Part shown: in pieces, positions 1 through 64,000 of the stretch
Layout of the letters: every line of letters begins with the position of its first letter
Numbering within the stretch: position 1 is the stretch's first letter
Source: Terriglobia bacterium
Lineage (GTDB): Bacteria > Acidobacteriota > Terriglobia > Bryobacterales > Bryobacteraceae
Assembly (NCBI GenBank): GCA_020073145.1
Contig: JAIQFS010000007.1
Location: forward strand, 62,001-126,000
Length of the DNA: 64,000 nucleotides
Direction: 5' to 3'
The notes under the pieces: generated by a model
Told to the model about the DNA's origin: nothing
What the model saw: only the letters and a program-made list of their open reading frames with translations
Database searches by the model: none
Position numbers and translations under genes: made by a program

Positions 1-903
1 ATCTGGTCCGAAGCGTTCGGCACGGAGTTTATCGCACTCGATGCGCCCGGCGCTTCCGAACTTCCACCGCGTTGGTGGGAGTTGAGCCGTCATCGGTGGC
101 ACGAATTATTCGAGGAGCATCGGCTGGACTTCATGGTGGTGCAGTTCCGGAAGCTGATCGAACGCCTTGAGCGGCTCACCTCAAAGAATTTCGATCCCGA
201 TCGGCTGCGCACTCTGATGGACGGCGTGAACCGCCAGGAAGAGTATTTCGAGGAAGTCCGTGATCTGATATGCACCGCTCCGCAGACTCCGGTTCGCATG
301 CAGGAGCAGGTCAGCAACGTCATGGCGACCCAATGGCTGCGCGGGTCGGAATGGGCCGTCTCGCATGCGAAACGATTTCGCGATGAAGTGAAGGCGCGTG
401 TCGGACGGGGCATCGCCGCATGCCCTGTGGAGCGGCTGCGGCTCATGTGGATAGGCGCCGGACTCTGGCACGATATGGACTTCTATTCGGCTTTCGAAGC
501 TGAACATGGAGCCGTGTTTGTCTGGTCCATGTATCTCGCGTTCGGACCGGACGGTTACATTCGTTATGGTCTGGACGATCCGCTGAAAGCGCTTGCCAGC
601 CGCACAGTCAGTATGAATGAACAATTGCACAACCCACCGTGGGCGAACGAATGGATCGTGGACCAGGCGAGACAGCATCGCATCGATGGGGCTCTGGTTT
701 TGACTCCGCTGGGTACGCGCCCCTCGGCGACTGGAAACCGGTTCATCGAACTTGCGCTCGAACGCGCCGGCATTCCTGTATTGCCGGTTTTTGCCGATAT
801 GGCCGATGCGCGAGGCTGGGACCCGGCGGGTATGCGTCGCAAGGTAGCACAATTTCTCGAACAGCGGGTCGCGCCCGCCGTGGCCGGAAGGAACGGGGAT
901 TGA
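1..903 (+). CDS. 2-hydroxyacyl-CoA dehydratase / benzoyl-CoA reductase subunit-like protein (5'-partial)
   Basis: The reading frame is open from the first base, so the gene enters from upstream and only its last 300 codons are seen. A helical stretch around codons 40-85 (LERLTSKNFDPDRLRTLMDG, then VNRQEE) matches the helix-rich segment between the two Rossmann-like halves of HgdB/BadE-type subunits. The C-terminal part (DGALVLTPLGTRP, ending in a helix MRRKVAQFLEQ) fits the family's last domain, where substrate and a [4Fe-4S] cluster are normally held. In the family these proteins catalyse ATP-activated reductive dehydration of 2-hydroxyacyl-CoA or ring reduction. The cysteine-bearing N-terminal half is outside the window, so activity cannot be judged. 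It is translationally coupled to the transporter that follows (4-bp overlap). Assignment rests on remembered family pattern, not on a search. Confidence 0.6.
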   Translation: MWSEAFGTEFIALDAPGASELPPRWWELSRHRWHELFEEHRLDFMVVQFRKLIERLERLTSKNFDPDRLRTLMDGVNRQEEYFEEVRDLICTAPQTPVRMQEQVSNVMATQWLRGSEWAVSHAKRFRDEVKARVGRGIAACPVERLRLMWIGAGLWHDMDFYSAFEAEHGAVFVWSMYLAFGPDGYIRYGLDDPLKALASRTVSMNEQLHNPPWANEWIVDQARQHRIDGALVLTPLGTRPSATGNRFIELALERAGIPVLPVFADMADARGWDPAGMRRKVAQFLEQRVAPAVAGRNGD

Positions 904-2111
904 CCATTCGTCCGCGCCATTGGACGACCTCCGTCGCCGCCGTGATCCTCGCCATGATGGCGATCCAGATGTCGAGTCTTGGCTTTTCGCCGCTCTTGCC
1001 GGCCATTCGCATAGACCTTGCCGCCTCTTACTCGCAGATGGGACTCTTCACCGGGATGTACGGGCTGATCGCGATCTTCATCAGCCTGCCCGCGGGAATC
1101 CTCGCTGCACGCTTCGGCGAAAAACGAATGCTTCTGAGCGGGCTGATAGTGACCGCCGTGGGTCTTGCGAGTCTTGGCGTTGCGCATAGCTACGGCGTCG
1201 CGCTCGCCAGCCGCGCGCTTTGGCTCGTCGGCTATCGGTTCGCGTTCATCTGTGTGTTCACCGCCATGGCAGTCGGGACTCCGGAAAAGTACCGCAGCAG
1301 AACGATGGGAACCCTCGGCGCGCTGGCCGCGCTTGCCTCGGTGATTGGCGCACCTTTCGGAACCCGCCTCGCCGAATCGGTCGGCTGGAGAGGCGGAATC
1401 TTCGGATTCGCGGGCATCGCCCTCGCCGGCGGAGCGCTCTTCGCAGCACTTTACTGGCCCGCCGCAACTGGCTCGGCATCTGCCGGGGGAGCTCACGGAT
1501 ATGCCTTCACTCCCGGACCTGTGTCTGCAATGCGCAATCCCGTTATGTGGGGGCTCATCTTCCTGGGCCTGATCAATATGGGCGGCTTCAGCGCTACATT
1601 TTTCGTCCCCTACGCGGTGGAGAGCGTCTTCGGTCTGAACGCGAGAGAATCGGCGGCCATCATCAGCTCCAGTTACCTTTTCAGCATCTTCCTCAATCTG
1701 ACCGTCGGTTGGCTGTGCGACCGTTATTCCCGTTGGAACATCATGATCGTTCTGGCAGTGCTGCTGGTTCCCGCCAGCTTCGCCGTGCTGTCGCACGATC
1801 TGCTTGTCTTCCGGATCGGCGTTGTGCTGGTAGTCTCGCTCGGCCACGCTGCGACGAATCAGATCTACGCGATCTGCGGCTCTGTCCTGGCCCGGAATGA
1901 GATTGGCACCGGAATGGGCATTGTCGGCTTGGGTAGCGGTATCTTCGGCTACCTTGGCCCGCAAATGCTGGGCTACCTGCGCGACTCCACCGGCGGTTTT
2001 ACAGCGGGTTGGCTCTTCGTGGCATTTGCTGCCGTGGTGTCCCTTGCCGACCTATTGCTTCTCCGCAGCTGGAGTTCTCGCTCCCGCACCGCCCAGTTCA
2101 TTGCGAACTGA
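900..2111 (+). CDS. MFS transporter
   Basis: A 403-residue hydrophobic protein with about 12 predicted membrane segments. The loop after TM2 (about residues 65-70, LAARFGEKR) is the MFS motif A region, and the matching loop in the second half reads GWLCDRYSRW, so both six-helix halves are recognisable. The major facilitator superfamily moves small solutes by proton or sodium symport, antiport or uniport in the inner membrane. The substrate cannot be read from sequence. I chose the TTG at 900, which overlaps the stop of the preceding gene in a TTGA arrangement and has a GGAAGGAA-like ribosome site 8-10 nt upstream. The coupling suggests it carries a substrate or product of the dehydratase-like enzyme; that is inference. 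Confidence 0.85.
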   Translation: MTIRPRHWTTSVAAVILAMMAIQMSSLGFSPLLPAIRIDLAASYSQMGLFTGMYGLIAIFISLPAGILAARFGEKRMLLSGLIVTAVGLASLGVAHSYGVALASRALWLVGYRFAFICVFTAMAVGTPEKYRSRTMGTLGALAALASVIGAPFGTRLAESVGWRGGIFGFAGIALAGGALFAALYWPAATGSASAGGAHGYAFTPGPVSAMRNPVMWGLIFLGLINMGGFSATFFVPYAVESVFGLNARESAAIISSSYLFSIFLNLTVGWLCDRYSRWNIMIVLAVLLVPASFAVLSHDLLVFRIGVVLVVSLGHAATNQIYAICGSVLARNEIGTGMGIVGLGSGIFGYLGPQMLGYLRDSTGGFTAGWLFVAFAAVVSLADLLLLRSWSSRSRTAQFIAN

Positions 2112-2319
2112 CCCAGGCGATCGTCCTCGAGAACTTGGCGGCAAATTCTGCACTGCTCATCGCCAGAGACAAATCCCGGATGGCCGATCGGCACCCCTCA
2201 TAAGCTCAATAAGTCTTTGCAATTAAAGGAGTTCTTGTAATCACTTCACGCCTACTTCACGCTCTCTCTTCCGTGGCGAAGAAGGGGCGAAATAAACCCT
2301 GGCTAAGTTGTCGAAAAAA
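2112..2319. other. Intergenic region, no gene seen
   Basis: 208 bases between the MFS gene and the 3' end of tRNA-Asp. It is less GC-rich than the genes around it (for example near 2205-2240). I see no credible coding frame and no strong hairpin followed by a T-run. Confidence 0.5.
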
Positions 2320-2396
<77 letters not shown>

Positions 2397-2419
2397 GCGA
2401 TGTCAACGTGGATATCTTG

Positions 2420-2448
2420 ATCGTAACACGGCGACTGCGCGCGCGCAA
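2420..2448 (-). promoter_or_regulatory. Probable sigma-70 promoter of tRNA-Asp
   Basis: On the minus strand a TTGCGC hexamer (2448-2443) is followed after exactly 17 nt by TACGAT (2425-2420). This places the transcription start about 15 nt upstream of the mature tRNA end at 2396. The same -10 sequence TACGAT, with the same 17-nt spacing, precedes the initiator tRNA at 14801, which supports both calls. Confidence 0.6.
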
Positions 2449-2473
2449 AAATGCTCTTTGATATGGTGGAGGG

Positions 2474-4270
2474 ATGAAAATTCGCGCGGCCTGCGGCGCG
2501 GCGGTGCTCAGCGCGTTGCTGGCGGGCGCCGACCGGAAGCCCACTGCGGACGAAGCCCGGACGTTTATCAACGACGCGGAGCGGAAGCTGCTCGCCCTGG
2601 GGGTCGACGCCCAGCGCGCCGACTGGATCAAATCCACCTACATCACCGACGATACCGAGGCGGTGGCGGCCCGGCTGGATGAGCGCGCGATCGCGGCGAC
2701 CGTGGACTACGCCAAGCAGTCCACCCGTTTCGACGGGCTGACGCTCGATCCGGTCACCGCTCGCAAGATGAAGCTGCTGAAGTTGTCGCTGACCCTAGCC
2801 ACGCCATCGGACCCTAAAGAGAGCGAAGAACTGACCCGTATCGCGGCCAGCCTGGAAGGAACTTACGGGAAGGGCAAGTATTGCCCCAGGGGCCCGGAGA
2901 GCTGCCTGGACCTGGAGGCTTTGAGCAAGATCCTGGCCGAGAGCCGCGACCCCAAACAGTTGCTCGACGCGTGGACCGGCTGGCACCTCATTTCGCGGCC
3001 CATGCGCCCGGACTTTGCGCGGTACGTGGAACTGTCGAACCAGGGAGCGCAACAGCTCGGTTTCGCCGACACCGGCGCCATGTGGCGCTCCAAATACGAC
3101 ATGCCGCCCGACGCGTTCGCCCGCGAACTGGACCGGCTGTGGGAGCAGGTCCGCCCGCTCTACCTTTCGCTGCATGCCTATGTGCGCAGCCGGCTGCGCG
3201 AGAAGTACGGCAACCTGGTGCCGGCCCGCGGACCGATTCCGGCGGACTTGCTAGGCAACATGTGGGCGCAGGATTGGGACAACATCTACCCGCTGGTGGC
3301 GCCCGCCAACGCGGATCCCGGCTACGATCTCACCGCGCTGCTCAAGCAGCGCAGAGCCGATTGGAAGCAGATGGTGAAATACGGCGAGAATTTCTTCGTC
3401 TCGCTGGGCTTTCCGCTCTTGCCGCAGACCTTTTGGGAACGTTCGCTATTCCTGAAGCCGCGCGACCGCGACGTGGTGTGCCACGCCAGCGCGTGGGACG
3501 TCGATAACGTGGACGATTTGCGGCTGAAGATGTGCATCGAGATCACCGGCGAAGACTTTCTGGTGGTCCACCACGAGCTCGGCCACAACTTCTACCAGCG
3601 CGCCTACAATGAGCTGCCGCCTCTGTTCCGCGACAGCGCCAATGACGGATTCCATGAGGCCATCGGCGACACCATCGCGCTTTCCGTCACGCCGCAGTAC
3701 CTGGTGAAGATCGGCCTGCTGGACAAAGCGCCGGATCCGTCCAAGGATATCGGGCTGCTGCTTCATCGCGCGCTGGAGAAGATCGCGTTTCTGCCGTTCG
3801 GCCTGATGATCGATGAGTGGCGGTGGAAAGTGTTTTCCGGCGAAATCCCACCCGAGAAATACAACGAAACCTGGTGGCAACTTCGCGAGAAATACCAGGG
3901 AGTCGCGCCTCCGGCGGGCGCGCCGCGCAGTGAAAAGGATTTCGATCCGGGCGCGAAATACCACGTGGCGGCCAACGTGCCGTATATGCGCTATTTTCTG
4001 GCCGACATTCTGCAATTTCAGTTTCATCGCGCGCTGGCGCAAGCGGCGGGGTGCACGGGCCCGCTGAACCGCTGTTCCATCTACGGCAACAAGGCCGCCG
4101 GGAGCCGCCTGAACGCCATGCTGCAGATGGGGCAGAGCCGGCCCTGGCAGGATGCGCTCGAACAGATCGCCGGCACACGCCAGATGGACGCCACGGCCAT
4201 CCGCGACTACTTCGCGCCGCTACAGAAGTGGCTGGACGAACAAAACCAGGGAAAGCCGGTGGGCTGGTAG
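2474..4270 (+). CDS. M2 family metallopeptidase (ACE-like peptidyl-dipeptidase), secreted
   Basis: A 598-residue protein with the M2 zinc site fully preserved: H367-E368-L-G-H371 and the third ligand E395 in FHEAIGD, spaced 24 residues from H371 exactly as in angiotensin-converting enzyme. The segment near residues 500-515 (VPYMRYFLADILQFQF) is also characteristic of M2. Family members remove C-terminal dipeptides from peptides. The N-terminus (MKIRAACGAAVLSALLAG) looks like a signal peptide, so the enzyme probably works in the periplasm or outside the cell. The ATG at 2474 has a GGAGGG site immediately upstream. A TATGGT hexamer at 2462-2467 could be a -10 box, but this is weak. Confidence 0.93.
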   Translation: MKIRAACGAAVLSALLAGADRKPTADEARTFINDAERKLLALGVDAQRADWIKSTYITDDTEAVAARLDERAIAATVDYAKQSTRFDGLTLDPVTARKMKLLKLSLTLATPSDPKESEELTRIAASLEGTYGKGKYCPRGPESCLDLEALSKILAESRDPKQLLDAWTGWHLISRPMRPDFARYVELSNQGAQQLGFADTGAMWRSKYDMPPDAFARELDRLWEQVRPLYLSLHAYVRSRLREKYGNLVPARGPIPADLLGNMWAQDWDNIYPLVAPANADPGYDLTALLKQRRADWKQMVKYGENFFVSLGFPLLPQTFWERSLFLKPRDRDVVCHASAWDVDNVDDLRLKMCIEITGEDFLVVHHELGHNFYQRAYNELPPLFRDSANDGFHEAIGDTIALSVTPQYLVKIGLLDKAPDPSKDIGLLLHRALEKIAFLPFGLMIDEWRWKVFSGEIPPEKYNETWWQLREKYQGVAPPAGAPRSEKDFDPGAKYHVAANVPYMRYFLADILQFQFHRALAQAAGCTGPLNRCSIYGNKAAGSRLNAMLQMGQSRPWQDALEQIAGTRQMDATAIRDYFAPLQKWLDEQNQGKPVGW

Positions 4271-4334
4271 GGGTTGCGGAAAAGGGCCTGGGCAGGCGAA
4301 TCGCCTGGCCCACGAACGACTGGAGGGGGAGTAC

Positions 4335-5300
4335 ATGAAGAGCATCAGGACCGCGCTGTTCTCGGCCGGCGCCGCTGTCTGTGTGGCAATGGGCATTGCC
4401 ACCATCACTGCCCAAACGCCCAAACCCAAACACGTCAACCGCGTCATTGACCTGCTGGAGCAAGGCCAGCCCGTGTACTACACCGGCTCGCATTCCGGCA
4501 CCGAGGGCACGTTCGAGCAGGGCAAGAAGGACGCCCAGACCTACGCCGACTACATCAGCTACGACATGGAGCACGCCCCCTTCGACGTGCAAGGTCTCGC
4601 CGAGTACATGAAAGGGCTGGCTGCCGGCGGCCCCACCAAGAGCGGACACCGCACCCCGGCCGTCATCGTCAACGTGCCGGTCAACGGCACCGATGAAGCC
4701 ACCGTGCGCGCCAATGCCTGGATGTTTCAGCAGGTGTTGGCCACGGGGGTGCACGGGATCATGCTGACGCACGCCGATTCTCCCGGCGCGATTCGCGCGT
4801 TCGTCGAGGCGGTGCGGTTTCCCATCCACAAGCAGGGCGTCGGGCAGGGAATCAGCGAGGGGCGCCGCGGCGCGCACGGGACGGCGACGGCCGCGCCGAT
4901 TTGGGGCGTCTCCACCGAGGAGTATCTCGATCAGGCCGACGTCTGGCCCCTCAACCCCAATGGCGAGCTGGTGCTCGGCGTGAAAGAGGAGGACCACTAC
5001 GCGCTGGCCAACGTCGAAGAGAATTTGAAAGTGCCGGGCATTGCCTTCGCCGAGTGGGGTCCGGGCGACATGGCGCTCTCGCTGGGGGTTCGCGGCCGCG
5101 GCGCGGAACAGGATCCGCGCATGCAGGCGGCGCGCGCCAAAGTCTTTGCGGCGGCCAAGGCCAACAAGATCTTCTTCCTGAATTCGATGAATCCCAATAA
5201 CGTCATCGACATGATCAAGGAAGGGGTCATGCTCGGCCCGGCCAGCCAGCAGGCCGCCGAGATCGGCCGCAAGTTCACGAAGCGCCTGCTGCCGTGGTAG
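4335..5300 (+). CDS. HpcH/HpaI aldolase family protein with signal peptide
   Basis: 321 residues. After a signal-peptide-like start (MKSIRTALFSAGAAVCVAMG...AQT) comes an HpcH/HpaI-type TIM barrel. The catalytic His region is present as YDMEHAPFD, the metal-binding Asp loop as WGPGDMALSLG, and an acidic KEE at the position of the metal-binding Glu. The strand that carries the catalytic Arg in HpcH (VVRPP-type) reads VIVNVPVN, so that Arg is replaced by Asn. Canonical members are cytoplasmic class II pyruvate aldolases, so export plus the lost Arg make a classical aldolase function doubtful. The ATG at 4335 has GGAGGGGGAG upstream. The 3' end overlaps the convergent MocR gene by 26 bp. Confidence 0.8.
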   Translation: MKSIRTALFSAGAAVCVAMGIATITAQTPKPKHVNRVIDLLEQGQPVYYTGSHSGTEGTFEQGKKDAQTYADYISYDMEHAPFDVQGLAEYMKGLAAGGPTKSGHRTPAVIVNVPVNGTDEATVRANAWMFQQVLATGVHGIMLTHADSPGAIRAFVEAVRFPIHKQGVGQGISEGRRGAHGTATAAPIWGVSTEEYLDQADVWPLNPNGELVLGVKEEDHYALANVEENLKVPGIAFAEWGPGDMALSLGVRGRGAEQDPRMQAARAKVFAAAKANKIFFLNSMNPNNVIDMIKEGVMLGPASQQAAEIGRKFTKRLLPW

Positions 5301-6759
5301 CCAGCACCGCGGCCAGCCTGAGGACGCCGTCGCGGATCTGGCGCGGATTCACCGGCGCATAGCCGAGGCGCAGGCCGGGGCGCAGCTTCGCCTGCATCGC
5401 GTAGGCCGAAATGGGCGCTGCGATGATGCCCGCCTTGGCGGCTCTCTCGGAGACGGCGCGGTCGCTCAGACTCTTGGGAAGCCAGCCGACCAGTTGCAGC
5501 CCGGCCTCGGCTGGTTCGACTTCCAGCAGGCCCGCCAGTTCATTCCGTGCTGCCGCTACCAAGGCCTCCTGGCGCTCGGCATAGAGCGCCCGCATGCGGC
5601 GGACGTGCCGCCCAAAATACCCCTCGGATAAGAATTCCGCCGTGAGGGCCTGTTCCAGCGCGGGCGAATGGCGGTCGGCCAGAGCGCGGGCGGAGACAAA
5701 GGCGTCCACCAGAGGCTCGGGCGGCACCAGATATCCCAGGCGCAAGGCCGGCAGCAGCACCTTGCTGAATGTCCCGGTGTACACCACGCGGCCGGCCGTG
5801 TCCAGACCCTGCAGGGCGGGCAGCGGACGGCCGGCATAGCGGAACTCCGAATCGTAGTCGTCTTCCACGATCCAGGCGCCGGACCGGCGCGCCCAGTCGA
5901 GGAGCTTCATCCGCCGGCCCAGCGGCATCGTGACGCCGAGCGGATACTGGTGCGAAGGGGTGACACAGGCCAGGCGTGCGTTGGGGGCGCGGGCTTCCCC
6001 CGCGGCCACGCTGAGCCCTTCGGAATCGATCGGCACGGGGACGCAGCGGACACCGGCCGCCAGGAGCGCGGCGCGCGCTCCGAGGTATCCGGGGTCTTCC
6101 ACCCAGGCGGCGTCGCCCGGATCGAGCAGAACGCGGGCCGCCAGATCGAGGGCTTGCTGGGAGCCCGAAGTGACGATCACCTGGTCGGCCGAGCAGCGAA
6201 CTCCGCGCGCGGCCCGCAGATATTCGGCGATGGCCTGGCGTAGCGGGCGGTAGCCGGCCGGCTCTCCGTACGTCAGCAGGGCGGCCGGCGCGTGGCGCAG
6301 AATGCGGGCCGCCATGCGAGCCCACAGAACGCGGGGAAACTGGTCGAAGGCCGGCACCCCCGGTTGAAACGCGTGCGGCACGGCAATCCCGTCGGCGCGC
6401 GCGGTGCGGGTCGCCGCCAGCAAACGGCCGCGCTGCGACAACAGAGCCGAAACTCGCGGGGCGCGCGCCGGCATGGCCTGCCGCGTCACCCGCAACAGCT
6501 CTTCCGGCAGGGTCTTGGCCACATACGTGCCGGACCCTGCCTTGCCCTCCAGATAGCCTTCGGCCAGGAGTTGATCGAACGCGCCGCAGACGGTGTTGCG
6601 GGAGATCCGGGCGTCGGCGGCCAGCCCACGGGTGGCCGGAAGGCGCACGCCCGGCGCCAACCGCCCGGACAGAATGGCGGCCCGGATTTCGTCATAGAGT
6701 TGCCGCTGCAGCGGCAGGCTCGAACGCCGGTCGAGATGGAGCGCGAGAAATGGCACCAT
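5275..6759 (-). CDS. MocR-type (GntR/aminotransferase) PLP-dependent transcription regulator
   Basis: 494 residues. The N-terminal GntR winged helix includes PLQRQLYDEIRAAIL, followed by LPATRGLAADARISRNTV. The rest is a fold-type I aminotransferase-like domain. The PLP lysine sits in YTGTFSKVLLPALRLGY, and the cofactor Asp/Tyr region is VEDDYDSEFRY. MocR/PdxR proteins sense PLP or a related ligand through this domain and control vitamin B6 or amino-acid genes. It is divergent from a flavin-split-barrel protein of the pyridoxamine-phosphate-oxidase type across a 55-bp gap holding an inverted repeat. That arrangement is typical of MocR regulators. Confidence 0.9.
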   Translation of the reverse strand: MVPFLALHLDRRSSLPLQRQLYDEIRAAILSGRLAPGVRLPATRGLAADARISRNTVCGAFDQLLAEGYLEGKAGSGTYVAKTLPEELLRVTRQAMPARAPRVSALLSQRGRLLAATRTARADGIAVPHAFQPGVPAFDQFPRVLWARMAARILRHAPAALLTYGEPAGYRPLRQAIAEYLRAARGVRCSADQVIVTSGSQQALDLAARVLLDPGDAAWVEDPGYLGARAALLAAGVRCVPVPIDSEGLSVAAGEARAPNARLACVTPSHQYPLGVTMPLGRRMKLLDWARRSGAWIVEDDYDSEFRYAGRPLPALQGLDTAGRVVYTGTFSKVLLPALRLGYLVPPEPLVDAFVSARALADRHSPALEQALTAEFLSEGYFGRHVRRMRALYAERQEALVAAARNELAGLLEVEPAEAGLQLVGWLPKSLSDRAVSERAAKAGIIAAPISAYAMQAKLRPGLRLGYAPVNPRQIRDGVLRLAAVLATTAAGAS

Positions 6760-6769
6760 AAAAATTTAA

Positions 6770-6797
6770 AAAGTGGTTATTTCACAAGAGCCACTTT
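6770..6797. promoter_or_regulatory. Candidate MocR operator (AAAGTGG inverted repeat)
   Basis: A perfect 7-bp inverted repeat, AAAGTGG (6770-6776) and CCACTTT (6791-6797), with 14 nt between the arms, lies between the two divergent start codons. AAAGTGG resembles, from memory, the box reported for actinobacterial PdxR. The repeat surrounds the likely -35 element of the plus-strand gene. Confidence 0.6.
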
Positions 6798-6808
6798 CCC
6801 AGTATAGT
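6781..6808 (+). promoter_or_regulatory. Promoter of the split-barrel gene (leaderless)
   Basis: TTCACA (6781-6786), 16 nt, then TATAGT (6803-6808). The start codon at 6815 lies only 6 nt after the -10 box, so transcription would begin at or next to the ATG. The -35 element lies inside the AAAGTGG inverted repeat. Confidence 0.55.
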
Positions 6809-6814
6809 TCAGGC

Positions 6815-7381
6815 ATGGTGAACTCGCGATCGGAAATTCGACGGCATCCCGAGCGCGGCGTGCCGGAACAGGCCGCCCTCTTTTTGGCGGCCGGGCGCGT
6901 GGCGCATGTGGCCTTCGTCGAGGGAGAGCAGCCCATCGCCGTCCCGTTCGGGTATCAATTCGATCCGGGCCGGCCGGACCGGCTCTACCTGCACGGGTCG
7001 CCGGCCAGCCGCGCCCTGCGCCTGGCGGCGTCGGGAGCGCCGCTCTGTGTCACGGTGACCATCCTGGACGGGCTGGTCTACTCCAAGACGGCGCTCAATC
7101 ACTCGATGAACTATCGCAGCGTGGTCTGTTTCGGGCGCGGACGGCAGGTGACCGATCACGGGCGACAGCAAGCCGTCTATGCGGGCATGGTGGGGCGGTA
7201 CTTTCCGGGGCGCACGGCCGGCCGGGACTACGCTCCGGCCACTCCCGCCCAACTCGACGCCACTCTGCTGGTGGAGGTCGAGATCGAGGAGTGCAGCGCC
7301 AAAACGCGGGAGGGCGGCCCCACCGGCCCGGCGGATCACGATGCCGCGGCGCCCGGCACCTGCGGAGTGGCGCCTCTGTGA
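6815..7381 (+). CDS. Pyridoxamine 5'-phosphate oxidase-like FMN split-barrel protein
   Basis: 188 residues with the flavin-split-barrel pattern: RVAHVAFVEGEQPIAVPFGY as the first strands, LYLHGSPASRALR, and the later NYRSVVCFGRGRQV segment. It resembles the pyridoxamine-phosphate-oxidase-related proteins (often annotated together with 5-nitroimidazole resistance proteins) that sit next to MocR regulators. Substrate and even catalysis are unknown; FMN or F420 binding is an inference from the family. The ATG at 6815 has no Shine-Dalgarno sequence but has a -10 box 6 nt upstream. The C-terminal 30 residues are low-complexity. Confidence 0.75.
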   Translation: MVNSRSEIRRHPERGVPEQAALFLAAGRVAHVAFVEGEQPIAVPFGYQFDPGRPDRLYLHGSPASRALRLAASGAPLCVTVTILDGLVYSKTALNHSMNYRSVVCFGRGRQVTDHGRQQAVYAGMVGRYFPGRTAGRDYAPATPAQLDATLLVEVEIEECSAKTREGGPTGPADHDAAAPGTCGVAPL

Positions 7382-7399
7382 GTTGCTACAATCGCTTTC

Positions 7400-7888
7400 A
7401 TGGCCAACGAGATTTTCGCGGCCTTCGACACCACCGAAGGCCAATTCAAGATCAAGCTGTTTGCCGACAAGGCGCCGAAGACGGTGGAAAACTTCGTCGC
7501 TCTCGCGGACGGCACCAAAACGGGGAAGCCCTTCTACGACGGCACCATCTTTCACCGCGTGATTCCCGACTTCATGATTCAGGGAGGCGACCCGGAAGGC
7601 ACCGGCCGCGGCGGCCCGGGCTACAAGTTTGCCGATGAGTTTCATCCCGACCTGAAGCATGGCAAAGCGGGCATCCTGTCCATGGCCAATGCCGGCCCCA
7701 ATACCAACGGCAGCCAGTTCTTCATCACCGTGGCCCCCACGCCGCACCTCGACAAGCGCCACAGCGTCTTCGGCGAAGTGACCGAGGGTTATGCCGTGGT
7801 CAAGAAGATCTCCGAGGCGGCGCGCAACTCCCAGGACCGGCCGAATAAGGAAGTCCGGGTGAATTCGGTGAAGATCGAGAGAACCTAG
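7400..7888 (+). CDS. Cyclophilin-type peptidyl-prolyl cis-trans isomerase
   Basis: 162 residues, a complete single-domain cyclophilin without a signal peptide, so probably cytoplasmic. The core is intact: [19 protein letters not shown] carries the catalytic Arg and the FMIQGGD strand, and [10 protein letters not shown] and [11 protein letters not shown] follow in the usual order. It catalyses proline isomerisation during protein folding. The start at 7400 lacks a ribosome site, but TACAAT lies at 7387-7392, 7 nt upstream, suggesting a leaderless mRNA. nadD follows after 5 nt. Confidence 0.95.
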
Positions 7889-7893
7889 GCGCC

Positions 7894-8466
7894 TTGCGGC
7901 TGGCGATTCTCGGCGGCACTTTCGATCCCATTCACAACGCGCACCTGGCGCTGGCGCGCGAGGCCTTCGAGCAGTTTCACCTAGATCGCATTCTGTTTGT
8001 GCCGGCCGCCCGCCCGCCGCACAAGTCGGGCATCACGCACGCCCCGTACTCCGACCGCGTACGCATGGCGGAACTGGCCTGCGAGGGCAATCCCCATTTT
8101 CAGGTCTCGCGCCTGGAAGAGGAGACCGCGAGTTACTCCATCGACACCATCGCCCAGGTGCGCGCGCAACTGGCGCCCGAGGACGGGTTGTTTTTCCTGA
8201 TCGGGGCCGATGCTTTCGCCGAAATCGAAACCTGGCGGCGCTGGAACGACGTGCTGGCTGCCGTGACGTTCATCGTGGCGAGCCGGCCCGGCCATCGCTA
8301 CCGCGTTCCGAAGGGCGCCGCGGTGGAGCGTCTGGAGACGTTGGCCTTGCCCTATTCCTCATCCGCCATTCGGCGCGCGCTGGCGGCTGGCGCACAGCCG
8401 TCCGAAGTGCCCCCGCCGGTGCTCGACTACATTCGTCTCCACAAACTTTACGGCGTCCAGAGCTAG
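7894..8466 (+). CDS. nadD: Nicotinate-nucleotide adenylyltransferase
   Basis: 190 residues, normal length for NadD. The nucleotidyltransferase motif GGTFDPIHNAH (residues 7-17) and the C-terminal SSSAIRRAL (ISSTxIR-type) motif are both present. LFLIGADAF-like and WRRW segments match the nicotinate-mononucleotide pocket. It makes deamido-NAD from NaMN and ATP in NAD synthesis. The TTG at 7894 is the only start that keeps the first beta-strand (LRLAILGGTF), and it lies 5 nt after the cyclophilin stop, so translation is probably coupled. Confidence 0.95.
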   Translation: MRLAILGGTFDPIHNAHLALAREAFEQFHLDRILFVPAARPPHKSGITHAPYSDRVRMAELACEGNPHFQVSRLEEETASYSIDTIAQVRAQLAPEDGLFFLIGADAFAEIETWRRWNDVLAAVTFIVASRPGHRYRVPKGAAVERLETLALPYSSSAIRRALAAGAQPSEVPPPVLDYIRLHKLYGVQS

Positions 8467-8538
8467 GCTCCCGCCTTGTGCATCGAGCGAAGCGCGGTAG
8501 TTCCGGTGCGCTGCAGGGTAGCAGATGAGTGAACGAGT

Positions 8539-9747
8539 CTAGTGGCGCGTCTGGTGTCCTGAGGCTTCCCAGCGGCCCACCACCAGGTCGACCACGCTCA
8601 GCCAGGCGTTGTCCGGGTGCTCCAGCTTCTGATACAGCGCGATGTATTCCGGCCTCTTCAGGCCCATTCCGGCGAATGCCAGGAAGGAGAGCCCGTCGGT
8701 CTCGAGATCGGTGGCTTGCTCCCGGCTCCAGCGGCGCGGATTCGAGAGGTACGGCTGCAGATTGTCGATGAGGCTGCCGAGGGTGGAGCCATTCTTGCCG
8801 CGCGCGCCCCACAGATCCACTCCCTGCACGTCGCCGATCCGGCAGACCACGGTAGCAGCCTCGATTTCGGCCACCGAATCGCCGGGCACGGCCCGAGCCT
8901 CTTCGCGCGCGGAACTGGTGTCCTCGCGAGCCTGCTTCGCGAAGACGCGATCGCGGTAGAAATCGAACGCCGTCCGGGCGGCGGCGGTGTCTCCAACGAA
9001 TGTGGCGACGGCAGCCACCTGGGCCGTCCACCACGTGGCATGACGATCGGTGCTCGCCTTCTCCAGTAGGCCGTTGCGGCTCTGCGTCAGCCAACGCAGG
9101 TACTCCTCGAACCATTTGTGAACGGCCGCCTGGTCTTTGGGGTCCCAACCGCCGCTCTCCTCCAGAAACTCCATTCCCTGAATGGCGCGGATGAACTCTC
9201 GGCCCTGAATGATCCCCGACGGACGCCCGGTGTTCACGCCGCGAATGGCCTGCGCGTTCTCCAGATGGGGATTCATGCGGGTCTTGGGGTTGATGAACCA
9301 GGTGTGCACGATACGGGCCGCGCGTTGTCCGTAGCGGGCATCGTCGAACAGGTAGGAGGCCGCGCCCAGCGTGAAGACCGCGTCGGACATGTTATATAGC
9401 GCCGCCCGGTTGGCGGTGAAGCGGTCCGGGTTCACCCGCCCCTCGTGGAGGATGTAGGCGCCATTGGGATCGTCCGGATTTGGCCAGAAATACGGGGCTT
9501 CGCTGTAGTAATCGTGAAGATCCAGGGCAATGCCGCTGGGCCGGTCGAAGGTCACGCTCCACGGCCCCTCTTTCACGCGGCGATCGGCCTGGGCGCGCAG
9601 GCGGGCTGAGGCGTCCCGGGTCCAGGCCTCCTTGCGCGTGATGGCGCTGCGCACAGGGTCGGCTTCCCCTTCGGAAACCAGCGTCATCGGCGACGAAGCC
9701 GCCTGTGCGCACCAAGCGCCCAGGAGCATGAAAGACGCAACCCTCAC
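8539..9747 (-). CDS. Alginate lyase family protein, secreted
   Basis: About 402 residues with a signal peptide (VRVASFMLLGAWCAQAA). DYYSEAPYFWPNPD near the start of the mature protein, NPHLENAQAIRGVNTGRPSGII, and STDRHATWWTAQVAA with a conserved His follow the pattern of the alginate-lyase (alpha/alpha barrel, PF05426-type) family. Members cleave uronic-acid polysaccharides, but acidobacterial homologs are mostly uncharacterised, so the substrate is open. I prefer the GTG at 9747: TACAAT sits 7 nt upstream (9760-9755), TTGAAC is at 9785-9780 (19-nt spacer), and there is no Shine-Dalgarno sequence. The next in-frame start is ATG 9729; a longer frame to 9804 would run into the upstream gene. 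Confidence 0.8.
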   Translation of the reverse strand: MRVASFMLLGAWCAQAASSPMTLVSEGEADPVRSAITRKEAWTRDASARLRAQADRRVKEGPWSVTFDRPSGIALDLHDYYSEAPYFWPNPDDPNGAYILHEGRVNPDRFTANRAALYNMSDAVFTLGAASYLFDDARYGQRAARIVHTWFINPKTRMNPHLENAQAIRGVNTGRPSGIIQGREFIRAIQGMEFLEESGGWDPKDQAAVHKWFEEYLRWLTQSRNGLLEKASTDRHATWWTAQVAAVATFVGDTAAARTAFDFYRDRVFAKQAREDTSSAREEARAVPGDSVAEIEAATVVCRIGDVQGVDLWGARGKNGSTLGSLIDNLQPYLSNPRRWSREQATDLETDGLSFLAFAGMGLKRPEYIALYQKLEHPDNAWLSVVDLVVGRWEASGHQTRH

Positions 9748-9781
9748 TATTGCGATTGTACCCGGAACCGCGGGCAGCGGT

Positions 9782-10666
9782 TCAACTCCGCCCGCTTCGC
9801 TCATACTCGGCGTTGAATTCGCAGCCGATCAGGGCGATGGCGGCCAGCAGGTACATCCAGACCAATAAAGCGATGCCGGCGCCCACCGAGCCATACATGA
9901 CGTTGTAGTTGCCCATGTGGCGGACGTACCAGCCGAATCCTGAAGTGGCTGCCAGCCATAGCAGCGTGGCGAGGATGGCCCCGGGCCACACGTAGCGCCA
10001 GCGCTGCCGGCGGTACGGACCGAAATAATACAGGAGCGCAGTCACCAGCACCGTGGTGGCCAGGGCCACGGCATACCGGAACCCGTGGCTGAGCCAGGGC
10101 CACACCCAGGCTGGCGGCTTCCACCAGGGGGCAGCCTGGATCCCGCGCAGCACCAGCCGCTCCACTTCATTTCCGAACAGGATCAACAGGGACGCGCCCA
10201 CCAGCGGAACCGCGGCCAGCAGGACCAGCGCGACGGCCACTCCGCTGCGTCGGAGAAAGCCGCGGGAGCGTGGCACGCGGTAGGCGGCCTGAAACCCTTC
10301 CATCAGGCTTTTGATGACGCTGGAAGCGGCCCACAGCGAGATCACGCCTGCCCCCACCAGCAGAGCCGTTGGGCGCGCGCCCGCCACGCGGAACTGGCGC
10401 AGAACCAGATCCTCGGTTCCCGGCGGCACAATTTCCGAAAGAAAGCTCTCGATGGCGTTGGAAACGAATTCGGCGCGGGTTTGGATCAGGATCGCCGCTG
10501 CGGAGGTGAGCACCGGGAAGAACGAGAGCAGGGCCGAATAGGCGGCGCCTTTGGCGATGCTGAAACAGTTATCTTCGAACGCGGCCACCAGGCTGCGGCG
10601 CAGAAGCCAGATGGCCGTCCGCAGGGTGAAGGGGGGAGAGTTGGGCGATCGTAGGCGCGCGGACAA
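9782..10666 (-). CDS. YihY/BrkB-type inner membrane protein
   Basis: 294 residues with about six membrane segments. The hallmark N-terminal segment DNCFSIAKGAAYSALLSFFPVL and the C-terminal GSVGAGIALLVWMYLLAAIALIG-type segment both match the YihY/virulence-factor-BrkB family. These proteins were once thought to be RNase BN; their true role is unsettled. The TTG at 10666 has a TAGGAG site about 9 nt upstream that overlaps the stop codon of the gene before it (11-bp gap), so it is probably the last gene of the operon that starts at 14720. Confidence 0.85.
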   Translation of the reverse strand: MSARLRSPNSPPFTLRTAIWLLRRSLVAAFEDNCFSIAKGAAYSALLSFFPVLTSAAAILIQTRAEFVSNAIESFLSEIVPPGTEDLVLRQFRVAGARPTALLVGAGVISLWAASSVIKSLMEGFQAAYRVPRSRGFLRRSGVAVALVLLAAVPLVGASLLILFGNEVERLVLRGIQAAPWWKPPAWVWPWLSHGFRYAVALATTVLVTALLYYFGPYRRQRWRYVWPGAILATLLWLAATSGFGWYVRHMGNYNVMYGSVGAGIALLVWMYLLAAIALIGCEFNAEYERSGRS

Positions 10667-10677
10667 GTCGTCCGCTC

Positions 10678-12945
10678 CTACCGCAACACGACTTTGACCA
10701 CGCCGTTGTTGTTGGCGCTGTCGCCGGTGCGGAGCACCACCACGTGCTCGCCCGGGCTAAGACCGCTCAGGTCCAACGTGAACGATTCCTTCCGCGAATC
10801 GATGACGCCGTCGGCCGCCTCCACCGGCACCCAGCTCGATGCGTCCAGGGAGTACTCGCAGTGGCGCAACGAGGCTGCCGCGTCGGTGGCCGAAAACTCG
10901 ATGTGCGCCGCTCCGCCCGCATAGCGCACCGTTCCCACCGTGATCGCCGGCGGCGTGTTATCGATCAGCACGGGAGCGCTCACCAGTTCCGATTCGCGCG
11001 CCGAGGCCGGCGGGTTCGATTCGCGGTCCGAAGCAGTCACCCGGAAAAAGTACTTGCCGTCGGCCAACACGTCGCCATCGACCGTGACCGAGGTCTCGTG
11101 CGTGTCGGCCTTGAAGAGTTTCCATTGGGCTTCGTCGTCGCCGCGGAAATAGACGTTGTACACCAGGCGGTCGCCGTCCGGATCATCCGCCTGCCAGCTC
11201 ACCGTGATCTGCTGCGTCGCGGCGCGCGACAGGGTCTGCGTGGGCGTGCCGGCCGAGGTGGCGCTGTCGCTGGTGTCGGTCACCGTCACCGAATACGCGG
11301 CGGCGGAGCCTGCGGTCTTACTCGCCGGCGGGGCCGCCGACTGCGCGACCACGTTAATGCTCCGCACCACCGGCGGCGAGTTTTGCGGCAGATAGGCGAG
11401 CGACACGCTGGTGATGGCCGGAGTCGCGCCCCCCGAGCCGGCCAGTTCGGCTTTCCATTCGATATAGCGCGCGTTGGGGCTCGGGATGCGCGAGCCCACC
11501 GGGTCCGTCAGCGGCTCGGACCAATCGCTCCACGTGCGGTCGGGCTTGGCCGAGTTTCCCGAGCGCGTGCGAAACTGGAGCGTCGCCCCCGCCGGAAGAT
11601 CCGCCCGCCAGCCGAGGCTGCCCCACCGCGCTGCCGTCCCGGCATCGTGAACCGGCGCTTCATACGCGCCGCTCCCGCCCGGCGTCTCTCCCAGCCGGAA
11701 GATGCGCCCCATGTTTCCCGTCGCCGCGAGCACTGAGCGGTCCGAAGACAGCAGCCGCGTGGTCTCTCCTTCTTTGGTCTCGAGGACCAGGGTCACGCGG
11801 CGATCGGGCGTGAGGCTGTAAATCCGCCCATTTTCGTCGGTCGAGAAAACCAGCTGCCGGTCGAGTGCCAGCAGGTCGTACACGTTCTCTTCCTTGGAAC
11901 TCCACAGAGTCTCGACCGTGTTGTCGGGATTAATACGGTATACCGCGGACTTGTCCAGGCCGGTCACGTCCGTCACCGGGGTGAATTGGGTGGTGACCTG
12001 CGGGTTGGCTGTAGAGGTGGGCGCCGGCGGCTTGGTGCCGTCCGGCGGCTTCAGTTCCGGACCGGGGCCGGTCTCTTGCGCCTCTACCGTGATGGTGGTG
12101 GTGGGCGTGGTGACCGCACCGGTTGCCCCTTGGCTCTGAGCCGCTTGCTGCGCCGCTTGCGCGCGCTTGGCCATCGACCCGCCCAGCGCCGCCGCATAGA
12201 CCGTGCCGTCCGGCATGGGGACGATCGCCCGAATTTCCGGCAGGTTGGCGTCATACAGCACAAACGCCTTGTCCTTGGCCGTGATCCGGTACAGCAACCC
12301 GTTGGGCTCGCTGCCCGCCAGCAGCCGTCCTTGCGAATCGATCGCCAGGCCGGTGATGTGGGCCTGCCCGGTGTCGTAATAGATCTCGCCTTTGCCCGGA
12401 CCGTCGACGCGGAAAATCTTCCCCTGGTCGCCCGTCCCAACGTAGAGCACGCCGCCGGGCGCCGTCGCGATCGCCCAGATGTAGCGGGCCTTGGGCGCGA
12501 AGTACTCGGTGGCCTTGCCGTTCTCGATCCGGTACACTTTGCCGTCGGGCGACGTCCCCGCGTACAGTACGCCGGCGCTGTCCACGGCAATCGCGAAAAC
12601 CTCGGGCTGTTCGGCCGTCCACAGCAGCGTGGCTTTGCCGGCGCGGTCGATGCGATAGACGCGGCCGCGGTGCCCGGTGGCGGAGTACAGCGATCCATCC
12701 CGACCTTGCGCCAGACTCCAGACCACCGGCTGGTCGGAGGCCCATACCGTATCCAGCTTCGGGGCCAGCGACAGGCGGCCTTCGCGGCTCAGTGAAATTC
12801 CGTCAAAGCGGCCGCGGACGAAGTCGCTGTAGGAGTTCATCTCCCAGGCCACGGTGCCGCTGGCGAACGTCGCCGGAGCAAACCAGCCGGCTTGGACGGC
12901 GAGGAGCGCGGCAGTGCGCGCCAGCGTGCGCAGCGAGACCATCAT
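10678..12945 (-). CDS. Secreted beta-propeller protein with C-terminal fibronectin-like region
   Basis: About 755 residues. A signal peptide (residues 1-28, ending TFASG) is followed by propeller-type repeats in the first half: AVDSAGVLYAGTSPDGKVYR, ATAPGGVLYVGTGDQGKIFR and AIDSQGRLLAGSEPNGLLYR recur about every 45 residues. The second half has an Ig/fibronectin-like region (QITVSWQADDPDGDRLVYNV) and a final domain ending SANNNGVVKVVLR. A low-complexity linker rich in T, P and Q sits near residue 300. The start ATG overlaps the stop of the S55 peptidase gene (ATGA), so the two are translationally coupled and probably act together outside the cytoplasm. The exact function is unknown. Confidence 0.8.
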   Translation of the reverse strand: MMVSLRTLARTAALLAVQAGWFAPATFASGTVAWEMNSYSDFVRGRFDGISLSREGRLSLAPKLDTVWASDQPVVWSLAQGRDGSLYSATGHRGRVYRIDRAGKATLLWTAEQPEVFAIAVDSAGVLYAGTSPDGKVYRIENGKATEYFAPKARYIWAIATAPGGVLYVGTGDQGKIFRVDGPGKGEIYYDTGQAHITGLAIDSQGRLLAGSEPNGLLYRITAKDKAFVLYDANLPEIRAIVPMPDGTVYAAALGGSMAKRAQAAQQAAQSQGATGAVTTPTTTITVEAQETGPGPELKPPDGTKPPAPTSTANPQVTTQFTPVTDVTGLDKSAVYRINPDNTVETLWSSKEENVYDLLALDRQLVFSTDENGRIYSLTPDRRVTLVLETKEGETTRLLSSDRSVLAATGNMGRIFRLGETPGGSGAYEAPVHDAGTAARWGSLGWRADLPAGATLQFRTRSGNSAKPDRTWSDWSEPLTDPVGSRIPSPNARYIEWKAELAGSGGATPAITSVSLAYLPQNSPPVVRSINVVAQSAAPPASKTAGSAAAYSVTVTDTSDSATSAGTPTQTLSRAATQQITVSWQADDPDGDRLVYNVYFRGDDEAQWKLFKADTHETSVTVDGDVLADGKYFFRVTASDRESNPPASARESELVSAPVLIDNTPPAITVGTVRYAGGAAHIEFSATDAAASLRHCEYSLDASSWVPVEAADGVIDSRKESFTLDLSGLSPGEHVVVLRTGDSANNNGVVKVVLR

Positions 12946-14720
12946 TCCTTCACTTCCACCTGCACCGTTTTCATCCCCGAGACGGACATATCTCCGGTGT
13001 CGATCTCCATGTCCGCTACCTTGGCGTTGCGCGTCTGGGTCAAGCCGGCCAGGCTCGATTGCGAGCCGCCCAGGATCAGCGCCACCGACGCCGGCGGATC
13101 CGGCAACTCCGCCCCGTCCAGTTGATACGCCGGCGTGGTCCGCCATACCCGCACGTAGGCCTTGTTGTTGGGATGCAGGTTATTGACCGTCGTGATCACC
13201 TGTGCGGCACTGCGCGGGCTCGACGTCAGAATCTGGCGGTAATCGCTGATGTTGGCCACGTTGGCGTCCGAAACCGTAAAGTACAGGGGCCCGGGTTGGA
13301 AGCCGATCGGCACCTGGTATTCCACCGGGCGCGTGGTTTCCGCGCCGTTGTCGCCGGCCAGCGTCACCGACAACCGCAGTTTCTCTCCGGCGCGCACCTC
13401 GCGGCGCGACGCGGTCACCGAGTCGATGGTGTACTGCCTCTTTTGATCGTACGCTTCCAGGCGCAGCGCCACGCTCCTCAGTTGCAGCGTATTGAAACCG
13501 CTTTGCAGCACGTAGGCCAGAGGAACCGCGGCCGAAAGCGAAACCTGCGCCGCCGACCCGTTATCGGCGGCGTACACATTGTTGAGGCGGATGGGCACGG
13601 CTGAGTTCTGGAACTGCATCTCTCCGGAAATCCGGATGCTGGCCGCCCCCACCGTCCGTTCCGTGGCATCGATCGCCGAGAAGACCGCCATCTGCAGCAG
13701 CAGCGGCGACAGCAGCGGGTCGTTCACCATCTGCATCCGGTAGGACTCCACCGCCTTGGCGCCGCGCGCAATGGCGATCGAGACCGGCACCAGCGGCGCG
13801 CGCTGGCCCAATTCGCCGGCCACCGCGGTATCCCGGTCCTGATAGATGGTGCCCATCCATTCCTTGGCGTTGGACAGCTTGAACGACGTGTTCAGGTTGG
13901 GCAGCAGGGTAATGACTTCGGAGCGGGCGAAGGGGAGCGCGGTGGGGCCGACCGCCAGAAACCGGTGGCCAAACGCATAGATTCGATTCCCGTCGATGTA
14001 GGTGACCGTCCCGTCGGCGCCCACGCTGAGATCGCCCGCCATCAGCTCCACGCTGATCATCGAGCCCGGCTTGAGGTCGGCCGGATTTCCCATGCGGGCC
14101 GCGATCTCCCCGCCGCCCGTCAGTCCCTGGCGCGGCTCCAGTCCCAGCGCCCGCAGTTGCGGCGCGAAATTGTCCAGCGTGCTCCGCGTGAATCCGCCGA
14201 ACGACACCGGCGTCGCGATGTCCACCATGCGCCCCTGCGCTTCGCTGGCCGCGGTGGATTCCGGCTTCGGCAACCCGCGCGTGAGGTCCCGCTCGCCCAG
14301 CGAAATGGAGGCGCGCTGCACCGTGGCGGGCGCGGGCGCCGTCCCCACCGTCACCATGTCCTCAATGGGGCGGATCCCTGCGATCGGATCCTTGGCGAAC
14401 GGAAACGCCATCGCCACCGCCCCCAGCAGTTTCCCATCGAGATAAACCGGGCTGCCGCTCATCCCCTGCATGACCCCGGTATGTTCCAGAGGCCCGCCCG
14501 AGAGGCGCGCCAGAACCAGCGACTCTTTCGGCCCGACGTTATTCAGCACGCCCAGGACTTCCACCTGGAATTCTTCGATCCGGTTCCCCGAGAAAATGGT
14601 CCGGCCCGTCCCCCGCATCCCCGGTTTGACGTCTTTCACCGGAAAGAAGCTGGTTTGCGCCGATAAAACCGAGAAAACAGAGGTCAGAGCGAAGGCCGCC
14701 ACGACCGCGAAGCGTCGCAC
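12942..14720 (-). CDS. SpoIVB peptidase S55 domain protein, secreted
   Basis: About 592 residues from the GTG at 14720. A signal peptide (VRRFAVVAAFALTSVFSVLSAQ) is followed by the S55 pattern: FFPVKDVKPGMRGTG near the mature N-terminus, GVMQGMSGSPVYLDGKLLGA with the catalytic Ser, and PFAKDPIAGIRPIEDM. S55 is the fold of the SpoIVB serine protease; in non-sporulating acidobacteria related exported proteins are common but uncharacterised. The C-terminal 300 residues are beta-rich and unassigned. TACAAT at 14732-14727 lies 6 nt upstream of the GTG, and there is no spaced Shine-Dalgarno sequence. This is the first gene of an operon with the propeller and YihY genes. Confidence 0.85.
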   Translation of the reverse strand: MRRFAVVAAFALTSVFSVLSAQTSFFPVKDVKPGMRGTGRTIFSGNRIEEFQVEVLGVLNNVGPKESLVLARLSGGPLEHTGVMQGMSGSPVYLDGKLLGAVAMAFPFAKDPIAGIRPIEDMVTVGTAPAPATVQRASISLGERDLTRGLPKPESTAASEAQGRMVDIATPVSFGGFTRSTLDNFAPQLRALGLEPRQGLTGGGEIAARMGNPADLKPGSMISVELMAGDLSVGADGTVTYIDGNRIYAFGHRFLAVGPTALPFARSEVITLLPNLNTSFKLSNAKEWMGTIYQDRDTAVAGELGQRAPLVPVSIAIARGAKAVESYRMQMVNDPLLSPLLLQMAVFSAIDATERTVGAASIRISGEMQFQNSAVPIRLNNVYAADNGSAAQVSLSAAVPLAYVLQSGFNTLQLRSVALRLEAYDQKRQYTIDSVTASRREVRAGEKLRLSVTLAGDNGAETTRPVEYQVPIGFQPGPLYFTVSDANVANISDYRQILTSSPRSAAQVITTVNNLHPNNKAYVRVWRTTPAYQLDGAELPDPPASVALILGGSQSSLAGLTQTRNAKVADMEIDTGDMSVSGMKTVQVEVKE

Positions 14721-14766
14721 CTTTCCATTGTAACCGGGGAAGCCGCGAAGAAATGCGAACCCGACA

Positions 14767-14795
14767 TTGACCGAACGCCAGCCGTACGTTACGAT
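14767..14795 (+). promoter_or_regulatory. Promoter of the initiator tRNA
   Basis: TTGACC (14767-14772), 17 nt, then TACGAT (14790-14795). Only 5 nt separate the -10 box from the mature tRNA 5' end at 14801, so transcription would start within about one base of the mature end. Confidence 0.65.
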
Positions 14796-14800
14796 GGGAA

Positions 14801-14877
<77 letters not shown>

Positions 14878-14979
14878 CCCCAACGCAATCTAGATCCGTT
14901 TCGAATAGCACCACTAGAAACCTCTGACGGCCGCCAGCCATCCCATCTGGTCGGCCACGGTCCTCCGGGGCTCCCGTCC

Positions 14980-16098
14980 CTACTGGATTGCACGCGCGAG
15001 GATGGGACCGAGCACTGCGAGAAACAGGACATACGCCGCTGCGAGCGGCCCCAATCGGGGTTCGATGACAGCCCCTAAGCCGGCGATGACGATCGAGAAT
15101 TCGCCGCGCGCCACCAGCGCCATTCCCGCCCGGAAGCAGGCACGGCGATCGAGGGCCGCCCGCCGCGCCGTCCAATATCCAGTGGCGATCTTCGTCGCCG
15201 CCGTGACCACTCCCAGTCCGATGGCGAACGGGAGAGCCGACGGCAGCGTGGCGGGGTCGATCTGGAGCCCGAAGAACAGGAAGAAGAGGGCCGCGAATAG
15301 GTCGCGCAGGGGTGCGAGCAGACGATGGGTCTGCTGGGCGATCGGGCCCGACACCGCGATACCCGTCAGAAACGCCCCGATGGCCGCCGAGACCTGGAAG
15401 GCTTCGGCCAGGCCCGCCACCAGCAGAACGGCTCCGAACGTGGTGAGCAAAACCACCTCATCGGATTCGTGGGCGATGAGCCGGCTGATCCTCTGGCCAT
15501 ACCGGATCGCCACCAGCAGGACCAGTCCCGCCACGCCGATGGCCACGGAAACCGGCAGCGCCATGCTCGCAGCGCCTTCTCCGGTCAGCAGCACTCCGGC
15601 CACGGGCAGATAAATCGCCATCGCCAGGTCCTCGATCACGAGGATGGAGAGAATCGACGGCGTTTCCGGACAACTCAGCCGCCTTCGTTCGGCCAGCACC
15701 TTGGCGATCACACCCGAGGAGGAAATGTAGGTGATCCCGCCGAGCAAGACAGCGGCGAGCACGTTCCACTTCAGCAGGAGGCCGGCGATCAGTCCCGGAG
15801 GGAAATTGAGCGCGAGATCGGCAATTCCTCCCGCCATGCCCGTCCGGAGACTCTCCCGCAGTTCCTCGCCGGTGTATTCGAGCCCCAGCATGAACAGCAG
15901 CAGGACGACGCCGATTTCCGCGCCGATGTGGATGAAACTCGTGCTGAGGTTGAGGGGAGCGAGCCCGCCATTACCGAAGGCCAGGCCGGCCATGAGGTAA
16001 AGAGGAATGGCGGACACGCCCCACCGGCTCGCCATTCGGGCGAGAACGGCGAGACCGGCGATGGCGGCGCCCAACTCGATAAACACGTGTGATGGCAT
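14980..16098 (-). CDS. Cation:proton antiporter (CPA2/Kef type)
   Basis: About 372 residues, nearly all membrane: roughly 12 segments in the arrangement of CPA2 antiporters. The segment IGVVLLLFMLGLEYTGEELR matches the family signature, as does the ISSSGVIAKVL half-helix region. The later AAIGAFLTGIAVSG and MALVARGEFSIVIAGLG segments are also typical. It exchanges K+ or Na+ for H+ across the inner membrane. No TrkA-N/RCK domain is attached, unlike full-length KefB/C. The start is uncertain: ATG 16098 gives MPSHVFIELG, and an in-frame start at 16146 would add 16 residues. It may be the last gene of the operon led by the universal stress protein. Confidence 0.88.
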   Translation of the reverse strand: MPSHVFIELGAAIAGLAVLARMASRWGVSAIPLYLMAGLAFGNGGLAPLNLSTSFIHIGAEIGVVLLLFMLGLEYTGEELRESLRTGMAGGIADLALNFPPGLIAGLLLKWNVLAAVLLGGITYISSSGVIAKVLAERRRLSCPETPSILSILVIEDLAMAIYLPVAGVLLTGEGAASMALPVSVAIGVAGLVLLVAIRYGQRISRLIAHESDEVVLLTTFGAVLLVAGLAEAFQVSAAIGAFLTGIAVSGPIAQQTHRLLAPLRDLFAALFFLFFGLQIDPATLPSALPFAIGLGVVTAATKIATGYWTARRAALDRRACFRAGMALVARGEFSIVIAGLGAVIEPRLGPLAAAYVLFLAVLGPILARAIQ

Positions 16099-16193
16099 GG
16101 ATTGGCAAGGGGAGCATTCGGCGGCCGTCCCGCCTCCGGCCAGCAATCCGGGGTTGCCAGGCCGGCCGAAGGCGGGTTGGCGATCACGGAACG

Positions 16194-16778
16194 TTACGAA
16201 CCGATCGAAGCGGTCCGGTCGCGGAGAGCTTCGAGTTTGTCCAGAGTTTCAGCCAGTTCCAAATGCAGGGAAACGGATTTCTTCATCTGGTCGGCTCGCG
16301 AGGAAAGGGTCTGCACGTGATCCCGATACGTTTCCGACCAGAGATAGGTCCGGTTGTCTTGCAAGTATCGGATCGCCGCTTCCGTGCGCGACGCCAGAGT
16401 CGCGGCCATGGGTGTCATGGAATCGATGGCCTCCTGCTGCCAGGGAGCTGTGGCGTGCCGGATGGTGTGGAGCCGTTGGATTCGCTTCCCCACGGCGTTA
16501 ATTTGTTCTCGGATCAGCGTCAGCTCGCCGGCGTGACCGTGCCAACTCACCCCTCCGGGCCCATACGACTTTAGATTCGCCGCGTTGTCCGTCAGCCGGA
16601 AGGCGGCTGACCGGATCTCCTTGAGAAGCCGGGAAGCCTCGGAAGGAAAATTCCAGTCTGGTGCATCGCTGACGCACGCGCAGAGTGGAACGGCCGGCTG
16701 CGCCGCTAATAGGGTCCCGCTGGACATCGTGGCGGCCGTCAACAGGCACACCGTTTTCGTCAGACTTTTGACTTGCAT
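16194..16778 (-). CDS. Hypothetical exported helical protein
   Basis: 194 residues, unrecognised. The N-terminus (MQVKSLTKTVCLLTAATMSSGTLLAAQ) is a signal peptide, followed by a short cysteine pair (LCACV) and then almost entirely amphipathic helix with heptad-like spacing (for example LAETLDKLEALRDR near the end). A strong GAGGAG site lies about 8 nt upstream of the ATG. It sits 95 bp before the antiporter gene and 129 bp after a small gene, all on the same strand. A periplasmic coiled-coil protein is as far as I can go. Confidence 0.75.
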   Translation of the reverse strand: MQVKSLTKTVCLLTAATMSSGTLLAAQPAVPLCACVSDAPDWNFPSEASRLLKEIRSAAFRLTDNAANLKSYGPGGVSWHGHAGELTLIREQINAVGKRIQRLHTIRHATAPWQQEAIDSMTPMAATLASRTEAAIRYLQDNRTYLWSETYRDHVQTLSSRADQMKKSVSLHLELAETLDKLEALRDRTASIGS

Positions 16779-16907
16779 TTCGTGATCTCCTCTTCAAACA
16801 GACAGGCTATTTCCACGCCCTGCGAATGCCTCGCGCAGGTGATGAGGCGCGGAAAGAACGTGGAATCGTGAGCAGCTGCGAGTCCGCAGCCGCGGAATCG
16901 TGGCGAT

Positions 16908-17294
16908 TCAGGCCAAGGGTGGCGGGCGTGCGGCGAAAGGATGCCGCGTGGCTCTGCCCCTGACGGCTCGCGTGCCGTTTGACACGAATTCCGCGCATGT
17001 CAGGTCGTGGACCGGTGACGCACTGACGGGGCCGGTGCTCGGGCCGTAACGCCATCCGCGAAACAGACCGCGGTCGTCGCGTCGGGATCCAAGCGTACGA
17101 ATGCCGGTGGCAGGGGCTGTCCCCGAGGTGGCGATCGTCCCGGACCCGTGGTGAATCGCGCCTACGGACCAGCCTGCTTCGATGGAAACCCCGAGAACCA
17201 ACACGGATGCGGCAATGGCGATTGCTCTGGCGTGCTTCAACAGAGTCCGCATTTGAATCGTGGGACGTGTCGCGAGTGCAAAGGTAGTGAGCAC
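16908..17294 (-). CDS. Small hypothetical protein with one hydrophobic segment
   Basis: 128 codons from a GTG at 17294, or 114 from the ATG MRTLLKHARA. A hydrophobic stretch (AIAIAASVLVLGVSIEAGW) could be a membrane anchor or signal peptide; the rest is Gly/Arg-rich and unrecognised. It begins 3 nt after the stop of the 50-residue gene and is on the same strand, which is the main argument for it being real. Another long frame covers the same bases, so the call is tentative. Confidence 0.35.
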   Translation of the reverse strand: MLTTFALATRPTIQMRTLLKHARAIAIAASVLVLGVSIEAGWSVGAIHHGSGTIATSGTAPATGIRTLGSRRDDRGLFRGWRYGPSTGPVSASPVHDLTCAEFVSNGTRAVRGRATRHPFAARPPPLA

Positions 17295-17297
17295 GGG

Positions 17298-17450
17298 TCA
17301 ACTCACGGCAAGGGCATCCAGCAGCCAGATCCCTCCGAGCACCGCGCCGATCGCCAGCAGTACCTTGAGAGTGACTATGGCTTGCTCCCAAAATCCAGGG
17401 CGCGGCTTCGCGGCGCTCTTTTCTTCCGGCTTGGTTTGTGTGGGTGTCAT
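17298..17450 (-). CDS. 50-residue single-pass membrane protein
   Basis: The peptide starts MTPTQTKPEEKSAAKPRP, a charged, Pro-rich cytoplasmic stretch, and ends in one hydrophobic helix (IVTLKVLLAIGAVLGGIWLL). A very strong AAGGAGGAG site stands just upstream of the ATG, and the start overlaps the stop of the universal stress protein gene (ATGA), so it is translated with it. No family is recognised. It may be a small membrane partner or regulator of the operon. Confidence 0.7.
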   Translation of the reverse strand: MTPTQTKPEEKSAAKPRPGFWEQAIVTLKVLLAIGAVLGGIWLLDALAVS

Positions 17451-18322
17451 GCGCTCCTCCTTGCCGCGATCGCATAGCGTGGCTCCGGTTCGGTGGCAGC
17501 GACGGCGGAAGCGGCCGGAATCGCGAGGCGCAATACCGGGCACTCGCACTCGGCGGCGAGAATCGCCTCCCGCACGTTGCCCGTGACCAGTAGACCCATC
17601 TCCTGATCTTGAATCACGCGGCTGACCACCGTATGGCTGGAGCCAACTTCGACGGCTACATCCGCCGCCGGGTGAAAGCGCCGCAGGAGTCCTTCAATGC
17701 GCCTCTTGGCCGTCTCCAGCACACCATCGCGGACGCGTTGGTCCCATAACAAGACTGGCTTGCCCGGTGAGGGGCTCACCGCGTGGATCACGGTGAGTTC
17801 GGCTTCGAGCTCACCGCTGATCTCCGTCGCCTGGCGCAGGACGTGTTCATCGGACTCGTTGAGCGCCAGCGCGCAGGCGACCTGGCGGGCATACATCCCG
17901 GCCGTGGATCGCGAGCGAGCCGAACCCCAGTCGAGCCAGACCGGGCACGGCGCTTCCGCCAGAACCTGGTCCGCCACCGAGCCGATCGGATGGCCGTACA
18001 GACTGGACGAGCCTCCGGCCGATAGCGCCACCAGCTCGACGCCTTTCCCGCGGACGTACTCCAGGATTCGCTCACCGGGATCGCCCCGCTCCACACGGCA
18101 CGTGACGCCCCGCGCGCGGAGTCCCTCTCCGGCGATTGCCCGCATCTGGAACATGAGCCGCTCCAGTTCATGCTTCCGCCCCAACCACTGGCGCTCTTCG
18201 ATGACGTGCAATAGCGTCACTTCGGCATGCCAGCATTCAATCATCCTCCGGACCGTGGGCACCAGAGCCTGGCAACCCAGGGAGAAGTCGACCGGAAACA
18301 ACACGCGGTGGATCGTAGACAT
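17447..18322 (-). CDS. Universal stress protein, tandem UspA domains
   Basis: 291 residues, two UspA folds in tandem. The first (about 1-140) starts HRVLFPVDFSLGC and carries the nucleotide-loop pattern SAGGSSSLYGHPIGSVADQVL, so it probably binds ATP. The second (about 145-275) starts ARQVACALALNESDE and ends GLLVTGNVREAILAAECECPVLRL, where the glycine motif is eroded. Cytoplasmic stress and energy-state sensing is the usual role. The ATG has an AAGGAGGG site. It is probably the first gene of a set continuing through the 50-residue membrane protein toward the antiporter. Confidence 0.88.
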   Translation of the reverse strand: MSTIHRVLFPVDFSLGCQALVPTVRRMIECWHAEVTLLHVIEERQWLGRKHELERLMFQMRAIAGEGLRARGVTCRVERGDPGERILEYVRGKGVELVALSAGGSSSLYGHPIGSVADQVLAEAPCPVWLDWGSARSRSTAGMYARQVACALALNESDEHVLRQATEISGELEAELTVIHAVSPSPGKPVLLWDQRVRDGVLETAKRRIEGLLRRFHPAADVAVEVGSSHTVVSRVIQDQEMGLLVTGNVREAILAAECECPVLRLAIPAASAVAATEPEPRYAIAARRSA

Positions 18323-19041
18323 TTCGCCCTCCTTGTATCTCTGTTATTTGTGCAAATGAGTCGCCTGCGCGGCCGCACCGGCACACCACAAGCGTTGGAA
18401 CTGCGTTTCGGGAACTAGAAAGATACCGGAGGCGAGCGTCCGCTGTGCCGATGAAGTCCGCCGCTTGTGGGCCGATCCACTCGACCAGGAGGGACTTTGG
18501 AAAAGAGGAATGCGGGGAAGCCAGAGGGCGGCTGCGATCCGAGCGACGGTGTCGCCCGGTGGTTCACGCTGGCGGCGCTCCAGGGTGGGCCAGGATTCAG
18601 CCGGAAGAGCCCCGGAACTTGCCGGACTTGCTGTATGGTTTGCGCATCCCGCCAGGGTTCCGGTGCGCGCCGGGACGCCGCCAAGGGCAACCCAATGCCC
18701 GCCTCTACAACCAGACAAAGGAGCACTGCGGACGTCATCCGAAGCCGAATTTGCTCTACCAGGCGCACGTTTTTTCCGAGATTAAGCTTACTTAATGTAT
18801 ACGAGGATCTCCTACTGGAATGCAACAGGACTGTCGGAAAGATAGTGGTTCCGCCCTGGTGCCGGTCCTGTCCGACTCTGAAGCCCTGCCTCGCCGTTGC
18901 AGCTCCGGAGTTCGTCCTCACCATGAGGATCACGAGGTCTCCCAACCGTGCGGCCCGCAGTTCTACCTTGTGCCAAGGGTCGAATGATTCGACAATAACC
19001 ATTGGACGAGCGCCTCCCAGGGTAACCGCACGTCCCTCCGG
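18323..19041. other. 719-bp gap without a convincing gene
   Basis: Between the divergent universal stress and GH2 genes. Long open frames exist on both strands (plus strand about 18467-19045; minus strand from 19002 or 18738 down to 18415), but none shows a recognisable domain. The minus-strand frame from the ATG at 18738 begins like a signal peptide (MTSAVLLCLVVEAGIGLPLAA) and is the least unlikely candidate (107 codons). An AT-rich patch at about 18780-18800 and a TCGAATGATTCGA palindrome near 18979-18992 may be regulatory. Confidence 0.3.
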
Positions 19042-21474
19042 ATGAAGCGAAGAACATTCTGCGCAATCCTGCCGGTTGCCGGCGCATTGCGGCCCGCCGC
19101 AGCCGCCAGTCGGCCGCAACCGGCCCGCGAGCGGTCCTTGTTGGATCAGGAGTGGCGATTCCTCCTCGGAGACCCGGCAGGGGCCGAGTCCCCGTCCTAC
19201 GACGCCTCCGCCTGGCGCCTCCTGGAGCTGCCCCACGATTGGAGTATCGAGGGCAAGATCGACCCCCAGAGCCCCATGGGCGGCAGCGGCGGTTTCTTTC
19301 CCGCCGGAGTCGGGTGGTACCGCCGGACCTTCACCGCCCCGGCAACCGGGAGCACCCAACGGGTCAGCATCGAGTTCGAGGGCGTCTACATGAACGCGAC
19401 CGTCTACCTCAACGGCCGCGAGCTGGGCACGCACCCCTACGGCTACACCACCTTCCTCTACGACCTCACGCCGCACCTGCAGCCCGGCGCAAACGTGCTC
19501 GCCGTTCGTGTCGATCAATCCAAGCAGCGGAACTCCCGCTGGTACTCCGGCTCCGGCATCGATCGGCATGTCTGGCTCCACGTCACCGGCCCAATCCATG
19601 TCGCTCCGTGGGGAATCTTCGTCACCACTTCGCAGGTGAGCGCGGCCGGCGCTATGGTCTCGGTCGAAACTCGGATTGCCAATGACGCCGGCGCCCGGTC
19701 CAACGTCGAAGTGCGCACCGTGCTTTACGGAAGCTCCGGCGCTGCCGTCGGCCAGTCGATCTCTATCGTCCCGGTGGACTCCGGGAACGCGGTCGAGGTC
19801 CATCAGGAAATCGCGGTCGAGAAACCAGCGCTCTGGACTCCCGAGACCCCGAACCTCTACCGGGCGGTCACGCGCGTGGTCCAGGACGGCGGCATCGTGG
19901 ATGAGGTCTCCACTCCGTTTGGTATCCGCTCCATCGCATGGTCTGTCGAGCAGGGTTTCCTGCTGAACGGCACGCCGGTAAAAATGGCCGGCGGTTGCGT
20001 GCATCACGACCACGGTCCGCTGGGCGCTGCCTCGTTCGACCGCGCCGAGCAGAGGCGCGTCCAGATTCTGAAGAAGGCCGGGTTCAACGCAATCCGCGCT
20101 TCCCACAACCCTCCGTCTCCGGCGTTCCTCGATGCCTGCGACCGCCTGGGGATGTTGGTGATCAATGAGGCCTTCGACTGCTGGTCGCGCGGCAAGAACC
20201 CCTACGATTACAGCGTGGCATTCCACGATTGGTGGCAGCGCGACCTCGATGCCATGGTTCTCCGCGACCGCAACCATCCGTCCGTCGTCATGTGGAGCAT
20301 CGGCAATGAGGTCCCGGAGCGCGGAGAGCCCTTGGGCGCTCAGGAGGCCCGGACGCTGGCGGATTCCGTGCGCGGGCTCGACCCGACGCGTCCCGTCACG
20401 TCAGCCTTGAACTTCATTGCCGGCAAGTGGAGCGACACTGACGGGTTTTATGCGGCGCTCGATATCGGCGGCTACAATTACAATCTCAACAATCACGTCG
20501 AGGATCACCAACGTGTGCCGTCGCGGATCATGGTCTGCACGGAGTCCTATGCCCAATCCACGTTCGACGACTGGGCCAGGGTGGCCGACTTTCCCTACAT
20601 CGTGGGAAGTTTCGTCTGGACCGCCATCGATTACCTCGGCGAATCCGGCCTCGGACGCTGGTACTACCGCGATCCGAAGGACACCAGCCGGGAGAGCTAC
20701 GGTGCTCCCTACCCCTGTCACGGCGCGGACTGCGGAGACATCGACATTTGCGGGACGCGCCGGGCCATTGCGCATTACCGCAACATCGTGTGGGACCGCG
20801 GCGAGAAACTCTTCCTCGGTGTGCGGCAGCCTGTGCCCGAAGGCAAAGACCTCCATGTGACGCGGTGGGGCGTGTGGCCGGTCTACCCGAGTTGGACCTG
20901 GCCCGGAATGGAGGGCAAGGCGCTCGATGTCGAAATCTATTCGCGGGGCGACGCGGTGCGTCTCTACCTCGACGGCAAGATGATCGGCGAGAAGCCCACC
21001 ACGCGCGCGGAGCGGTTCACCGCGAATTTCACCGTGGCCTACGCTCCCGGCGTGCTGAAGGCGCTGGCGCTGCAAGGCGGGACGGTGGTGGCGGAGTCCG
21101 TCTTGCAGACCACCGGCGAGGCCGCGGGACTTCGTCTCAGCGCGGACCGGTCGAGGCTTCACGCGGATGGCCGGGACCTCTCATTCATCATCGTGGAAGC
21201 CGTGGACTCGCGCGGCCGCCCGCACCCCAACGCGCAGCATTCCGTGACCTTCCGTCTCAAGGGCCCGGGATCAATCGCCGCCGTCGGGAACGCGGATCTG
21301 AGCAGCGAGGAGATGTACCGGGGCAGTCAGCGCAGGCTTTTTCATGGCCAAGCGCTCGTGGTGGTCCGTACGTCCCGTACGGTTGGCGCTCTTGCTCTAA
21401 CCGCTACCGCCCCAGGCCTGAAACCGGCCACGATTCGCCTGGAGTCGGCAGGGCGGGCCGATGACCGTCTCTGA
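19042..21474 (+). CDS. Glycoside hydrolase family 2 (beta-galactosidase-like), exported
   Basis: 810 residues. A short, twin-arginine-free signal (MKRRTFCAILPVAGALRPAAAA) is followed by the GH2 domains in order: sugar-binding jelly roll (about 30-190, GVGWYRRTF, NGRELGTHPYGY), Ig-like domain (about 195-300), TIM barrel (about 310-610) and a C-terminal Ig/DUF4982-like part. The catalytic acid/base Glu lies in MWSIGNEVPERG and the nucleophile Glu is probably in VCTESYA. FNAIRASHNPPSPAFLDACD is the classical GH2 substrate loop. It likely removes terminal beta-galactosyl or related sugars outside the cytoplasm. The ATG at 19042 has only a weak ribosome site. Confidence 0.92.
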   Translation: MKRRTFCAILPVAGALRPAAAASRPQPARERSLLDQEWRFLLGDPAGAESPSYDASAWRLLELPHDWSIEGKIDPQSPMGGSGGFFPAGVGWYRRTFTAPATGSTQRVSIEFEGVYMNATVYLNGRELGTHPYGYTTFLYDLTPHLQPGANVLAVRVDQSKQRNSRWYSGSGIDRHVWLHVTGPIHVAPWGIFVTTSQVSAAGAMVSVETRIANDAGARSNVEVRTVLYGSSGAAVGQSISIVPVDSGNAVEVHQEIAVEKPALWTPETPNLYRAVTRVVQDGGIVDEVSTPFGIRSIAWSVEQGFLLNGTPVKMAGGCVHHDHGPLGAASFDRAEQRRVQILKKAGFNAIRASHNPPSPAFLDACDRLGMLVINEAFDCWSRGKNPYDYSVAFHDWWQRDLDAMVLRDRNHPSVVMWSIGNEVPERGEPLGAQEARTLADSVRGLDPTRPVTSALNFIAGKWSDTDGFYAALDIGGYNYNLNNHVEDHQRVPSRIMVCTESYAQSTFDDWARVADFPYIVGSFVWTAIDYLGESGLGRWYYRDPKDTSRESYGAPYPCHGADCGDIDICGTRRAIAHYRNIVWDRGEKLFLGVRQPVPEGKDLHVTRWGVWPVYPSWTWPGMEGKALDVEIYSRGDAVRLYLDGKMIGEKPTTRAERFTANFTVAYAPGVLKALALQGGTVVAESVLQTTGEAAGLRLSADRSRLHADGRDLSFIIVEAVDSRGRPHPNAQHSVTFRLKGPGSIAAVGNADLSSEEMYRGSQRRLFHGQALVVVRTSRTVGALALTATAPGLKPATIRLESAGRADDRL

Positions 21475-21493
21475 GAATGTCAATCGCCGGACT

Positions 21494-21757
21494 TCACAAC
21501 CGGTATCCGCACTTGGCGCAGCTCCGGCTCGTCGGAATCCGCCAAACGTAGCCGAGCTGATTTTGAGTCGTCGGGCGTTTCATGATCGGATTCTTGCAAT
21601 GCGGGCAACGAAACCCTCGGGTTCCCTGCGCTAAAAGGAGTAGCGCCACGAAAGAACCCAGAAAATATCTGGGGTCCTGCGCGGCCTTCCATACAAGGAC
21701 AAAGTAAAACGCAAGCATGCCCAGGATGAAGGCCCAGAACCGGATGCTGACGCTCAC
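21494..21757 (-). CDS. Small membrane protein with C-terminal zinc ribbon
   Basis: About 87 residues. Two hydrophobic helices (FWAFILGMLAFYFVLVW and FLGSFVALLLLAQ) are followed by two Cys pairs, CPHC and CAKC, about 30 residues apart, forming a likely zinc ribbon on the cytoplasmic side. No family is recognised. I prefer the GTG at 21757: a TATCAT hexamer (21771-21766) lies 8 nt upstream and no Shine-Dalgarno sequence is present. A longer frame to 21811 would overlap the SGNH gene's stop. Confidence 0.6.
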   Translation of the reverse strand: MSVSIRFWAFILGMLAFYFVLVWKAAQDPRYFLGSFVALLLLAQGTRGFRCPHCKNPIMKRPTTQNQLGYVWRIPTSRSCAKCGYRL

Positions 21758-21807
21758 AAGATTCGATGATACGTCAACGCAAGGCCGGGCGAATCCGGCG
21801 CGACGGC

Positions 21808-23145
21808 TCATTTCGCCTTAAAGATCGAAAGATCGACCGCATCGGCCATGGCTTTGTAGCCGGTGTCGTTCGGGTGCAAATGGTCGCGGATATTGAACGC
21901 CGGCCGGATCTGTTTCGGGTTGTCCGGGTCTTGAGTAACCGCGTCGAAATCCACCACCGCATCGTAGGCCTTGCTGGTACGAATCCACCGGTTGAGCGCC
22001 TGCCTGATGGCTTCTCCTTCATCGCTGTAATAGGCCGCCCCGCCATAGGGGGTCAAGGTGGCGCCGATGACTTTGATGCCGTGCAGGTGGGCTCGTTCGA
22101 TCAGTTGCTGATGGGCCGCGATCAACTCCTCGGCGGTCACGCTTCCCAGGGGCCCGCCGCGCGCGCCAAGCCCGATGTCGTTGATTCCTTCCATCACCAC
22201 CAACCACTTCACTCCGGGCTGGCTCAGAACATCGCGGTCAAAGCGCGCCAGCGCCGAAACTCCCGCCCCGTCGGCGAGCACGCGGTTGCCGGAGATGCCT
22301 TCGTTCACAATCGCCAGGTGCGCCGTCGATTTGTTCGCTGCCAGCCGCCCGGCCAGCAAACTCGGCCAACTCCGGTCCGTGTCCGGCGTCGAGGTGGCGC
22401 CGTCGGTGATGGAGTCGCCGAAAGCCACAATGAGCCCCGAGTCTGCCGGCGCCAACACATCCACACCCGATAGCCAATACCACGATTGGCGCGTCGTGGC
22501 CTCGGCGATCGCAGGCGCCGCCGTGAAGTCGCCGTCCTTCGAGATGTAGGTGGTGTGCAGGCCGGTCAGGTGGTTGGTCGGGGCCGCCGCTTCGCCCTCA
22601 ACAAAGACGCTGACCGCCAGATGGGCCAACTTCGGCACTTCCAGGTCTACCGGGTCGCTCACAATCTCAGCTCCCGGCGGAATCGTGAACGATCCTTTTC
22701 CGCTAAAGGTCAGTGCCCGGTCGGAAGCGGTAACGATGGACGATTCTTTGTCCCGCAGGGCGAGATGGGCGGCGCCGACGCGAAGCGGGGCAGCGCCATA
22801 AGCGTTGGAGAGCTGAACTCTCGCCCGCCGTCCGCCGATACTGGACCGCACGATCATGCGCACCGTCTGGTTGTTGAAAGTGGGGGGCGGCCCAAACAAC
22901 GGAGGTTGATTTCCCGGGTTACCCGGATTGGGTTGGCCTGCAGTGGGTCGGGCGGGCGCGGGAGCAGGGGCCGCGGCTGCGGCTCGTGGCGGCGCGGGAA
23001 AAACCACCCGGCCCGCCTGCGGGGAAGCGGCCCATGTCGCGACCCAATGATCCTCGCCCCACAGGTTCGGCGCCATCCCGGCCAAACCCGCGGTTACGAT
23101 GCACGTCAAAACGAACGTCCTGGCTGTTTGCTGCTGTCTCGTCAT
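21808..23145 (-). CDS. SGNH/GDSL-family hydrolase, secreted
   Basis: About 445 residues. A signal peptide (FVLTCIVTAGLAGMAPNLWG) and a Pro/Ala-rich linker (about residues 45-75) precede the mature enzyme. The SGNH blocks are present in order: block I VAFGDSITDG (catalytic Ser), block II GISGNRVLADG, block III MEGINDIG and block V DHLHPND (catalytic Asp/His). A beta-rich domain stands before block I, as in larger rhamnogalacturonan-esterase-like or sialate-esterase-like proteins. It probably deacylates polysaccharides or lipids. The ATG at 23145 has a strong AGGAGGGG site. It is divergent from a MarR regulator across 97 bp. Confidence 0.88.
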   Translation of the reverse strand: MTRQQQTARTFVLTCIVTAGLAGMAPNLWGEDHWVATWAASPQAGRVVFPAPPRAAAAAPAPAPARPTAGQPNPGNPGNQPPLFGPPPTFNNQTVRMIVRSSIGGRRARVQLSNAYGAAPLRVGAAHLALRDKESSIVTASDRALTFSGKGSFTIPPGAEIVSDPVDLEVPKLAHLAVSVFVEGEAAAPTNHLTGLHTTYISKDGDFTAAPAIAEATTRQSWYWLSGVDVLAPADSGLIVAFGDSITDGATSTPDTDRSWPSLLAGRLAANKSTAHLAIVNEGISGNRVLADGAGVSALARFDRDVLSQPGVKWLVVMEGINDIGLGARGGPLGSVTAEELIAAHQQLIERAHLHGIKVIGATLTPYGGAAYYSDEGEAIRQALNRWIRTSKAYDAVVDFDAVTQDPDNPKQIRPAFNIRDHLHPNDTGYKAMADAVDLSIFKAK

Positions 23146-23167
23146 CCGACCCCTCCTGCCGATAGTT

Positions 23168-23198
23168 CCTATTTGCAACTATTGCACTATTCAATAGG
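23168..23198. promoter_or_regulatory. Candidate MarR operator
   Basis: Between the divergent SGNH and MarR genes an inverted repeat CCTATT (23168-23173) / AATAGG (23193-23198) encloses two further CTATT copies (CTATTTGCAA, CTATTGCA, CTATTCAA). On the minus strand, TTGAAT, 17 nt and TAGGAA within the same bases could be the SGNH promoter. The layout suggests that MarR represses the hydrolase gene. Confidence 0.4.
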
Positions 23199-23242
23199 AG
23201 GCGATGTCTCCTTGTCAAGCCGCGTGGCGTATACTGAAGTTC

Positions 23243-23725
23243 GTGAACGCGGTCGGGTCATCGCACGTTCGAAGAAGAGCCGCGCCTGCAACCCCGGCCG
23301 GCCAACATCGGCAAATTCGCGAGTTTGTCGATCGCATCGACTGGCTCTCGGAGCGCCTGACGCCGCCCCGCCGTCCGCAGGATGCTCAGGAGCCCGAATG
23401 CTCCCGCACCGAGTTGCGAATCCTATCCGTGTTGGGCCGCAAGGAGCCCGTGACCATGACCGATCTGGCCGGTGGACTCGGCATTCCGCTGAGCACGGCC
23501 ACCCGGGCCATCGACAAACTCGTAGCGAAGGGGCTTGTCGAACGGCGCGGTGTGCCGAAAGATCGCCGCATCGTCCAGATTGGTTTCAGCCGCCACGGAC
23601 GGGAAATCAATCGCTTTGCGATCAAGTCGCGTTGTGCCATCGCCCGCAGCCTGCTGCGGAAGATGAGTCCAGCCGAGCGCACCCGTCTGCTCCAACGGTT
23701 GGTGAGGCTCGCCGCGCCGGAATAA
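23243..23725 (+). CDS. MarR-family transcriptional regulator
   Basis: About 160 residues. The winged helix is clear: CSRTELRILSVLGRKEPVTM, then DLAGGLGIPLSTATRAIDKL as recognition helix, and VERRGVPKDRRIVQIGFS as the wing with the usual DRR. Helices at both ends would form the dimer. The GTG at 23243 is favoured because TATACT (23230-23235) lies 7 nt upstream with no ribosome site; an upstream ATG at 23204 would start before this promoter. It probably regulates the divergent SGNH hydrolase and itself through the repeat at 23168-23198. Confidence 0.85.
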   Translation: MNAVGSSHVRRRAAPATPAGQHRQIREFVDRIDWLSERLTPPRRPQDAQEPECSRTELRILSVLGRKEPVTMTDLAGGLGIPLSTATRAIDKLVAKGLVERRGVPKDRRIVQIGFSRHGREINRFAIKSRCAIARSLLRKMSPAERTRLLQRLVRLAAPE

Positions 23726-23737
23726 TTCCGCGGCCCC

Positions 23738-24658
23738 TCAGCGACCTTCGGTGTACACGCGCTGCACAAACCCGGGAACGGACGTCGTGTTCGGCCAGTC
23801 CGGATTCTTCGCCCACTCCGGATAGGCCGACTGGAACTCGGCGCTCAGGCGCTTCCCCGCATCGGCTGCCGATACGCCCTGCTTCTTGAGCGCCAGCGCC
23901 CGCGACCGCATGTCCAGCAGGAACGCCTTCTCCTGCGCGATCAGCGAACCGTCGCCGGGCCGGCTGTGATCGGGGAGAATCGTGCGCGGCTTCAGCGCCT
24001 CCAGCTTGTCGAGCACTGTCAGCCAGCTGGTAAAGCTGCCGCCCTCGCCGGCAACGCCGGGGACGACTTTGTTTTGGACGATGTCGCCCGAGATCAGCGT
24101 GCGGTCGGGATCCACCAGGATCAACTCATCGCCCTTGGTGTGGCCCGCGCCCAGCCACATCAGCCGCGCGGTCGCCCCGCCCAGATCGAGCGTCACTCCG
24201 TTTTCAAAAACCACGTCGGGTGTGCGCAACGTTCCGACCCCCTTCAGTAGCCCGGCATATTCCGGCGACAGCCGGTTGAACAGCGCCAGCAGTTCGGCCC
24301 CGTGCTCCACCAGCTCCTGCTGCTGCACGGCGGGGCGAAGCAGGATGGTCTCCGGCGGAAATCCGGCTTCGCCTGCAGCGTGTTCCGGGTGAAAGTGTGT
24401 GGTGGTGAGGTACAGCTTCCGGCCCTTGGCGAGCTTCTTCGCCACGCGCGCCACCGTGGCCCCGTTCGATGGCCCGAGCCCCGTATCCACCACCAGGGTG
24501 GCCTGCTCGCCGGTGATGATCGCGATATTGGGAAATCCGAGGATCGCCTGGACATGATCGGAAATGCGCGTGGTGTTCTCCGATAGCGTCGGCGGCGGGA
24601 ATTGGGCCCGTGCGGCAACCGCCAGCAGCCCACCCAGAACCAGTACCGAAATTCGCAT
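23738..24658 (-). CDS. Metallo-beta-lactamase-fold hydrolase, secreted
   Basis: 306 residues with a clean signal peptide (MRISVLVLGGLLAVAARAQ). The metal motif reads TTHFHPEHAAGE, so the usual Asp of HxHxDH is Glu. Later ligands fit WLGAGHTKGDELI (His), LISGDIVQN (Asp) and ILPDHSRPGD (His). This places it in the broad MBL hydrolase superfamily, near exported members that act on lactones or small esters. The E for D change is known in some MBL groups but alters metal preference. An AAGGAGG site is 6 nt before the ATG. It is convergent with the MarR gene (12 bp apart). Confidence 0.88.
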   Translation of the reverse strand: MRISVLVLGGLLAVAARAQFPPPTLSENTTRISDHVQAILGFPNIAIITGEQATLVVDTGLGPSNGATVARVAKKLAKGRKLYLTTTHFHPEHAAGEAGFPPETILLRPAVQQQELVEHGAELLALFNRLSPEYAGLLKGVGTLRTPDVVFENGVTLDLGGATARLMWLGAGHTKGDELILVDPDRTLISGDIVQNKVVPGVAGEGGSFTSWLTVLDKLEALKPRTILPDHSRPGDGSLIAQEKAFLLDMRSRALALKKQGVSAADAGKRLSAEFQSAYPEWAKNPDWPNTTSVPGFVQRVYTEGR

Positions 24659-24847
24659 GCAGCCTCCTTACCGATTCCTGCTTACTGGGACTAGAGTGGC
24701 ATAACCCGGTCGCTCTTGGGAACGGACCTTTCCCGCGCTTCGGGCGCGCCGGGTGATTCACTCTGGATTACAGAGCCCGTATTCTCGTTGGTCAATATTG
24801 TTTTCATGGTTTGACTTGATTACTGTGTGTACTAGCGCGTTTGCAAC

Positions 24848-25243
24848 GTGCCCTCCAAGTATGTGGGCGGTGCTTTCGTAGGTCTGACGGCGCCGCCCAC
24901 CATCGATCATCCGATGACGCAGCGCCGCCGATCCAAACGCCGCTTTCCCCTTCGGGCGGAAGTCCGATTCACCGTGCGCTCCGGCGGCAAGCAGGAGATG
25001 GCGGGCCGTGGGTGGATCGTGAATCTATCGAGTCAGGGCGCTCTGCTGCAGTCCGGCCAGCCCGTGCCGCCTGGCAAACTCATTGAGCTCTCGATTGCCT
25101 GGCCGTTAGACCTGGGGAACAGTGCCGGATTGCGGCTGTGGGTTCGGGGACGCACCGTCCGCGCGGAGAATGAATGCACGGCCATCAAATTCAAGCACTA
25201 CGAATTCCGCGTTCAGCCTCTCGCCCAAAAGGCCGCTCCGTAA
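24848..25243 (+). CDS. PilZ domain protein (1 of 3)
   Basis: 131 residues from GTG 24848; an ATG at 24914 would give 109 residues and is equally possible. A single PilZ domain: the Arg-rich c-di-GMP switch QRRRSKRRFPLR and the NxSxxG motif in VNLSSQGALL are both intact. A FKHYEFR segment near the end is shared in form with the PilZ proteins at 44984 and 54614. It should bind cyclic di-GMP in the cytoplasm; its partner is unknown. It precedes the CoA-transferase operon by 41 bp, but that operon has its own -10 box. Confidence 0.8.
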   Translation: MPSKYVGGAFVGLTAPPTIDHPMTQRRRSKRRFPLRAEVRFTVRSGGKQEMAGRGWIVNLSSQGALLQSGQPVPPGKLIELSIAWPLDLGNSAGLRLWVRGRTVRAENECTAIKFKHYEFRVQPLAQKAAP

Positions 25244-25272
25244 CCGGTGCCGGCGCCCAGCGGTGAACCGCA

Positions 25273-25278
25273 TATAAT
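25273..25278 (+). promoter_or_regulatory. Perfect -10 box 6 nt before the CoA-transferase start
   Basis: TATAAT at 25273-25278 is followed by 6 nt and the TTG start at 25285. There is no ribosome site and no good -35 hexamer. This is the clearest of the leaderless-type starts in the window. Confidence 0.55.
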
Positions 25279-25284
25279 GGCCGT

Positions 25285-26493
25285 TTGAGCCGCGCTACTG
25301 TTCTTCCGCTTGCAGGAATCCGGGTCCTGGACTTGAGTACGATTGTGGCGGGCCCCGCCGCCAGCATGGTCCTGGCTGATCTGGGCGCCAACGTGATCAA
25401 GGTTGAGAATCCGCGCGGTGGCGAAGACAGCCGCCGCATGGGCCCGCATCGCGGAAGCTGGGGCGCCTACTTCGTCCCGCTCAATCGCGGCAAGCGTTCC
25501 CTCGCTCTCGACATCACCCAGCCGGCAGGCCGCGACGTGGTGTTGCGCCTGGCCGCCGGCTGCGACGTCTTCCTCGAGAATTTCCGCGGAGGCAAGGCGT
25601 CTGCATTGGGCCTCGACGAAGCCGCCGTTCGCGCCCGCAAGCCCGATATTGTCTATGCGTCTCTGTCGGCCTATGGGCCGCGCGGACCGGACCGCACCAA
25701 GCCTGGTTATGACGCCGTCGTGCAGGCCCGCACTGGAATCGTGAGCGTTACCGGCACTAGCCCGGAAACCACGGTCCGCACGGGCGTCTCCATTCTCGAC
25801 ATGGGCACCGGCGTCTGGATGGCGCTCGGCATTGTCACCGCCCTCCTCGAGCGCCAGCGCTCGGGGCAAGGGCAGCGTGTGGACGCCTCGCTCTTTCAGA
25901 CCGGCGTCATGTTCATGCTCTACCACCTGCTCTACCGGCAGTTCGCGGGCGTCAACCCGGTTCCGCAGGGCTCGCGCCACACGGCTTTCGCTCCCTACGG
26001 CGCCTTTCCCACGGCCGATGGCGCGATCATGATCGGGATTTCGAGCGACCGCGCCTTTCACCGCTTGTGCGCGGCGCTCGGCAGCCCGGAATGGGCCGCC
26101 AATCCGCTCTTTCAAACCAACTCCGACCGCGTTCATAACGGTGCGGCGCTGGAAGCCCTCATCGGCGGTGTGTTGCGGACCCAGCCCTCCGCCCACTGGG
26201 CCGCTCTATTGGACCGGAATGACATTGCCAACGACCCGGTCCAGAATGCCGGGCAGGTGCTCGAAGACGCGCAACTGGCCGCCCTTGGCCAGCTCGTCGA
26301 GATGCCGCTGGCCGGAGTGGAACCGGCCTTGCTGCCCCGGCTGCCCATCGAACTCTCGCCGGCCCAGGTCGCCCCCCAAGGGCCTCCGCCTGCGCTCGGT
26401 CAACATACGCGAGCCATCCTGGCCGAGGCGGGCTTGGACGATGGCGCCATCGATGAGTTGATCCGCTGCGGCGTTTGCGGCGAAGGGATCTGA
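25285..26493 (+). CDS. Class III CoA-transferase (CaiB/BaiF family)
   Basis: 402 residues, normal family length. The N-terminal RVLDLSTIVAGPAASMVLADLGANVIKVE is the diagnostic nucleotide/CoA loop. VFLENFRGGKASALGLD and SLSAYGPRGPDRTKPGYD follow, and the catalytic Asp sits in GVSILDMGTGVWMALG (about residue 173). It moves CoA between carboxylic acids. The following acyl-CoA dehydrogenase starts 6 nt after the stop, so this gene probably activates the substrate of the operon. The start is TTG 25285, chosen because TATAAT lies 6 nt upstream and the protein starts just before the conserved loop. Confidence 0.92.
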   Translation: MSRATVLPLAGIRVLDLSTIVAGPAASMVLADLGANVIKVENPRGGEDSRRMGPHRGSWGAYFVPLNRGKRSLALDITQPAGRDVVLRLAAGCDVFLENFRGGKASALGLDEAAVRARKPDIVYASLSAYGPRGPDRTKPGYDAVVQARTGIVSVTGTSPETTVRTGVSILDMGTGVWMALGIVTALLERQRSGQGQRVDASLFQTGVMFMLYHLLYRQFAGVNPVPQGSRHTAFAPYGAFPTADGAIMIGISSDRAFHRLCAALGSPEWAANPLFQTNSDRVHNGAALEALIGGVLRTQPSAHWAALLDRNDIANDPVQNAGQVLEDAQLAALGQLVEMPLAGVEPALLPRLPIELSPAQVAPQGPPPALGQHTRAILAEAGLDDGAIDELIRCGVCGEGI

Positions 26494-26499
26494 GCGAAC

Positions 26500-27663
26500 A
26501 TGGCCGACCTAAAGGGCGAGCGCGAACTGATTGTCAAGACGGTGCGCGAGTTTGTGGACAAGGAAGTCATTCCGGTCGCCTCCGACCTGGAGCACCGCAA
26601 CGAGTATCCCCACCGGCTCGTCGCCCAGATGCAGCAGATGGGCCTGTTCGGGTTGAACGTGCCGGAAGAGTACGGCGGCGCGGGCGTCGATTACACCACC
26701 TTTGCGATGATCTTCGAGGAGATCTCACGAGGCTGGCTGGGCCTTGCTGGCGTGATCGGGACCCACTCGGTATTGTCTGACGTGCTAGTTCGTTTCGGCA
26801 CTCCGGAGCAAAAGCGGCGATTCCTTCCGAAGTTGGCCTCGGGTGAAGCGCGCGGCGGCGTCGGCCTCACCGAGCCACAAGCCGGCACCGATCTCCAGAA
26901 CATCTCGACCACCGCCGCGCGCGATGGCGCGGTGTATCGCGTCAACGGCTCCAAAATGTGGATCACCAACGGGCGTCACGGCACCATGTTTTTGCTGTTG
27001 GCGCGCACCGATCCCGCGGCCCAGCCCCCGGGCAAGGGCATGAGCGCTTTCGTGATCGAAAAAGGCGCCCCGGGCCTGACCGTCGGCCGTGACCTCGACA
27101 AACTCGGTTACAAAGGCGTGGAAACCTGCGAGCTGCACTTCACCGATTTCCCGGTTCCGGCGGAGAATCTGATCGGCGGAGTCGAGGGTCAGGGCTTCAA
27201 GCAGGTGATGACCGGCCTCGAAGCCGAGCGCCTCAACGTGGCCGCCCGCGGCCTGGGCATCGCGCGTGCCGCCTTCGAGGAGGCCATCCGTTACGCGCAG
27301 CGCCGCGTCACGTTCGGTAAACCCATCGCCGAACACCAGAGCATCCAGATCAAGCTGGCCGACATGGCCACCCACATCGAGGCCTCGCGCCTGCTCATCT
27401 ACTCCGCCGCCGAGAAGAAAGATCGCGGCGAGCGCTGCGATCTGGAAGCCGGCATGGCCAAGCTGTTCGCCACCGAGACTGCCGCCGAAGTCTCCTTCGA
27501 GGCCATGCGGATTCTGGGCGCCAACGGCTATTCCAAGGATTTCCCCGTCGAACGCTACTACCGCGATGCGCCTCTTGTGGTGATCGGCGGCGGCACCAAC
27601 GAATTGCAGCGCCTGATCATCGCGCGCAACTTACTCAAGAAGTACCGGGATGAAACGTCATGA
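26500..27663 (+). CDS. Acyl-CoA dehydrogenase (IVD/LCAD-type catalytic base)
   Basis: 387 residues, full length. The FAD-binding signature VGLTEPQAGTDLQ and MWITNG are intact. At the position of the usual C-terminal catalytic Glu (YEGT in medium-chain enzymes) it has Gly (IGGGTNELQ, residues 362-370). Instead Glu243 in GLEAERLNVAARG aligns with the base of isovaleryl-CoA and long-chain dehydrogenases. It should oxidise an acyl-CoA to the 2-enoyl-CoA, passing electrons to ETF. The stop overlaps the ATG of the MmgE/PrpD gene (ATGA). The operon suggests a branched or dicarboxylic substrate, which is inference. Confidence 0.92.
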   Translation: MADLKGERELIVKTVREFVDKEVIPVASDLEHRNEYPHRLVAQMQQMGLFGLNVPEEYGGAGVDYTTFAMIFEEISRGWLGLAGVIGTHSVLSDVLVRFGTPEQKRRFLPKLASGEARGGVGLTEPQAGTDLQNISTTAARDGAVYRVNGSKMWITNGRHGTMFLLLARTDPAAQPPGKGMSAFVIEKGAPGLTVGRDLDKLGYKGVETCELHFTDFPVPAENLIGGVEGQGFKQVMTGLEAERLNVAARGLGIARAAFEEAIRYAQRRVTFGKPIAEHQSIQIKLADMATHIEASRLLIYSAAEKKDRGERCDLEAGMAKLFATETAAEVSFEAMRILGANGYSKDFPVERYYRDAPLVVIGGGTNELQRLIIARNLLKKYRDETS

Positions 27664-29063
27664 ACGATGCCACGCCGGAGTATAGCCGCGAGTTGGTCGG
27701 GTTTCTTGCCGGCTTGCAGCCGCAGGACCTGCCCGCGGAAGTCGCCGATCGCGCGCGCTACTTCCTGCTGGACTATCTGGCGGTGGCCCTTCGCGGCTCG
27801 CGCGAGCCCTCGGCGGCCGCGGTCCGCCGGATGGTCGAGCGCCAAGGCGCGCCCGGCTGCGCCACCGTGATCGGCGCCGGCTTGCGCACGATGCCCGCCC
27901 TGGCCGCGCTGGCCAACGGCGCATCCGCTCACGGCATCGAAATGGACGATACCCATAGCGGCGGCTCCCTGCACCTCGGCGCTGTCATGTATTCCGCCGC
28001 CCTGGCACTGGCCGAAGCCAACCCGGAAACGCCGCCGGACCAGTTCTTCACGGCCGTAGTCGCCGGCTATGAAGCCGCCGCGCGCATTGCGATGGCGGTG
28101 CAGCCCAGCGAGCACTACCGGCTCGGCTTTCATCCCACGGCCACCTGCGGGGCCTTTGGCGCGGCCGTGACCGCTGCCAAGTTACTCGGCCTCACTCCGG
28201 AGCCGATGCGGGCCGCCCTCGGCATCGCCGGAAGCATGGCGGCCGGGTCGATGGAGTTTCTGGCCGAAGGCGCCTGGACCAAGCGCCTGCATCCCGGCCT
28301 GGCCGCCCAGAACGGCATTCAGGCGGCGCTCCTGGCGGCCGAAGGGTTCACCGGCCCCGCGCGGATCCTCGAAGGCCGCGACGGCTTTCTCGCCGGACAT
28401 TCCAGAAGCCCGATTCCTGAGCGCCTCACCGCCGATCTCGGCCGTTCGTTCGAGATCCTCCACACCGCCGTCAAGCCCCATGCCTGCTGCCGGTACATGC
28501 AAGGTCCCATCGACGCCATCCTCGAGTTGGCCCGCCGGCACGATCTCCAGCCCGATTCGGTCCGCGCCATCGAGGTTGCCGTGCTCGAAGCCGGCTGGGG
28601 CATCGTGGCCGAGCCCCGCGCTCAGAAATACCATCCGGAAAACACGGTCGATGCGCAGTTCTCCATGCCGTTCGGCGCGGCCGTGGCGGTGCTCCATCGC
28701 GCCGCCGGCCTCGGCCAGTTCACCCTCGACAACATCCGTTCCCCGAGAGTCCGCAACCTGATGGCCAAGGTGGTCCTCGTCAAAGACCGGAGACTCGAAG
28801 AGAACTTCCCCCGCGAATGGCCGGCTCGCATTTCCATTGAGCTCATGGATGGGCGGCAGTATGAGCAGTCCGTCCGCTATCCCAAGGGCGATCCGCAGAA
28901 TCCCCTAAGCTGGGACGAAATGGCCGCCAAATTCCGGTCCTTGGCCGGCGCGGTCCTTTCCCCGGAGCGGTGTAGCCAGATCATCGCGCTCGTATCGCAG
29001 GCCAACCCGGCGACGCTGCCCGCCTTGTGCGCCGAAACCGCGTCGATTCCTGCCGGGCGCTGA
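27660..29063 (+). CDS. MmgE/PrpD family protein
   Basis: 467 residues, complete. ANGASAHGIEMDDTHSGGSLHLG carries the conserved Asp-Asp-Thr-His active-site region. FHPTATCGAFGAAVTAAKLLGL and WTKRLHPGLAAQNGI are also diagnostic. The family includes 2-methylcitrate dehydratase and cis-aconitate decarboxylase, and many members of unknown substrate. Coupled by a 4-bp overlap to the acyl-CoA dehydrogenase and with a CoA-transferase ahead, it may hydrate or isomerise a branched dicarboxylic acid intermediate. The operon ends here: a convergent gene begins 1 nt later. Confidence 0.9.
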   Translation: MNDATPEYSRELVGFLAGLQPQDLPAEVADRARYFLLDYLAVALRGSREPSAAAVRRMVERQGAPGCATVIGAGLRTMPALAALANGASAHGIEMDDTHSGGSLHLGAVMYSAALALAEANPETPPDQFFTAVVAGYEAAARIAMAVQPSEHYRLGFHPTATCGAFGAAVTAAKLLGLTPEPMRAALGIAGSMAAGSMEFLAEGAWTKRLHPGLAAQNGIQAALLAAEGFTGPARILEGRDGFLAGHSRSPIPERLTADLGRSFEILHTAVKPHACCRYMQGPIDAILELARRHDLQPDSVRAIEVAVLEAGWGIVAEPRAQKYHPENTVDAQFSMPFGAAVAVLHRAAGLGQFTLDNIRSPRVRNLMAKVVLVKDRRLEENFPREWPARISIELMDGRQYEQSVRYPKGDPQNPLSWDEMAAKFRSLAGAVLSPERCSQIIALVSQANPATLPALCAETASIPAGR

Positions 29064-29064
29064 C

Positions 29065-29748
29065 CTACTTCAGCTCGATCTGAATCTCAACAGCCGTATG
29101 GTCGCCGATGTTCTCGGTTTGATGCGTGTACGCATTGCGAAACGCCACGTCACCCGGCTTCCGCGGATTGTCCACCGTTCGGCCGTCCGCCAGCTTCATG
29201 GTGGTGTGCAGACCGGTCAGATACACCACCACGTACGAAGGATGCCCGTGGACCGGCCCTTTCAAGTGCGGCTCCAACACCGTGCGCAGCACCCGCACCC
29301 GGTCGTTTTCCAGCGGAACCGTAACGTGCTCCGGCTCCACCTTCACTGGATCGGGCGCGTCCGGTGCCTTCTGCGCTTTCGGCGCACCGGGCTTCAGTTC
29401 CACCACGATCACCTCGAGCGCCCGGTCGGAGAGGTTCTCCTCCGCATGCCGGGTGGGATCGCGGTAGGCCACTTCGTTCGCCTTGTGCATGACTTCCTGC
29501 ACTTTGCCGTCCGGGCTGGTGACGCGCTCGTCGACATCCGTCAGATACACCGCCACCGACGCCGGATGCTCGTGCATCGGCAGTTTCTGGTGCGGCCCCA
29601 GCTTCGCCCGCAAGACGCGCACCCAGGGGTTCTCAATCTCGACGTGAATTGAATCCGGCTTTACTTGGGCTGGATCCTGGGCAGCCAGCGGCCGGGCCGA
29701 CGACCCCATCAGGATCACCGCCAGCGCGTACAACGAATGCCGTCTCAT
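29065..29748 (-). CDS. Secreted double-cupin protein
   Basis: About 227 residues: a signal peptide (MRRHSLYALAVILMGSSARPLAAQ) and two repeats of a cupin-like fold of about 90 residues each. Repeat 1 has VRVLRAKLGPHQKLPMHEHP and VAVYLTDVDERV; repeat 2 has VRVLRTVLEPHLKGPVHGHP and VVVYLTGLHTTM, and both end with an H-x-x-E-N segment. Each repeat keeps the His-x-His pair for metal. The function is unknown; cupins range from dioxygenases to sugar-binding proteins. TATAGT (29764-29759) lies 10 nt before the ATG, so the leader is very short. Confidence 0.75.
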   Translation of the reverse strand: MRRHSLYALAVILMGSSARPLAAQDPAQVKPDSIHVEIENPWVRVLRAKLGPHQKLPMHEHPASVAVYLTDVDERVTSPDGKVQEVMHKANEVAYRDPTRHAEENLSDRALEVIVVELKPGAPKAQKAPDAPDPVKVEPEHVTVPLENDRVRVLRTVLEPHLKGPVHGHPSYVVVYLTGLHTTMKLADGRTVDNPRKPGDVAFRNAYTHQTENIGDHTAVEIQIELK

Positions 29749-29844
29749 TTTCGACGTGACTATATCACGAACCGCGGGGCCGCGATCGGACTGCGCAGCC
29801 GCCGCGAAAACGGTTCGCAAGTCTGCACAGGGATCCCTTTCTCC

Positions 29845-30603
29845 TCATGGGTGAAATGTGACGTTGGTCGACGCCTCGAAGTGCCGGTGATTCTTGTAGT
29901 CCACGGTGATGTGCCACAGATTCTCGCGCTGAAAGCCGCCGAATATTTCGACCGCAACCGGCAGCAGGTACGTGCCGTCTCCGGTTTTCACATAGTCCCA
30001 GGTCACCGTTTGTCTCAAGGGATCCGCGCCGAACCCTTTGGGGAACTCATTCGCTTCCTGCTCGAACTGGATTACGCTGCCTTCCGGATCGTTGATGAGG
30101 AATCGTCCCTTGCGCGCTGGATTGTATCGTTGTGTGAAGGAGAACAGGCTGTTCTTGACGGTGAAAAAACCGAAGCATCCGCCTGGTGGAGAAGAAAACC
30201 GGTAGGCCAATGCCGGTTTCCCACGCGCCTCTGCCCGCCCCTCGAAGTCAATCTTGGTGGGACAGTCCGGGCTAAACGCCTGCCTGAGTTCCTCGCCGAA
30301 CTGGACGCTCCAGTTGAAGCCGGACATCGCGCGTTGGTTCCATGGCTTGCCGTTCACCCTCATGTGCTGTCGGGAGAACCCGCCTCCCTGGACGCCGATC
30401 TCCGACTCAATGGTATCCACGTATTGCCACTGCGGCGGATCGGTGTGGCGGCTCTTGTAACGTACTGCCGTTTCATCCGCCAGGAAGTTCGGCAGCTTGG
30501 CGGCGCGCTCCAGATTCACCGCGCGCGCGTGCTCCAGCGCCGCGTCCTGGCTCCGCAGGCACAGCAGGCAGAGAAATGACGTGAACAGAACTCGTTTACT
30601 CAT
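29845..30603 (-). CDS. Hypothetical secreted protein of the ADOP operon
   Basis: 252 residues, unrecognised. The N-terminus (MSKRVLFTSFLCLLCLRSQ) is a signal peptide. The mature part is beta-rich with many aromatic residues (WDYVKTGDGTYLLPVAVEIFGG) in the way of acidobacterial exported hypotheticals. The start overlaps the end of the upstream ADOP permease by 8 bp, so it belongs to the PadR-ADOP-ADOP operon and may be its exported partner. Confidence 0.75.
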   Translation of the reverse strand: MSKRVLFTSFLCLLCLRSQDAALEHARAVNLERAAKLPNFLADETAVRYKSRHTDPPQWQYVDTIESEIGVQGGGFSRQHMRVNGKPWNQRAMSGFNWSVQFGEELRQAFSPDCPTKIDFEGRAEARGKPALAYRFSSPPGGCFGFFTVKNSLFSFTQRYNPARKGRFLINDPEGSVIQFEQEANEFPKGFGADPLRQTVTWDYVKTGDGTYLLPVAVEIFGGFQRENLWHITVDYKNHRHFEASTNVTFHP

Positions 30604-33292
30604 GACGCAGAGTCACCGCCGGATCCACTCGCAACGCGCGCCTTGCCGGAATGAGGCACGCCAGCGCCGTGATCGCCAGCATCAGGATCAGTTCCAGGTA
30701 CAGGCCCGGACTGCCGAATAGGGAATGGGCCGTCGTGTCCGGGAACACTTCCTGAGATCGCTCCCAGGTTGCGCCTGCCCAGCCCAAGACCACACCGGCC
30801 GCCAGTCCGAGCAACACGGGTCGTAGGCCTTGGTTCGCGAAGTTGCGCAGGATGGCGCGCGGCGTGGCGCCCAGCGCGATCCGGATACCGATCTCGCGGC
30901 TTCGCTGGCCCACCAGCAGCGCCGTTACCCCATAGATGCCGAGCCCGGCCAGCGCGAGTGAAAGCAGAATCAGAATCATCACCACCGCGGGAATCACGCG
31001 ATTGGGCACGCGCTGCGTGGCCGCCGGCCCTTCTTCCAGGCTGATCAGGTTCAAGCTCGGCAGCAGTGTCCGGTCCACGGATTCCACCGTCGACGTCACT
31101 GCCGCCAGAGCTTTCTGGCGATCGCCCTGGATACGAAACAGCAGGCCGCCCTCCGGGTCCGGCAAGTACACGTGGGCCGCATCCACCTGGGTGATATCGG
31201 AGAGGCGGACATCGGCGGCGATGCCCGCGACTTCGTATTCCCGGAACTTGTTGTGCCCGCCCAAATCCAATGAAAAGCGCTTGCCGATCGCATTTTCGCC
31301 GGGCCAGAACTGCCGCGCGGCGGATTCGCTGATCACCGCCACCGGCGCCCTGCGGTCCGCTTCCTGGCGCGTAAAAACGCGCCCTCGCACGATCCGGATG
31401 TTCAGCGTTTCGAAATACGAATCCGACGCATGGCTTGCCAGCGCCGGCCGGGTCACCTTCCCCACCATCACCGGCGAGGGCACCCTGTCGTAGAGATAGG
31501 GCACGTCGCCAAAGGCCACCCCACTCAACTCGGGGAGCCGCGCCAGCCGCTCGCGCAAACGCTGGTTGTTGGCCTCGGCCTGTGCCGGACTCTGGTCGGT
31601 CGTCAGCAGATAGGTGGTGCGCGTATCGAAGCCGAGGTTGGTGGCCCGCGCCTGCACCATGCTGGAGAGCAGATCGCCGGTGGCGGTCAACAACATCACC
31701 GACACCGCCACCTGCGCGCCCAGCAGCAGACCGCGGAGCCGCGACCGGCCCAGGCCCGCGCCGGTCCGGCCCGTTTCCTTGATTAAGGTGCTCAGACCCA
31801 CTCGCGTGGATCGCAGGGCGGGCGAGAGGCCAAAGAGGATGCCCGTAAACAGGCACAATGCTAGGCCGTAAAAGAGCACGTGAGAATCGGTACTGAGATC
31901 CACCTCGACGACGTTCAAGCCCATGCCGCTGAGAGAGCCGAATACCGAGATCCAAAAAAATCGGCCCGCCCACCGGGAGACCAGAATGCCTACTGCGCCG
32001 CCCAGCGTGGAAAGGAGAGTGCTCTCCATCAGCAACTGGCGCATGATGCGCCCGCGGCCCGCTCCCAGCGCCAGCCGGATGCCGATCTCGCCATGGCGCA
32101 CCGCGCCGCGCGCCAGCAACATGTTCGCTACGTTCGCGCAGGCCACCAGCAGCACCAGGCTGGTTACCATCCACAGCGCGTTTCCGCCACCGCGGTATCC
32201 GCTGAAGAACTGGGATTCGCCGAACGTGGTAGCGTTTTGCAGCGTGACTGCCTTGGTGCGATCGGCCTCGTGATGTCCGGATAGAAACTGATGAACCAGC
32301 AGATCGGTTTCCGCCTGTGCCCGGGCGCGCGTAATGCCCGGCCTCACGCGCGCCAGCAGTTCAAACCACGGAGGCGTGGCATCGCGCCATTGCTCGCGCC
32401 ACCCGGCGTAGGATGCCCGGGCCGTGGGCCACAGTTGCTCGATCATCGAAAGCGGTACCCAACCATCGGACTCCAAGGGAACCCGGTCCGTGCCCGTAAA
32501 CTGTTTCGGCGTGACGCCCACAACTGTGTACGCCATGCCGTCCAGCAGAATCGTCGCGCCGACGACGCCGGGATTTCCGTCCAGTTTCCGCTGCCAGAAT
32601 TTGTAACCCAGCACGATCACCGGGTTCGCACCCGGCGCGCGGTCTTCTTCCGGCAAAAGCGTGCGGCCGATCAGGGCGTGGACTCCCATCTCGGCGAAAT
32701 AGTTGCCCGACACCGGGTGAACCATGATGTGCTCCGGAACCGCGCGGCCGGCGATGGTCGCCAGCGCCGACGTCCCGCCGGCCTCAATCGTGATACCCGA
32801 GAATACGGTGCTGTGCTCGCGCAGATATCGGACTTCGGGGTACTCGAAGTTGTACTGATCATCGCCGCGCGGGCCACTCGCGAACCAGCGCTTGATCCGC
32901 ACCACCCGGCCGGCGTCGGCCACCGGCAGCGGCTTCCACAGGAGGCCGTTGTAGATGCCGAAGATAGTGGCGTTGGCGCCCATGCCGAGCCCCACCGCCG
33001 CCACGGCCACCAGCGTGAAGCCGGGGCTGCGCATCAGGTTGCGCGCGGCGTAGCGGACGTCTTTCACGAATTGCTCGATCCACACGAACGAGCGCGCCTC
33101 GCGATGCAGTTCCTTGCTGAGCGCGACGCCGCCGAACTCCCGGCGGGCGGCCCGTGCGGCCTCTTCCGGGGACATGCCACACCGCTCGAAATCGTCCCGC
33201 AGCAGCGCAAGATGCGCGTCCATCTCGCGGGCCATTTCCCGCTCGGCGCCGCCGCGAAACAAGTTCGCGAATCTGAAGAGGAGTCGTCGCAT
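30596..33292 (-). CDS. ADOP-type MacB-like ABC permease (copy 2)
   Basis: 898 residues with two FtsX/MacB core halves and about eight membrane helices in total. The N-terminus has the cytoplasmic ADOP leader (FRGGAEREMAREMDAHLALL, then a REFGGV segment and SFVWIEQFVKDVRYAARNL) and the C-terminus ends RRALRVDPAVTLRHE. ADOP permeases are abundant in acidobacteria and usually have no ATPase gene beside them, as here; their cargo is unknown. It follows its close paralog by 6 bp and overlaps the next gene by 8 bp. Confidence 0.9.
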   Translation of the reverse strand: MRRLLFRFANLFRGGAEREMAREMDAHLALLRDDFERCGMSPEEAARAARREFGGVALSKELHREARSFVWIEQFVKDVRYAARNLMRSPGFTLVAVAAVGLGMGANATIFGIYNGLLWKPLPVADAGRVVRIKRWFASGPRGDDQYNFEYPEVRYLREHSTVFSGITIEAGGTSALATIAGRAVPEHIMVHPVSGNYFAEMGVHALIGRTLLPEEDRAPGANPVIVLGYKFWQRKLDGNPGVVGATILLDGMAYTVVGVTPKQFTGTDRVPLESDGWVPLSMIEQLWPTARASYAGWREQWRDATPPWFELLARVRPGITRARAQAETDLLVHQFLSGHHEADRTKAVTLQNATTFGESQFFSGYRGGGNALWMVTSLVLLVACANVANMLLARGAVRHGEIGIRLALGAGRGRIMRQLLMESTLLSTLGGAVGILVSRWAGRFFWISVFGSLSGMGLNVVEVDLSTDSHVLFYGLALCLFTGILFGLSPALRSTRVGLSTLIKETGRTGAGLGRSRLRGLLLGAQVAVSVMLLTATGDLLSSMVQARATNLGFDTRTTYLLTTDQSPAQAEANNQRLRERLARLPELSGVAFGDVPYLYDRVPSPVMVGKVTRPALASHASDSYFETLNIRIVRGRVFTRQEADRRAPVAVISESAARQFWPGENAIGKRFSLDLGGHNKFREYEVAGIAADVRLSDITQVDAAHVYLPDPEGGLLFRIQGDRQKALAAVTSTVESVDRTLLPSLNLISLEEGPAATQRVPNRVIPAVVMILILLSLALAGLGIYGVTALLVGQRSREIGIRIALGATPRAILRNFANQGLRPVLLGLAAGVVLGWAGATWERSQEVFPDTTAHSLFGSPGLYLELILMLAITALACLIPARRALRVDPAVTLRHE

Positions 33293-33298
33293 CGGAGT

Positions 33299-36016
33299 TT
33301 ACTCGTGCCGCAGCGTGATCGCCGGATCCACCCGCAGCGCGCGCTTGGCCGGAGCAACGCACGCCAGTATGGCAACTGCGACCATCAGCACCAATTCCGC
33401 ATACAGGTTCGGATCGCCGAAGAGGCTGTGGACCATCGAGTCCGGAAACGGCGCCTGGGACTCTTCCCAGATAGTGAAAACGAACCCGAGCACGGTGCCG
33501 GCCGCGATTCCCAGGAAGACCGGCCGCATACACTGCGCCAACAGGCCGCCGATGAGCGCGCGCGCCGTCGCACCCAGCGCCACGCGGATTCCGATTTCGC
33601 GCGTCCGCTGCGTCACCAGATATGCCATCACTCCATAGATGCCGACTGCGGCCAACGTGAGTGAGAGCGCAACCAGGATTTCGCCGGCCAGCGCCAATCC
33701 CTGGACCGCCTCTCGCACCATCGCCACCGGCCCCTCTTCCAGGCTGATGAGATTCAATCCGGGCAGCAGCGCGCGGTCCACCGATTCCACGGCTGACCGC
33801 ACCGCCGCCAGTGCCTTGGTTCGATCGCCATGGATGCGGAACAGCACGCCGCCCTGATACTTTCCCTGCGGGCCGCCGGTTGGCAGATAGATGTGGGTCG
33901 CGTCAATTTCGGCGATGTCGGTAGAGTGGATGTCCTTGGCGATCCCGATTACTTCGAAGTCCGTGAAGTGGTTGTCGGATGCCAGATCCAGCGAGAAGCG
34001 CTTTCCCAGCGGATTTTCGTTCGGCCAGAAGTGCTTGGCCGTGGCCTCGCTGATCACGGCCAGCGGGGCGGCGCGGTCGGCTTCCTGCTGGGTGAAACTC
34101 CGGCCTCGCAACAACCGGATTCCCAGTGCCTCGAAATAGGCATCGGACGCGTAGCTGGCGAGCGCGGGCCGGTTCATTTTGCCCACCGCCATCGGACCCG
34201 TGAACCCGTTGCCCAGTAGCGGCGCGTCTCCAACGGCCACGCTGGCCAGTTCCGGCAGCGCGGCCAGGCGCTCGCGCAGACGTTGGTCGTTGGCCTTCGC
34301 CTTGCCGCGTTCGTTATCACGCATCATGAGAAAGGTGTTGCGCGCATCGAACCCGAGATCGGTGTTCTGCCGGATAAAGAGGGTCGACGCCAGGTCGCCG
34401 CTGGCCGACAGGAGCATCACCGCCGCCGTTACTTGCGTCCCCAGCAGAACGCTGCGGAGCCGCGATTGGCTCACACGGGCGCCGAACAACGATGCTTCTC
34501 TTTTGATGACGGCATTCAGGCTCACCCGCGTCAAGCGCACCGCCGGCGCAAGTCCGAATAGGAGGGCCGTCGCGAGCGCCAAAGCCAAGCCAAATGCCAT
34601 GACCCGGAAATCGGGGCTTAGATCCGGATCGATGAAGCTCGTGCGGAAGCCCTGGAAGGAGCGGCTGATCGCGAGCCACAACAGCCGGCTGGCCCACGTG
34701 GAAAGCAGCAGTCCCCCCGCCGCTCCGAGCACCGAGAGCATCAGGCTCTCGATCATCGCCTGACGCAGGATGCGGCCGCGGCCCGCCCCCAGTGCCATGC
34801 GAAGGCCAATTTCACTCTGCCGGGCGGCGCCGCGCGCCAGCAGCATGTTGGCCACATTCGCGCACGCCACTAGCAGCACCAGGCCGGTCATGAACCCGAG
34901 CATCAGGCCCGCGGTGCTGTAGCCATCGAAGAAGCCTTCGCCAATGTTGGTCGCTTTTACAACGGTGACCGCCGTGGTGCGATCCTTCTCGCGGTAGCGG
35001 GACAGAAATTGCCTTGCCAGCAGATCGGTTTCCGCCTGCGCTTTCGCGATTGAAACGCCATTTCGGACTCGCCCTAGCAACTCGAACCAGGGCGGAGTCG
35101 CGTCGCGCCACTGCTCCCGCCAGGAGTCGTCCGTCGTGCCGGCGGCCGGCGCCAACTGCTCGAACATGGAGAGCGGCGCCCAGAAATCCGTGGCGAATGG
35201 AAAACGGTCGGTCCCCGTGAACTTCCGCGGAGCCACGCCGATGATGTTGTAGGTCAATCCATCTAACTGGATGGTCCGGCCGATCACCCGCGGATCGCCG
35301 TTGTAGCTGCGCCGCCAGAACCGGTCGCTGAGCACGACTACGGGACTGGCGCCAGGCTCGCGGTCTTCTTCCGGCCCGAAGGTGCGGCCCAGAGCCGCGT
35401 TCACTCTCAGGGCGCCGAAGTAGTTGCCCGAGACTAGGTGCCCGGTCAGATGTTCCGGCGCGGATGTGCGGCTGACCGACGCCAACGCCGAGATTTCGCC
35501 GCTATCGGCTGTCAGGCCGGAGAACACGGTGCTGTGGGCAAGCAGGTACCGGTATTCTGGATACGCAAAGTTGTATTGAATCGAGTCGCGCGAGCCGTGC
35601 GCAAGCCAGCGCTTCACGCGGACCAGGCGGCCGGGATCGGCCACGGGAAGGGGCTTCAGCACAACCGTGTTATAGAGGCTGAAGAGAGTTGCATTCACGC
35701 CCAGGCCGATCGCCAGCGCGATCACCGCAACCGCGGTGAAGCCGGGATTGCCCCACAAATTGCGAGCGGCATAGCGCACGTCTTTGACGAACTGTTCCAC
35801 CCACACGAAAGAGCGCGCCTCGCGATGCAGTTCCTTGGTGAACTCGACGCCGCCGTAGGCGCGCCGGGCCGATAGCCTCGCCTCTGCCGGAAGCATACCG
35901 CGGCGTTCGAAATCTTCCTGCAACAAAGACAGGTGAGATTCCATCTCGCGCGTCATTTCGCGTTCTGCCCTGCGGCTGCCAAACAGATTTGCGAGTCTCA
36001 ACAGGAATCGGCGCAT
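33299..36016 (-). CDS. ADOP-type MacB-like ABC permease (copy 1)
   Basis: 905 residues, the same architecture as the permease that follows it, with matching leader (SRRAEREMTREMESHLSLLQ), the REARSFVWVEQFVKDVRYAARNL hinge and the RRALRVDPAITLRHE tail. Long stretches are similar between the two, so they arose by tandem duplication. It starts 3 bp after the PadR regulator stop and is probably co-transcribed with it from the TTGACA promoter at 36388-36416. No ATP-binding subunit is encoded nearby. Confidence 0.9.
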   Translation of the reverse strand: MRRFLLRLANLFGSRRAEREMTREMESHLSLLQEDFERRGMLPAEARLSARRAYGGVEFTKELHREARSFVWVEQFVKDVRYAARNLWGNPGFTAVAVIALAIGLGVNATLFSLYNTVVLKPLPVADPGRLVRVKRWLAHGSRDSIQYNFAYPEYRYLLAHSTVFSGLTADSGEISALASVSRTSAPEHLTGHLVSGNYFGALRVNAALGRTFGPEEDREPGASPVVVLSDRFWRRSYNGDPRVIGRTIQLDGLTYNIIGVAPRKFTGTDRFPFATDFWAPLSMFEQLAPAAGTTDDSWREQWRDATPPWFELLGRVRNGVSIAKAQAETDLLARQFLSRYREKDRTTAVTVVKATNIGEGFFDGYSTAGLMLGFMTGLVLLVACANVANMLLARGAARQSEIGLRMALGAGRGRILRQAMIESLMLSVLGAAGGLLLSTWASRLLWLAISRSFQGFRTSFIDPDLSPDFRVMAFGLALALATALLFGLAPAVRLTRVSLNAVIKREASLFGARVSQSRLRSVLLGTQVTAAVMLLSASGDLASTLFIRQNTDLGFDARNTFLMMRDNERGKAKANDQRLRERLAALPELASVAVGDAPLLGNGFTGPMAVGKMNRPALASYASDAYFEALGIRLLRGRSFTQQEADRAAPLAVISEATAKHFWPNENPLGKRFSLDLASDNHFTDFEVIGIAKDIHSTDIAEIDATHIYLPTGGPQGKYQGGVLFRIHGDRTKALAAVRSAVESVDRALLPGLNLISLEEGPVAMVREAVQGLALAGEILVALSLTLAAVGIYGVMAYLVTQRTREIGIRVALGATARALIGGLLAQCMRPVFLGIAAGTVLGFVFTIWEESQAPFPDSMVHSLFGDPNLYAELVLMVAVAILACVAPAKRALRVDPAITLRHE

Positions 36017-36019
36017 GGC

Positions 36020-36367
36020 TCACGCTTCCTCCGCGAGCAGCTTATCCACCAGCCCCGCCATCTGCCGCCAGCGCCGCGTCTCCTCCACCAGCGCTCTCTC
36101 TCCCGCTTTCGTGATGGCGTAGAATTTCGCCTCGCGGTGGCTTTCCGTCTTGCCCCAGGTCCCTTTGATCCGCCCCTGCTGCTCCAGTCGCACCAGCGCC
36201 GGGTACAGCGTCCCCTGGTTGAGATGCAGCAAATCCTGGGAGACTTGCTGAAGCCGGGTCGCGATGGCGTAGGCATGCATCTGCCCCATGCTTTGCAGAA
36301 CGCGCAACACGATCAGGTCGAGCGTCCCCTGCAGTACGGCGATCCGGTCCGTCCCTTCACTAGACAT
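36020..36367 (-). CDS. PadR-family transcriptional regulator
   Basis: 115 residues, complete. The winged helix reads VLQGTLDLIVLRVLQSMGQMHAYAIATRL, LNQGTLYPALVRLEQQGRIKG and HREAKFYAITKAGERAL, which is the PadR pattern with its short C-terminal dimer helix. PadR repressors of ADOP permeases are the normal partner gene in acidobacteria. It is the first gene of the operon and is likely autoregulated through the repeat overlapping its -35 box. Confidence 0.93.
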   Translation of the reverse strand: MSSEGTDRIAVLQGTLDLIVLRVLQSMGQMHAYAIATRLQQVSQDLLHLNQGTLYPALVRLEQQGRIKGTWGKTESHREAKFYAITKAGERALVEETRRWRQMAGLVDKLLAEEA

Positions 36368-36387
36368 CCCAGTGAACCTCTCGACTG

Positions 36388-36420
36388 AGTATGGCCTGCC
36401 CTCACTTGGCTGTCAAGTGA
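36388..36420 (-). promoter_or_regulatory. Promoter and candidate operator of the PadR-ADOP operon
   Basis: On the minus strand TTGACA (36416-36411), 17 nt, then CATACT (36393-36388). A perfect inverted repeat TCACTTG-N5-CAAGTGA (36402-36420) covers the -35 box. A second repeat, TTCACT (36356-36361) / AGTGAA (36371-36376), spans the start codon and shares the AGTGA core. Both are good candidates for PadR binding. Confidence 0.7.
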
Positions 36421-36494
36421 AAAGCCGCGGCGCTTGACACCACCGGCCGGCTTGGGTATTCCTAATGAGACCTGTGGCACGAGAGGGGATTACG

Positions 36495-37238
36495 ATGACG
36501 ATGCGTTTCCTGGGTTCCATCGCCGCCGCGCTGGCCGTCTGGTCGCCGCTGGCCGCCGCTCAGTCCGCGGCCATTCCGCGCATGTCCAACGGCAAGCCCG
36601 ATTTCACCGGAGTCTGGGACCACCCGCGGGTGGCCGACATCACGCGCAACGGAAAGGGCTGCGGCGCCCTCAGCCTGGGTTGCACCCAGGAGGGCAACGG
36701 CGAGCTCTCCTATACCGAGTGGGGCCTTCAACAGTGGAAGGATGTGGCCCATCGTTTCGATTATTCCGCCCACTGCCTGCCGTGGGGCTATACACGCGCC
36801 TGGCAGGTGGAATATCCGGGCGAGATCATGCAGAACCCGGACCGACTGGCCATTCTGTGGGAATCGAACAACATTTTCCACGTCGTCTTCACCGATGGCC
36901 GCGAGCATCCCAAGGATCTGGACCCGACCTGGATGGGCCACTCCATCGGCAAGTACGATGGAGACACGCTGGTCATCGACACCATCGGCTTCAACGGCAA
37001 AACCTGGATCGACACCGCCGAACACCCGTCCAGCGACCAGTTACACGTGGTCGAACGCATCCATTACATCGACCCGCAGCACCTGTCGTACGAAGTGACG
37101 TGGGACGATCCCAAGACCTACACCAAGCCCATCAGGAACGTCCGAACGTTCAGCCGCATGAAGCCCGGCCAGGAGCTGATGGAGTATTGGTGCATGGAAA
37201 ACAACAAGGACCTGCTGGAAGGCCACCTCTCGCGGTAG
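36495..37238 (+). CDS. Secreted protein of the GDTLVVDT family (copy A)
   Basis: 247 residues with a signal peptide (MTMRFLGSIAAALAVWSPLAAAQ). It belongs to a secreted family repeated in this window (also at 37689, 38566 and 53793): an N-terminal KPDFTGVW, a central DGDTLVIDTIGFNGKTWID, a following His-containing SSDQLHVVERIHYI and SYEVTWDDPKTYTKP. The function is unknown, and I know of no tested member. Two Cys pairs early in the mature protein (GCGALSLGC) are private to this copy. The start ATG at 36495 has GAGAGGGG upstream. It is convergent with the DUF6152 gene. Confidence 0.75.
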   Translation: MTMRFLGSIAAALAVWSPLAAAQSAAIPRMSNGKPDFTGVWDHPRVADITRNGKGCGALSLGCTQEGNGELSYTEWGLQQWKDVAHRFDYSAHCLPWGYTRAWQVEYPGEIMQNPDRLAILWESNNIFHVVFTDGREHPKDLDPTWMGHSIGKYDGDTLVIDTIGFNGKTWIDTAEHPSSDQLHVVERIHYIDPQHLSYEVTWDDPKTYTKPIRNVRTFSRMKPGQELMEYWCMENNKDLLEGHLSR

Positions 37239-37253
37239 CGCGGCGGCGCGGCT

Positions 37254-37676
37254 CTACTCTTTCGGCGCCGCACTCGGCCCGCCGGCCCCGGGGGCGGACC
37301 CGCCGGCGAACAACTCGCGCCCGTCCGGCAGCGTGATCGAGCGTCCGTTACCCACGTTCTCGCCATTCTTGGCGCGATACCCGGAAATGTCGACTTCGAT
37401 TCCCGCCGGAATCGCGTCCTTCTTCCAGCCCAGCCGGAACAGCGCGTTCGGCGGCCCCAGCTCGAAGTGCCAGTTGACCACCTTGCCGTCGGTCCCCTTC
37501 ACGTCTACGTACAGCCAGGCATGCGGATTCACCCATTCGACTCGGGTGATGGTGCCGTGTACCTTCACCGGCTGGTTGACGTCGAACTCGGCGGCGAAGG
37601 CGTGGTGGGCTGAAGCCGGCGCGGCTGCCGCCAGAAGACCGACAAGCGCGAGCGCGCTGCAAAATCCAGTTCGCAT
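37254..37676 (-). CDS. DUF6152 family secreted protein
   Basis: 140 residues. The signal peptide ends ASAHHAFAAEFD, and the core reads VKVHGTITRVEWVNPHAWLY and WHFELGPPNALFRLGW, typical of DUF6152, a small beta-barrel-like exported family of acidobacteria and proteobacteria. The function is unknown; the HH near the mature N-terminus and the conserved NPH could bind metal. It follows the copy-B protein by 12 bp on the same strand, so it is probably co-expressed with two members of the GDTLVVDT family. Confidence 0.8.
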   Translation of the reverse strand: MRTGFCSALALVGLLAAAAPASAHHAFAAEFDVNQPVKVHGTITRVEWVNPHAWLYVDVKGTDGKVVNWHFELGPPNALFRLGWKKDAIPAGIEVDISGYRAKNGENVGNGRSITLPDGRELFAGGSAPGAGGPSAAPKE

Positions 37677-37688
37677 CGATGAACCTCC

Positions 37689-38585
37689 TCACCGCTCCGG
37701 CGGTTGTCCGAAAATGTTGACCAGGGTCTGACTGCCCTCGGCACAGGCAAACTCCAGCGAGTCGGTGCCCGCGGGAACGCGCGCGAAATAACCGGCCACG
37801 GTCCACGGCTTGGAAAACAGCACCGGATCGTCGATGGTCACTTCGTAGTCGATCGTGTTGTCATCGGCGCGGGTGAACCGTTCCACGGTGTGCAATTGGT
37901 CGGTCAAGTAGGGGATCTCGCGGGAATACGCCGTGCGGCCGTTGAAATTGGTGGTGTCGACCACCAGCGTGTCGCCTTCCCAGTGGCCGATCGAATCGCC
38001 CATGAAGAGCCGGATGTTCTTTCCCACGTGGGGACGCCCGTCCAGGTGAATCACGCGGCTGGTGTGATTGTAGTCGTACAGGATCACCACCTCGCCGGCA
38101 CGCTGCAGAAACTGGTAGGGGTTGTTGCCGTCGTCGCCCTGAAACAGCCCGGGCAGAGCGCACCGTGCGTTCAACTCCACATGCTGCAGGTCCACCGGCG
38201 GGTTCATGTGCAACAGGAACTCGCGGCGCTTGGCGTCTTCTTCGGGACGCCACGGCAGGTTACGGTCCTCCGGATCGACGATCCCGGTCCGGCGCCGCGG
38301 CCCTCCCTGGCGGCCTCGGATGCGCGCGCCGCCCTGTTGGAACACCTTCGGATACGGCCCCAGCCCGTCGCCGCGATTCGAAACCGAGAGTGGATTCTTA
38401 TCGCTCGGATCGATCGGGTTCACCGGAGGGTGGGCTTCCAACGCCACGACTCCGTTGCGCGTGTACATCCCCTGGATGTCTGGCTGCCCGTCCGCCGTGC
38501 GCGCCTGGCTATGGGCAGGCAGGCACGCCGCCAGCGCCAGCACGCCCACGGTGAGGAAAAGCCGCTCATTTCTTGAAGGGAGCAT
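37689..38585 (-). CDS. Secreted protein of the GDTLVVDT family (copy B)
   Basis: 298 residues with signal peptide (LFLTVGVLALAACLPAHSQA). The family motif is HWEGDTLVVDTTNFNGRTAY, followed by LTDQLHTVERFTRADDN and DYEVTIDDPVLFSKPW. An extra Arg/Gly-rich segment (about residues 75-105) separates the leader from the core. The start ATG lies inside the last 20 bp of copy C (overlap 38566-38585), so copies C, B and DUF6152 form one operon. The function is unknown. Confidence 0.75.
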   Translation of the reverse strand: MLPSRNERLFLTVGVLALAACLPAHSQARTADGQPDIQGMYTRNGVVALEAHPPVNPIDPSDKNPLSVSNRGDGLGPYPKVFQQGGARIRGRQGGPRRRTGIVDPEDRNLPWRPEEDAKRREFLLHMNPPVDLQHVELNARCALPGLFQGDDGNNPYQFLQRAGEVVILYDYNHTSRVIHLDGRPHVGKNIRLFMGDSIGHWEGDTLVVDTTNFNGRTAYSREIPYLTDQLHTVERFTRADDNTIDYEVTIDDPVLFSKPWTVAGYFARVPAGTDSLEFACAEGSQTLVNIFGQPPER

Positions 38586-39306
38586 TCTTGAATCTCTCCT
38601 CCTGCAGATAGAAGACGCACTCGTACTCCAGCACCTTCGCGTTCGGATCCACAAGCCGGTACAAGGGCATGCTGATTTTCCAGGGCCGGGTGAAGACCTT
38701 GGGGTCTTCGATGGTGGCTTCATACCGGATGTGATCGGGGTTGGTGAGCGTGTAGCGCTCCACCACGTGCAGCGCATCGCTATGAAAATTGCCGGCCTGA
38801 TCGAACCAGGTCTGATCGTTGAAGTTCTTCGCATCGACCACCAGGGTGTTGCCTTCCCAGTGGCCGCGCGAATCGCCCATCCAGGCGTCGGGGAGGCCGT
38901 CGGGATGCGGGCTTCCGTCCATGGGAATGTTGCGCAGCGCGTGCGCAAACTCATAGGAGATGGCGATCCGCTTGGGCGTCTGGACAATCTCGAACGGGTA
39001 GGGCATGTAGGTGGCGCGCGGCACGCCGGGCAGAAAGCAGTTGGCTTCCGTCGGGTCGGCGGTCTTGCGGTGGGCGAAGTTCTCTTGCTTTTTCGCCGCT
39101 GCCCAGGGTTGATAGGGGATTTCGTTGCCCTCGACAACACCTTGCCCGGGAGGCAGACCGAGCTGTCCCGAGTGATCCTGGATGTCCCAGGCGGCGGTGT
39201 TCACGGCCTGCCAGATTCCGTTGAAGTCGGGCTTGCCGGCCTGGGCGGCCCCTGGGCCCGCAGCGAGCAGGAAGACTGCGACCCTCCATCCTCTGCCTCG
39301 GTTCAT
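38566..39306 (-). CDS. Secreted protein of the GDTLVVDT family (copy C)
   Basis: 246 residues with a signal peptide (WRVAVFLLAAGPGAAQAG) and the family layout: KPDFNGIW, HWEGNTLVVDAKNFNDQTWFD, SDALHVVERYTLTNPDH and YEATIEDPKVFTRPW. A GGAGGAGGAG site immediately precedes the ATG. It is the first gene of the C-B-DUF6152 operon. The conserved CFLPGVPRATYMPYPFEI segment (a single Cys before a proline-rich loop) recurs in copy D as NCLPDGVP. The function is unknown. Confidence 0.78.
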   Translation of the reverse strand: MNRGRGWRVAVFLLAAGPGAAQAGKPDFNGIWQAVNTAAWDIQDHSGQLGLPPGQGVVEGNEIPYQPWAAAKKQENFAHRKTADPTEANCFLPGVPRATYMPYPFEIVQTPKRIAISYEFAHALRNIPMDGSPHPDGLPDAWMGDSRGHWEGNTLVVDAKNFNDQTWFDQAGNFHSDALHVVERYTLTNPDHIRYEATIEDPKVFTRPWKISMPLYRLVDPNAKVLEYECVFYLQEERFKNAPFKK

Positions 39307-39395
39307 GCTCCTCCTCCCCGTCGGTGCCCACCGATAGTATCAGAGAGGCCGCAGGCGCTCAAGGGAGAGCTGCGGAGGATTGCGAGATTGTCCCG

Positions 39396-40025
39396 CTAGA
39401 GCCCGATTTCGGGGAGGGCGAGCAGCCCTTTTGCCTTCAGACCGGAGAGGGCGAGACCATAACGGCCGCGGATGCCGGTCTTTTCGAAAATGTGCTTGAG
39501 GTGGATTTTGACGGTACCGGTGCGAATGCCGAGGGCCGAGCCGATCTCCTTGTTCTTCATGCCGCGTTCGACCAGTTCCATCACCTGCATTTCGCGCGAG
39601 GTGAGGGACGTGCGGGCCAGGCGCGGGGGGCGGTCTTTGTCGCGAAGCACATCCTGTTCCACCCAGGTCTGGCCCGCGGCCACGGCCCGAAGGCACTCCA
39701 GGAGCAAATCGACGGGCACGGTCTTCCGAATCACTCCCGCGGCGCCAGCCTGTAAGAACCGCAGCGCTTCGGACTCCGACAGAGAAACACCCCACACCAC
39801 GGCGCCAGTTTGGCGGTCCTTGGTCTTCAAGCAGTCCATGACGGCATGAATGCCGAAGGCTTTGTCGATCAGGAACAGGGTAGGTTCCAGTTCCCGTGCG
39901 GCGTTCTGGGCTACTTCCAGGGACGTCTCGGCGGCAACCAGGTTCAGGTCTTCGACAGTGCTCAGGAGACCACGAATTCCTTCAATGGCGACCGGTTCGG
40001 TGTCGCAAACCACCAGCGTGTCCAC
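39396..40025 (-). CDS. NarL/LuxR-type response regulator
   Basis: 209 residues. Receiver domain 1-115: acidic Asp8 in VVCDTEP, phosphoacceptor Asp54 in LFLIDKAF, Ser81 and Lys101 in VIRKTVP, so the phosphorylation site looks functional although one of the usual acidic pair is Cys7. The LuxR HTH at about 140-200 reads LTSREMQVMELVERGMKNKEIGSALG and TVKIHLKHIF. It starts at GTG 40025 with an AGGAAGAG site. No histidine kinase is adjacent, so it is an orphan; targets are unknown. Confidence 0.9.
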   Translation of the reverse strand: MDTLVVCDTEPVAIEGIRGLLSTVEDLNLVAAETSLEVAQNAARELEPTLFLIDKAFGIHAVMDCLKTKDRQTGAVVWGVSLSESEALRFLQAGAAGVIRKTVPVDLLLECLRAVAAGQTWVEQDVLRDKDRPPRLARTSLTSREMQVMELVERGMKNKEIGSALGIRTGTVKIHLKHIFEKTGIRGRYGLALSGLKAKGLLALPEIGL

Positions 40026-40146
40026 GGATCACTCTTCCTGCGCCCGGGCGGCGCTTCCTAATGGACCTATCGGCCTGAATCTCTAAATGGTTTAGTCCGG
40101 AATGCAGAAGGGGGATCTCAGGACTTTCTCGGTGGACAAACAGGGG

Positions 40147-40728
40147 TTAGCGCACGGCGACAGCACCCAGCGCATATTCGGCCAAGTCGATCCAACAGTT
40201 GTGCAAGGTGTTCTGGACCAGCACGGCGCGCTCGGCCCGGAAACTGCGCGGACCGGGATACTCCCGCCAGCGCCGGACCGCTGTATCGCGGACCGCCGCG
40301 ACGTCGGAGTGGCGAATCTCCTGGGCAAGAGTGAGGTGGGGGTGGTAGGCAAAGGGCTCGGGGAATTCCAGGGTCCGGCAGTTCATGGCCCCATGCAGGT
40401 GACAAAGTTCCGAGGCCCCGATGCCCAGTTCGAGATACACCACGTCGGTCACCGGAAACACCCGAATGTCGGTCAGCTCGATCGCAAACGGGGCTCGCTC
40501 ATCGGTCAGGGCGCGGACCTGCTCGGAAGCCGCCGGCCAGTCGCCGGCTAGGGGGCGCGGCGGCAGAACACTCACGTGGGCGTGGGGGTTGTCCTGCGGG
40601 GCCAGTTCGCGGCGCAGGTCGTCCAGGAAACGTCCCAATGGATCTGGCACGTAAATTACTAAGGCGAAAAGATTTAAGCGCTCTTCCAGAGGGATTCGGG
40701 GATGCGCGCCGCGTGGGTCAAAACTCAT
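40147..40728 (-). CDS. 2H phosphoesterase (2'-5' RNA ligase/LigT-like)
   Basis: 193 residues with both halves of the 2H motif: HAHVSVLPP (residues about 49-57) and HPHLTLAQE (about 128-136), placed at family spacing. The fold handles 2'-5' or cyclic phosphodiesters of RNA or small nucleotides; the substrate here is unknown. The ATG at 40728 follows an AAGGAGC site. It diverges from the M3 oligopeptidase gene. Confidence 0.85.
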   Translation of the reverse strand: MSFDPRGAHPRIPLEERLNLFALVIYVPDPLGRFLDDLRRELAPQDNPHAHVSVLPPRPLAGDWPAASEQVRALTDERAPFAIELTDIRVFPVTDVVYLELGIGASELCHLHGAMNCRTLEFPEPFAYHPHLTLAQEIRHSDVAAVRDTAVRRWREYPGPRSFRAERAVLVQNTLHNCWIDLAEYALGAVAVR

Positions 40729-40809
40729 GCTCCTTCTATGGTAACCATTTTGTAGAATTTTGCACGACTGCCGTCGGCAACCTTAACTCCAGCTGTTAAC
40801 CTCAAAAGA

Positions 40810-42855
40810 ATGCCAAGCACGATCCACTCCAATCCGCTGTCGGCCCCGCAATTCCGCATTCCGTTCGACCGCATCGTGGCGGCCGATGTGGAGCCGGCCA
40901 TTGCCGCTCTGCTGGAAGAGACCCGGAAGAACCTGGAGGCCCTGGCGGCGGGTCCGGCTGACCGCAATTTCCAGAATACAATGCAGGTGCTGGATGAGCT
41001 GACCGAGCGGCTGGATTACGCCATGGGGGTGGTGCGGCATTTGGAGTCAGTCGCCACCTATCCGGAACTGCGGGCGGCGCTGAACGCGGTTCAGCCCAAG
41101 ACGAGCGCGTTCTATTCCGGAATTCCCCTGCACGCCGGGCTGTGGCAGGCGATCCAAGGCTATGCCTCCACTCCGGACGCGGGGGCTCTGGCGGGGGAGC
41201 GGCGGCGGTTTCTGAGCAAGACCGTGGAGAATTTCCGGCGTCACGGGGCGGATCTGGACCCGGCGGGTAAAAAGCGGCTGGAGGCGATCGATGTGGAGCT
41301 GACCCAGGTCACCACCAAGTTTGGCGAGAATGTTCTGGACTCGACCAACGCCTTCGAGCTGCTGATCACCGATGAAAAGGATCTGGTCGGGTTGCCACCC
41401 ACGGCGGTGGCCTCGGCGCGGGAAAGCGCGGCGCGTAAGCAGAAGGAAGGCTGGCGGTTCACGCTGCAGGCTCCGGATTATTTCGCGGTGATGACGTATC
41501 TGGACAACCCCGGCATCCGGCGCCAGATGTACGAGGCGTACAGCGTTCGCGCGGCGGCGGAACCGTGGGACAACCGGCCGTTGGTGGGCCGGATTCTGGA
41601 ACTGCGGAAGGAGAAGGCCCAGTTGCTGGGGTTCCGCGATTTCGCCGATCTCGTGCTCGAAGACCGCATGGCGCACACAGGCGCGCGGGCGCTGGAGTTT
41701 CTCGAAGACCTGAAGGGCAAGACGGAGCGGCGATTCCGCGAAGAGAAGCGCGAACTGGCGGAGTTCCGGCGGTCAATCGAAGGGGCAAACGCGCCGGAGT
41801 TGGATGCGTGGGATGTGGGCTATTACGCCGAGAAGCAGCGGGCCTCGCTTTATGCCTTCGACGAGGAGGCGCTGCGGCCGTATTTTCCGATGGAACGGGT
41901 GGTGGCCGGGCTGTTCGACCTGGTGAACCGCTTGTACGGGATTCGCGTGACCGAGCAGGCGGGCGTGCCGGCGTGGGACCCGGAAGTGCACTTCTACGAG
42001 GTGCACGACCAGGACGGCCTGTGTCTCGGAGCGTTTTACGCGGACTGGTATCCGCGCGACAACAAGCGTGGCGGGGCGTGGATGGACGCTCTCATTACGG
42101 GAGGGCCGACGCCGGGCGGCTTCCGGCCGCATCTGGGACTGATCTGCGGCAACCTTACGCCGCCGGTGGGGGGCAAGCCGGCGCTGCTGACGCACCGCGA
42201 AGTGGAAACCATCTTCCACGAATTCGGCCACCTGCTGCATCATCTGCTGAGCCGGGTGGAGGTTCGCACGCTGGCCGGGACCAACGTGGCGTGGGACTTC
42301 GTGGAACTGCCGTCGCAGATCATGGAGAACTGGTGCTGGGAGCGCGAGGCGCTGGACCTGTTCGCGCGGCACTGGGAGACCGGCGCCCCGCTGCCGGACG
42401 AGCTGTTCCAGAAGATGAAGCGGGCGCGCACGTTCCGGGCGGCCAATGCGCAGATGCGGCAACTCGGCTTCGGGTTCATCGACCTGCAGTTGCACGTGCG
42501 CTATACGCCCGACGCCGATGGCGATGCGGTAGCGTACACGCGGCGGCTCCTGCAGGAATTCAGCCCGGCGCCGCTGCCGCCGCAGCATGCGATGATCGCG
42601 GCGTTCACGCATCTGCTGGCGAGCCCGGTGGGGTATGGCGCGGGCTACTACTCCTACAAATGGGCGGAGGTGCTGGACGCCGACGCCTTCACCCGCTTCC
42701 GCGACCAGGGGATTTTCAGCCGCGAAGTCGGCGGAGCGTTTCGTGGCCACATTCTCTCTCAAGGAGACAGCGAAGATCCTGCGGAACTCTATCGGCGGTT
42801 CATGGGTAGAGACCCGGACCCGACGGCGCTGCTGGTGCGCTCGGGCCTGGCGTAG
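40810..42855 (+). CDS. M3 family oligopeptidase (oligopeptidase A-like)
   Basis: 681 residues, typical length, no signal peptide. The zinc motif is H470-E471-F-G-H474 in [12 protein letters not shown], with the third ligand Glu downstream in [13 protein letters not shown]. The N-terminal helical lid (about 1-200) and C-terminal [15 protein letters not shown] motif are also M3. It degrades short peptides in the cytoplasm, including signal-peptide fragments in related bacteria. A probable -10 box TAGAAT near 40754 is about 50 nt upstream. It diverges from the 2H phosphoesterase gene. Confidence 0.95.
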
Positions 42856-42892
42856 CGCGGGGCGAGGGGACTGGTACGGAACGAAGCCAATT

Positions 42893-42941
42893 CGGGGGCC
42901 GGCGCGGGAGCGTGGGGTTGGAGGCCGGGGGCCGGCGCGGG
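42893..42941 (+). repeat. 16-bp direct repeat, period 33
   Basis: CGGGGGCCGGCGCGGG occurs at 42893-42908 and again at 42926-42941, just after the M3 gene stop. Very GC-rich and short; it may be chance or slippage. Confidence 0.4.
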
Positions 42942-43039
42942 GGCCGAGAGTCGCGCCGATCGGAGGGAAAGGGCCGGCGACCGACCGCGCCCTGTGGCAT
43001 CATTGGGATGGAGGTTGGCTTACGACATCAGCCGAGCTA

Positions 43040-43354
43040 GTGGCGTGTCAGAACCTGGCGCGTGGTTCCGTGATTGACGTCGAAACCAAGAGCCGCCGCT
43101 ACCGGATTGAGTGTCTCGGGGGACGCGCGATTCGGATTTCGGGTCATCCGGAGTACTGCCCGGATCCGGTATCCGCGCACCTGCACGGCTCGGTTGACCG
43201 GGACGGCGTCTTGCAACTGGGCATCATTGGAAAAGGCCGCCGGCTGATGTTTCTGCTCGAAGACCGTCGCCCAGTAACCACGTCGCGCGTGGTTCGTGTT
43301 TGCGTCAATCAACCCAAAATGGTTTCCTCCCCAACATCTCCCAGCATGCACTAA
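43040..43354 (+). CDS. Small conserved-looking hypothetical protein
   Basis: 104 codons from GTG 43040. The core VIDVETKSRRYRIECLGG, then IRISGHPEYCPDPV and GIIGKGRRLMF with PVTTSRV, has the alternating hydrophobic strands of a small beta-barrel and codon usage that fits coding DNA. The GHPEYCP segment, with His and Cys two or three residues apart, might bind a metal. I do not recognise the family with certainty. No ribosome site is obvious. A related C-terminal fragment follows at 43431-43622. Confidence 0.5.
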   Translation: MACQNLARGSVIDVETKSRRYRIECLGGRAIRISGHPEYCPDPVSAHLHGSVDRDGVLQLGIIGKGRRLMFLLEDRRPVTTSRVVRVCVNQPKMVSSPTSPSMH

Positions 43355-43430
43355 GGTTCGGGTCGAACGGCCGTTGGCATTGTGGGAGGACTAAGGCCGG
43401 CCGGCTAGCGCCAGAAGACGGGTCACTGTT

Positions 43431-43622
43431 GTGAAGGCTCCGAACCAGCGCACCATGATCGTGCATACGGACGGCGGAGACCGAACAACGACCTGCGACG
43501 GCAGCCATCGATGGATGGCGGCGCCTGCCGCGGACAAGTCATTTTCTGTGATCGCGTATAGCAGCGTTTGCGTCGACCAACCGAAGACGGTTCGGCCGAA
43601 AACAACTGGCAGCGTTCACTGA
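43431..43622 (+). pseudogene. Possible degenerate copy of the 43040 gene (C-terminal fragment)
   Basis: The last codons read SSVCVDQPKTVRPKTTGSVH, which align with RVCVNQPKMVSSPTSPSMH at the end of the 43040 protein. The DNA over that stretch (gtttgcgtc..caacc.aa.a.ggtt) is similar too. The rest of this 63-codon frame does not match, so this is probably the remnant of a tandem duplication. Seen by eye only; the aligned stretch is short. Confidence 0.25.
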
Positions 43623-43754
43623 CCTCCTTCTTGAAGGACCAGGGGGTTTTGTAGGCGGCGATCGGCGGGTGAGGGCCTTCCCGCGGACCGTGCAACTGGA
43701 GATGCACCAGTTCCTTGGTCTGGCTTAGGGTCGTGAAATAGCACGTTCCCGGGA
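43623..43754. other. Intergenic region with an inverted repeat upstream of the sigma-54 promoter
   Basis: No gene seen. GTGCA (43690-43694) and TGCAC (43703-43707) form a 5-bp inverted repeat centred about 80 nt before the predicted start site of the sigma-54 promoter, a usual place for an enhancer-binding protein. The arms are short, so this is only suggestive. Confidence 0.3.
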
Positions 43755-43769
43755 TGGCACTCAATTTGC
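43755..43769 (+). promoter_or_regulatory. Consensus sigma-54 (RpoN) promoter
   Basis: TGGCAC (43755-43760), 5 nt, TTGC (43766-43769) is a full match to the -24/-12 consensus TGGCAC-N5-TTGC. The predicted start site is about 43780, only 6 nt before the ATG at 43786. Orientation and distance both fit the small gene downstream. No enhancer-binding protein gene is in the window. Confidence 0.7.
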
Positions 43770-43785
43770 CTGAATCTCACGGAAC

Positions 43786-44028
43786 ATGGATGATTATGTC
43801 AACGAGCAGATCATGCTGTATTTTGGGCATGACGTCGCGAAAATGAGGTTGCTCGGAATCACGAGATACGCGATTACGATCTACATCCGGTGCGTCGAAA
43901 GTGGTCAGCCCAAGGAATCAGCCATCAACGCCTTGCTCCAAGGCAGGACGCTCAACCCGGAGCAGGTGGAGTTCGTCAGGTCTGTGCTCGATCGACTGCC
44001 GATGAGAGCCAAGGCCGCCGGAGGCTGA
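43786..44028 (+). CDS. Hypothetical 80-residue protein under sigma-54 control
   Basis: Unrecognised. The peptide is soluble and largely helical: EQIMLYFGHDVAKMRLLGIT, then a second helix with IYIRCVESGQPKESAINALL and a third with NPEQVEFVRSVLDRL. It has no signal peptide and one Cys. A consensus sigma-54 promoter ends 16 nt upstream of the ATG, giving a leader of only about 6 nt. A CBS-domain gene follows 99 bp later and could share the transcript. Confidence 0.6.
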   Translation: MDDYVNEQIMLYFGHDVAKMRLLGITRYAITIYIRCVESGQPKESAINALLQGRTLNPEQVEFVRSVLDRLPMRAKAAGG

Positions 44029-44127
44029 GACCCAAGAATACCGCGCTATCGGAGTTTCGGCGGACGAGTGAACTTAGATTGGCGGCCTGAACCGGATGGA
44101 GGGGGCGGTCAAGAAAGGAGGGATACG

Positions 44128-44637
44128 ATGAAGTGTGAAGAAATCATGATCAGCGAGTTGTTATGGTGTGTACCAACCGATACAGTGGAGACCGCGGCGA
44201 AGATGATGAAGACGGCGAACATCGATGTTGTGCCGGTTTGCGAAGGCCGTCAGAATGAGCGTCCGGTCGGCATCGTTACGGATCACGAGATCGTACTCCG
44301 CGTGGTGGCCGATGGACTTGATGCCACCAAAATGACGCTCGAGGCTGTAATGACTCGGGAGCCGGTTACTTGTTACGGAGAGGACGATCTGGACACAGCA
44401 CTGGATGCCATGGAGCGGAATCAAGTACAGCGAATTCTAGTCGTCGGCCAAGGAGGCCGCCTAGCCGGTGTCCTCACCCAAGCGGACGTGCTTCTCTGGA
44501 CTGGCGAACCAACGAGGATCGTCGAATTGATCAGAAAAGCGGCTCAAGGACGTCGGGCCAGCCAATCTGGCGCCAAGAGCAAGGCTGAAGAATCCGGCTT
44601 GCCGAAGGTGCGCCACGGCGGCGGCTCCTTTTCTTAA
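44128..44637 (+). CDS. CBS-domain pair protein
   Basis: 169 residues with two CBS motifs in tandem: CBS1 includes WCVPTDTVETAAKMMKTANI and PVGIVTDHEIVLRVV, and CBS2 includes VTCYGEDDLDTALDAMERNQ and RLAGVLTQADVLLW. The pair should form a Bateman module that binds adenine nucleotides or another ligand. The C-terminus is a basic helix and a low-complexity tail. An AAAGGAGGG site is 6 nt before the ATG at 44128. It may be on the sigma-54 transcript that starts at about 43780. Confidence 0.85.
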   Translation: MKCEEIMISELLWCVPTDTVETAAKMMKTANIDVVPVCEGRQNERPVGIVTDHEIVLRVVADGLDATKMTLEAVMTREPVTCYGEDDLDTALDAMERNQVQRILVVGQGGRLAGVLTQADVLLWTGEPTRIVELIRKAAQGRRASQSGAKSKAEESGLPKVRHGGGSFS

Positions 44638-44983
44638 GCCGCGCGATTCTCCTGGAACCACTGGTGCCATACCCGGCACGAGGCGGGGGATCACTCCGTC
44701 TAGAAGCAGCGCGACGCGCGTCCCGGTTTCGAGCACCCGGATTTGCCCCCATTCTCCGCTTACCGGTCGCCTCCCCTCACGCTCCCATCCTGCAGGAGTA
44801 CGCAAACCCCAAATCGTCATCGAGGATGAGGACCGTATTCATTGTGGTTTCTGCAGGGGCCAAGGGGGCCCGCACAAGCCAACCCAGGCACCAAACTCTC
44901 CGTATAGAATGTGGCGCGTCCGTCATGGATTGCAACCGATGCTCCCATCGTTTGGTAACACAATTGCCTCCCAAACGCCTGAT
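44638..44983. other. 346-bp gap with a receiver-like remnant
   Basis: Between the CBS and PilZ genes. Apart from the fragment at 44777-44842 I see no gene. TATAGA at 44902-44907 could be a -10 box for the PilZ gene. Confidence 0.4.
44777..44842 (-). pseudogene. Probable N-terminal remnant of a response regulator
   Basis: On the minus strand the ATG at 44842 opens MNTVLILDDDLGF and then runs into AYSCRMGA and a stop after 21 codons. MNTVLILDDD is a textbook first strand and acidic cluster of a receiver domain. Nothing recognisable follows in the other frames, so it looks like a truncated or recombined gene. The similarity covers only about 13 residues. Confidence 0.35.
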
Positions 44984-45463
44984 ATGTCACCCACCACACA
45001 ACAGCAACCCGACAAACAGAGAAGCATACGCCGCAGTCAGCGCCGCTATCCAATCCGCGTTGATCTGAAATACCGGATTCTCGACGGCGACCAAACGGTG
45101 AGCAGGGGCTCAGGACGGAGTGTGAACCTCTCGAGCAGTGGAATCCTGTTTGAAGCCGACGGTGCCATAAAGCCGGGCGAGCTGATCGAGCTAGCCCTGA
45201 CATGGCCGGCCCGGCTTAACGACAAGGTAGGATTGACGTTGCTCATCGTTGCCCGCACGCTGCGCGAGGATTGGAACGGCATCGCCGCAGTGAATTTGCG
45301 CTACGAGTTTCGCACTCGGGCTCTCTGGCGGCCCGCTCCACTTGAGGCTTCGACGGCTATTAGCCGTACGATTGCTTACGCGTCATCCGAAACAAGGCCG
45401 AGCGGCACGCCCGGTTTTCCGGACGTCGCGTTCCGGCCGATGCAGAGAATGGTCTCTCCGTAA
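44984..45463 (+). CDS. PilZ domain protein (2 of 3)
   Basis: 159 residues from ATG 44984; in-frame ATGs at 44939 and 44909 could add 15 or 25 residues. The PilZ signature is intact: SIRRSQRRYPIRVDLKYRI and SVNLSSSGILFEADG give the RxxxR and NxSxxG contacts for c-di-GMP, and the LRYEFR tail motif is shared in form with the other two. The 45-residue C-terminal extension is unusual and not recognised. If the -10 box at 44902-44907 is used, 44909 is too close to it and 44939 or 44984 is preferred. Confidence 0.75.
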   Translation: MSPTTQQQPDKQRSIRRSQRRYPIRVDLKYRILDGDQTVSRGSGRSVNLSSSGILFEADGAIKPGELIELALTWPARLNDKVGLTLLIVARTLREDWNGIAAVNLRYEFRTRALWRPAPLEASTAISRTIAYASSETRPSGTPGFPDVAFRPMQRMVSP

Positions 45464-45669
45464 CGCTGAGGTGCCCGGTACGAAGAGAGACCGGGGTATG
45501 CGCGATGGGGCACTGAACCCTTGCCTGTGACAGCAAAGGTCCACGCGGCTCGGGTCCAAATTGTGCAAGGAACCAATCCAAAAAATGGGAAATCGATGGA
45601 AAACTGCTCAGTGCGTTTGCTCCCCAGCAGACGAAATGACGCCCCGGACAACTTCGGCAGGACAAATTC
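45464..45669. other. Intergenic region before the NRPS gene
   Basis: 206 bases of lower GC. I find no clear promoter. A sigma-54-like sequence at about 45509-45524 has the wrong spacing (see the rejected list). Confidence 0.4.
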
Positions 45670-48402
45670 ATGAGCGGGGTTAATCGGCCGATCCACGTGG
45701 GGAGGCCGCGAACTGGTAAGGACAGTACGAGCCAAGACCGCGCGCAGGCAATTTCGAGGCTTACCGAGGAGGCCCGCCATCGAATTCTGGTCGAGTGGAA
45801 CGAAACCGCTAGGGACTATCCTCGGGAGCGCTCCTTACACGAATTCATCGAGGACCAAGTTGACCGAACGCCGAACGCGCCAGCACTCGTCTTTGGGTGC
45901 ACCCAGCTTTCCTATCAAGAACTGAATGTCCGAGCTAACCGGCTAGCGCATTACCTCCGAAGATTAGGCGTAGGGCCGGAGGTTCTGGTGGGGGTATACG
46001 CAGGACGGTCGGTGGAAATGATTGTGGCGCTACTCGGGGTGATGAAGGCCGGCGGTGCTTATCTGCCGCTGGATCCCGAGTGTCCGAGAGAGCGGCTGGC
46101 CGCCTTGCTTGAGGATTCCCGGCCCCTGGTTGTGATTGTTCAAGACGAGTTGAGGGGAGCGCTTCCCGAACATGGAAGCAGTACCGTGTTTCTCAACGGG
46201 GATAGCCCGCTGTTCCAGGGCGAACGGGAAAGCAATCCACCGGTAATCACGCACGGCCAGAATCTGGCGTATGCGATGTACACGTCGGGTTCGACGGGTA
46301 TGCCGAAATGCGTTCTCAACGTCCATGAAGCCATTGTGAATCGGCTGCTGTGGATGCAAGACACGTACCGGCTGGATTCGAGGGATCGAGTTCTTCAGAA
46401 GACTCCTTACACCTTTGACGTTTCCGTCTGGGAGTTTTTTTGGCCGCTCATGGCGGGGGCCTGCCTGGTCGTGGCGCGACCCGGAGGTCATAAGGACCCG
46501 AACTACCTGGTTGACGAAATCATCAGGCAAGGGATCACAGTGATTCACTTCGTGCCGTCCATGTTTCACGTGTTTCTGGAAGCTCCGGGGATCGAAGGCT
46601 GCGCCGGCCTGCGCCATATCTTCTGTAGCGGCGAAGCACTACCGGTGGCGTTGCGAGAGAGGTTTTTCAGGAGGCTCAAGGGTCAACTCCATAATCTGTA
46701 TGGTCCGACGGAAGCGGCGGTAGACGTGACGGCATGGACATGCGATCCCACGGGTCCTTCCTCGATCGTGCCCATCGGAAAGCCCATTTGGAATACCCGG
46801 ATCTACATTCTGGACAGTAACCTGGAGCCAGCGCCTCCGGGAGCGGCCGGCGAACTGCACATTGGAGGAGTCGCGCTGGCCCGCGGTTATTTGAATCGGC
46901 CCGAGCTAACCGCGCAGAAGTTCATCCCCGACCCTTTTAGCAAGGAGCCGGGGGCGCGTTTGTTCAAGACCGGGGACGAGGCGCGGTTTCTGCCGGACGG
47001 CAATATCGAGTACTTGGGCCGAATCGACCACCAGGTCAAAATTCATGGCATTCGGATCGAGCCAGGAGAAATCGAATCGGTGCTGACCGGGCATCCCTCT
47101 ATCCGCCAAGCCGTCGTCATCGCCGATGAGGAGCGACCGGGGCAGAAGCGGCTGGTGGCCTATCTTGTGGCACGGCGGAAGCCCGTCTCCCTCAGCGAAC
47201 TGCGGGAGTCGCTGCGAGCCAAATTGCCGGAGTCGATGATACCGGCCGCGTTTGTGGTGCTCGACGCACTGCCGTTGACGGTGAGCGGGAAATTGGACCG
47301 CAAGAGCTTGCCGCGTCCTTGTTCCAACGAGGGCATGGCTAGCCGTGTACCGGCCTCGCCGCGGAATTCGCTGGAGCGGACGCTTTGCAGAATCTGGGAA
47401 GAGGTTCTGAACGTGCGATCGGTCGACATCGACGATGGTTTCAGCGACCTGGGAGGCGACTCGTTGGCGGCCGCCTGTTTGTTTGTCCGGATCCACCAAA
47501 TCTACGGGAAGAACCTGCAGGCGGTCAATCTGATGAACGTGACGACGGTCCGGGCCATGGCCGAGGTGATTCGTTCCGAAAACAGCGGTTCCGCAGCGAA
47601 GTCACTGGTGACACTGCGCGGCGAAGGATCATTGCCACCGCTATTTCTTGTTTCGGGGATTCTGGGCCACGTGGTCAATTTTTTCAGTTTAGCGGTGCAT
47701 CTCGGACCGGAGCAACCTACATACGCGCTGCAGCCGCCCGGTATCGACTTGTCGGTACCGTACCTGACCCGGGTCGAGGACATCGCCGCCCACTACATTC
47801 GCGAAATCAAATTCCGACAGCCATCCGCGCCCTATTACCTGGCGGGCTACTCGTTTGGGGGAATGATTGTCTTTGAAATGGCGCGGCAACTTCTGGCTCG
47901 GGGAGATCGTGTCGCGATCGCCGCGCTGCTGGACGCTCCGGAGTGGCGATACGAAAGGCGCATGAAACGGATCATGCGCTTCAACCGGGTTCTCTTTGGG
48001 CCTCGCCGGCTCACGTACCTAACGGAAGCGGTCCAATCCCGCTGGCCGGGCGGAATCCACAAGATGCACGACCGTCTTCGCCATCGCGCGCCGCAGAACC
48101 GGTTCACGCTGGAAGAAGCCAGCCGGCTGGCGGCCAACCGGTATGTTCCCCGAATCTATCCCGGGCGATTGACACTTCTGCGAACGAGCCCCGACGGGGC
48201 GCTGGTCCCCGGCGATCCCTTTCTTGGGTGGGGTCAGCTGGCAACGGGTGGAGTCGAGGTTCACGAGATTCCCGGCGGCCACTTCACAATCACGGACGAG
48301 CCATACGTTGCCATTCTGGCTCACAAGCTCAGAGAGTGTCTGGACCGGGCCCGGCCGGCGGGGTTGCCCAGTATCGCGCGAGTGGCCGGCGCCGGCGGTT
48401 GA
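45670..48402 (+). CDS. Single-module NRPS: adenylation (serine code) - carrier - thioesterase
   Basis: 910 residues, no signal peptide. A-domain about 55-550: YTSGSTGMPK (A3), LYGPTEAAVD (A5), LFKTGDEARF (A7), GRIDHQVKIHGIRIEPGEIE (A8) and SGKLDRK (A10). Specificity residues D250, V251, W254, H293, F318, S320, L343, V351, D352 and K541 spell DVWHFSLVDK, the code of EntF for L-serine. Carrier domain about 565-635 with S598 in LGGDS for phosphopantetheine. Type I thioesterase about 655-890: S728 in GYSFGG, D755 and H871 form the triad. The first about 50 residues look like the linker that normally follows a condensation domain (LTEEARHRILVEWNETARDY), but no C domain, partner NRPS, PPTase or transporter is encoded nearby. 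GC is lower than in the neighbours. A weak AGGAC site precedes the ATG. Confidence 0.93.
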   Translation: MSGVNRPIHVGRPRTGKDSTSQDRAQAISRLTEEARHRILVEWNETARDYPRERSLHEFIEDQVDRTPNAPALVFGCTQLSYQELNVRANRLAHYLRRLGVGPEVLVGVYAGRSVEMIVALLGVMKAGGAYLPLDPECPRERLAALLEDSRPLVVIVQDELRGALPEHGSSTVFLNGDSPLFQGERESNPPVITHGQNLAYAMYTSGSTGMPKCVLNVHEAIVNRLLWMQDTYRLDSRDRVLQKTPYTFDVSVWEFFWPLMAGACLVVARPGGHKDPNYLVDEIIRQGITVIHFVPSMFHVFLEAPGIEGCAGLRHIFCSGEALPVALRERFFRRLKGQLHNLYGPTEAAVDVTAWTCDPTGPSSIVPIGKPIWNTRIYILDSNLEPAPPGAAGELHIGGVALARGYLNRPELTAQKFIPDPFSKEPGARLFKTGDEARFLPDGNIEYLGRIDHQVKIHGIRIEPGEIESVLTGHPSIRQAVVIADEERPGQKRLVAYLVARRKPVSLSELRESLRAKLPESMIPAAFVVLDALPLTVSGKLDRKSLPRPCSNEGMASRVPASPRNSLERTLCRIWEEVLNVRSVDIDDGFSDLGGDSLAAACLFVRIHQIYGKNLQAVNLMNVTTVRAMAEVIRSENSGSAAKSLVTLRGEGSLPPLFLVSGILGHVVNFFSLAVHLGPEQPTYALQPPGIDLSVPYLTRVEDIAAHYIREIKFRQPSAPYYLAGYSFGGMIVFEMARQLLARGDRVAIAALLDAPEWRYERRMKRIMRFNRVLFGPRRLTYLTEAVQSRWPGGIHKMHDRLRHRAPQNRFTLEEASRLAANRYVPRIYPGRLTLLRTSPDGALVPGDPFLGWGQLATGGVEVHEIPGGHFTITDEPYVAILAHKLRECLDRARPAGLPSIARVAGAGG

Positions 48403-48568
48403 TCCCCATCCCGTTACCGTCAGTGTTGCTCGACCAGAGGCGATGCTCCAGCTTGGCATTCCGAGCACGCGCAGCCCGGTAGAGCCCGAAACGTCAGACG
48501 GGAGTAACACTCAACCGAATCGAAGCGCGAATCCTATTTTCCGGCCGAGGGATCAATTTGGCCGGAGC

Positions 48569-49384
48569 TTACTTTCGCGGTTCGAAGCGCACTTCCACTT
48601 CGGTTTTCACCTTGACGGGGTGGCCGTGATCGACGGGAGGCTGATAGCGAAACTGAGACCACGGCACGCTCTCGCAGAGTTGCATCCCGGTGCCGAGTTC
48701 GGAGATTTTCCCTTGCGAGTTGACGACGACCTTGCAGAGAACGGTTCCTCCCGTGGGCTCCCAGAGAGGCGCGGGTTGGACGGCCGGGCCTTCGATCAGA
48801 AGGGCGCGTTGTTTTTCGGCCGGGACCGAGACTTCGGGGAGGTCCTGGTCGTCGGCGTCTTTGTTCGGCTGCGGGGAACCGGCGCCGTCCGCCGTTACGG
48901 GCTGCAGACTCGTGACCAGGAAGACGGGCCTGGCGGGATAGCGCTTGACCCGGGCGCGCAAGACCGAGGTCTGCCCATCGAGGACGTCGAACGGCAGATT
49001 GCTCCAGGCCATCTTGACGGCGCGCTCGCAACTGGATTCGAGGGGATAGCCGTTCTTGCCCTGGTCGGGATCGCCGATGTCGTCAATGACCTTTTGGGCG
49101 TTGACGCCCTCGGCGACATACTCCTTGCCCTGGACTACCGGAACGGCCGTCTTGAAGAAGAGGCGATAGCGGTGCAGTCCTTCGGTCAGGTACACGGAAG
49201 GTCCACCCGCGTTCAGAGCGGAATCGGTGGCGGTCGATTCGGCCGTAATCAGGGCCTTGCCCTGGATTTTGTCCAGCGGCGTGCCGGCCTTCTTGGATTC
49301 CGCGGCCGGCGGCCGGCTAGAGCAACCGCCCCATCCGGCAAGCGCCAGTACGAGAAGACAGACACTGCCTGCGTTACGATTCAT
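48569..49384 (-). CDS. Lipoprotein with TonB-C-like domain
   Basis: About 271 residues from ATG 49384. LALAGWGGC at residues about 13-21 is a lipobox-like end of a signal peptide, so it is likely lipidated. The last 80 residues (GTVLCKVVVNSQGKISEL, then FRYQPPVDHGHPVKVKTEVE) follow the TonB C-terminal pattern. A middle domain of 140 residues is unassigned. It may link an inner-membrane or periplasmic partner to an outer-membrane protein. The adjacent TolC-like genes are divided from it by 103 bp on the same strand, so co-expression is possible. Confidence 0.7.
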   Translation of the reverse strand: MNRNAGSVCLLVLALAGWGGCSSRPPAAESKKAGTPLDKIQGKALITAESTATDSALNAGGPSVYLTEGLHRYRLFFKTAVPVVQGKEYVAEGVNAQKVIDDIGDPDQGKNGYPLESSCERAVKMAWSNLPFDVLDGQTSVLRARVKRYPARPVFLVTSLQPVTADGAGSPQPNKDADDQDLPEVSVPAEKQRALLIEGPAVQPAPLWEPTGGTVLCKVVVNSQGKISELGTGMQLCESVPWSQFRYQPPVDHGHPVKVKTEVEVRFEPRK

Positions 49385-49487
49385 CCGCCGAGCCCTCGCT
49401 TTCGAGACGCTGTCGTCCGAATCCGAAGGTATCACGGGACGGGGTTGCTGACAACCGACCCGCCGCCGGTTCGGTGCGCCCCCGGGC

Positions 49488-51389
49488 TCAGTTTTGCGGA
49501 GGTCCGGCGTTCCCGGGGATCTTCGACTCCGCCGAGACGCGGCCGGTCAGGGCTTCGTCGAGAACGACGTGGTTCCTCTCGAGAGTTTCTCCGAGCACCT
49601 GGTCGAGGGCGACGCGGGCGTGGACAAACGCAGACTGGGCAGCGATCTCGGAGACTCGGGCGGCCTGGAGGGTGCGCTGGTCGACGACGATGTCGTTGAA
49701 AGTGGCGGTGCCCGACGCGAACTTTTTGCGGTCGGCTTCCAGCAGCTGCTCCTGCAAAGTCCGGGTGTCCCGGGCGGCCGAGTAGCGCGAGCGGGCCTGG
49801 CGCAGCGCGCTCATGCGCGCCGAGACATCCACGACGATGGCGTTCTCATTCCTCTGATTGCTCACCTGCGATTGGCGGTACTGCAACTGGTCGATGCCGT
49901 AATCGCCCTGCGCGCGGCGATTGTGTAAGGACGCCGAGAACGAGGCGCCGGCGATGTTATTCGGAAAATCGCGGCGGAACACCTGGCCGAGGGCGGTGCC
50001 GTAGCCACCGACGAAAGACGCATTGGGCGCCCCGCAGCAGTTGTTGTACTTCGGATTGACTTCACCGGCCACGCCGCGATTGTAGGTCTGCACGTAGGTA
50101 GACAGGTTGGGCCGCAGGGGGTTTTCGGTTCCACTCAAGGCCAACTGGGCGGTCTGGTCGCGGAACTTGGAGACGGCCACATCGGGGCGCTTGGCCATCG
50201 CGGTGTGGACCAGTTGGCGCATGGGAGGGAGATCGTCGGTATCGGGCACTTCGATGCGGTCGAGCGGAACGATGCCGGCCGCTTCGAGCTCCGGGTCTTC
50301 GGTGCGGCTAATGGCCTCCTTCAGGAGGGCGGTGCGCTGGCCGGCGGTGTTCTCGGCAATGCTGAGGTCCTGCCGCGTGCGCGCCAGTTCGGCCTCGGCG
50401 CGCAAGAGCTCGACGCGAGGCAGGGCTTCAATGGCGATTTCCTTCTGGGTGTCGCTATAGAACTGCTGGGCGTCGTTGAGAGCCTGCTGCCGCGCTTTGA
50501 GCTCGTCGTTGGCGCTCACCAGGTCCCAGTAAGAGTTGAGAACGGAAGCTACCAGGTCGACCAATTGCGAGCGAAACACGTCTCGCGAGGCGCCGGTATT
50601 GATTTTGGCGATGCGGATCAAGCGGCTATTGAGGGCGACTCCGAAGCCCTGGAGTAGGGGCTGGCTGTAGGTGAAATCGATGTGGGGCCCGACGGCGGGA
50701 TTCAACTGATCGGTGGCCGCGTTCTCTTTCAGATACTGCTCGTAATCGCGGAACTGGATGGAGCCGCCGGTCAACAGGCCGAGATTGAGCACGGTATTGT
50801 AATTGTGGACCGACTGGACCAGGGCGTTGGTCTGGCTGAGCGTGGTGTTGGCAAACGGTTGGGTGAGGTGGCCGAAGGTGGTGGTGTCCTGCAGAAAGGG
50901 ATCGAGCTGGGGGGTGACTTGTCCAATTTGTTGAATGGAGGCCGAGCCGCCGGAAGCTCCGCCGCCGCCACCACCTCCGCCGCCCAAGCCGGCGCTCTGG
51001 GTGCTGCCATTGACGCCGACGCCGGCGTTGACGTTGGACACTTGGGCGCTGGCGCTGGGCACACCGCGAATGGGGCCGCCGGCCCGGGCGCGCTCGAGGC
51101 CGGATTGCGCGAGGAGGGGCCCGTAACGAGCGATTTCCAGATTCAGATTGTTCTCGATGGCCAAGGCGATGGCGTCTTGCGCGGACAGATAGAGCTGTCC
51201 GGCGCGAATCAGGCTATGCAGCCGGGAGGAGTTGCCCAACCGGACGGGAGGAATGACCGGCGCTGCATAATCGCGGAGGGGAACGGGCAGCAGGGGCTTC
51301 TGAACCTGCAGGGGCTGACCCTGCGCCGGGGCTTGGAGGAGCAGGCAGGCTCCGGCGAGGAGAATGGCACTCCATTTTCGAGGACTCAT
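49488..51389 (-). CDS. TolC-family outer-membrane protein, long form (copy 2)
   Basis: 633 residues, longer than the usual 420-500. Signal peptide at residues 1-24. The first helix reads DAIALAIENNLNLEIARYGP, typical of the TolC/OEP repeat. A Gly-rich insert (about 130-150, eight or more Gly in a row) and a NNCCGAPN motif with two Cys (about residue 447) are also present in the preceding paralog. It ends in the usual RVALDQVLGETL helix and a Pro-rich tail. No RND pump, MFP or ABC gene is adjacent. The start overlaps the stop of copy 1 (ATGA). Confidence 0.85.
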   Translation of the reverse strand: MSPRKWSAILLAGACLLLQAPAQGQPLQVQKPLLPVPLRDYAAPVIPPVRLGNSSRLHSLIRAGQLYLSAQDAIALAIENNLNLEIARYGPLLAQSGLERARAGGPIRGVPSASAQVSNVNAGVGVNGSTQSAGLGGGGGGGGGASGGSASIQQIGQVTPQLDPFLQDTTTFGHLTQPFANTTLSQTNALVQSVHNYNTVLNLGLLTGGSIQFRDYEQYLKENAATDQLNPAVGPHIDFTYSQPLLQGFGVALNSRLIRIAKINTGASRDVFRSQLVDLVASVLNSYWDLVSANDELKARQQALNDAQQFYSDTQKEIAIEALPRVELLRAEAELARTRQDLSIAENTAGQRTALLKEAISRTEDPELEAAGIVPLDRIEVPDTDDLPPMRQLVHTAMAKRPDVAVSKFRDQTAQLALSGTENPLRPNLSTYVQTYNRGVAGEVNPKYNNCCGAPNASFVGGYGTALGQVFRRDFPNNIAGASFSASLHNRRAQGDYGIDQLQYRQSQVSNQRNENAIVVDVSARMSALRQARSRYSAARDTRTLQEQLLEADRKKFASGTATFNDIVVDQRTLQAARVSEIAAQSAFVHARVALDQVLGETLERNHVVLDEALTGRVSAESKIPGNAGPPQN

Positions 51390-53335
51390 CGCAGAACCTC
51401 CGAGCGGAGCATAGAAAGCCCGGGCGCGGCGGGCTTCACGACGGCCGGCGCGGGATCGGGCAGCGACGATTCGCGCTGGACGCGCCCTTGCGCGGCCTCG
51501 TCAATCGAAATATGGTTCACATCGAGCGTTCGTCCCAAGGCCATGTCGAACCCGATGCGAGCATGCGTGTAGTTCGCCAGGGCTTGCACTTCGCCATCTT
51601 CGCCGGCGGCGAGATCGCGCTGGGCCTGAATCACGAGGGCGACGGTGGAGACGCCGAACTGAAAGCGGCGCTGCTCGTTGGCGAGACTCTGCTCGGCGAG
51701 CTTGCGAGTGTCCACGGCGGTCTGGTAGCGGGCGCGGGCCTGTTGCAAGCCGATGGTCGCGGTCTTGACGTCGACGCGCACCTGATTGATGGCGCGCTGC
51801 ATCTGCAGTTCGCTCTGCCGAAGCTGAAGCTCGTCAGTGACGTAGTCGGCTTGTGCGGAGCGGTTGCGGATGGGAATGGTGAGGGAGACGCCGGCCGAAT
51901 AATCGGGAAAATTGCGGCGGAACATCTGGGAGAGGGCGGTTCCAGCTCCGCCGATGAAGAAGGAGTTGGGAGCGCCGCAGCAATTGTTGTAGAGGGGATT
52001 GGCCGGGCCCGCCAGGCCGTGGTTGGTGAGCTCGGCAAAGGCCTGGAGCGAAGGCAGGAGCCCATTGCGATCGCCGCGCGCGAGGATCTGGTTGCTCTGG
52101 ATATCGATCTTGGCCCGGACGATTTCCTGGCGGTTGGCCAAGGCCTCCTGGATCAAATCGGGCACGGGCCGGATCTCCTCGGCGGCGGGCACTTCGACGC
52201 GGTCGAGAGGCACGATGTGGACATCGTCGAGCGAGGAATTCTCGGTAGAGTTGCGGCTGATGGCGTTCTTGAGGACAATCTCCTGTTGCTCCACGTTGGT
52301 CTGGGCGAAGAGGAGGTCCTCCTTAGTGGCGGAAACTTCGGCGGCGGCGCGCGTCACTTCAACCGCCGGCAGGGCACCGATCTCGACCTGCTTTTGATTG
52401 CCTTCATACAACTGCTGGGCGGTCTTGAGCGCTTCCTCCTTGATGCGGACGGCATCGTTGAAGCTGACGAGATCCCAATAGAGATTGAGCGCGGCGGAAA
52501 CCGTGGTGGCAACCTGCAGTTTGAATTGCACGTCGCTCACCTTCATGTTGTTCTTGGCGACCCGGATGTAGCGATCATTGACGCCGCGGCTGAGCCCCTG
52601 GAGCAGGTTCTGGGCGACCTGGAAATCGAGATAGCCGCTCAGCGAGGGATTGAAGAGAGGGGAGGCGCTGTTGAGGAAACTGCGGGAACTGACGGCGGTG
52701 AACTGCATGGAGGTGCCGGTCACGAACGCCTGCGAATACCCGAAATTGAAGACGCGGTAGCTGTTGATGAGGGCAGTGGTTTGATTCAGGAAGGTGTTGG
52801 TTTGGGGCTGGGTGAGGTGGCCGAATTGGGCGTTGGCGAAAACACCGGGGTCCAGATTCGGGGGGTTGGGACCGATGGAGCTGACCACGCCGCCGCCGGA
52901 GCCGATGCCGGCGCCGCCCGCCAGGCCGTTGGCGTTGGTGCTCACGCCGGCGGTACTGACACTGGTGGGGCCGGGAATCACGGGCGTGTCCACCTGGCGC
53001 AGATAGCCGCCGCCTTGGGCGCGCCGTAGAACTTCGCGCGCGAGCACGGGGCTATAGCGCTGGACAGCGATATCGAGATTGTTCTCGAGGACGAGCGCGA
53101 TGACGTCCTGGACCGACAGGTAGAGGCTGCCGTTGCGCACCAGCGTTTGCAGGCGCGGCGAATTGGTCAGCTTAGCCGGGGCGACGATACGCCTCTCCAG
53201 ATGGAAGGGCGCGAGCACACGGCCCGCCACCGGCGGAGGCGGGGGAGTCTGGATGGAGACCTCGCTGGATTGCGCGAACAGCGGGCAGCCCCAAGCCAGG
53301 CAGACGAGAGACACGAGAGGGCGGTGGCGATTCAT
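51386..53335 (-). CDS. TolC-family outer-membrane protein, long form (copy 1)
   Basis: About 649 residues. Signal peptide (RPLVSLVCLAWGCPLFAQ). DVIALVLENNLDIAVQRYSPVL starts the first OEP repeat; a Gly-rich loop GLAGGAGIGSGGGVVSS and NNCCGAPN recur as in copy 2. The helical hairpins of the second half (LYWDLVSFNDAVRIKEEAL, LAEQSLANEQRRFQFG) are typical. Tandem copies 1 and 2 are coupled by ATGA. The start is taken at ATG 53335, which begins the signal peptide; 53359-53353 is an alternative ATG. Export partner and substrate are unknown. Confidence 0.85.
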   Translation of the reverse strand: MNRHRPLVSLVCLAWGCPLFAQSSEVSIQTPPPPPVAGRVLAPFHLERRIVAPAKLTNSPRLQTLVRNGSLYLSVQDVIALVLENNLDIAVQRYSPVLAREVLRRAQGGGYLRQVDTPVIPGPTSVSTAGVSTNANGLAGGAGIGSGGGVVSSIGPNPPNLDPGVFANAQFGHLTQPQTNTFLNQTTALINSYRVFNFGYSQAFVTGTSMQFTAVSSRSFLNSASPLFNPSLSGYLDFQVAQNLLQGLSRGVNDRYIRVAKNNMKVSDVQFKLQVATTVSAALNLYWDLVSFNDAVRIKEEALKTAQQLYEGNQKQVEIGALPAVEVTRAAAEVSATKEDLLFAQTNVEQQEIVLKNAISRNSTENSSLDDVHIVPLDRVEVPAAEEIRPVPDLIQEALANRQEIVRAKIDIQSNQILARGDRNGLLPSLQAFAELTNHGLAGPANPLYNNCCGAPNSFFIGGAGTALSQMFRRNFPDYSAGVSLTIPIRNRSAQADYVTDELQLRQSELQMQRAINQVRVDVKTATIGLQQARARYQTAVDTRKLAEQSLANEQRRFQFGVSTVALVIQAQRDLAAGEDGEVQALANYTHARIGFDMALGRTLDVNHISIDEAAQGRVQRESSLPDPAPAVVKPAAPGLSMLRSEVLR

Positions 53336-53792
53336 GGTAGTCGGTTCGGCCATTTCGGGTTAAGGCCGGAGGCGGAGAGGTGCAATTTCCCTTCCGGGGG
53401 TGGGTGAAGAGCCTGCAAGCGAACGGTGGGCCCAGGGGGGAGGGGACTGTCCGTTTTTGAGAACGGGTGTCCGGTTTTGCGACGTAGGGGCGCGCGGGGA
53501 CCAGAGTAGCAACGGGGCCGAGAGCAGGTCCGCCGCGCGTTTTCGAGCACGGCCGCGATCGCTGCGGCCAGAGCCGGGACTTACGCAGAGAGAACCCAGA
53601 TGCCTTCCTGCTCGCATCAGTGGTTTCCTTGTTCTGAAACCCAGGAATTCAAAGTCTCGAAGCGGACCGAATGATGCAAGGCAAGGGCGGCGCGGGCGCG
53701 GCCGCAAGGGGCGGCGGTGTGCGGGGGCGGCGGACCTGAAGAAGGACTTGAGAACGTACAGGGAGCTGGCGGGCTGTAGTCTAATAAAGAGC
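53336..53792. other. 457-bp gap without a gene
   Basis: Between the divergent TolC and copy-D genes. A plus-strand frame is open through much of it but its content is Arg/Gly-rich and unlike a protein. I found no certain promoter; TCTAAT at 53780-53785 lies 7 nt before the ATG at 53793 and is a possible leaderless -10 box. Confidence 0.4.
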
Positions 53793-54608
53793 ATGCGTAG
53801 TTCTCTCTGGACGGGAATGATGTTTGTCGGGGCCTGCCTGTGCGCGCAAGCCCAGTGGGCGCAACCGATGGCGGGGGCTCCGCGGACGCCGGACGGCAAA
53901 GTGGATCTGACCGGGGCGGTGCCCCGGGTGAACGGCAAGCCAGACCTTTCGGGGATCTGGCAGGCGGCGGCAGAACCTCGCGGACAGGGAGGGCTCTACG
54001 GATTGGGTGAATCGCCCAACTCGAAGTACTTTCGAGATATCCTGTCCGACTTCAAGCCCGCGGAAGCGCCGCTGACGCCGGCGGGCGCGGAATTGCTTCG
54101 CCGCCACAGTCAGCCGGGAGCTTTCAATCCGACGCTGAACTGTCTGCCCGACGGGGTGCCCCACGCCGACCTGCTGCCGGAGCCGTTCAAGATCATTCAA
54201 ACGCCCGGTGAGACCTTGTTCCTCTACGAAGTCGAGACTCTCTTCCGCCAGATCTACACGGACGGGCGCAAGCATCCTGCCGATCCGGCACCGGCCTGGT
54301 TGGGGTATTCGGTGGGGCGATGGGAAGGCGACACGCTGGTGGTGGAGACCATGGGATTCAACGATCTGAGCTGGCTGGACGCGCGCGGCCACGGACACAG
54401 CGAGGACATGCGGGTGGAGGAGCGCTTCCACCGGCGCGATTTCGGGCATATGGACGTCACCGTGACGGTTACGGATGCAAAGACGTTCACTCAGCCGGTC
54501 ACGATCCAGTTCGTGGAGGAGCTTTTGCCGGACACCGACGTGTTCGAGCACATCTGCCTGGAAAACGAGAGAGACGCAGGGCACCAACCAGCGAAGGCGG
54601 GAAGATAG
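53793..54608 (+). CDS. Secreted protein of the GDTLVVDT family (copy D)
   Basis: 271 residues with a signal peptide (SLWTGMMFVGACLCAQAQ). The family blocks are KPDLSGIW, RWEGDTLVVETMGFNDLSWLD and HSEDMRVEERFHRRD, with NCLPDGVPHADLLPEPFKII before them. It is a stand-alone paralog of the genes at 36495-39306, about 14.5 kb away. The function is unknown. It starts at ATG 53793 with a possible -10 box 7 nt upstream. A PilZ gene converges on it. Confidence 0.75.
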   Translation: MRSSLWTGMMFVGACLCAQAQWAQPMAGAPRTPDGKVDLTGAVPRVNGKPDLSGIWQAAAEPRGQGGLYGLGESPNSKYFRDILSDFKPAEAPLTPAGAELLRRHSQPGAFNPTLNCLPDGVPHADLLPEPFKIIQTPGETLFLYEVETLFRQIYTDGRKHPADPAPAWLGYSVGRWEGDTLVVETMGFNDLSWLDARGHGHSEDMRVEERFHRRDFGHMDVTVTVTDAKTFTQPVTIQFVEELLPDTDVFEHICLENERDAGHQPAKAGR

Positions 54609-54613
54609 GCGGC

Positions 54614-55051
54614 TCACTTAGGAGCGCGTGAGGCTGAAAGGACCGGGGCAGAGGCGTAAGGCGCTACGGCCGTGCCAGGCGCTCGGCGGGCTAAGACGAT
54701 CCCCACGGTCCGGAACTCGTGATGCCGGAAGCGGACCGCCAGGCGGCGGCCCTCGGTGCGCACGATGTCACCGACGGCCTTGAGTTGAAGGGGTGCCACG
54801 TTCCGCAACAGGACGGGCCAGGCAATGGAGAGCTCGATGCTCAATCCGACTCGCAACTCACGGTCGGTTTGGAAAAGCAGGCCTCCGCTACTGAGATCAA
54901 TGGTGGTTCCGGTTCCGGTATCCAACGTCTCGCGGCCGTGTGCCAGCTTCCAGCTCACGCCGAGTGCCATCGGGTAACGCCGGTGGAGTCTCCGGCTAGC
55001 CGACGCGATTCCCGGGATGCTTTTCGAGGGCGCGGCCTTCCGTGGTTCCAT
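54614..55051 (-). CDS. PilZ domain protein (3 of 3)
   Basis: 145 residues from ATG 55051 (a GGGAGG site lies 6-7 nt upstream). SRRLHRRYPMALGVSWKL carries the Arg-rich switch and TIDLSSGGLLFQTD the DxSxxG motif. FRHHEFR near the end recalls FKHYEFR and LRYEFR of the other two PilZ proteins. It should bind c-di-GMP. An Arg is missing at one of the two usual switch positions after HRRYP, so affinity may be lower. Confidence 0.8.
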   Translation of the reverse strand: MEPRKAAPSKSIPGIASASRRLHRRYPMALGVSWKLAHGRETLDTGTGTTIDLSSGGLLFQTDRELRVGLSIELSIAWPVLLRNVAPLQLKAVGDIVRTEGRRLAVRFRHHEFRTVGIVLARRAPGTAVAPYASAPVLSASRAPK

Positions 55052-55447
55052 ACTTGACCTCCCAAGTCCACCCTGAACCAACCGCGATGCAGGGCCGAAT
55101 GCGATGGTGTGCGAGGAGCTAAATCATTTCAGAGTTCCTGGACTGATTATCACCTTACTGGATCTGCGGGGGCAGAGCCGCGCGTACCAGTATCGGGCCC
55201 GATCCGTACGGGTACGGGAGGTGCAGGGGGCTATGCGCCGCGGGGAGGGGGACGGGGGATCCGGTGACTCCCCGAGTGAGTGGCGGCGATTGGTAGTGGG
55301 CTGAAGGGCCAAAGCCAACTTAGCACGGTCGCCACTTCGAATCCGGGCCCCGCCAGAGCGAATGCCGTGACAACGGTTAGCGCCAGCGTTACACCCAGGC
55401 TGCCAGAGCCTCGTTTCCTATCAGGTCCTTTCCAATCCGTCCAAAAT
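55052..55447. other. 396-bp gap, possible small ORF on the minus strand
   Basis: On the minus strand just after the phosphatase gene a frame reads SLGVTLALTVVTAFALAGPGF and then TVLSWLWPF, a plausible membrane helix. It has no good start codon of its own and would overlap the end of the phosphatase. I do not call it a gene. Confidence 0.3.
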
Positions 55448-56617
55448 TTATCGGCGTCGCACGAGCACCAGCGTCTCATCGTCGGTCTGCAGCCCATGCC
55501 CGCGGACCGCGGTAAATATTGACTCAGTGATCTCCGACAGGGGCGCGCCGGGTCGCCGTGCGATGATTTCTCCCATTCGATCGAGCCCAAATTGCTCGTC
55601 GCCGGCGTTCGTCGCTTCGGGCAGCCCGTCCGCTAACAACGCCAGGATATCCCCCGGCTGAATTTCGACGGTGTGGCTTTGAAACGTCGCGTTCCCAAAC
55701 AAACCCAGGAGAAACTGTTCCATCGCCAGTTGCGTCGTTGTCTTGATTTGAGCGCTGTAGTGCAGGATCGGTCCGCTGCCGGCGAGCGAATAGTCAATCT
55801 TGCCACTCTCACGACATTGAAGGCAGGCAAAGGTTACGTAGGTCGCCGGCGTGGTCTTGACCTCGAAGACTACGCGGTTCAGATCGCAGAGCAGACCCGC
55901 CAACGGCCCGACCTTTAGCAAAGCCATGCGGACGCTGCTCTTGACCATTCCCATAAACACGCCAGCCTGAATTCCATGGCCCGCGACATCGGCCGCATAC
56001 ACCGTCATTCCCGCGGCGGGGTCATCCACCGCATCGAGGAGGTCTCCGCCCATCTGACTGCTGGGCGCGGACCGGCCGTGGATTTCGTACCCTGGGTTAC
56101 TCACTACGAGCGGAGGCGCGAGCGTTTGTTGTAGTCTCTCGGCCAGTTCAAGCTCGGTACGCAGGCGAACGTGCTTCACTCCCTGTGTCCCCGCGAAGAT
56201 CACTAAGCTCGCCCATCCTGCCGAAGCAGCCAAGATCGATAGGATGCCGTCGATGGCCAGCCGCCAGCGGATGTGCTCAAAGCCAGGACCCATCAGCGTC
56301 TTGTCTAATGGAAAACCAGTCGTGATCCGCGGCAGCACGCCAGTCACAAGTACCAGGAGAGGAGCGATGATGAATCGCGCTTTAGGAACTCGGAGGATGG
56401 TCGCCATGGACAAGGCAATCAGGATACCGATCAGCACAGTCCCGGCGAGGGCCCAGGCTAATGGCCTTTGCAGGGCATCGCCCAGGTCAATCCCAAGGCC
56501 GATGGAAGAAAACGAAAGGAAGGCCGTCAGCCCAAGCCACGCTACCGCCGATAGCGGTATGGTCTGCCAATACTGGCGCCGCTCCTCTGCCTTAGACCAA
56601 GCCTCCTTAATATTCAC
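55448..56617 (-). CDS. Membrane-anchored PPM/SpoIIE-type protein phosphatase
   Basis: 389 residues. The first 160 hold about four membrane helices (for example ALAGTVLIGILIALSMATILR and FIIAPLLVLVTGVLPRITTG). The C-terminal domain is SpoIIE/RsbU-like: RLQQTLAPP linker, SQMGGDLLDAVDD, YAADVAGHGIQAG, LLADGLPEATN and DDETLVLVRRR give the metal-binding Asp residues of a PPM phosphatase. It probably dephosphorylates an anti-anti-sigma-like protein. The start overlaps the ABC-2 permease by 11 bp, so it is the last gene of the YtrA-type operon. Confidence 0.85.
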   Translation of the reverse strand: MNIKEAWSKAEERRQYWQTIPLSAVAWLGLTAFLSFSSIGLGIDLGDALQRPLAWALAGTVLIGILIALSMATILRVPKARFIIAPLLVLVTGVLPRITTGFPLDKTLMGPGFEHIRWRLAIDGILSILAASAGWASLVIFAGTQGVKHVRLRTELELAERLQQTLAPPLVVSNPGYEIHGRSAPSSQMGGDLLDAVDDPAAGMTVYAADVAGHGIQAGVFMGMVKSSVRMALLKVGPLAGLLCDLNRVVFEVKTTPATYVTFACLQCRESGKIDYSLAGSGPILHYSAQIKTTTQLAMEQFLLGLFGNATFQSHTVEIQPGDILALLADGLPEATNAGDEQFGLDRMGEIIARRPGAPLSEITESIFTAVRGHGLQTDDETLVLVRRR

Positions 56618-57290
56618 GAATCTGCACGACCTTCAGCGCTGCGAAAAAGAGAGCGGCAGCCAACCCCAGTGCGAACGCCATGGCTGTCCACGGCATCCTG
56701 TGCGTGAGCAATGGCGAACGGTCGCTCATAGCCTGGAAAAGATTCACCGCCGCGGGCGCAGGAATCTTGTTCGCAAGCCACCCGAGGGCGCCGTAGCACA
56801 GCAGACTGCCCCACACGCGCCAGAGATCGTCCAGAACCGTGGCCAGCAACACCGTGATGCAGTAGAAGGCCGAACCGCAAACCATCAGCACTGCTGCGAA
56901 CTGGGCCATCTCCTGCGGTGTGGCGCTACTCCGGATTACCGGAAACAGGAACCATAATAGACAGCAGATCGTCCCGATTCCGCCAGCCATTTCCAGCCAT
57001 CCGAGTCCGGCTCTGACGGCCAGCAGACGGAATCGGCTGACCGGCAGAGTCAATGTGAACAGAGTTGATCCGTGCAGCCCTTTGGCCGCCTGAAGACTCT
57101 GCTGCGTAACAATCCCTGCCGCGGCTAGAAAGATGCATTGCAGCCACACCGACATGCCAGCAATGAAGATCACGCCCCTGACATCAGCCTTGGCGCTCCC
57201 GTTCGACTGGGTAAGGATCAAAAGAGCGACCACCACGAGCACTAACACGAGTCGAAACCTGGTCTCCAGCCAACCTTTGTACCAAAGCAT
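56607..57290 (-). CDS. ABC-2 type permease
   Basis: 227 residues with about six membrane helices (for example FRLVLVLVVVALLILTQS, FLAAAGIVTQQSL and TAMAFALGLAAALFFAALKV) and no large soluble domain, as expected for an ABC-2 permease partner. It follows the ATPase by 1 bp and overlaps the phosphatase by 11 bp. The cargo is unknown. YtrA-linked transporters elsewhere handle envelope stress or lantibiotics. Confidence 0.8.
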   Translation of the reverse strand: MLWYKGWLETRFRLVLVLVVVALLILTQSNGSAKADVRGVIFIAGMSVWLQCIFLAAAGIVTQQSLQAAKGLHGSTLFTLTLPVSRFRLLAVRAGLGWLEMAGGIGTICCLLWFLFPVIRSSATPQEMAQFAAVLMVCGSAFYCITVLLATVLDDLWRVWGSLLCYGALGWLANKIPAPAAVNLFQAMSDRSPLLTHRMPWTAMAFALGLAAALFFAALKVVQIREY

Positions 57291-57291
57291 C

Positions 57292-58185
57292 TTAGTTGCT
57301 CCTCACGTGTTCCAGAAAGATCTCTTTCAGCGTCACCGGGAAGCGCTCCACCGCGGCCCCTGGTATGGATCGCGCCTGCTCGACAATCGCCTCGACGTTA
57401 TTGCTTGCCAGGATCGAGACCATGCGCCCTTCCTCCCGCACCGACTCCACGCCTTCCACCCATCGCGCCGGCGCTTGTGCCAGTTCCCCGAACACCACTG
57501 TGATCCTTTGATACCGCGCCTTTAGATCGTCGAGCGAGCCCGCCACGATGGTCTTTCCCTGGTCGATGATGGCGATCTGATCGGCAATCGTTTCCACCTC
57601 GCCGAGTTGATGCGACGAAAAGAACATGGTGGTTCCTTCCGACGCGGCAACAGCGACCAGTTCGCGCAGAACGTCTTCTGTGGCAGCCGGATCGAGACCG
57701 TCGGTCGGCTCATCCAGGATCAGCAGTTCGGCGCCGCGCGCGATCGCCAGCAGCAACATCAGCTTGGAGCGCGTTCCCTTGGACAGATCCGGAATCTTCT
57801 TCGCGGGCGGAAGTTCGAACATGCGGAGATAGCGCCGCTCCAGATCGTCGCGCCATTTCGGAAAGAAAGGACGCGTGAAGCGGATGATCTGCTCCACCGT
57901 CATGTATGGATACAACTCTTTGTCCTCGGTGACGAAACCAATCCGGCGCCGGATATCGACGGAGCGCTTCTCATCCTGCACCGAAATTCCAAATACGAGG
58001 GCGCTTCCGCTGTCGGACCTCAGCAGCCCCATCAGAGTTTTGATGGTAGTCGTCTTGCCCGCGCCGTTGCGGCCGAGGAAACCGAAAATGCTGCCCACCG
58101 GTACTCGTAGGTCAAGGCCCCGCAGGGCCGGGTGACCCTTAAAGGACTTCGTGAGTTGACTGGTTTCGATGATGAAATCGCTCAT
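57292..58185 (-). CDS. ABC transporter ATP-binding protein
   Basis: 297 residues. Walker A GRNGAGKTTTIKTLMGLL, Q-loop region, signature LSKGTRSKLML (a variant of LSGGQ with Lys-Gly-Thr), Walker B LLILDEPTDGLDPAA and switch His in FFSSHQL are in order. The variant signature is typical of YtrB-like exporter ATPases. It energises the ABC-2 permease that follows by 1 bp and lies 4 bp after the GntR regulator. Confidence 0.93.
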   Translation of the reverse strand: MSDFIIETSQLTKSFKGHPALRGLDLRVPVGSIFGFLGRNGAGKTTTIKTLMGLLRSDSGSALVFGISVQDEKRSVDIRRRIGFVTEDKELYPYMTVEQIIRFTRPFFPKWRDDLERRYLRMFELPPAKKIPDLSKGTRSKLMLLLAIARGAELLILDEPTDGLDPAATEDVLRELVAVAASEGTTMFFSSHQLGEVETIADQIAIIDQGKTIVAGSLDDLKARYQRITVVFGELAQAPARWVEGVESVREEGRMVSILASNNVEAIVEQARSIPGAAVERFPVTLKEIFLEHVRSN

Positions 58186-58189
58186 CGCT

Positions 58190-58591
58190 TTACCCTTTCT
58201 GCTTTTCCATGCGCCCTTCGGCGCGCACTTGCGCCAGTTGGCTTTCGAAGATCCGGCGAAGTTCCTCCTCCGTCAGTCCCAGCGCCGCAAGCCGGTCGAT
58301 GGCCGATTGCACAATGGCCTGCGCCTTTGCGATCAACGGGGCGCGCTTTCCCGACGGCTCTGTGATAAAGGCTCCCGAGCCGTGCTTCAGCTCGAGGACG
58401 CCTTCGTGTTCCAGTTCCCGGTACGCGCGGACCACGGTATTCGGATTGATGACCAGCTCTTCGGCCACCTTGCGGATGGTCGGCAGCTGGTCACCTTCCC
58501 GGAGCGCACCCAATTCCACCGCGTGCTTCACCTGCTCCATGAGTTGGATATAGAGCGGAACGCCGGCGGATTGATTGATCCGGAAGATCAT
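58190..58591 (-). CDS. GntR-family regulator, YtrA subfamily
   Basis: 133 residues from ATG 58591; a TTG at 58597 would add two. It is short, with only a dimer helix after the winged helix, as in the YtrA subfamily. VPLYIQLMEQVKHAV, LPTIRKVAEELVINPNTVVRAYREL and GVLELKHGSGAFI form the DNA-binding domain. It is the first gene of an ABC-2 transporter operon, the usual YtrA context, and probably represses it through the inverted repeat at its promoter. Confidence 0.92.
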   Translation of the reverse strand: MIFRINQSAGVPLYIQLMEQVKHAVELGALREGDQLPTIRKVAEELVINPNTVVRAYRELEHEGVLELKHGSGAFITEPSGKRAPLIAKAQAIVQSAIDRLAALGLTEEELRRIFESQLAQVRAEGRMEKQKG

Positions 58592-58597
58592 CTGCAA

Positions 58598-58645
58598 AGT
58601 GTACTATTCAAGTAATACACTACACACTCCATAGAGACTCGTCAA
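58598..58645 (-). promoter_or_regulatory. Promoter and YtrA-type operator of the ABC-2 operon
   Basis: On the minus strand TTGACG (58645-58640), 17 nt, then TAGTGT (58622-58617). A perfect 6-bp inverted repeat, AGTGTA (58598-58603) / TACACT (58616-58621), with 12 nt between, lies over the -10 box and start site, where a repressor would block initiation. Confidence 0.7.
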
Positions 58646-58900
58646 GAGGTTTCTGCAAAGGTCGCCTCTCCGCGGGCGAGGGGCGGCGCGGAAGGGGTCA
58701 TCGCCAAGTTCGCTTGGCACCGGCCTGGGTTGAACACAAATCGTGACCGCGCCGTAAGCCGGGCGGCTCAGGAAGACATCTTGCCTCAACCGTATCGCCG
58801 TACATCTCCAAGGGCAGGTTGTCCATCGATAACTTGAGCCTCAGCCAAACTCAGCGTGATAATCCACCTGGCATTTGAATTCTCGGTGGAGATCGCGCTC
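58646..58900. other. Intergenic region upstream of the 58901 gene
   Basis: 255 bases between the two divergent units. No gene seen and no convincing second promoter. Confidence 0.4.
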
Positions 58901-59413
58901 ATGATGAAGAGGGTTGGCTGGCTTCTGGGGGCGTTGCTGGTGTTCGAATCGGCGGCCGCGGCAGGCATGGGGGGCACGACGACCAAGTTCGTCGGCGGGA
59001 CGCTGCTCATCAAACTGGACACGGAAGGCACGTCGTCCATTACGGATGAAAACGACTTTGTGTTCGTCTACAAAGGCGGCAAACTCGCGATCCCGTACCT
59101 CCGAATAACTGCGCTCGAGTATGGAAATCGGGTTGGGCGGCAGATGGGTCTCGCCAGCATTAACCCGGTCGGATGGTTCTCCAGAAAGCGCACCAACTTC
59201 CTGACCGTGAGTTATAAAGACGCCGACGGTGGGCAACAGGCGGCGGTGTTCGAATTGGGGCGGGACATTGTCAAACGAACCGTGTCCCACCTGGAAGCGC
59301 GTACTGGCTGCAAAGTGAAATACGACGATGAAGAGGCCCGCAGAAGCGTTCGGGGAACGAGCCGCGAACATCAGGCCGGGCTGTCCGCGCGCGGACCCAG
59401 TTCGCTGCCTTAG
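58901..59413 (+). CDS. Hypothetical secreted protein
   Basis: 170 residues. Signal peptide MMKRVGWLLGALLVFESAAAAG, then a beta-rich mature domain with AIPYLRITALEYGNRVGRQ and RTNFLTVSYKD, which recall a PH-like or lipid-binding fold; not certain. One Cys. The tail after residue 140 is polar and probably disordered. A GGTGGAG sequence lies 7 nt before the ATG. The stop overlaps the convergent VWA gene by 4 bp. Confidence 0.65.
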   Translation: MMKRVGWLLGALLVFESAAAAGMGGTTTKFVGGTLLIKLDTEGTSSITDENDFVFVYKGGKLAIPYLRITALEYGNRVGRQMGLASINPVGWFSRKRTNFLTVSYKDADGGQQAAVFELGRDIVKRTVSHLEARTGCKVKYDDEEARRSVRGTSREHQAGLSARGPSSLP

Positions 59414-61935
59414 CTTAGGGTTAAGCCGCTCTCCGCAGGGCGCGGGCGGAGGCCCAGGGATTCCAGCAAGCCCCTCGATTTGCGCATCACCAGCTCGGCC
59501 AGGTTCAGCAAAATGGCCAGACCGAGCAAGGCCGGCCAGAGCTGCATGGTGGCGGTGATGCTGCGGTCGGCGGGATCAAAGAGCTGGCGAGGATCGGGGC
59601 GAAAACGACCGCCGGTGGCCGACGCCACTTGCTGCAAGAGCGCCTCGTTGTTGCCGTATTCGAGCATTTCATCTTCCTGACGGTAAAAGCCGACTTCAGG
59701 GAAAGCCGCGGAGTCTTCCAGGGGGCGCACACGGAACAGGCCCTGGTTCTGGCCGATGTTGAGCTGCGCGCGATAGTGGCCGGCGGCGACCTTGCTGACC
59801 TTGAGCGGGGCATGGTAGCCATTGGGGCCGATGGCGAAGATATCGGGGGGAGTGGCGGGCTCGGGCACGTTGGGGGTGAGGTGGTAATCGACTACCAGAT
59901 CGTTGCTGGCGCGGTCGAAATCGGCGATGGCTTCACTCGCCGGAGCGTGCGGCAGCAGGTCTCGGAAGATGTTGGCCCAGAGGCGGTCGAAGCCCGGCCA
60001 GGTGACCCAGTTCTGGGCCCAGCGATTCTTGGCGTCGGAGGTGAAGACGGCAGCCCGGCCGAGGCCGTACTGCCAGCGGACCAGGAGCGGGTCCTTGGGA
60101 TCGGCGTCGAGGATGGTGTCGGCGGTGGGCCGCGCCTGAAAGCGCACATAGCCGCGGAGCGGCGGGGCGTTTTCGATATCGACGCCATCGAGGATCTCGG
60201 CCTGCTTAGTGACGTGGGGGCGGATCTGCTTTTCGACCGCGGTCATGCCGGTGTGCTCTTCGACGTCATGGAGCAGCAGTTGTTCGAGGCCGGCAGGGTC
60301 GTTCAGAAAATACGACTTGCCTTCGGCGGCGAAGGCTACGCGTTCCAGATAGGCGCGGTTGACGTCCAGACCCAAACCGACGGTGGAGATGGTGACGCGG
60401 TTGGCCTTGGCTTCGCGCGCCAGGGCCATGCTGTCACCCTCTTCGGAAATGCCATCGGTGAGGAGCACGATGTGCTTATAGATGGCGTTTTCGGGAACGA
60501 TGCGGCGGTAAGCTTCGTTGAGGGCGGGTGCGATCTGGGTGCCGCCATCGGGCTGAATGCCGGCAATGAGGCGCTTGATCACGGCGGGTTGGTCGGCCTT
60601 GCGGATGGGAACGGCCCACTCGAAGGTGTTGTCGAACATGAGGACGCCGACGGAATCGATGGGTCGCAGATTTTCCACCACGTTGGTGGCGGCGGCGCGG
60701 GCCAGCTCGATTTTACGGCCCTCCATGGAGGAGGACTTATCGATGATGAGGACCACGGCGGTGCCATCGGGGGTGCGGGGCGGAGCGAGCTTGGCGGGCA
60801 GGGCACGGTCGAGCGCGTCCTCTTCGCCCTTCTTGTCGACGTAGACGTTCTGCTCGCCGCCGATCCACACCAGGCCGCCGCCGCCTTTCACGAAGGCTTC
60901 GAGGGCGGACTTGCGGGCGTCGGGAATGGACTGCATGTTCCAGTTGTTGATGAGGACGAGCTGATAATCGGTGAGCTGGGGGGGGACACCCATGGATGAC
61001 TGCTGGACTTCGAACTGGTTGGCCTGGAGGGTGCGGAGCAGATGCTGTTCGCTGGCCGGCGGATCATTGGACACGAGCAAGGCCTTGGGGCGGCGCAGCG
61101 TGACGGCTTGTTCGAAGCGGGCCTCGCCCAGTTCGGCGGCGGCGATCTTGCCGGCCAACTCGATGGCGCCGGCGGAGTTGACGTTGGCGTGCAGGCGGAG
61201 ATGATTGGTGCCCGCGCCCAGATCGACGGAATTGACGCCGAGCGATTTGCCCTCAGCGGTCATTTCAACGGAAGCAGGGGTCGACCGCGGTGATTCCACG
61301 GTGATGTCGATGGGGAAGCGTTCGCCGCTAAAGACCTGTCCGGGGAGAGCCACGGAATCGAGGCGCAGTCCGGGTTTGGGGCGGCCCGCCAGAGGCAGAG
61401 TATCGACGGGGATACCCAATTGCTGGGCCTGCCAGATGGCGCGCGCGGCGCTGCCCAGATTCTCGTTGCCGTCGGAGATCAGGAGAATGCGCGGGACCAT
61501 TCCGGAGGGCAGGGAAGCGGCGGCATCGCGGATGGCCGATTCGAGATTCGTGCCGCGGCCGGGGGCTCCCGCGGTGTAGCGGAGCTGCCACGCACCTTTC
61601 AGGCTTTCCTGGGGTGAGGTGTTGCGGGTGACGCGGGCGAAGGGAATGACGCGGGTCCAGTTGCCGCCGCGGGCCCGCTCGACCTGGTTGGCAAACTCGG
61701 ACTCGTTGCGCAGATCGGCCGGCGCGATGCTGGCGGAGGTGTCGGCGAGGACCGCTACCGCCACCTTGGTCTGGTAAATGGTCACGCGAGGCTCGGCAAA
61801 CGCCGCCAGGATGGCGGCGAAGGCAGCGGCTTTCAAGAGAAGCCCGAGGCGGCGCGAGGAAGCGCGCCACTCCCAAATCGCCCAGGCCAGAGGGAACAGG
61901 GCCAGAATCAGGGCCCAGGGACGATCGAAAGTCAT
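59410..61935 (-). CDS. Large VWA-domain membrane protein
   Basis: About 841 residues. The N-terminus has two hydrophobic helices (WALILALFPLAWAIWEW and LLKAAAFAAILAAFA). A first VWA-like domain starts VAVLADTSASIAP and a second, complete one VVLIIDKSSSMEGRKIELARA (MIDAS DxSxS) with LLTDGISEEGDS. Between them and after are beta-rich segments and a glutamine-amidotransferase-like stretch (VLINNWNMQS, LVWIGGEQN). A last helix (LLGLAILLNLAELVM) anchors the C-terminus. It overlaps the BatA gene by 4 bp (ATGA). VWA proteins of MoxR/BatA operons assemble complexes on the membrane; the target is unknown. Confidence 0.85.
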   Translation of the reverse strand: MTFDRPWALILALFPLAWAIWEWRASSRRLGLLLKAAAFAAILAAFAEPRVTIYQTKVAVAVLADTSASIAPADLRNESEFANQVERARGGNWTRVIPFARVTRNTSPQESLKGAWQLRYTAGAPGRGTNLESAIRDAAASLPSGMVPRILLISDGNENLGSAARAIWQAQQLGIPVDTLPLAGRPKPGLRLDSVALPGQVFSGERFPIDITVESPRSTPASVEMTAEGKSLGVNSVDLGAGTNHLRLHANVNSAGAIELAGKIAAAELGEARFEQAVTLRRPKALLVSNDPPASEQHLLRTLQANQFEVQQSSMGVPPQLTDYQLVLINNWNMQSIPDARKSALEAFVKGGGGLVWIGGEQNVYVDKKGEEDALDRALPAKLAPPRTPDGTAVVLIIDKSSSMEGRKIELARAAATNVVENLRPIDSVGVLMFDNTFEWAVPIRKADQPAVIKRLIAGIQPDGGTQIAPALNEAYRRIVPENAIYKHIVLLTDGISEEGDSMALAREAKANRVTISTVGLGLDVNRAYLERVAFAAEGKSYFLNDPAGLEQLLLHDVEEHTGMTAVEKQIRPHVTKQAEILDGVDIENAPPLRGYVRFQARPTADTILDADPKDPLLVRWQYGLGRAAVFTSDAKNRWAQNWVTWPGFDRLWANIFRDLLPHAPASEAIADFDRASNDLVVDYHLTPNVPEPATPPDIFAIGPNGYHAPLKVSKVAAGHYRAQLNIGQNQGLFRVRPLEDSAAFPEVGFYRQEDEMLEYGNNEALLQQVASATGGRFRPDPRQLFDPADRSITATMQLWPALLGLAILLNLAELVMRKSRGLLESLGLRPRPAESGLTLS

Positions 61936-63851
61936 CGGCGCACCGCCTCCACCGGGTGAGACGCACGGCGGACGACATGAGGCCGCCACGCCTCACCGCG
62001 GCGGAATCGCGCAAACAGAAGCCATTCCGCCAGCAGGCCCAAGCCGCCGGCCAGAGCCAACCAAGGCCAGAGGTCGCTGGCGGCGCGCTCGAGCGGCGGA
62101 GTGCGCGGGATGCCGCGGCGCACGTCGGCGGGGGGCGTCCATTGGATGTCGCCGACCTCGGGGAGGGTCAGGGAGTTGACGTACTCGCGGTCCCCAGCCA
62201 GCACGCGGACCACGCCCGGTGCGCCCGAGAAGAAATGGACCGCGCGGTCACGGAGCACGAACGGCAGCGCGGTGCCGTCCTCAGTGACGACCTTCACGTT
62301 GGCGGGAGCCGTATCCTGATCGAGAAGCAGCTTGACGGCCCCCACGCTGACGCCGCTTAACTCGGACCGGCGGAAGAGCTCGGGCGCGAACCAGCGCAGC
62401 AGGTTCGCGAACAGGAGCGGGGTGGCCAGTTCATAGCGCATGTTGGAGAGCGCGGGATGGAAGCCGAAGACGACGATCTTGGGCTGGTCCGGCCGGGCCA
62501 CGATCACCGGGCCGGCCTGGACTTCGGCGATCCGCGCGTCGCCCGGGGCGGTCGCGAACACGGAAGTCTTGTCGAGCTTGTATTCCTTGGTGCGCAGGCC
62601 GGCGGAGATGGGGTGTGTAGGATCCCAGCGGGAAAACAGCACCTGCTCGGCGCTGGCGCGAACGGGGATGGGAGATCCAGCGGCGGGCGGATCGATCCAC
62701 ACGGAATCGGCCTGGGGGCGCTGAGGAGGAATGAAGCGATCGAGGATGACGAGGCCCTTGTCGCCGGGGATGTACTCCGCCGGCTTCTTGTAGACGGCGG
62801 CCACACGCGGAGTGGCGGCCAGCAACGGCCGGAGCAGATCGGGCTCGCTGGAGTAGACGGTGACGGGAAGGGTGGGCTGGGAGGGCAGCTCGAGGGTGGC
62901 GCGGTCATCGGCGGGGAAGGCGTCACGGGGGCTCAGGCGAACTCCCAGAATTCCGGCGGCGCTGCTGCGAAATTCAAAAGTCTGTTCGTTATCGGCGCCG
63001 GGCTGGAGGGTGACACGGCGCGAGCCGACGACGACGCGGCCGGTATCTCCGGGCGGTCCGTAGTCAATTGACAGGGTCACGACGCGGGGACGGACGCCGT
63101 AGTTGCGGGCGGAAACGTAGATCTCCCAGACGTCGGAATCGCCAGCGGCGCGCCGCATGCCGATTTTGCGCAGGCCGGCGTTTTCGATGGCATCGGGGAC
63201 GGCGATGACGCGCAGGTTCCGCGGCAGGGTGGTGGAGGGATCGAGTTGGGAGGTGCGGCCAGCGCCGATGAATGCGATTTCCCCGGCGCGGCGGCCGCCT
63301 TGCGACTGGACGCGGCGGGCGAAGGCGAGCACCTCCTCGAGATTCAACGCGGTGGAACCGGGAACGGAGGCGACGATGGCGGCGTCGAGCTTGCGGCGAT
63401 CGGGCTCGAAGGCTGTGGCCGGAGTGGCCAGGGCGTCGGCGCGGACGAGCATGACGCGGTCGCGGCCGGGGAGCGCGCGCAGGTACTGACGGGCGCGGTC
63501 GCGGGCAATGTCCATCAACGTGCGATTGCCGGAACGGGCGCCCATCCAGGCGGAAGTTTCGAGCAGCAGGACGTGGTCGCGGCCCCCGGTTTCGGGGGCG
63601 CCGAAGCGGAGCTGAGCGAGAGCGAGCAGCAGCAGGGCCATGCTGATCAGCTGCAGAACCAGCGACCAGGGCTGCTGGATCCGGCGGCGGCGGGCGACGA
63701 CGGTGGGCTGCTCGGCCGAGACCCAGAACCGCAGGGTGGAAACCACCTGGCGTCGGCGCGAACGGTCGAGCAGGTATAACGCGACGGCCAGGGCCGAGAC
63801 GGTCCCGAAGACCGCGAGGAATTGCGCCAGTGAGAGATTTAGAAGATACAT
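61932..63851 (-). CDS. BatA-type VWA membrane protein
   Basis: 639 residues. The N-terminal BatA domain is two helices with an Arg-rich bridge (YLLDRSRRRQVVSTLRFW, then VLQLISMALLLLALAQLRFG), followed by a VWA-like domain (HVLLLETSAWMGARSG), a beta-rich domain, and a final helix (LALAGGLGLLAEWLLFARF). The MIDAS Asp is replaced by Glu (LLLETSA), so metal binding may be altered. ATGA overlap with the next VWA gene. A DUF58/MoxR gene would be expected before it, and the partial gene at 63868 may be one. Confidence 0.85.
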   Translation of the reverse strand: MYLLNLSLAQFLAVFGTVSALAVALYLLDRSRRRQVVSTLRFWVSAEQPTVVARRRRIQQPWSLVLQLISMALLLLALAQLRFGAPETGGRDHVLLLETSAWMGARSGNRTLMDIARDRARQYLRALPGRDRVMLVRADALATPATAFEPDRRKLDAAIVASVPGSTALNLEEVLAFARRVQSQGGRRAGEIAFIGAGRTSQLDPSTTLPRNLRVIAVPDAIENAGLRKIGMRRAAGDSDVWEIYVSARNYGVRPRVVTLSIDYGPPGDTGRVVVGSRRVTLQPGADNEQTFEFRSSAAGILGVRLSPRDAFPADDRATLELPSQPTLPVTVYSSEPDLLRPLLAATPRVAAVYKKPAEYIPGDKGLVILDRFIPPQRPQADSVWIDPPAAGSPIPVRASAEQVLFSRWDPTHPISAGLRTKEYKLDKTSVFATAPGDARIAEVQAGPVIVARPDQPKIVVFGFHPALSNMRYELATPLLFANLLRWFAPELFRRSELSGVSVGAVKLLLDQDTAPANVKVVTEDGTALPFVLRDRAVHFFSGAPGVVRVLAGDREYVNSLTLPEVGDIQWTPPADVRRGIPRTPPLERAASDLWPWLALAGGLGLLAEWLLFARFRRGEAWRPHVVRRASHPVEAVRR

Positions 63852-63867
63852 GGCGCCGCCCTGGTTT

Positions 63868-64000
63868 TCACGCGATCCCCCGCGTTCGGATCAAGTCTCC
63901 GAAAATGACATCTTCGAGCGGCTGGGCGGTGGAGATGCCGGCATACCGCCCGCCGCTGCGCATGGCCAGCTTTTGGAGGTCCATGGCGTATTCGTCGAAG
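63868..64000 (-). CDS. 3' end of a gene of the VWA cluster (DUF58-like), continues past the window
   Basis: The minus-strand frame reads FDEYAMDLQKLAMRSGGRYA, then ISTAQPLEDVIFGDL, and stops at 63870-63868. It is 16 bp before the BatA gene on the same strand. Only 43 codons are visible. The order of MoxR-DUF58-BatA-VWA clusters makes a DUF58 protein likely, but the visible piece is too short to prove it. Confidence 0.5.
   Translation of the reverse strand, partial: FDEYAMDLQKLAMRSGGRYAGISTAQPLEDVIFGDLIRTRGIA

Follow-up and report, generated by a model that had tools for sequence, protein, structure and literature searches.

The 64-kb stretch of DNA analysed here (the window, 62–126 kb of a 160.7-kb contig) encodes a complete A-PCP-TE protein with the serine code of EntF, which we consider, on balance, to be a serine-activating NRPS module, deprived of its C domain and now an orphan in this Bryobacterales genome. 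The module is real and its parts are ordinary; its isolation is mildly unusual. We counted in favour of an orphaned module the absence of partner proteins, a retained C-to-A linker, the nesting of the A domain among C-containing modules, the branch length, the GC3 and the absence of the gene from genus-mates. Counted against it were the intact frame and catalytic residues, a rate excess that depends on the outgroup, the frequency of similarly altered sequences, a low GC3 shared with genes upstream and the fact that AcpS may modify a PCP. Judged from its anatomy, the A domain would activate L-Ser by adenylation and transfer it to the phosphopantetheine arm on Ser598; Ser728 of the TE would then release the loaded serine. 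Because the genome holds no C domain, Sfp-type PPTase or MbtH partner, most likely no peptide is made, and the PCP would be largely apo or the protein would at best load and hydrolyse serine.

Domain layout and serine code

A single ORF with an ATG start runs for 910 codons without an internal stop (Table 1). A Pfam search placed AMP-binding, AMP-binding_C, PP-binding and Thioesterase domains in this order, as the original prediction had it, and returned no substantial match beyond these four; the chain of A, PCP and TE without C is that of a C-less A-PCP-TE NRPS-like protein.

We aligned the protein to the actual sequence of EntF from E. coli K-12. The code residues D250, V251, W254, H293, F318, S320, L343, V351, D352 and K541 correspond to EntF D648, V649, W652, H691, F720, S722, L745, V753, D754 and K952 and are identical at 10/10 positions. 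The third and fourth positions (254–293) are 39 residues apart, the same spacing as in EntF (652–691) and GrsA (239–278). The EntF code and the GrsA-like spacing, both read from the sequence beforehand, are thereby borne out, and the Stachelhaus serine code, together with equivalents of the invariant D235 and K517, predicts serine as the substrate; at least nine of the ten code positions are common to 62 of 259 other A domains. The same alignment places Ser598 opposite EntF Ser1006 and S728/D755/H871 opposite S1138/D1165/H1271, in agreement with the carrier serine and full TE triad proposed earlier. A structure model of the TE domain has a mean pLDDT of 85, and the top solved matches in a fold search are NRPS thioesterases, e.g. 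NocB; EntF was also matched.

The protein thus shares with EntF (enterobactin synthase component F, C-A-PCP-TE) the ten-residue code, the A-PCP-TE order and a C-terminal type I TE with a Ser-Asp-His triad. Identity, however, is only 46% (A), 24% (PCP) and 26% (TE), and EntF carries a C domain and has the MbtH gene ybdZ next to it; both are lacking here. By its sequence, the protein would work like the A-PCP-TE part of EntF, yet it does not count as an EntF-type module, which is defined by a C domain N-terminal to A that is absent here.

Table 1. Features of the A-PCP-TE gene, in window coordinates
Feature	Position	Strand	Basis or remark
Shine-Dalgarno-like AGGA, sequence GGCAGGACAAATTCATG	45658..45661	+	7 bases 5' of ATG
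A-PCP-TE protein, 910 aa, frame unbroken	45670..48402	+	ORF and Pfam
Residues 1–23, without recognisable homology	45670..45738	+	C-A linker homology starts at about residue 24–31
C-to-A linker, residues 24–51, AQAISRLTEEARHRILVEWNETARDYP; module apparently formerly behind a C domain	45739..45822	+	phmmer and tblastn
Adenylation domain, code DVWHFSLVDK	45823..47313	+	64% identity to Bryobacterales serine module; Pfam AMP-binding 61–408 (E 2.5e-91), AMP-binding_C 467–541
PCP domain, residues 571–634 (PP-binding), carrier Ser598 within GGDSL	47380..47571	+	Pfam and EntF alignment
Thioesterase domain, residues 657–876, triad Ser728/Asp755/His871	47638..48297	+	Pfam, EntF alignment, NRPS-TE fold

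Loss of the condensation domain and origin of the parts

The protein was said to lack a C domain and to begin in the linker that follows one, and Pfam, phmmer and tblastn all agree. Matches of phmmer to C-A modules begin at residue 16–28, and residues from about 24–31 to 51 match the linker behind the C domain of canonical modules. When about 200 C-domain-plus-linker fragments were compared with positions 43300–45830 by tblastn, the linker was the sole real match; upstream of the ORF (43300–45670) no C-domain remnant was found, matches beyond the linker being at chance level only. Searches of 45464–45760 against the sequences of relatives by blastn and blastx gave no convincing match. The C-less A-PCP-TE proteins of relatives, in contrast, begin straight at the A domain without a C-A linker, and because our protein keeps this linker, it appears to derive from a C-containing module.

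The A-domain tree nests the protein among C-containing Acidobacteriota serine modules (98/76, within 100/87 and 100/96). Serine C-A-PCP modules from Bryobacterales and other Acidobacteriota (L012/G044, L014 and G038:C10) have A domains of the same clade at 61–64% identity, the highest value, 64%, being to L012, which lies on the same contig as G044:C391, the contig by which the lineage is assigned to Bryobacterales. Unlike our protein, these modules follow a C domain, and the PCP of L012 is followed by another C domain, not by a TE. Identity to the L012 module drops from about residue 500 and is 28–38% over the PCP. The PCP-TE part lacks a close relative, the best identities being at most about 40%, or about 39% for the TE by itself. 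In the TE tree the TE falls into an Acidobacteriota clade (98/96) among Bryobacterales NRPS TEs, with branching inside this group unresolved. This clade mixes C-less and C-containing proteins, which suggests that C-less forms have more than one origin.

Nine further C-less A-PCP-TE proteins (L123–L130 and L168) occur in eight other related genomes, and the architecture is therefore ordinary in this group: the lone A-PCP-TE arrangement first described is real but less special than suggested. These proteins have the same domain order and TEs of the same broad clade; they differ from ours in their codes, which are other or non-amino-acid ones, and most of their genomes have a second PPTase. One of them, in G012, has a gene for an Sfp-type PPTase at a distance of about 1.5 kb. 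The second A-PCP-TE of G012 (L125, G012:C1:4882000–4900000) is a separate ORF with a C-domain ORF just upstream, that is, a split module.

The code DVWHFSLVDK also occurs in C-A-PCP-TE serine synthetases of another genus (G038, G246 and G247), which are 41–46% identical over the shared length. These have a C domain, and their A domain falls into a different clade from ours, by which a shared origin of the A domain with their operons is rejected. An A-PCP gene and a P450 gene lie directly upstream in two of the three genomes and only a P450 tail in the third; G246 and G247 carry an Sfp-type PPTase family gene upstream. In a related genus, loci L122 (7494–14859) and L188 (3413 onward) hold the operon as A-PCP (DAWALGNVVK), P450 and C-A-PCP-TE (serine), and in L188 the last operon gene is followed by additional segments (two frames, to 11188) that match the TE end of C-A-PCP-TE proteins.

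Searching four genus-mates with the full-length protein gave no match at E 1e-60 in three; in G001, the fourth, the only match was at 41%, to an A domain with a different code. This locus (L121, G001:C324, 8527–11321) comprises an A domain (DAWSLGNVVK), a truncated PCP and a P450 that is split across three frames, the decayed half of the A-PCP / P450 / C-A-PCP-TE operon that is intact in G038 and G247. It suggests NRPS loss in this genus, or possibly a sequencing error in a draft genome instead. In a plasmid collection, the full-length hits among the best matches reached only 43–45% and were in Mycetohabitans.

Partner machinery and possible activity

We searched the whole host assembly (6.3 Mb, 88 contigs, completeness estimated at 100%) for partners of the module. 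The condensation domain (PF00668) had no match on any contig, and one A domain, that of our protein, passes the amino-acid-adenylation cut-off, so that the check for a C domain elsewhere, proposed at the outset, yielded neither a C domain nor a further full-strength amino-acid A domain. No MbtH protein was found in the genome. The corresponding check for a PPTase returned one gene of this family, a 125-aa AcpS that lacks the N-terminal domain of the Sfp type. The genome has four carrier domains, the other three being small carrier proteins; on contig C21 of the host genome, two small carrier-protein genes (L163 and L164) stand beside genes for FabF-like and KAS III-like ketosynthases, as judged by sequence. 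A small siderophore fragment, one of the products first proposed, is not supported, given that there is no partner and no C domain.

Among 60 relatives, with the PPTase family counted as PF01648 genes, all 14 genomes in which a strong C domain was found carry at least two such genes, as do 10 of the 46 in which it was not (Fisher p about 1e-7). The C-less A-PCP-TE genomes G038, G042 and G234 have one PPTase-family gene only, the assemblies of G042 and G234 being <90% complete. Enzymes of the AcpS type are described as restricted to the carrier proteins of fatty-acid synthesis (PMC5605751), and priming of our PCP by the host AcpS is therefore doubtful.

It is nevertheless possible that the protein functions as a free-standing enzyme, in which AcpS would prime Ser598, the A domain would load serine and the TE would transfer the seryl group in trans or release it as an ester, dimer or lactone. 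Frame and motifs are intact, the TE fold is well formed, and the nine C-less proteins in relatives, one of them close to an Sfp-type PPTase gene, are consistent with such a function. A precedent exists in PacP of pacidamycin biosynthesis, an A-T-TE0 tridomain protein without C, like ours, whose aminoacyl group is passed to a free carrier (PMC8748450); its TE, however, is described as inactive and its partner carrier PacH is present, unlike in our case. The lack of an Sfp PPTase, of MbtH and of any biosynthetic neighbour argues against this function, as do the presence of at least two PPTases in most relatives with a C-less A-PCP-TE and the absence of the gene from genus-mates. The full version, a working serine A-PCP-TE that is primed by AcpS, needs neither C domain nor MbtH and hands seryl groups to some acceptor, seems unlikely.

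Less probable still is that the protein belongs to a split NRPS as one subunit, with a C domain, PPTase or partner encoded elsewhere that escaped the assembly or the family models. The split module of G012 offers a parallel and the host assembly is in 88 contigs, but at its estimated completeness no PF00668 match was obtained by a search that succeeded in 18 of the 60 relatives, and the flanks hold no biosynthetic genes.

Intactness, recency and neighbourhood

The A-tree branch of our protein is 0.54 long, versus 0.22 for its sister. A Tajima test with L014 as outgroup counted 72 unique changes versus 36 (p 5e-4); p varies between 0.001 and 0.18 with other outgroups, and when L014 itself is the comparison the excess frequently fails to reach significance. 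Of 76 near-invariant A/PCP columns, four carry a changed residue (G214C, Y432F, R459H and F592S); 8% of other A-PCP sequences show as many such changes. At the sequence level, the long branch and the altered residues are hints of relaxation, no more. GC3 is 0.70, versus 0.80–0.83 in four large window genes; values of 0.61–0.67 also occur in two short upstream genes (CBS and PilZ), and GC3 therefore does not single out the NRPS gene.

A long-dead pseudogene would account for the longer branch and the few altered conserved residues, but the gene has no stops, frameshifts or lost catalytic residues, whereas in a neutral-drift simulation 5% protein change produced a stop in 93% of runs, with 2.4 stops on average. 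An old loss is refuted, and the very small probability that we leave to a pseudogene covers only a very recent loss. The unbroken frame, set against the simulated stops, points to a gene that was probably under selection until recently, in the host or in a donor. The relic considered in the original prediction holds up as far as an orphaned gene is concerned; decay long ago is contradicted by the frame and the simulation. An assembly artefact, either a chimera or an upstream C domain lost by the assembly error considered earlier, would fit the abrupt start of homology at the C-A linker but is hardly credible for a gene that sits well inside its contig (at about 107.7 of 160.7 kb), with its own ATG and AGGA, an in-frame stop 11 codons 5' of the ATG and a C domain on no other contig.

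We return to the orphaned module as the preferred reading. The longer branch, the four altered residues and the absent priming and condensation machinery suggest that the module was orphaned recently, possibly as a piece of a cluster gained by lateral transfer, and a recent loss of its partners would explain why the gene is still intact. Its contribution to any pathway would be little or none. It would then illustrate the way in which soil Acidobacteriota shed and reshuffle NRPS modules. It also offers a clean test case for the priming and use of an NRPS module in an AcpS-only genome. An active protein would have practical use as a small serine loader that needs no MbtH; an inactive one warns against counting lone NRPS matches as biosynthetic capacity.

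The flanks of the gene contain no biosynthetic genes, flanking repeats or insertion-sequence ends, and a promoter and terminator scan stayed at chance level. PilZ family members at 44909–45463 and 54614–55081 have 15 matches in the host genome, and with that many copies PilZ was useless as a neighbourhood anchor. The window was said to contain no PPTase, partner NRPS or export gene, which is correct for the first two; export-type genes are present, namely two OEP/TolC-like genes (49488–53353) and two MacB-like permease genes (30596–36016). Nothing was seen that links them to the A-PCP-TE gene, and a search for a conserved neighbourhood found the OEP/MacB-like locus in G001 without an NRPS. There, the pair orthologous to the tandem OEP genes adjoins a MacB-like permease gene, whereas in the window about 14 kb separate the OEP genes from the MacB-like ones.
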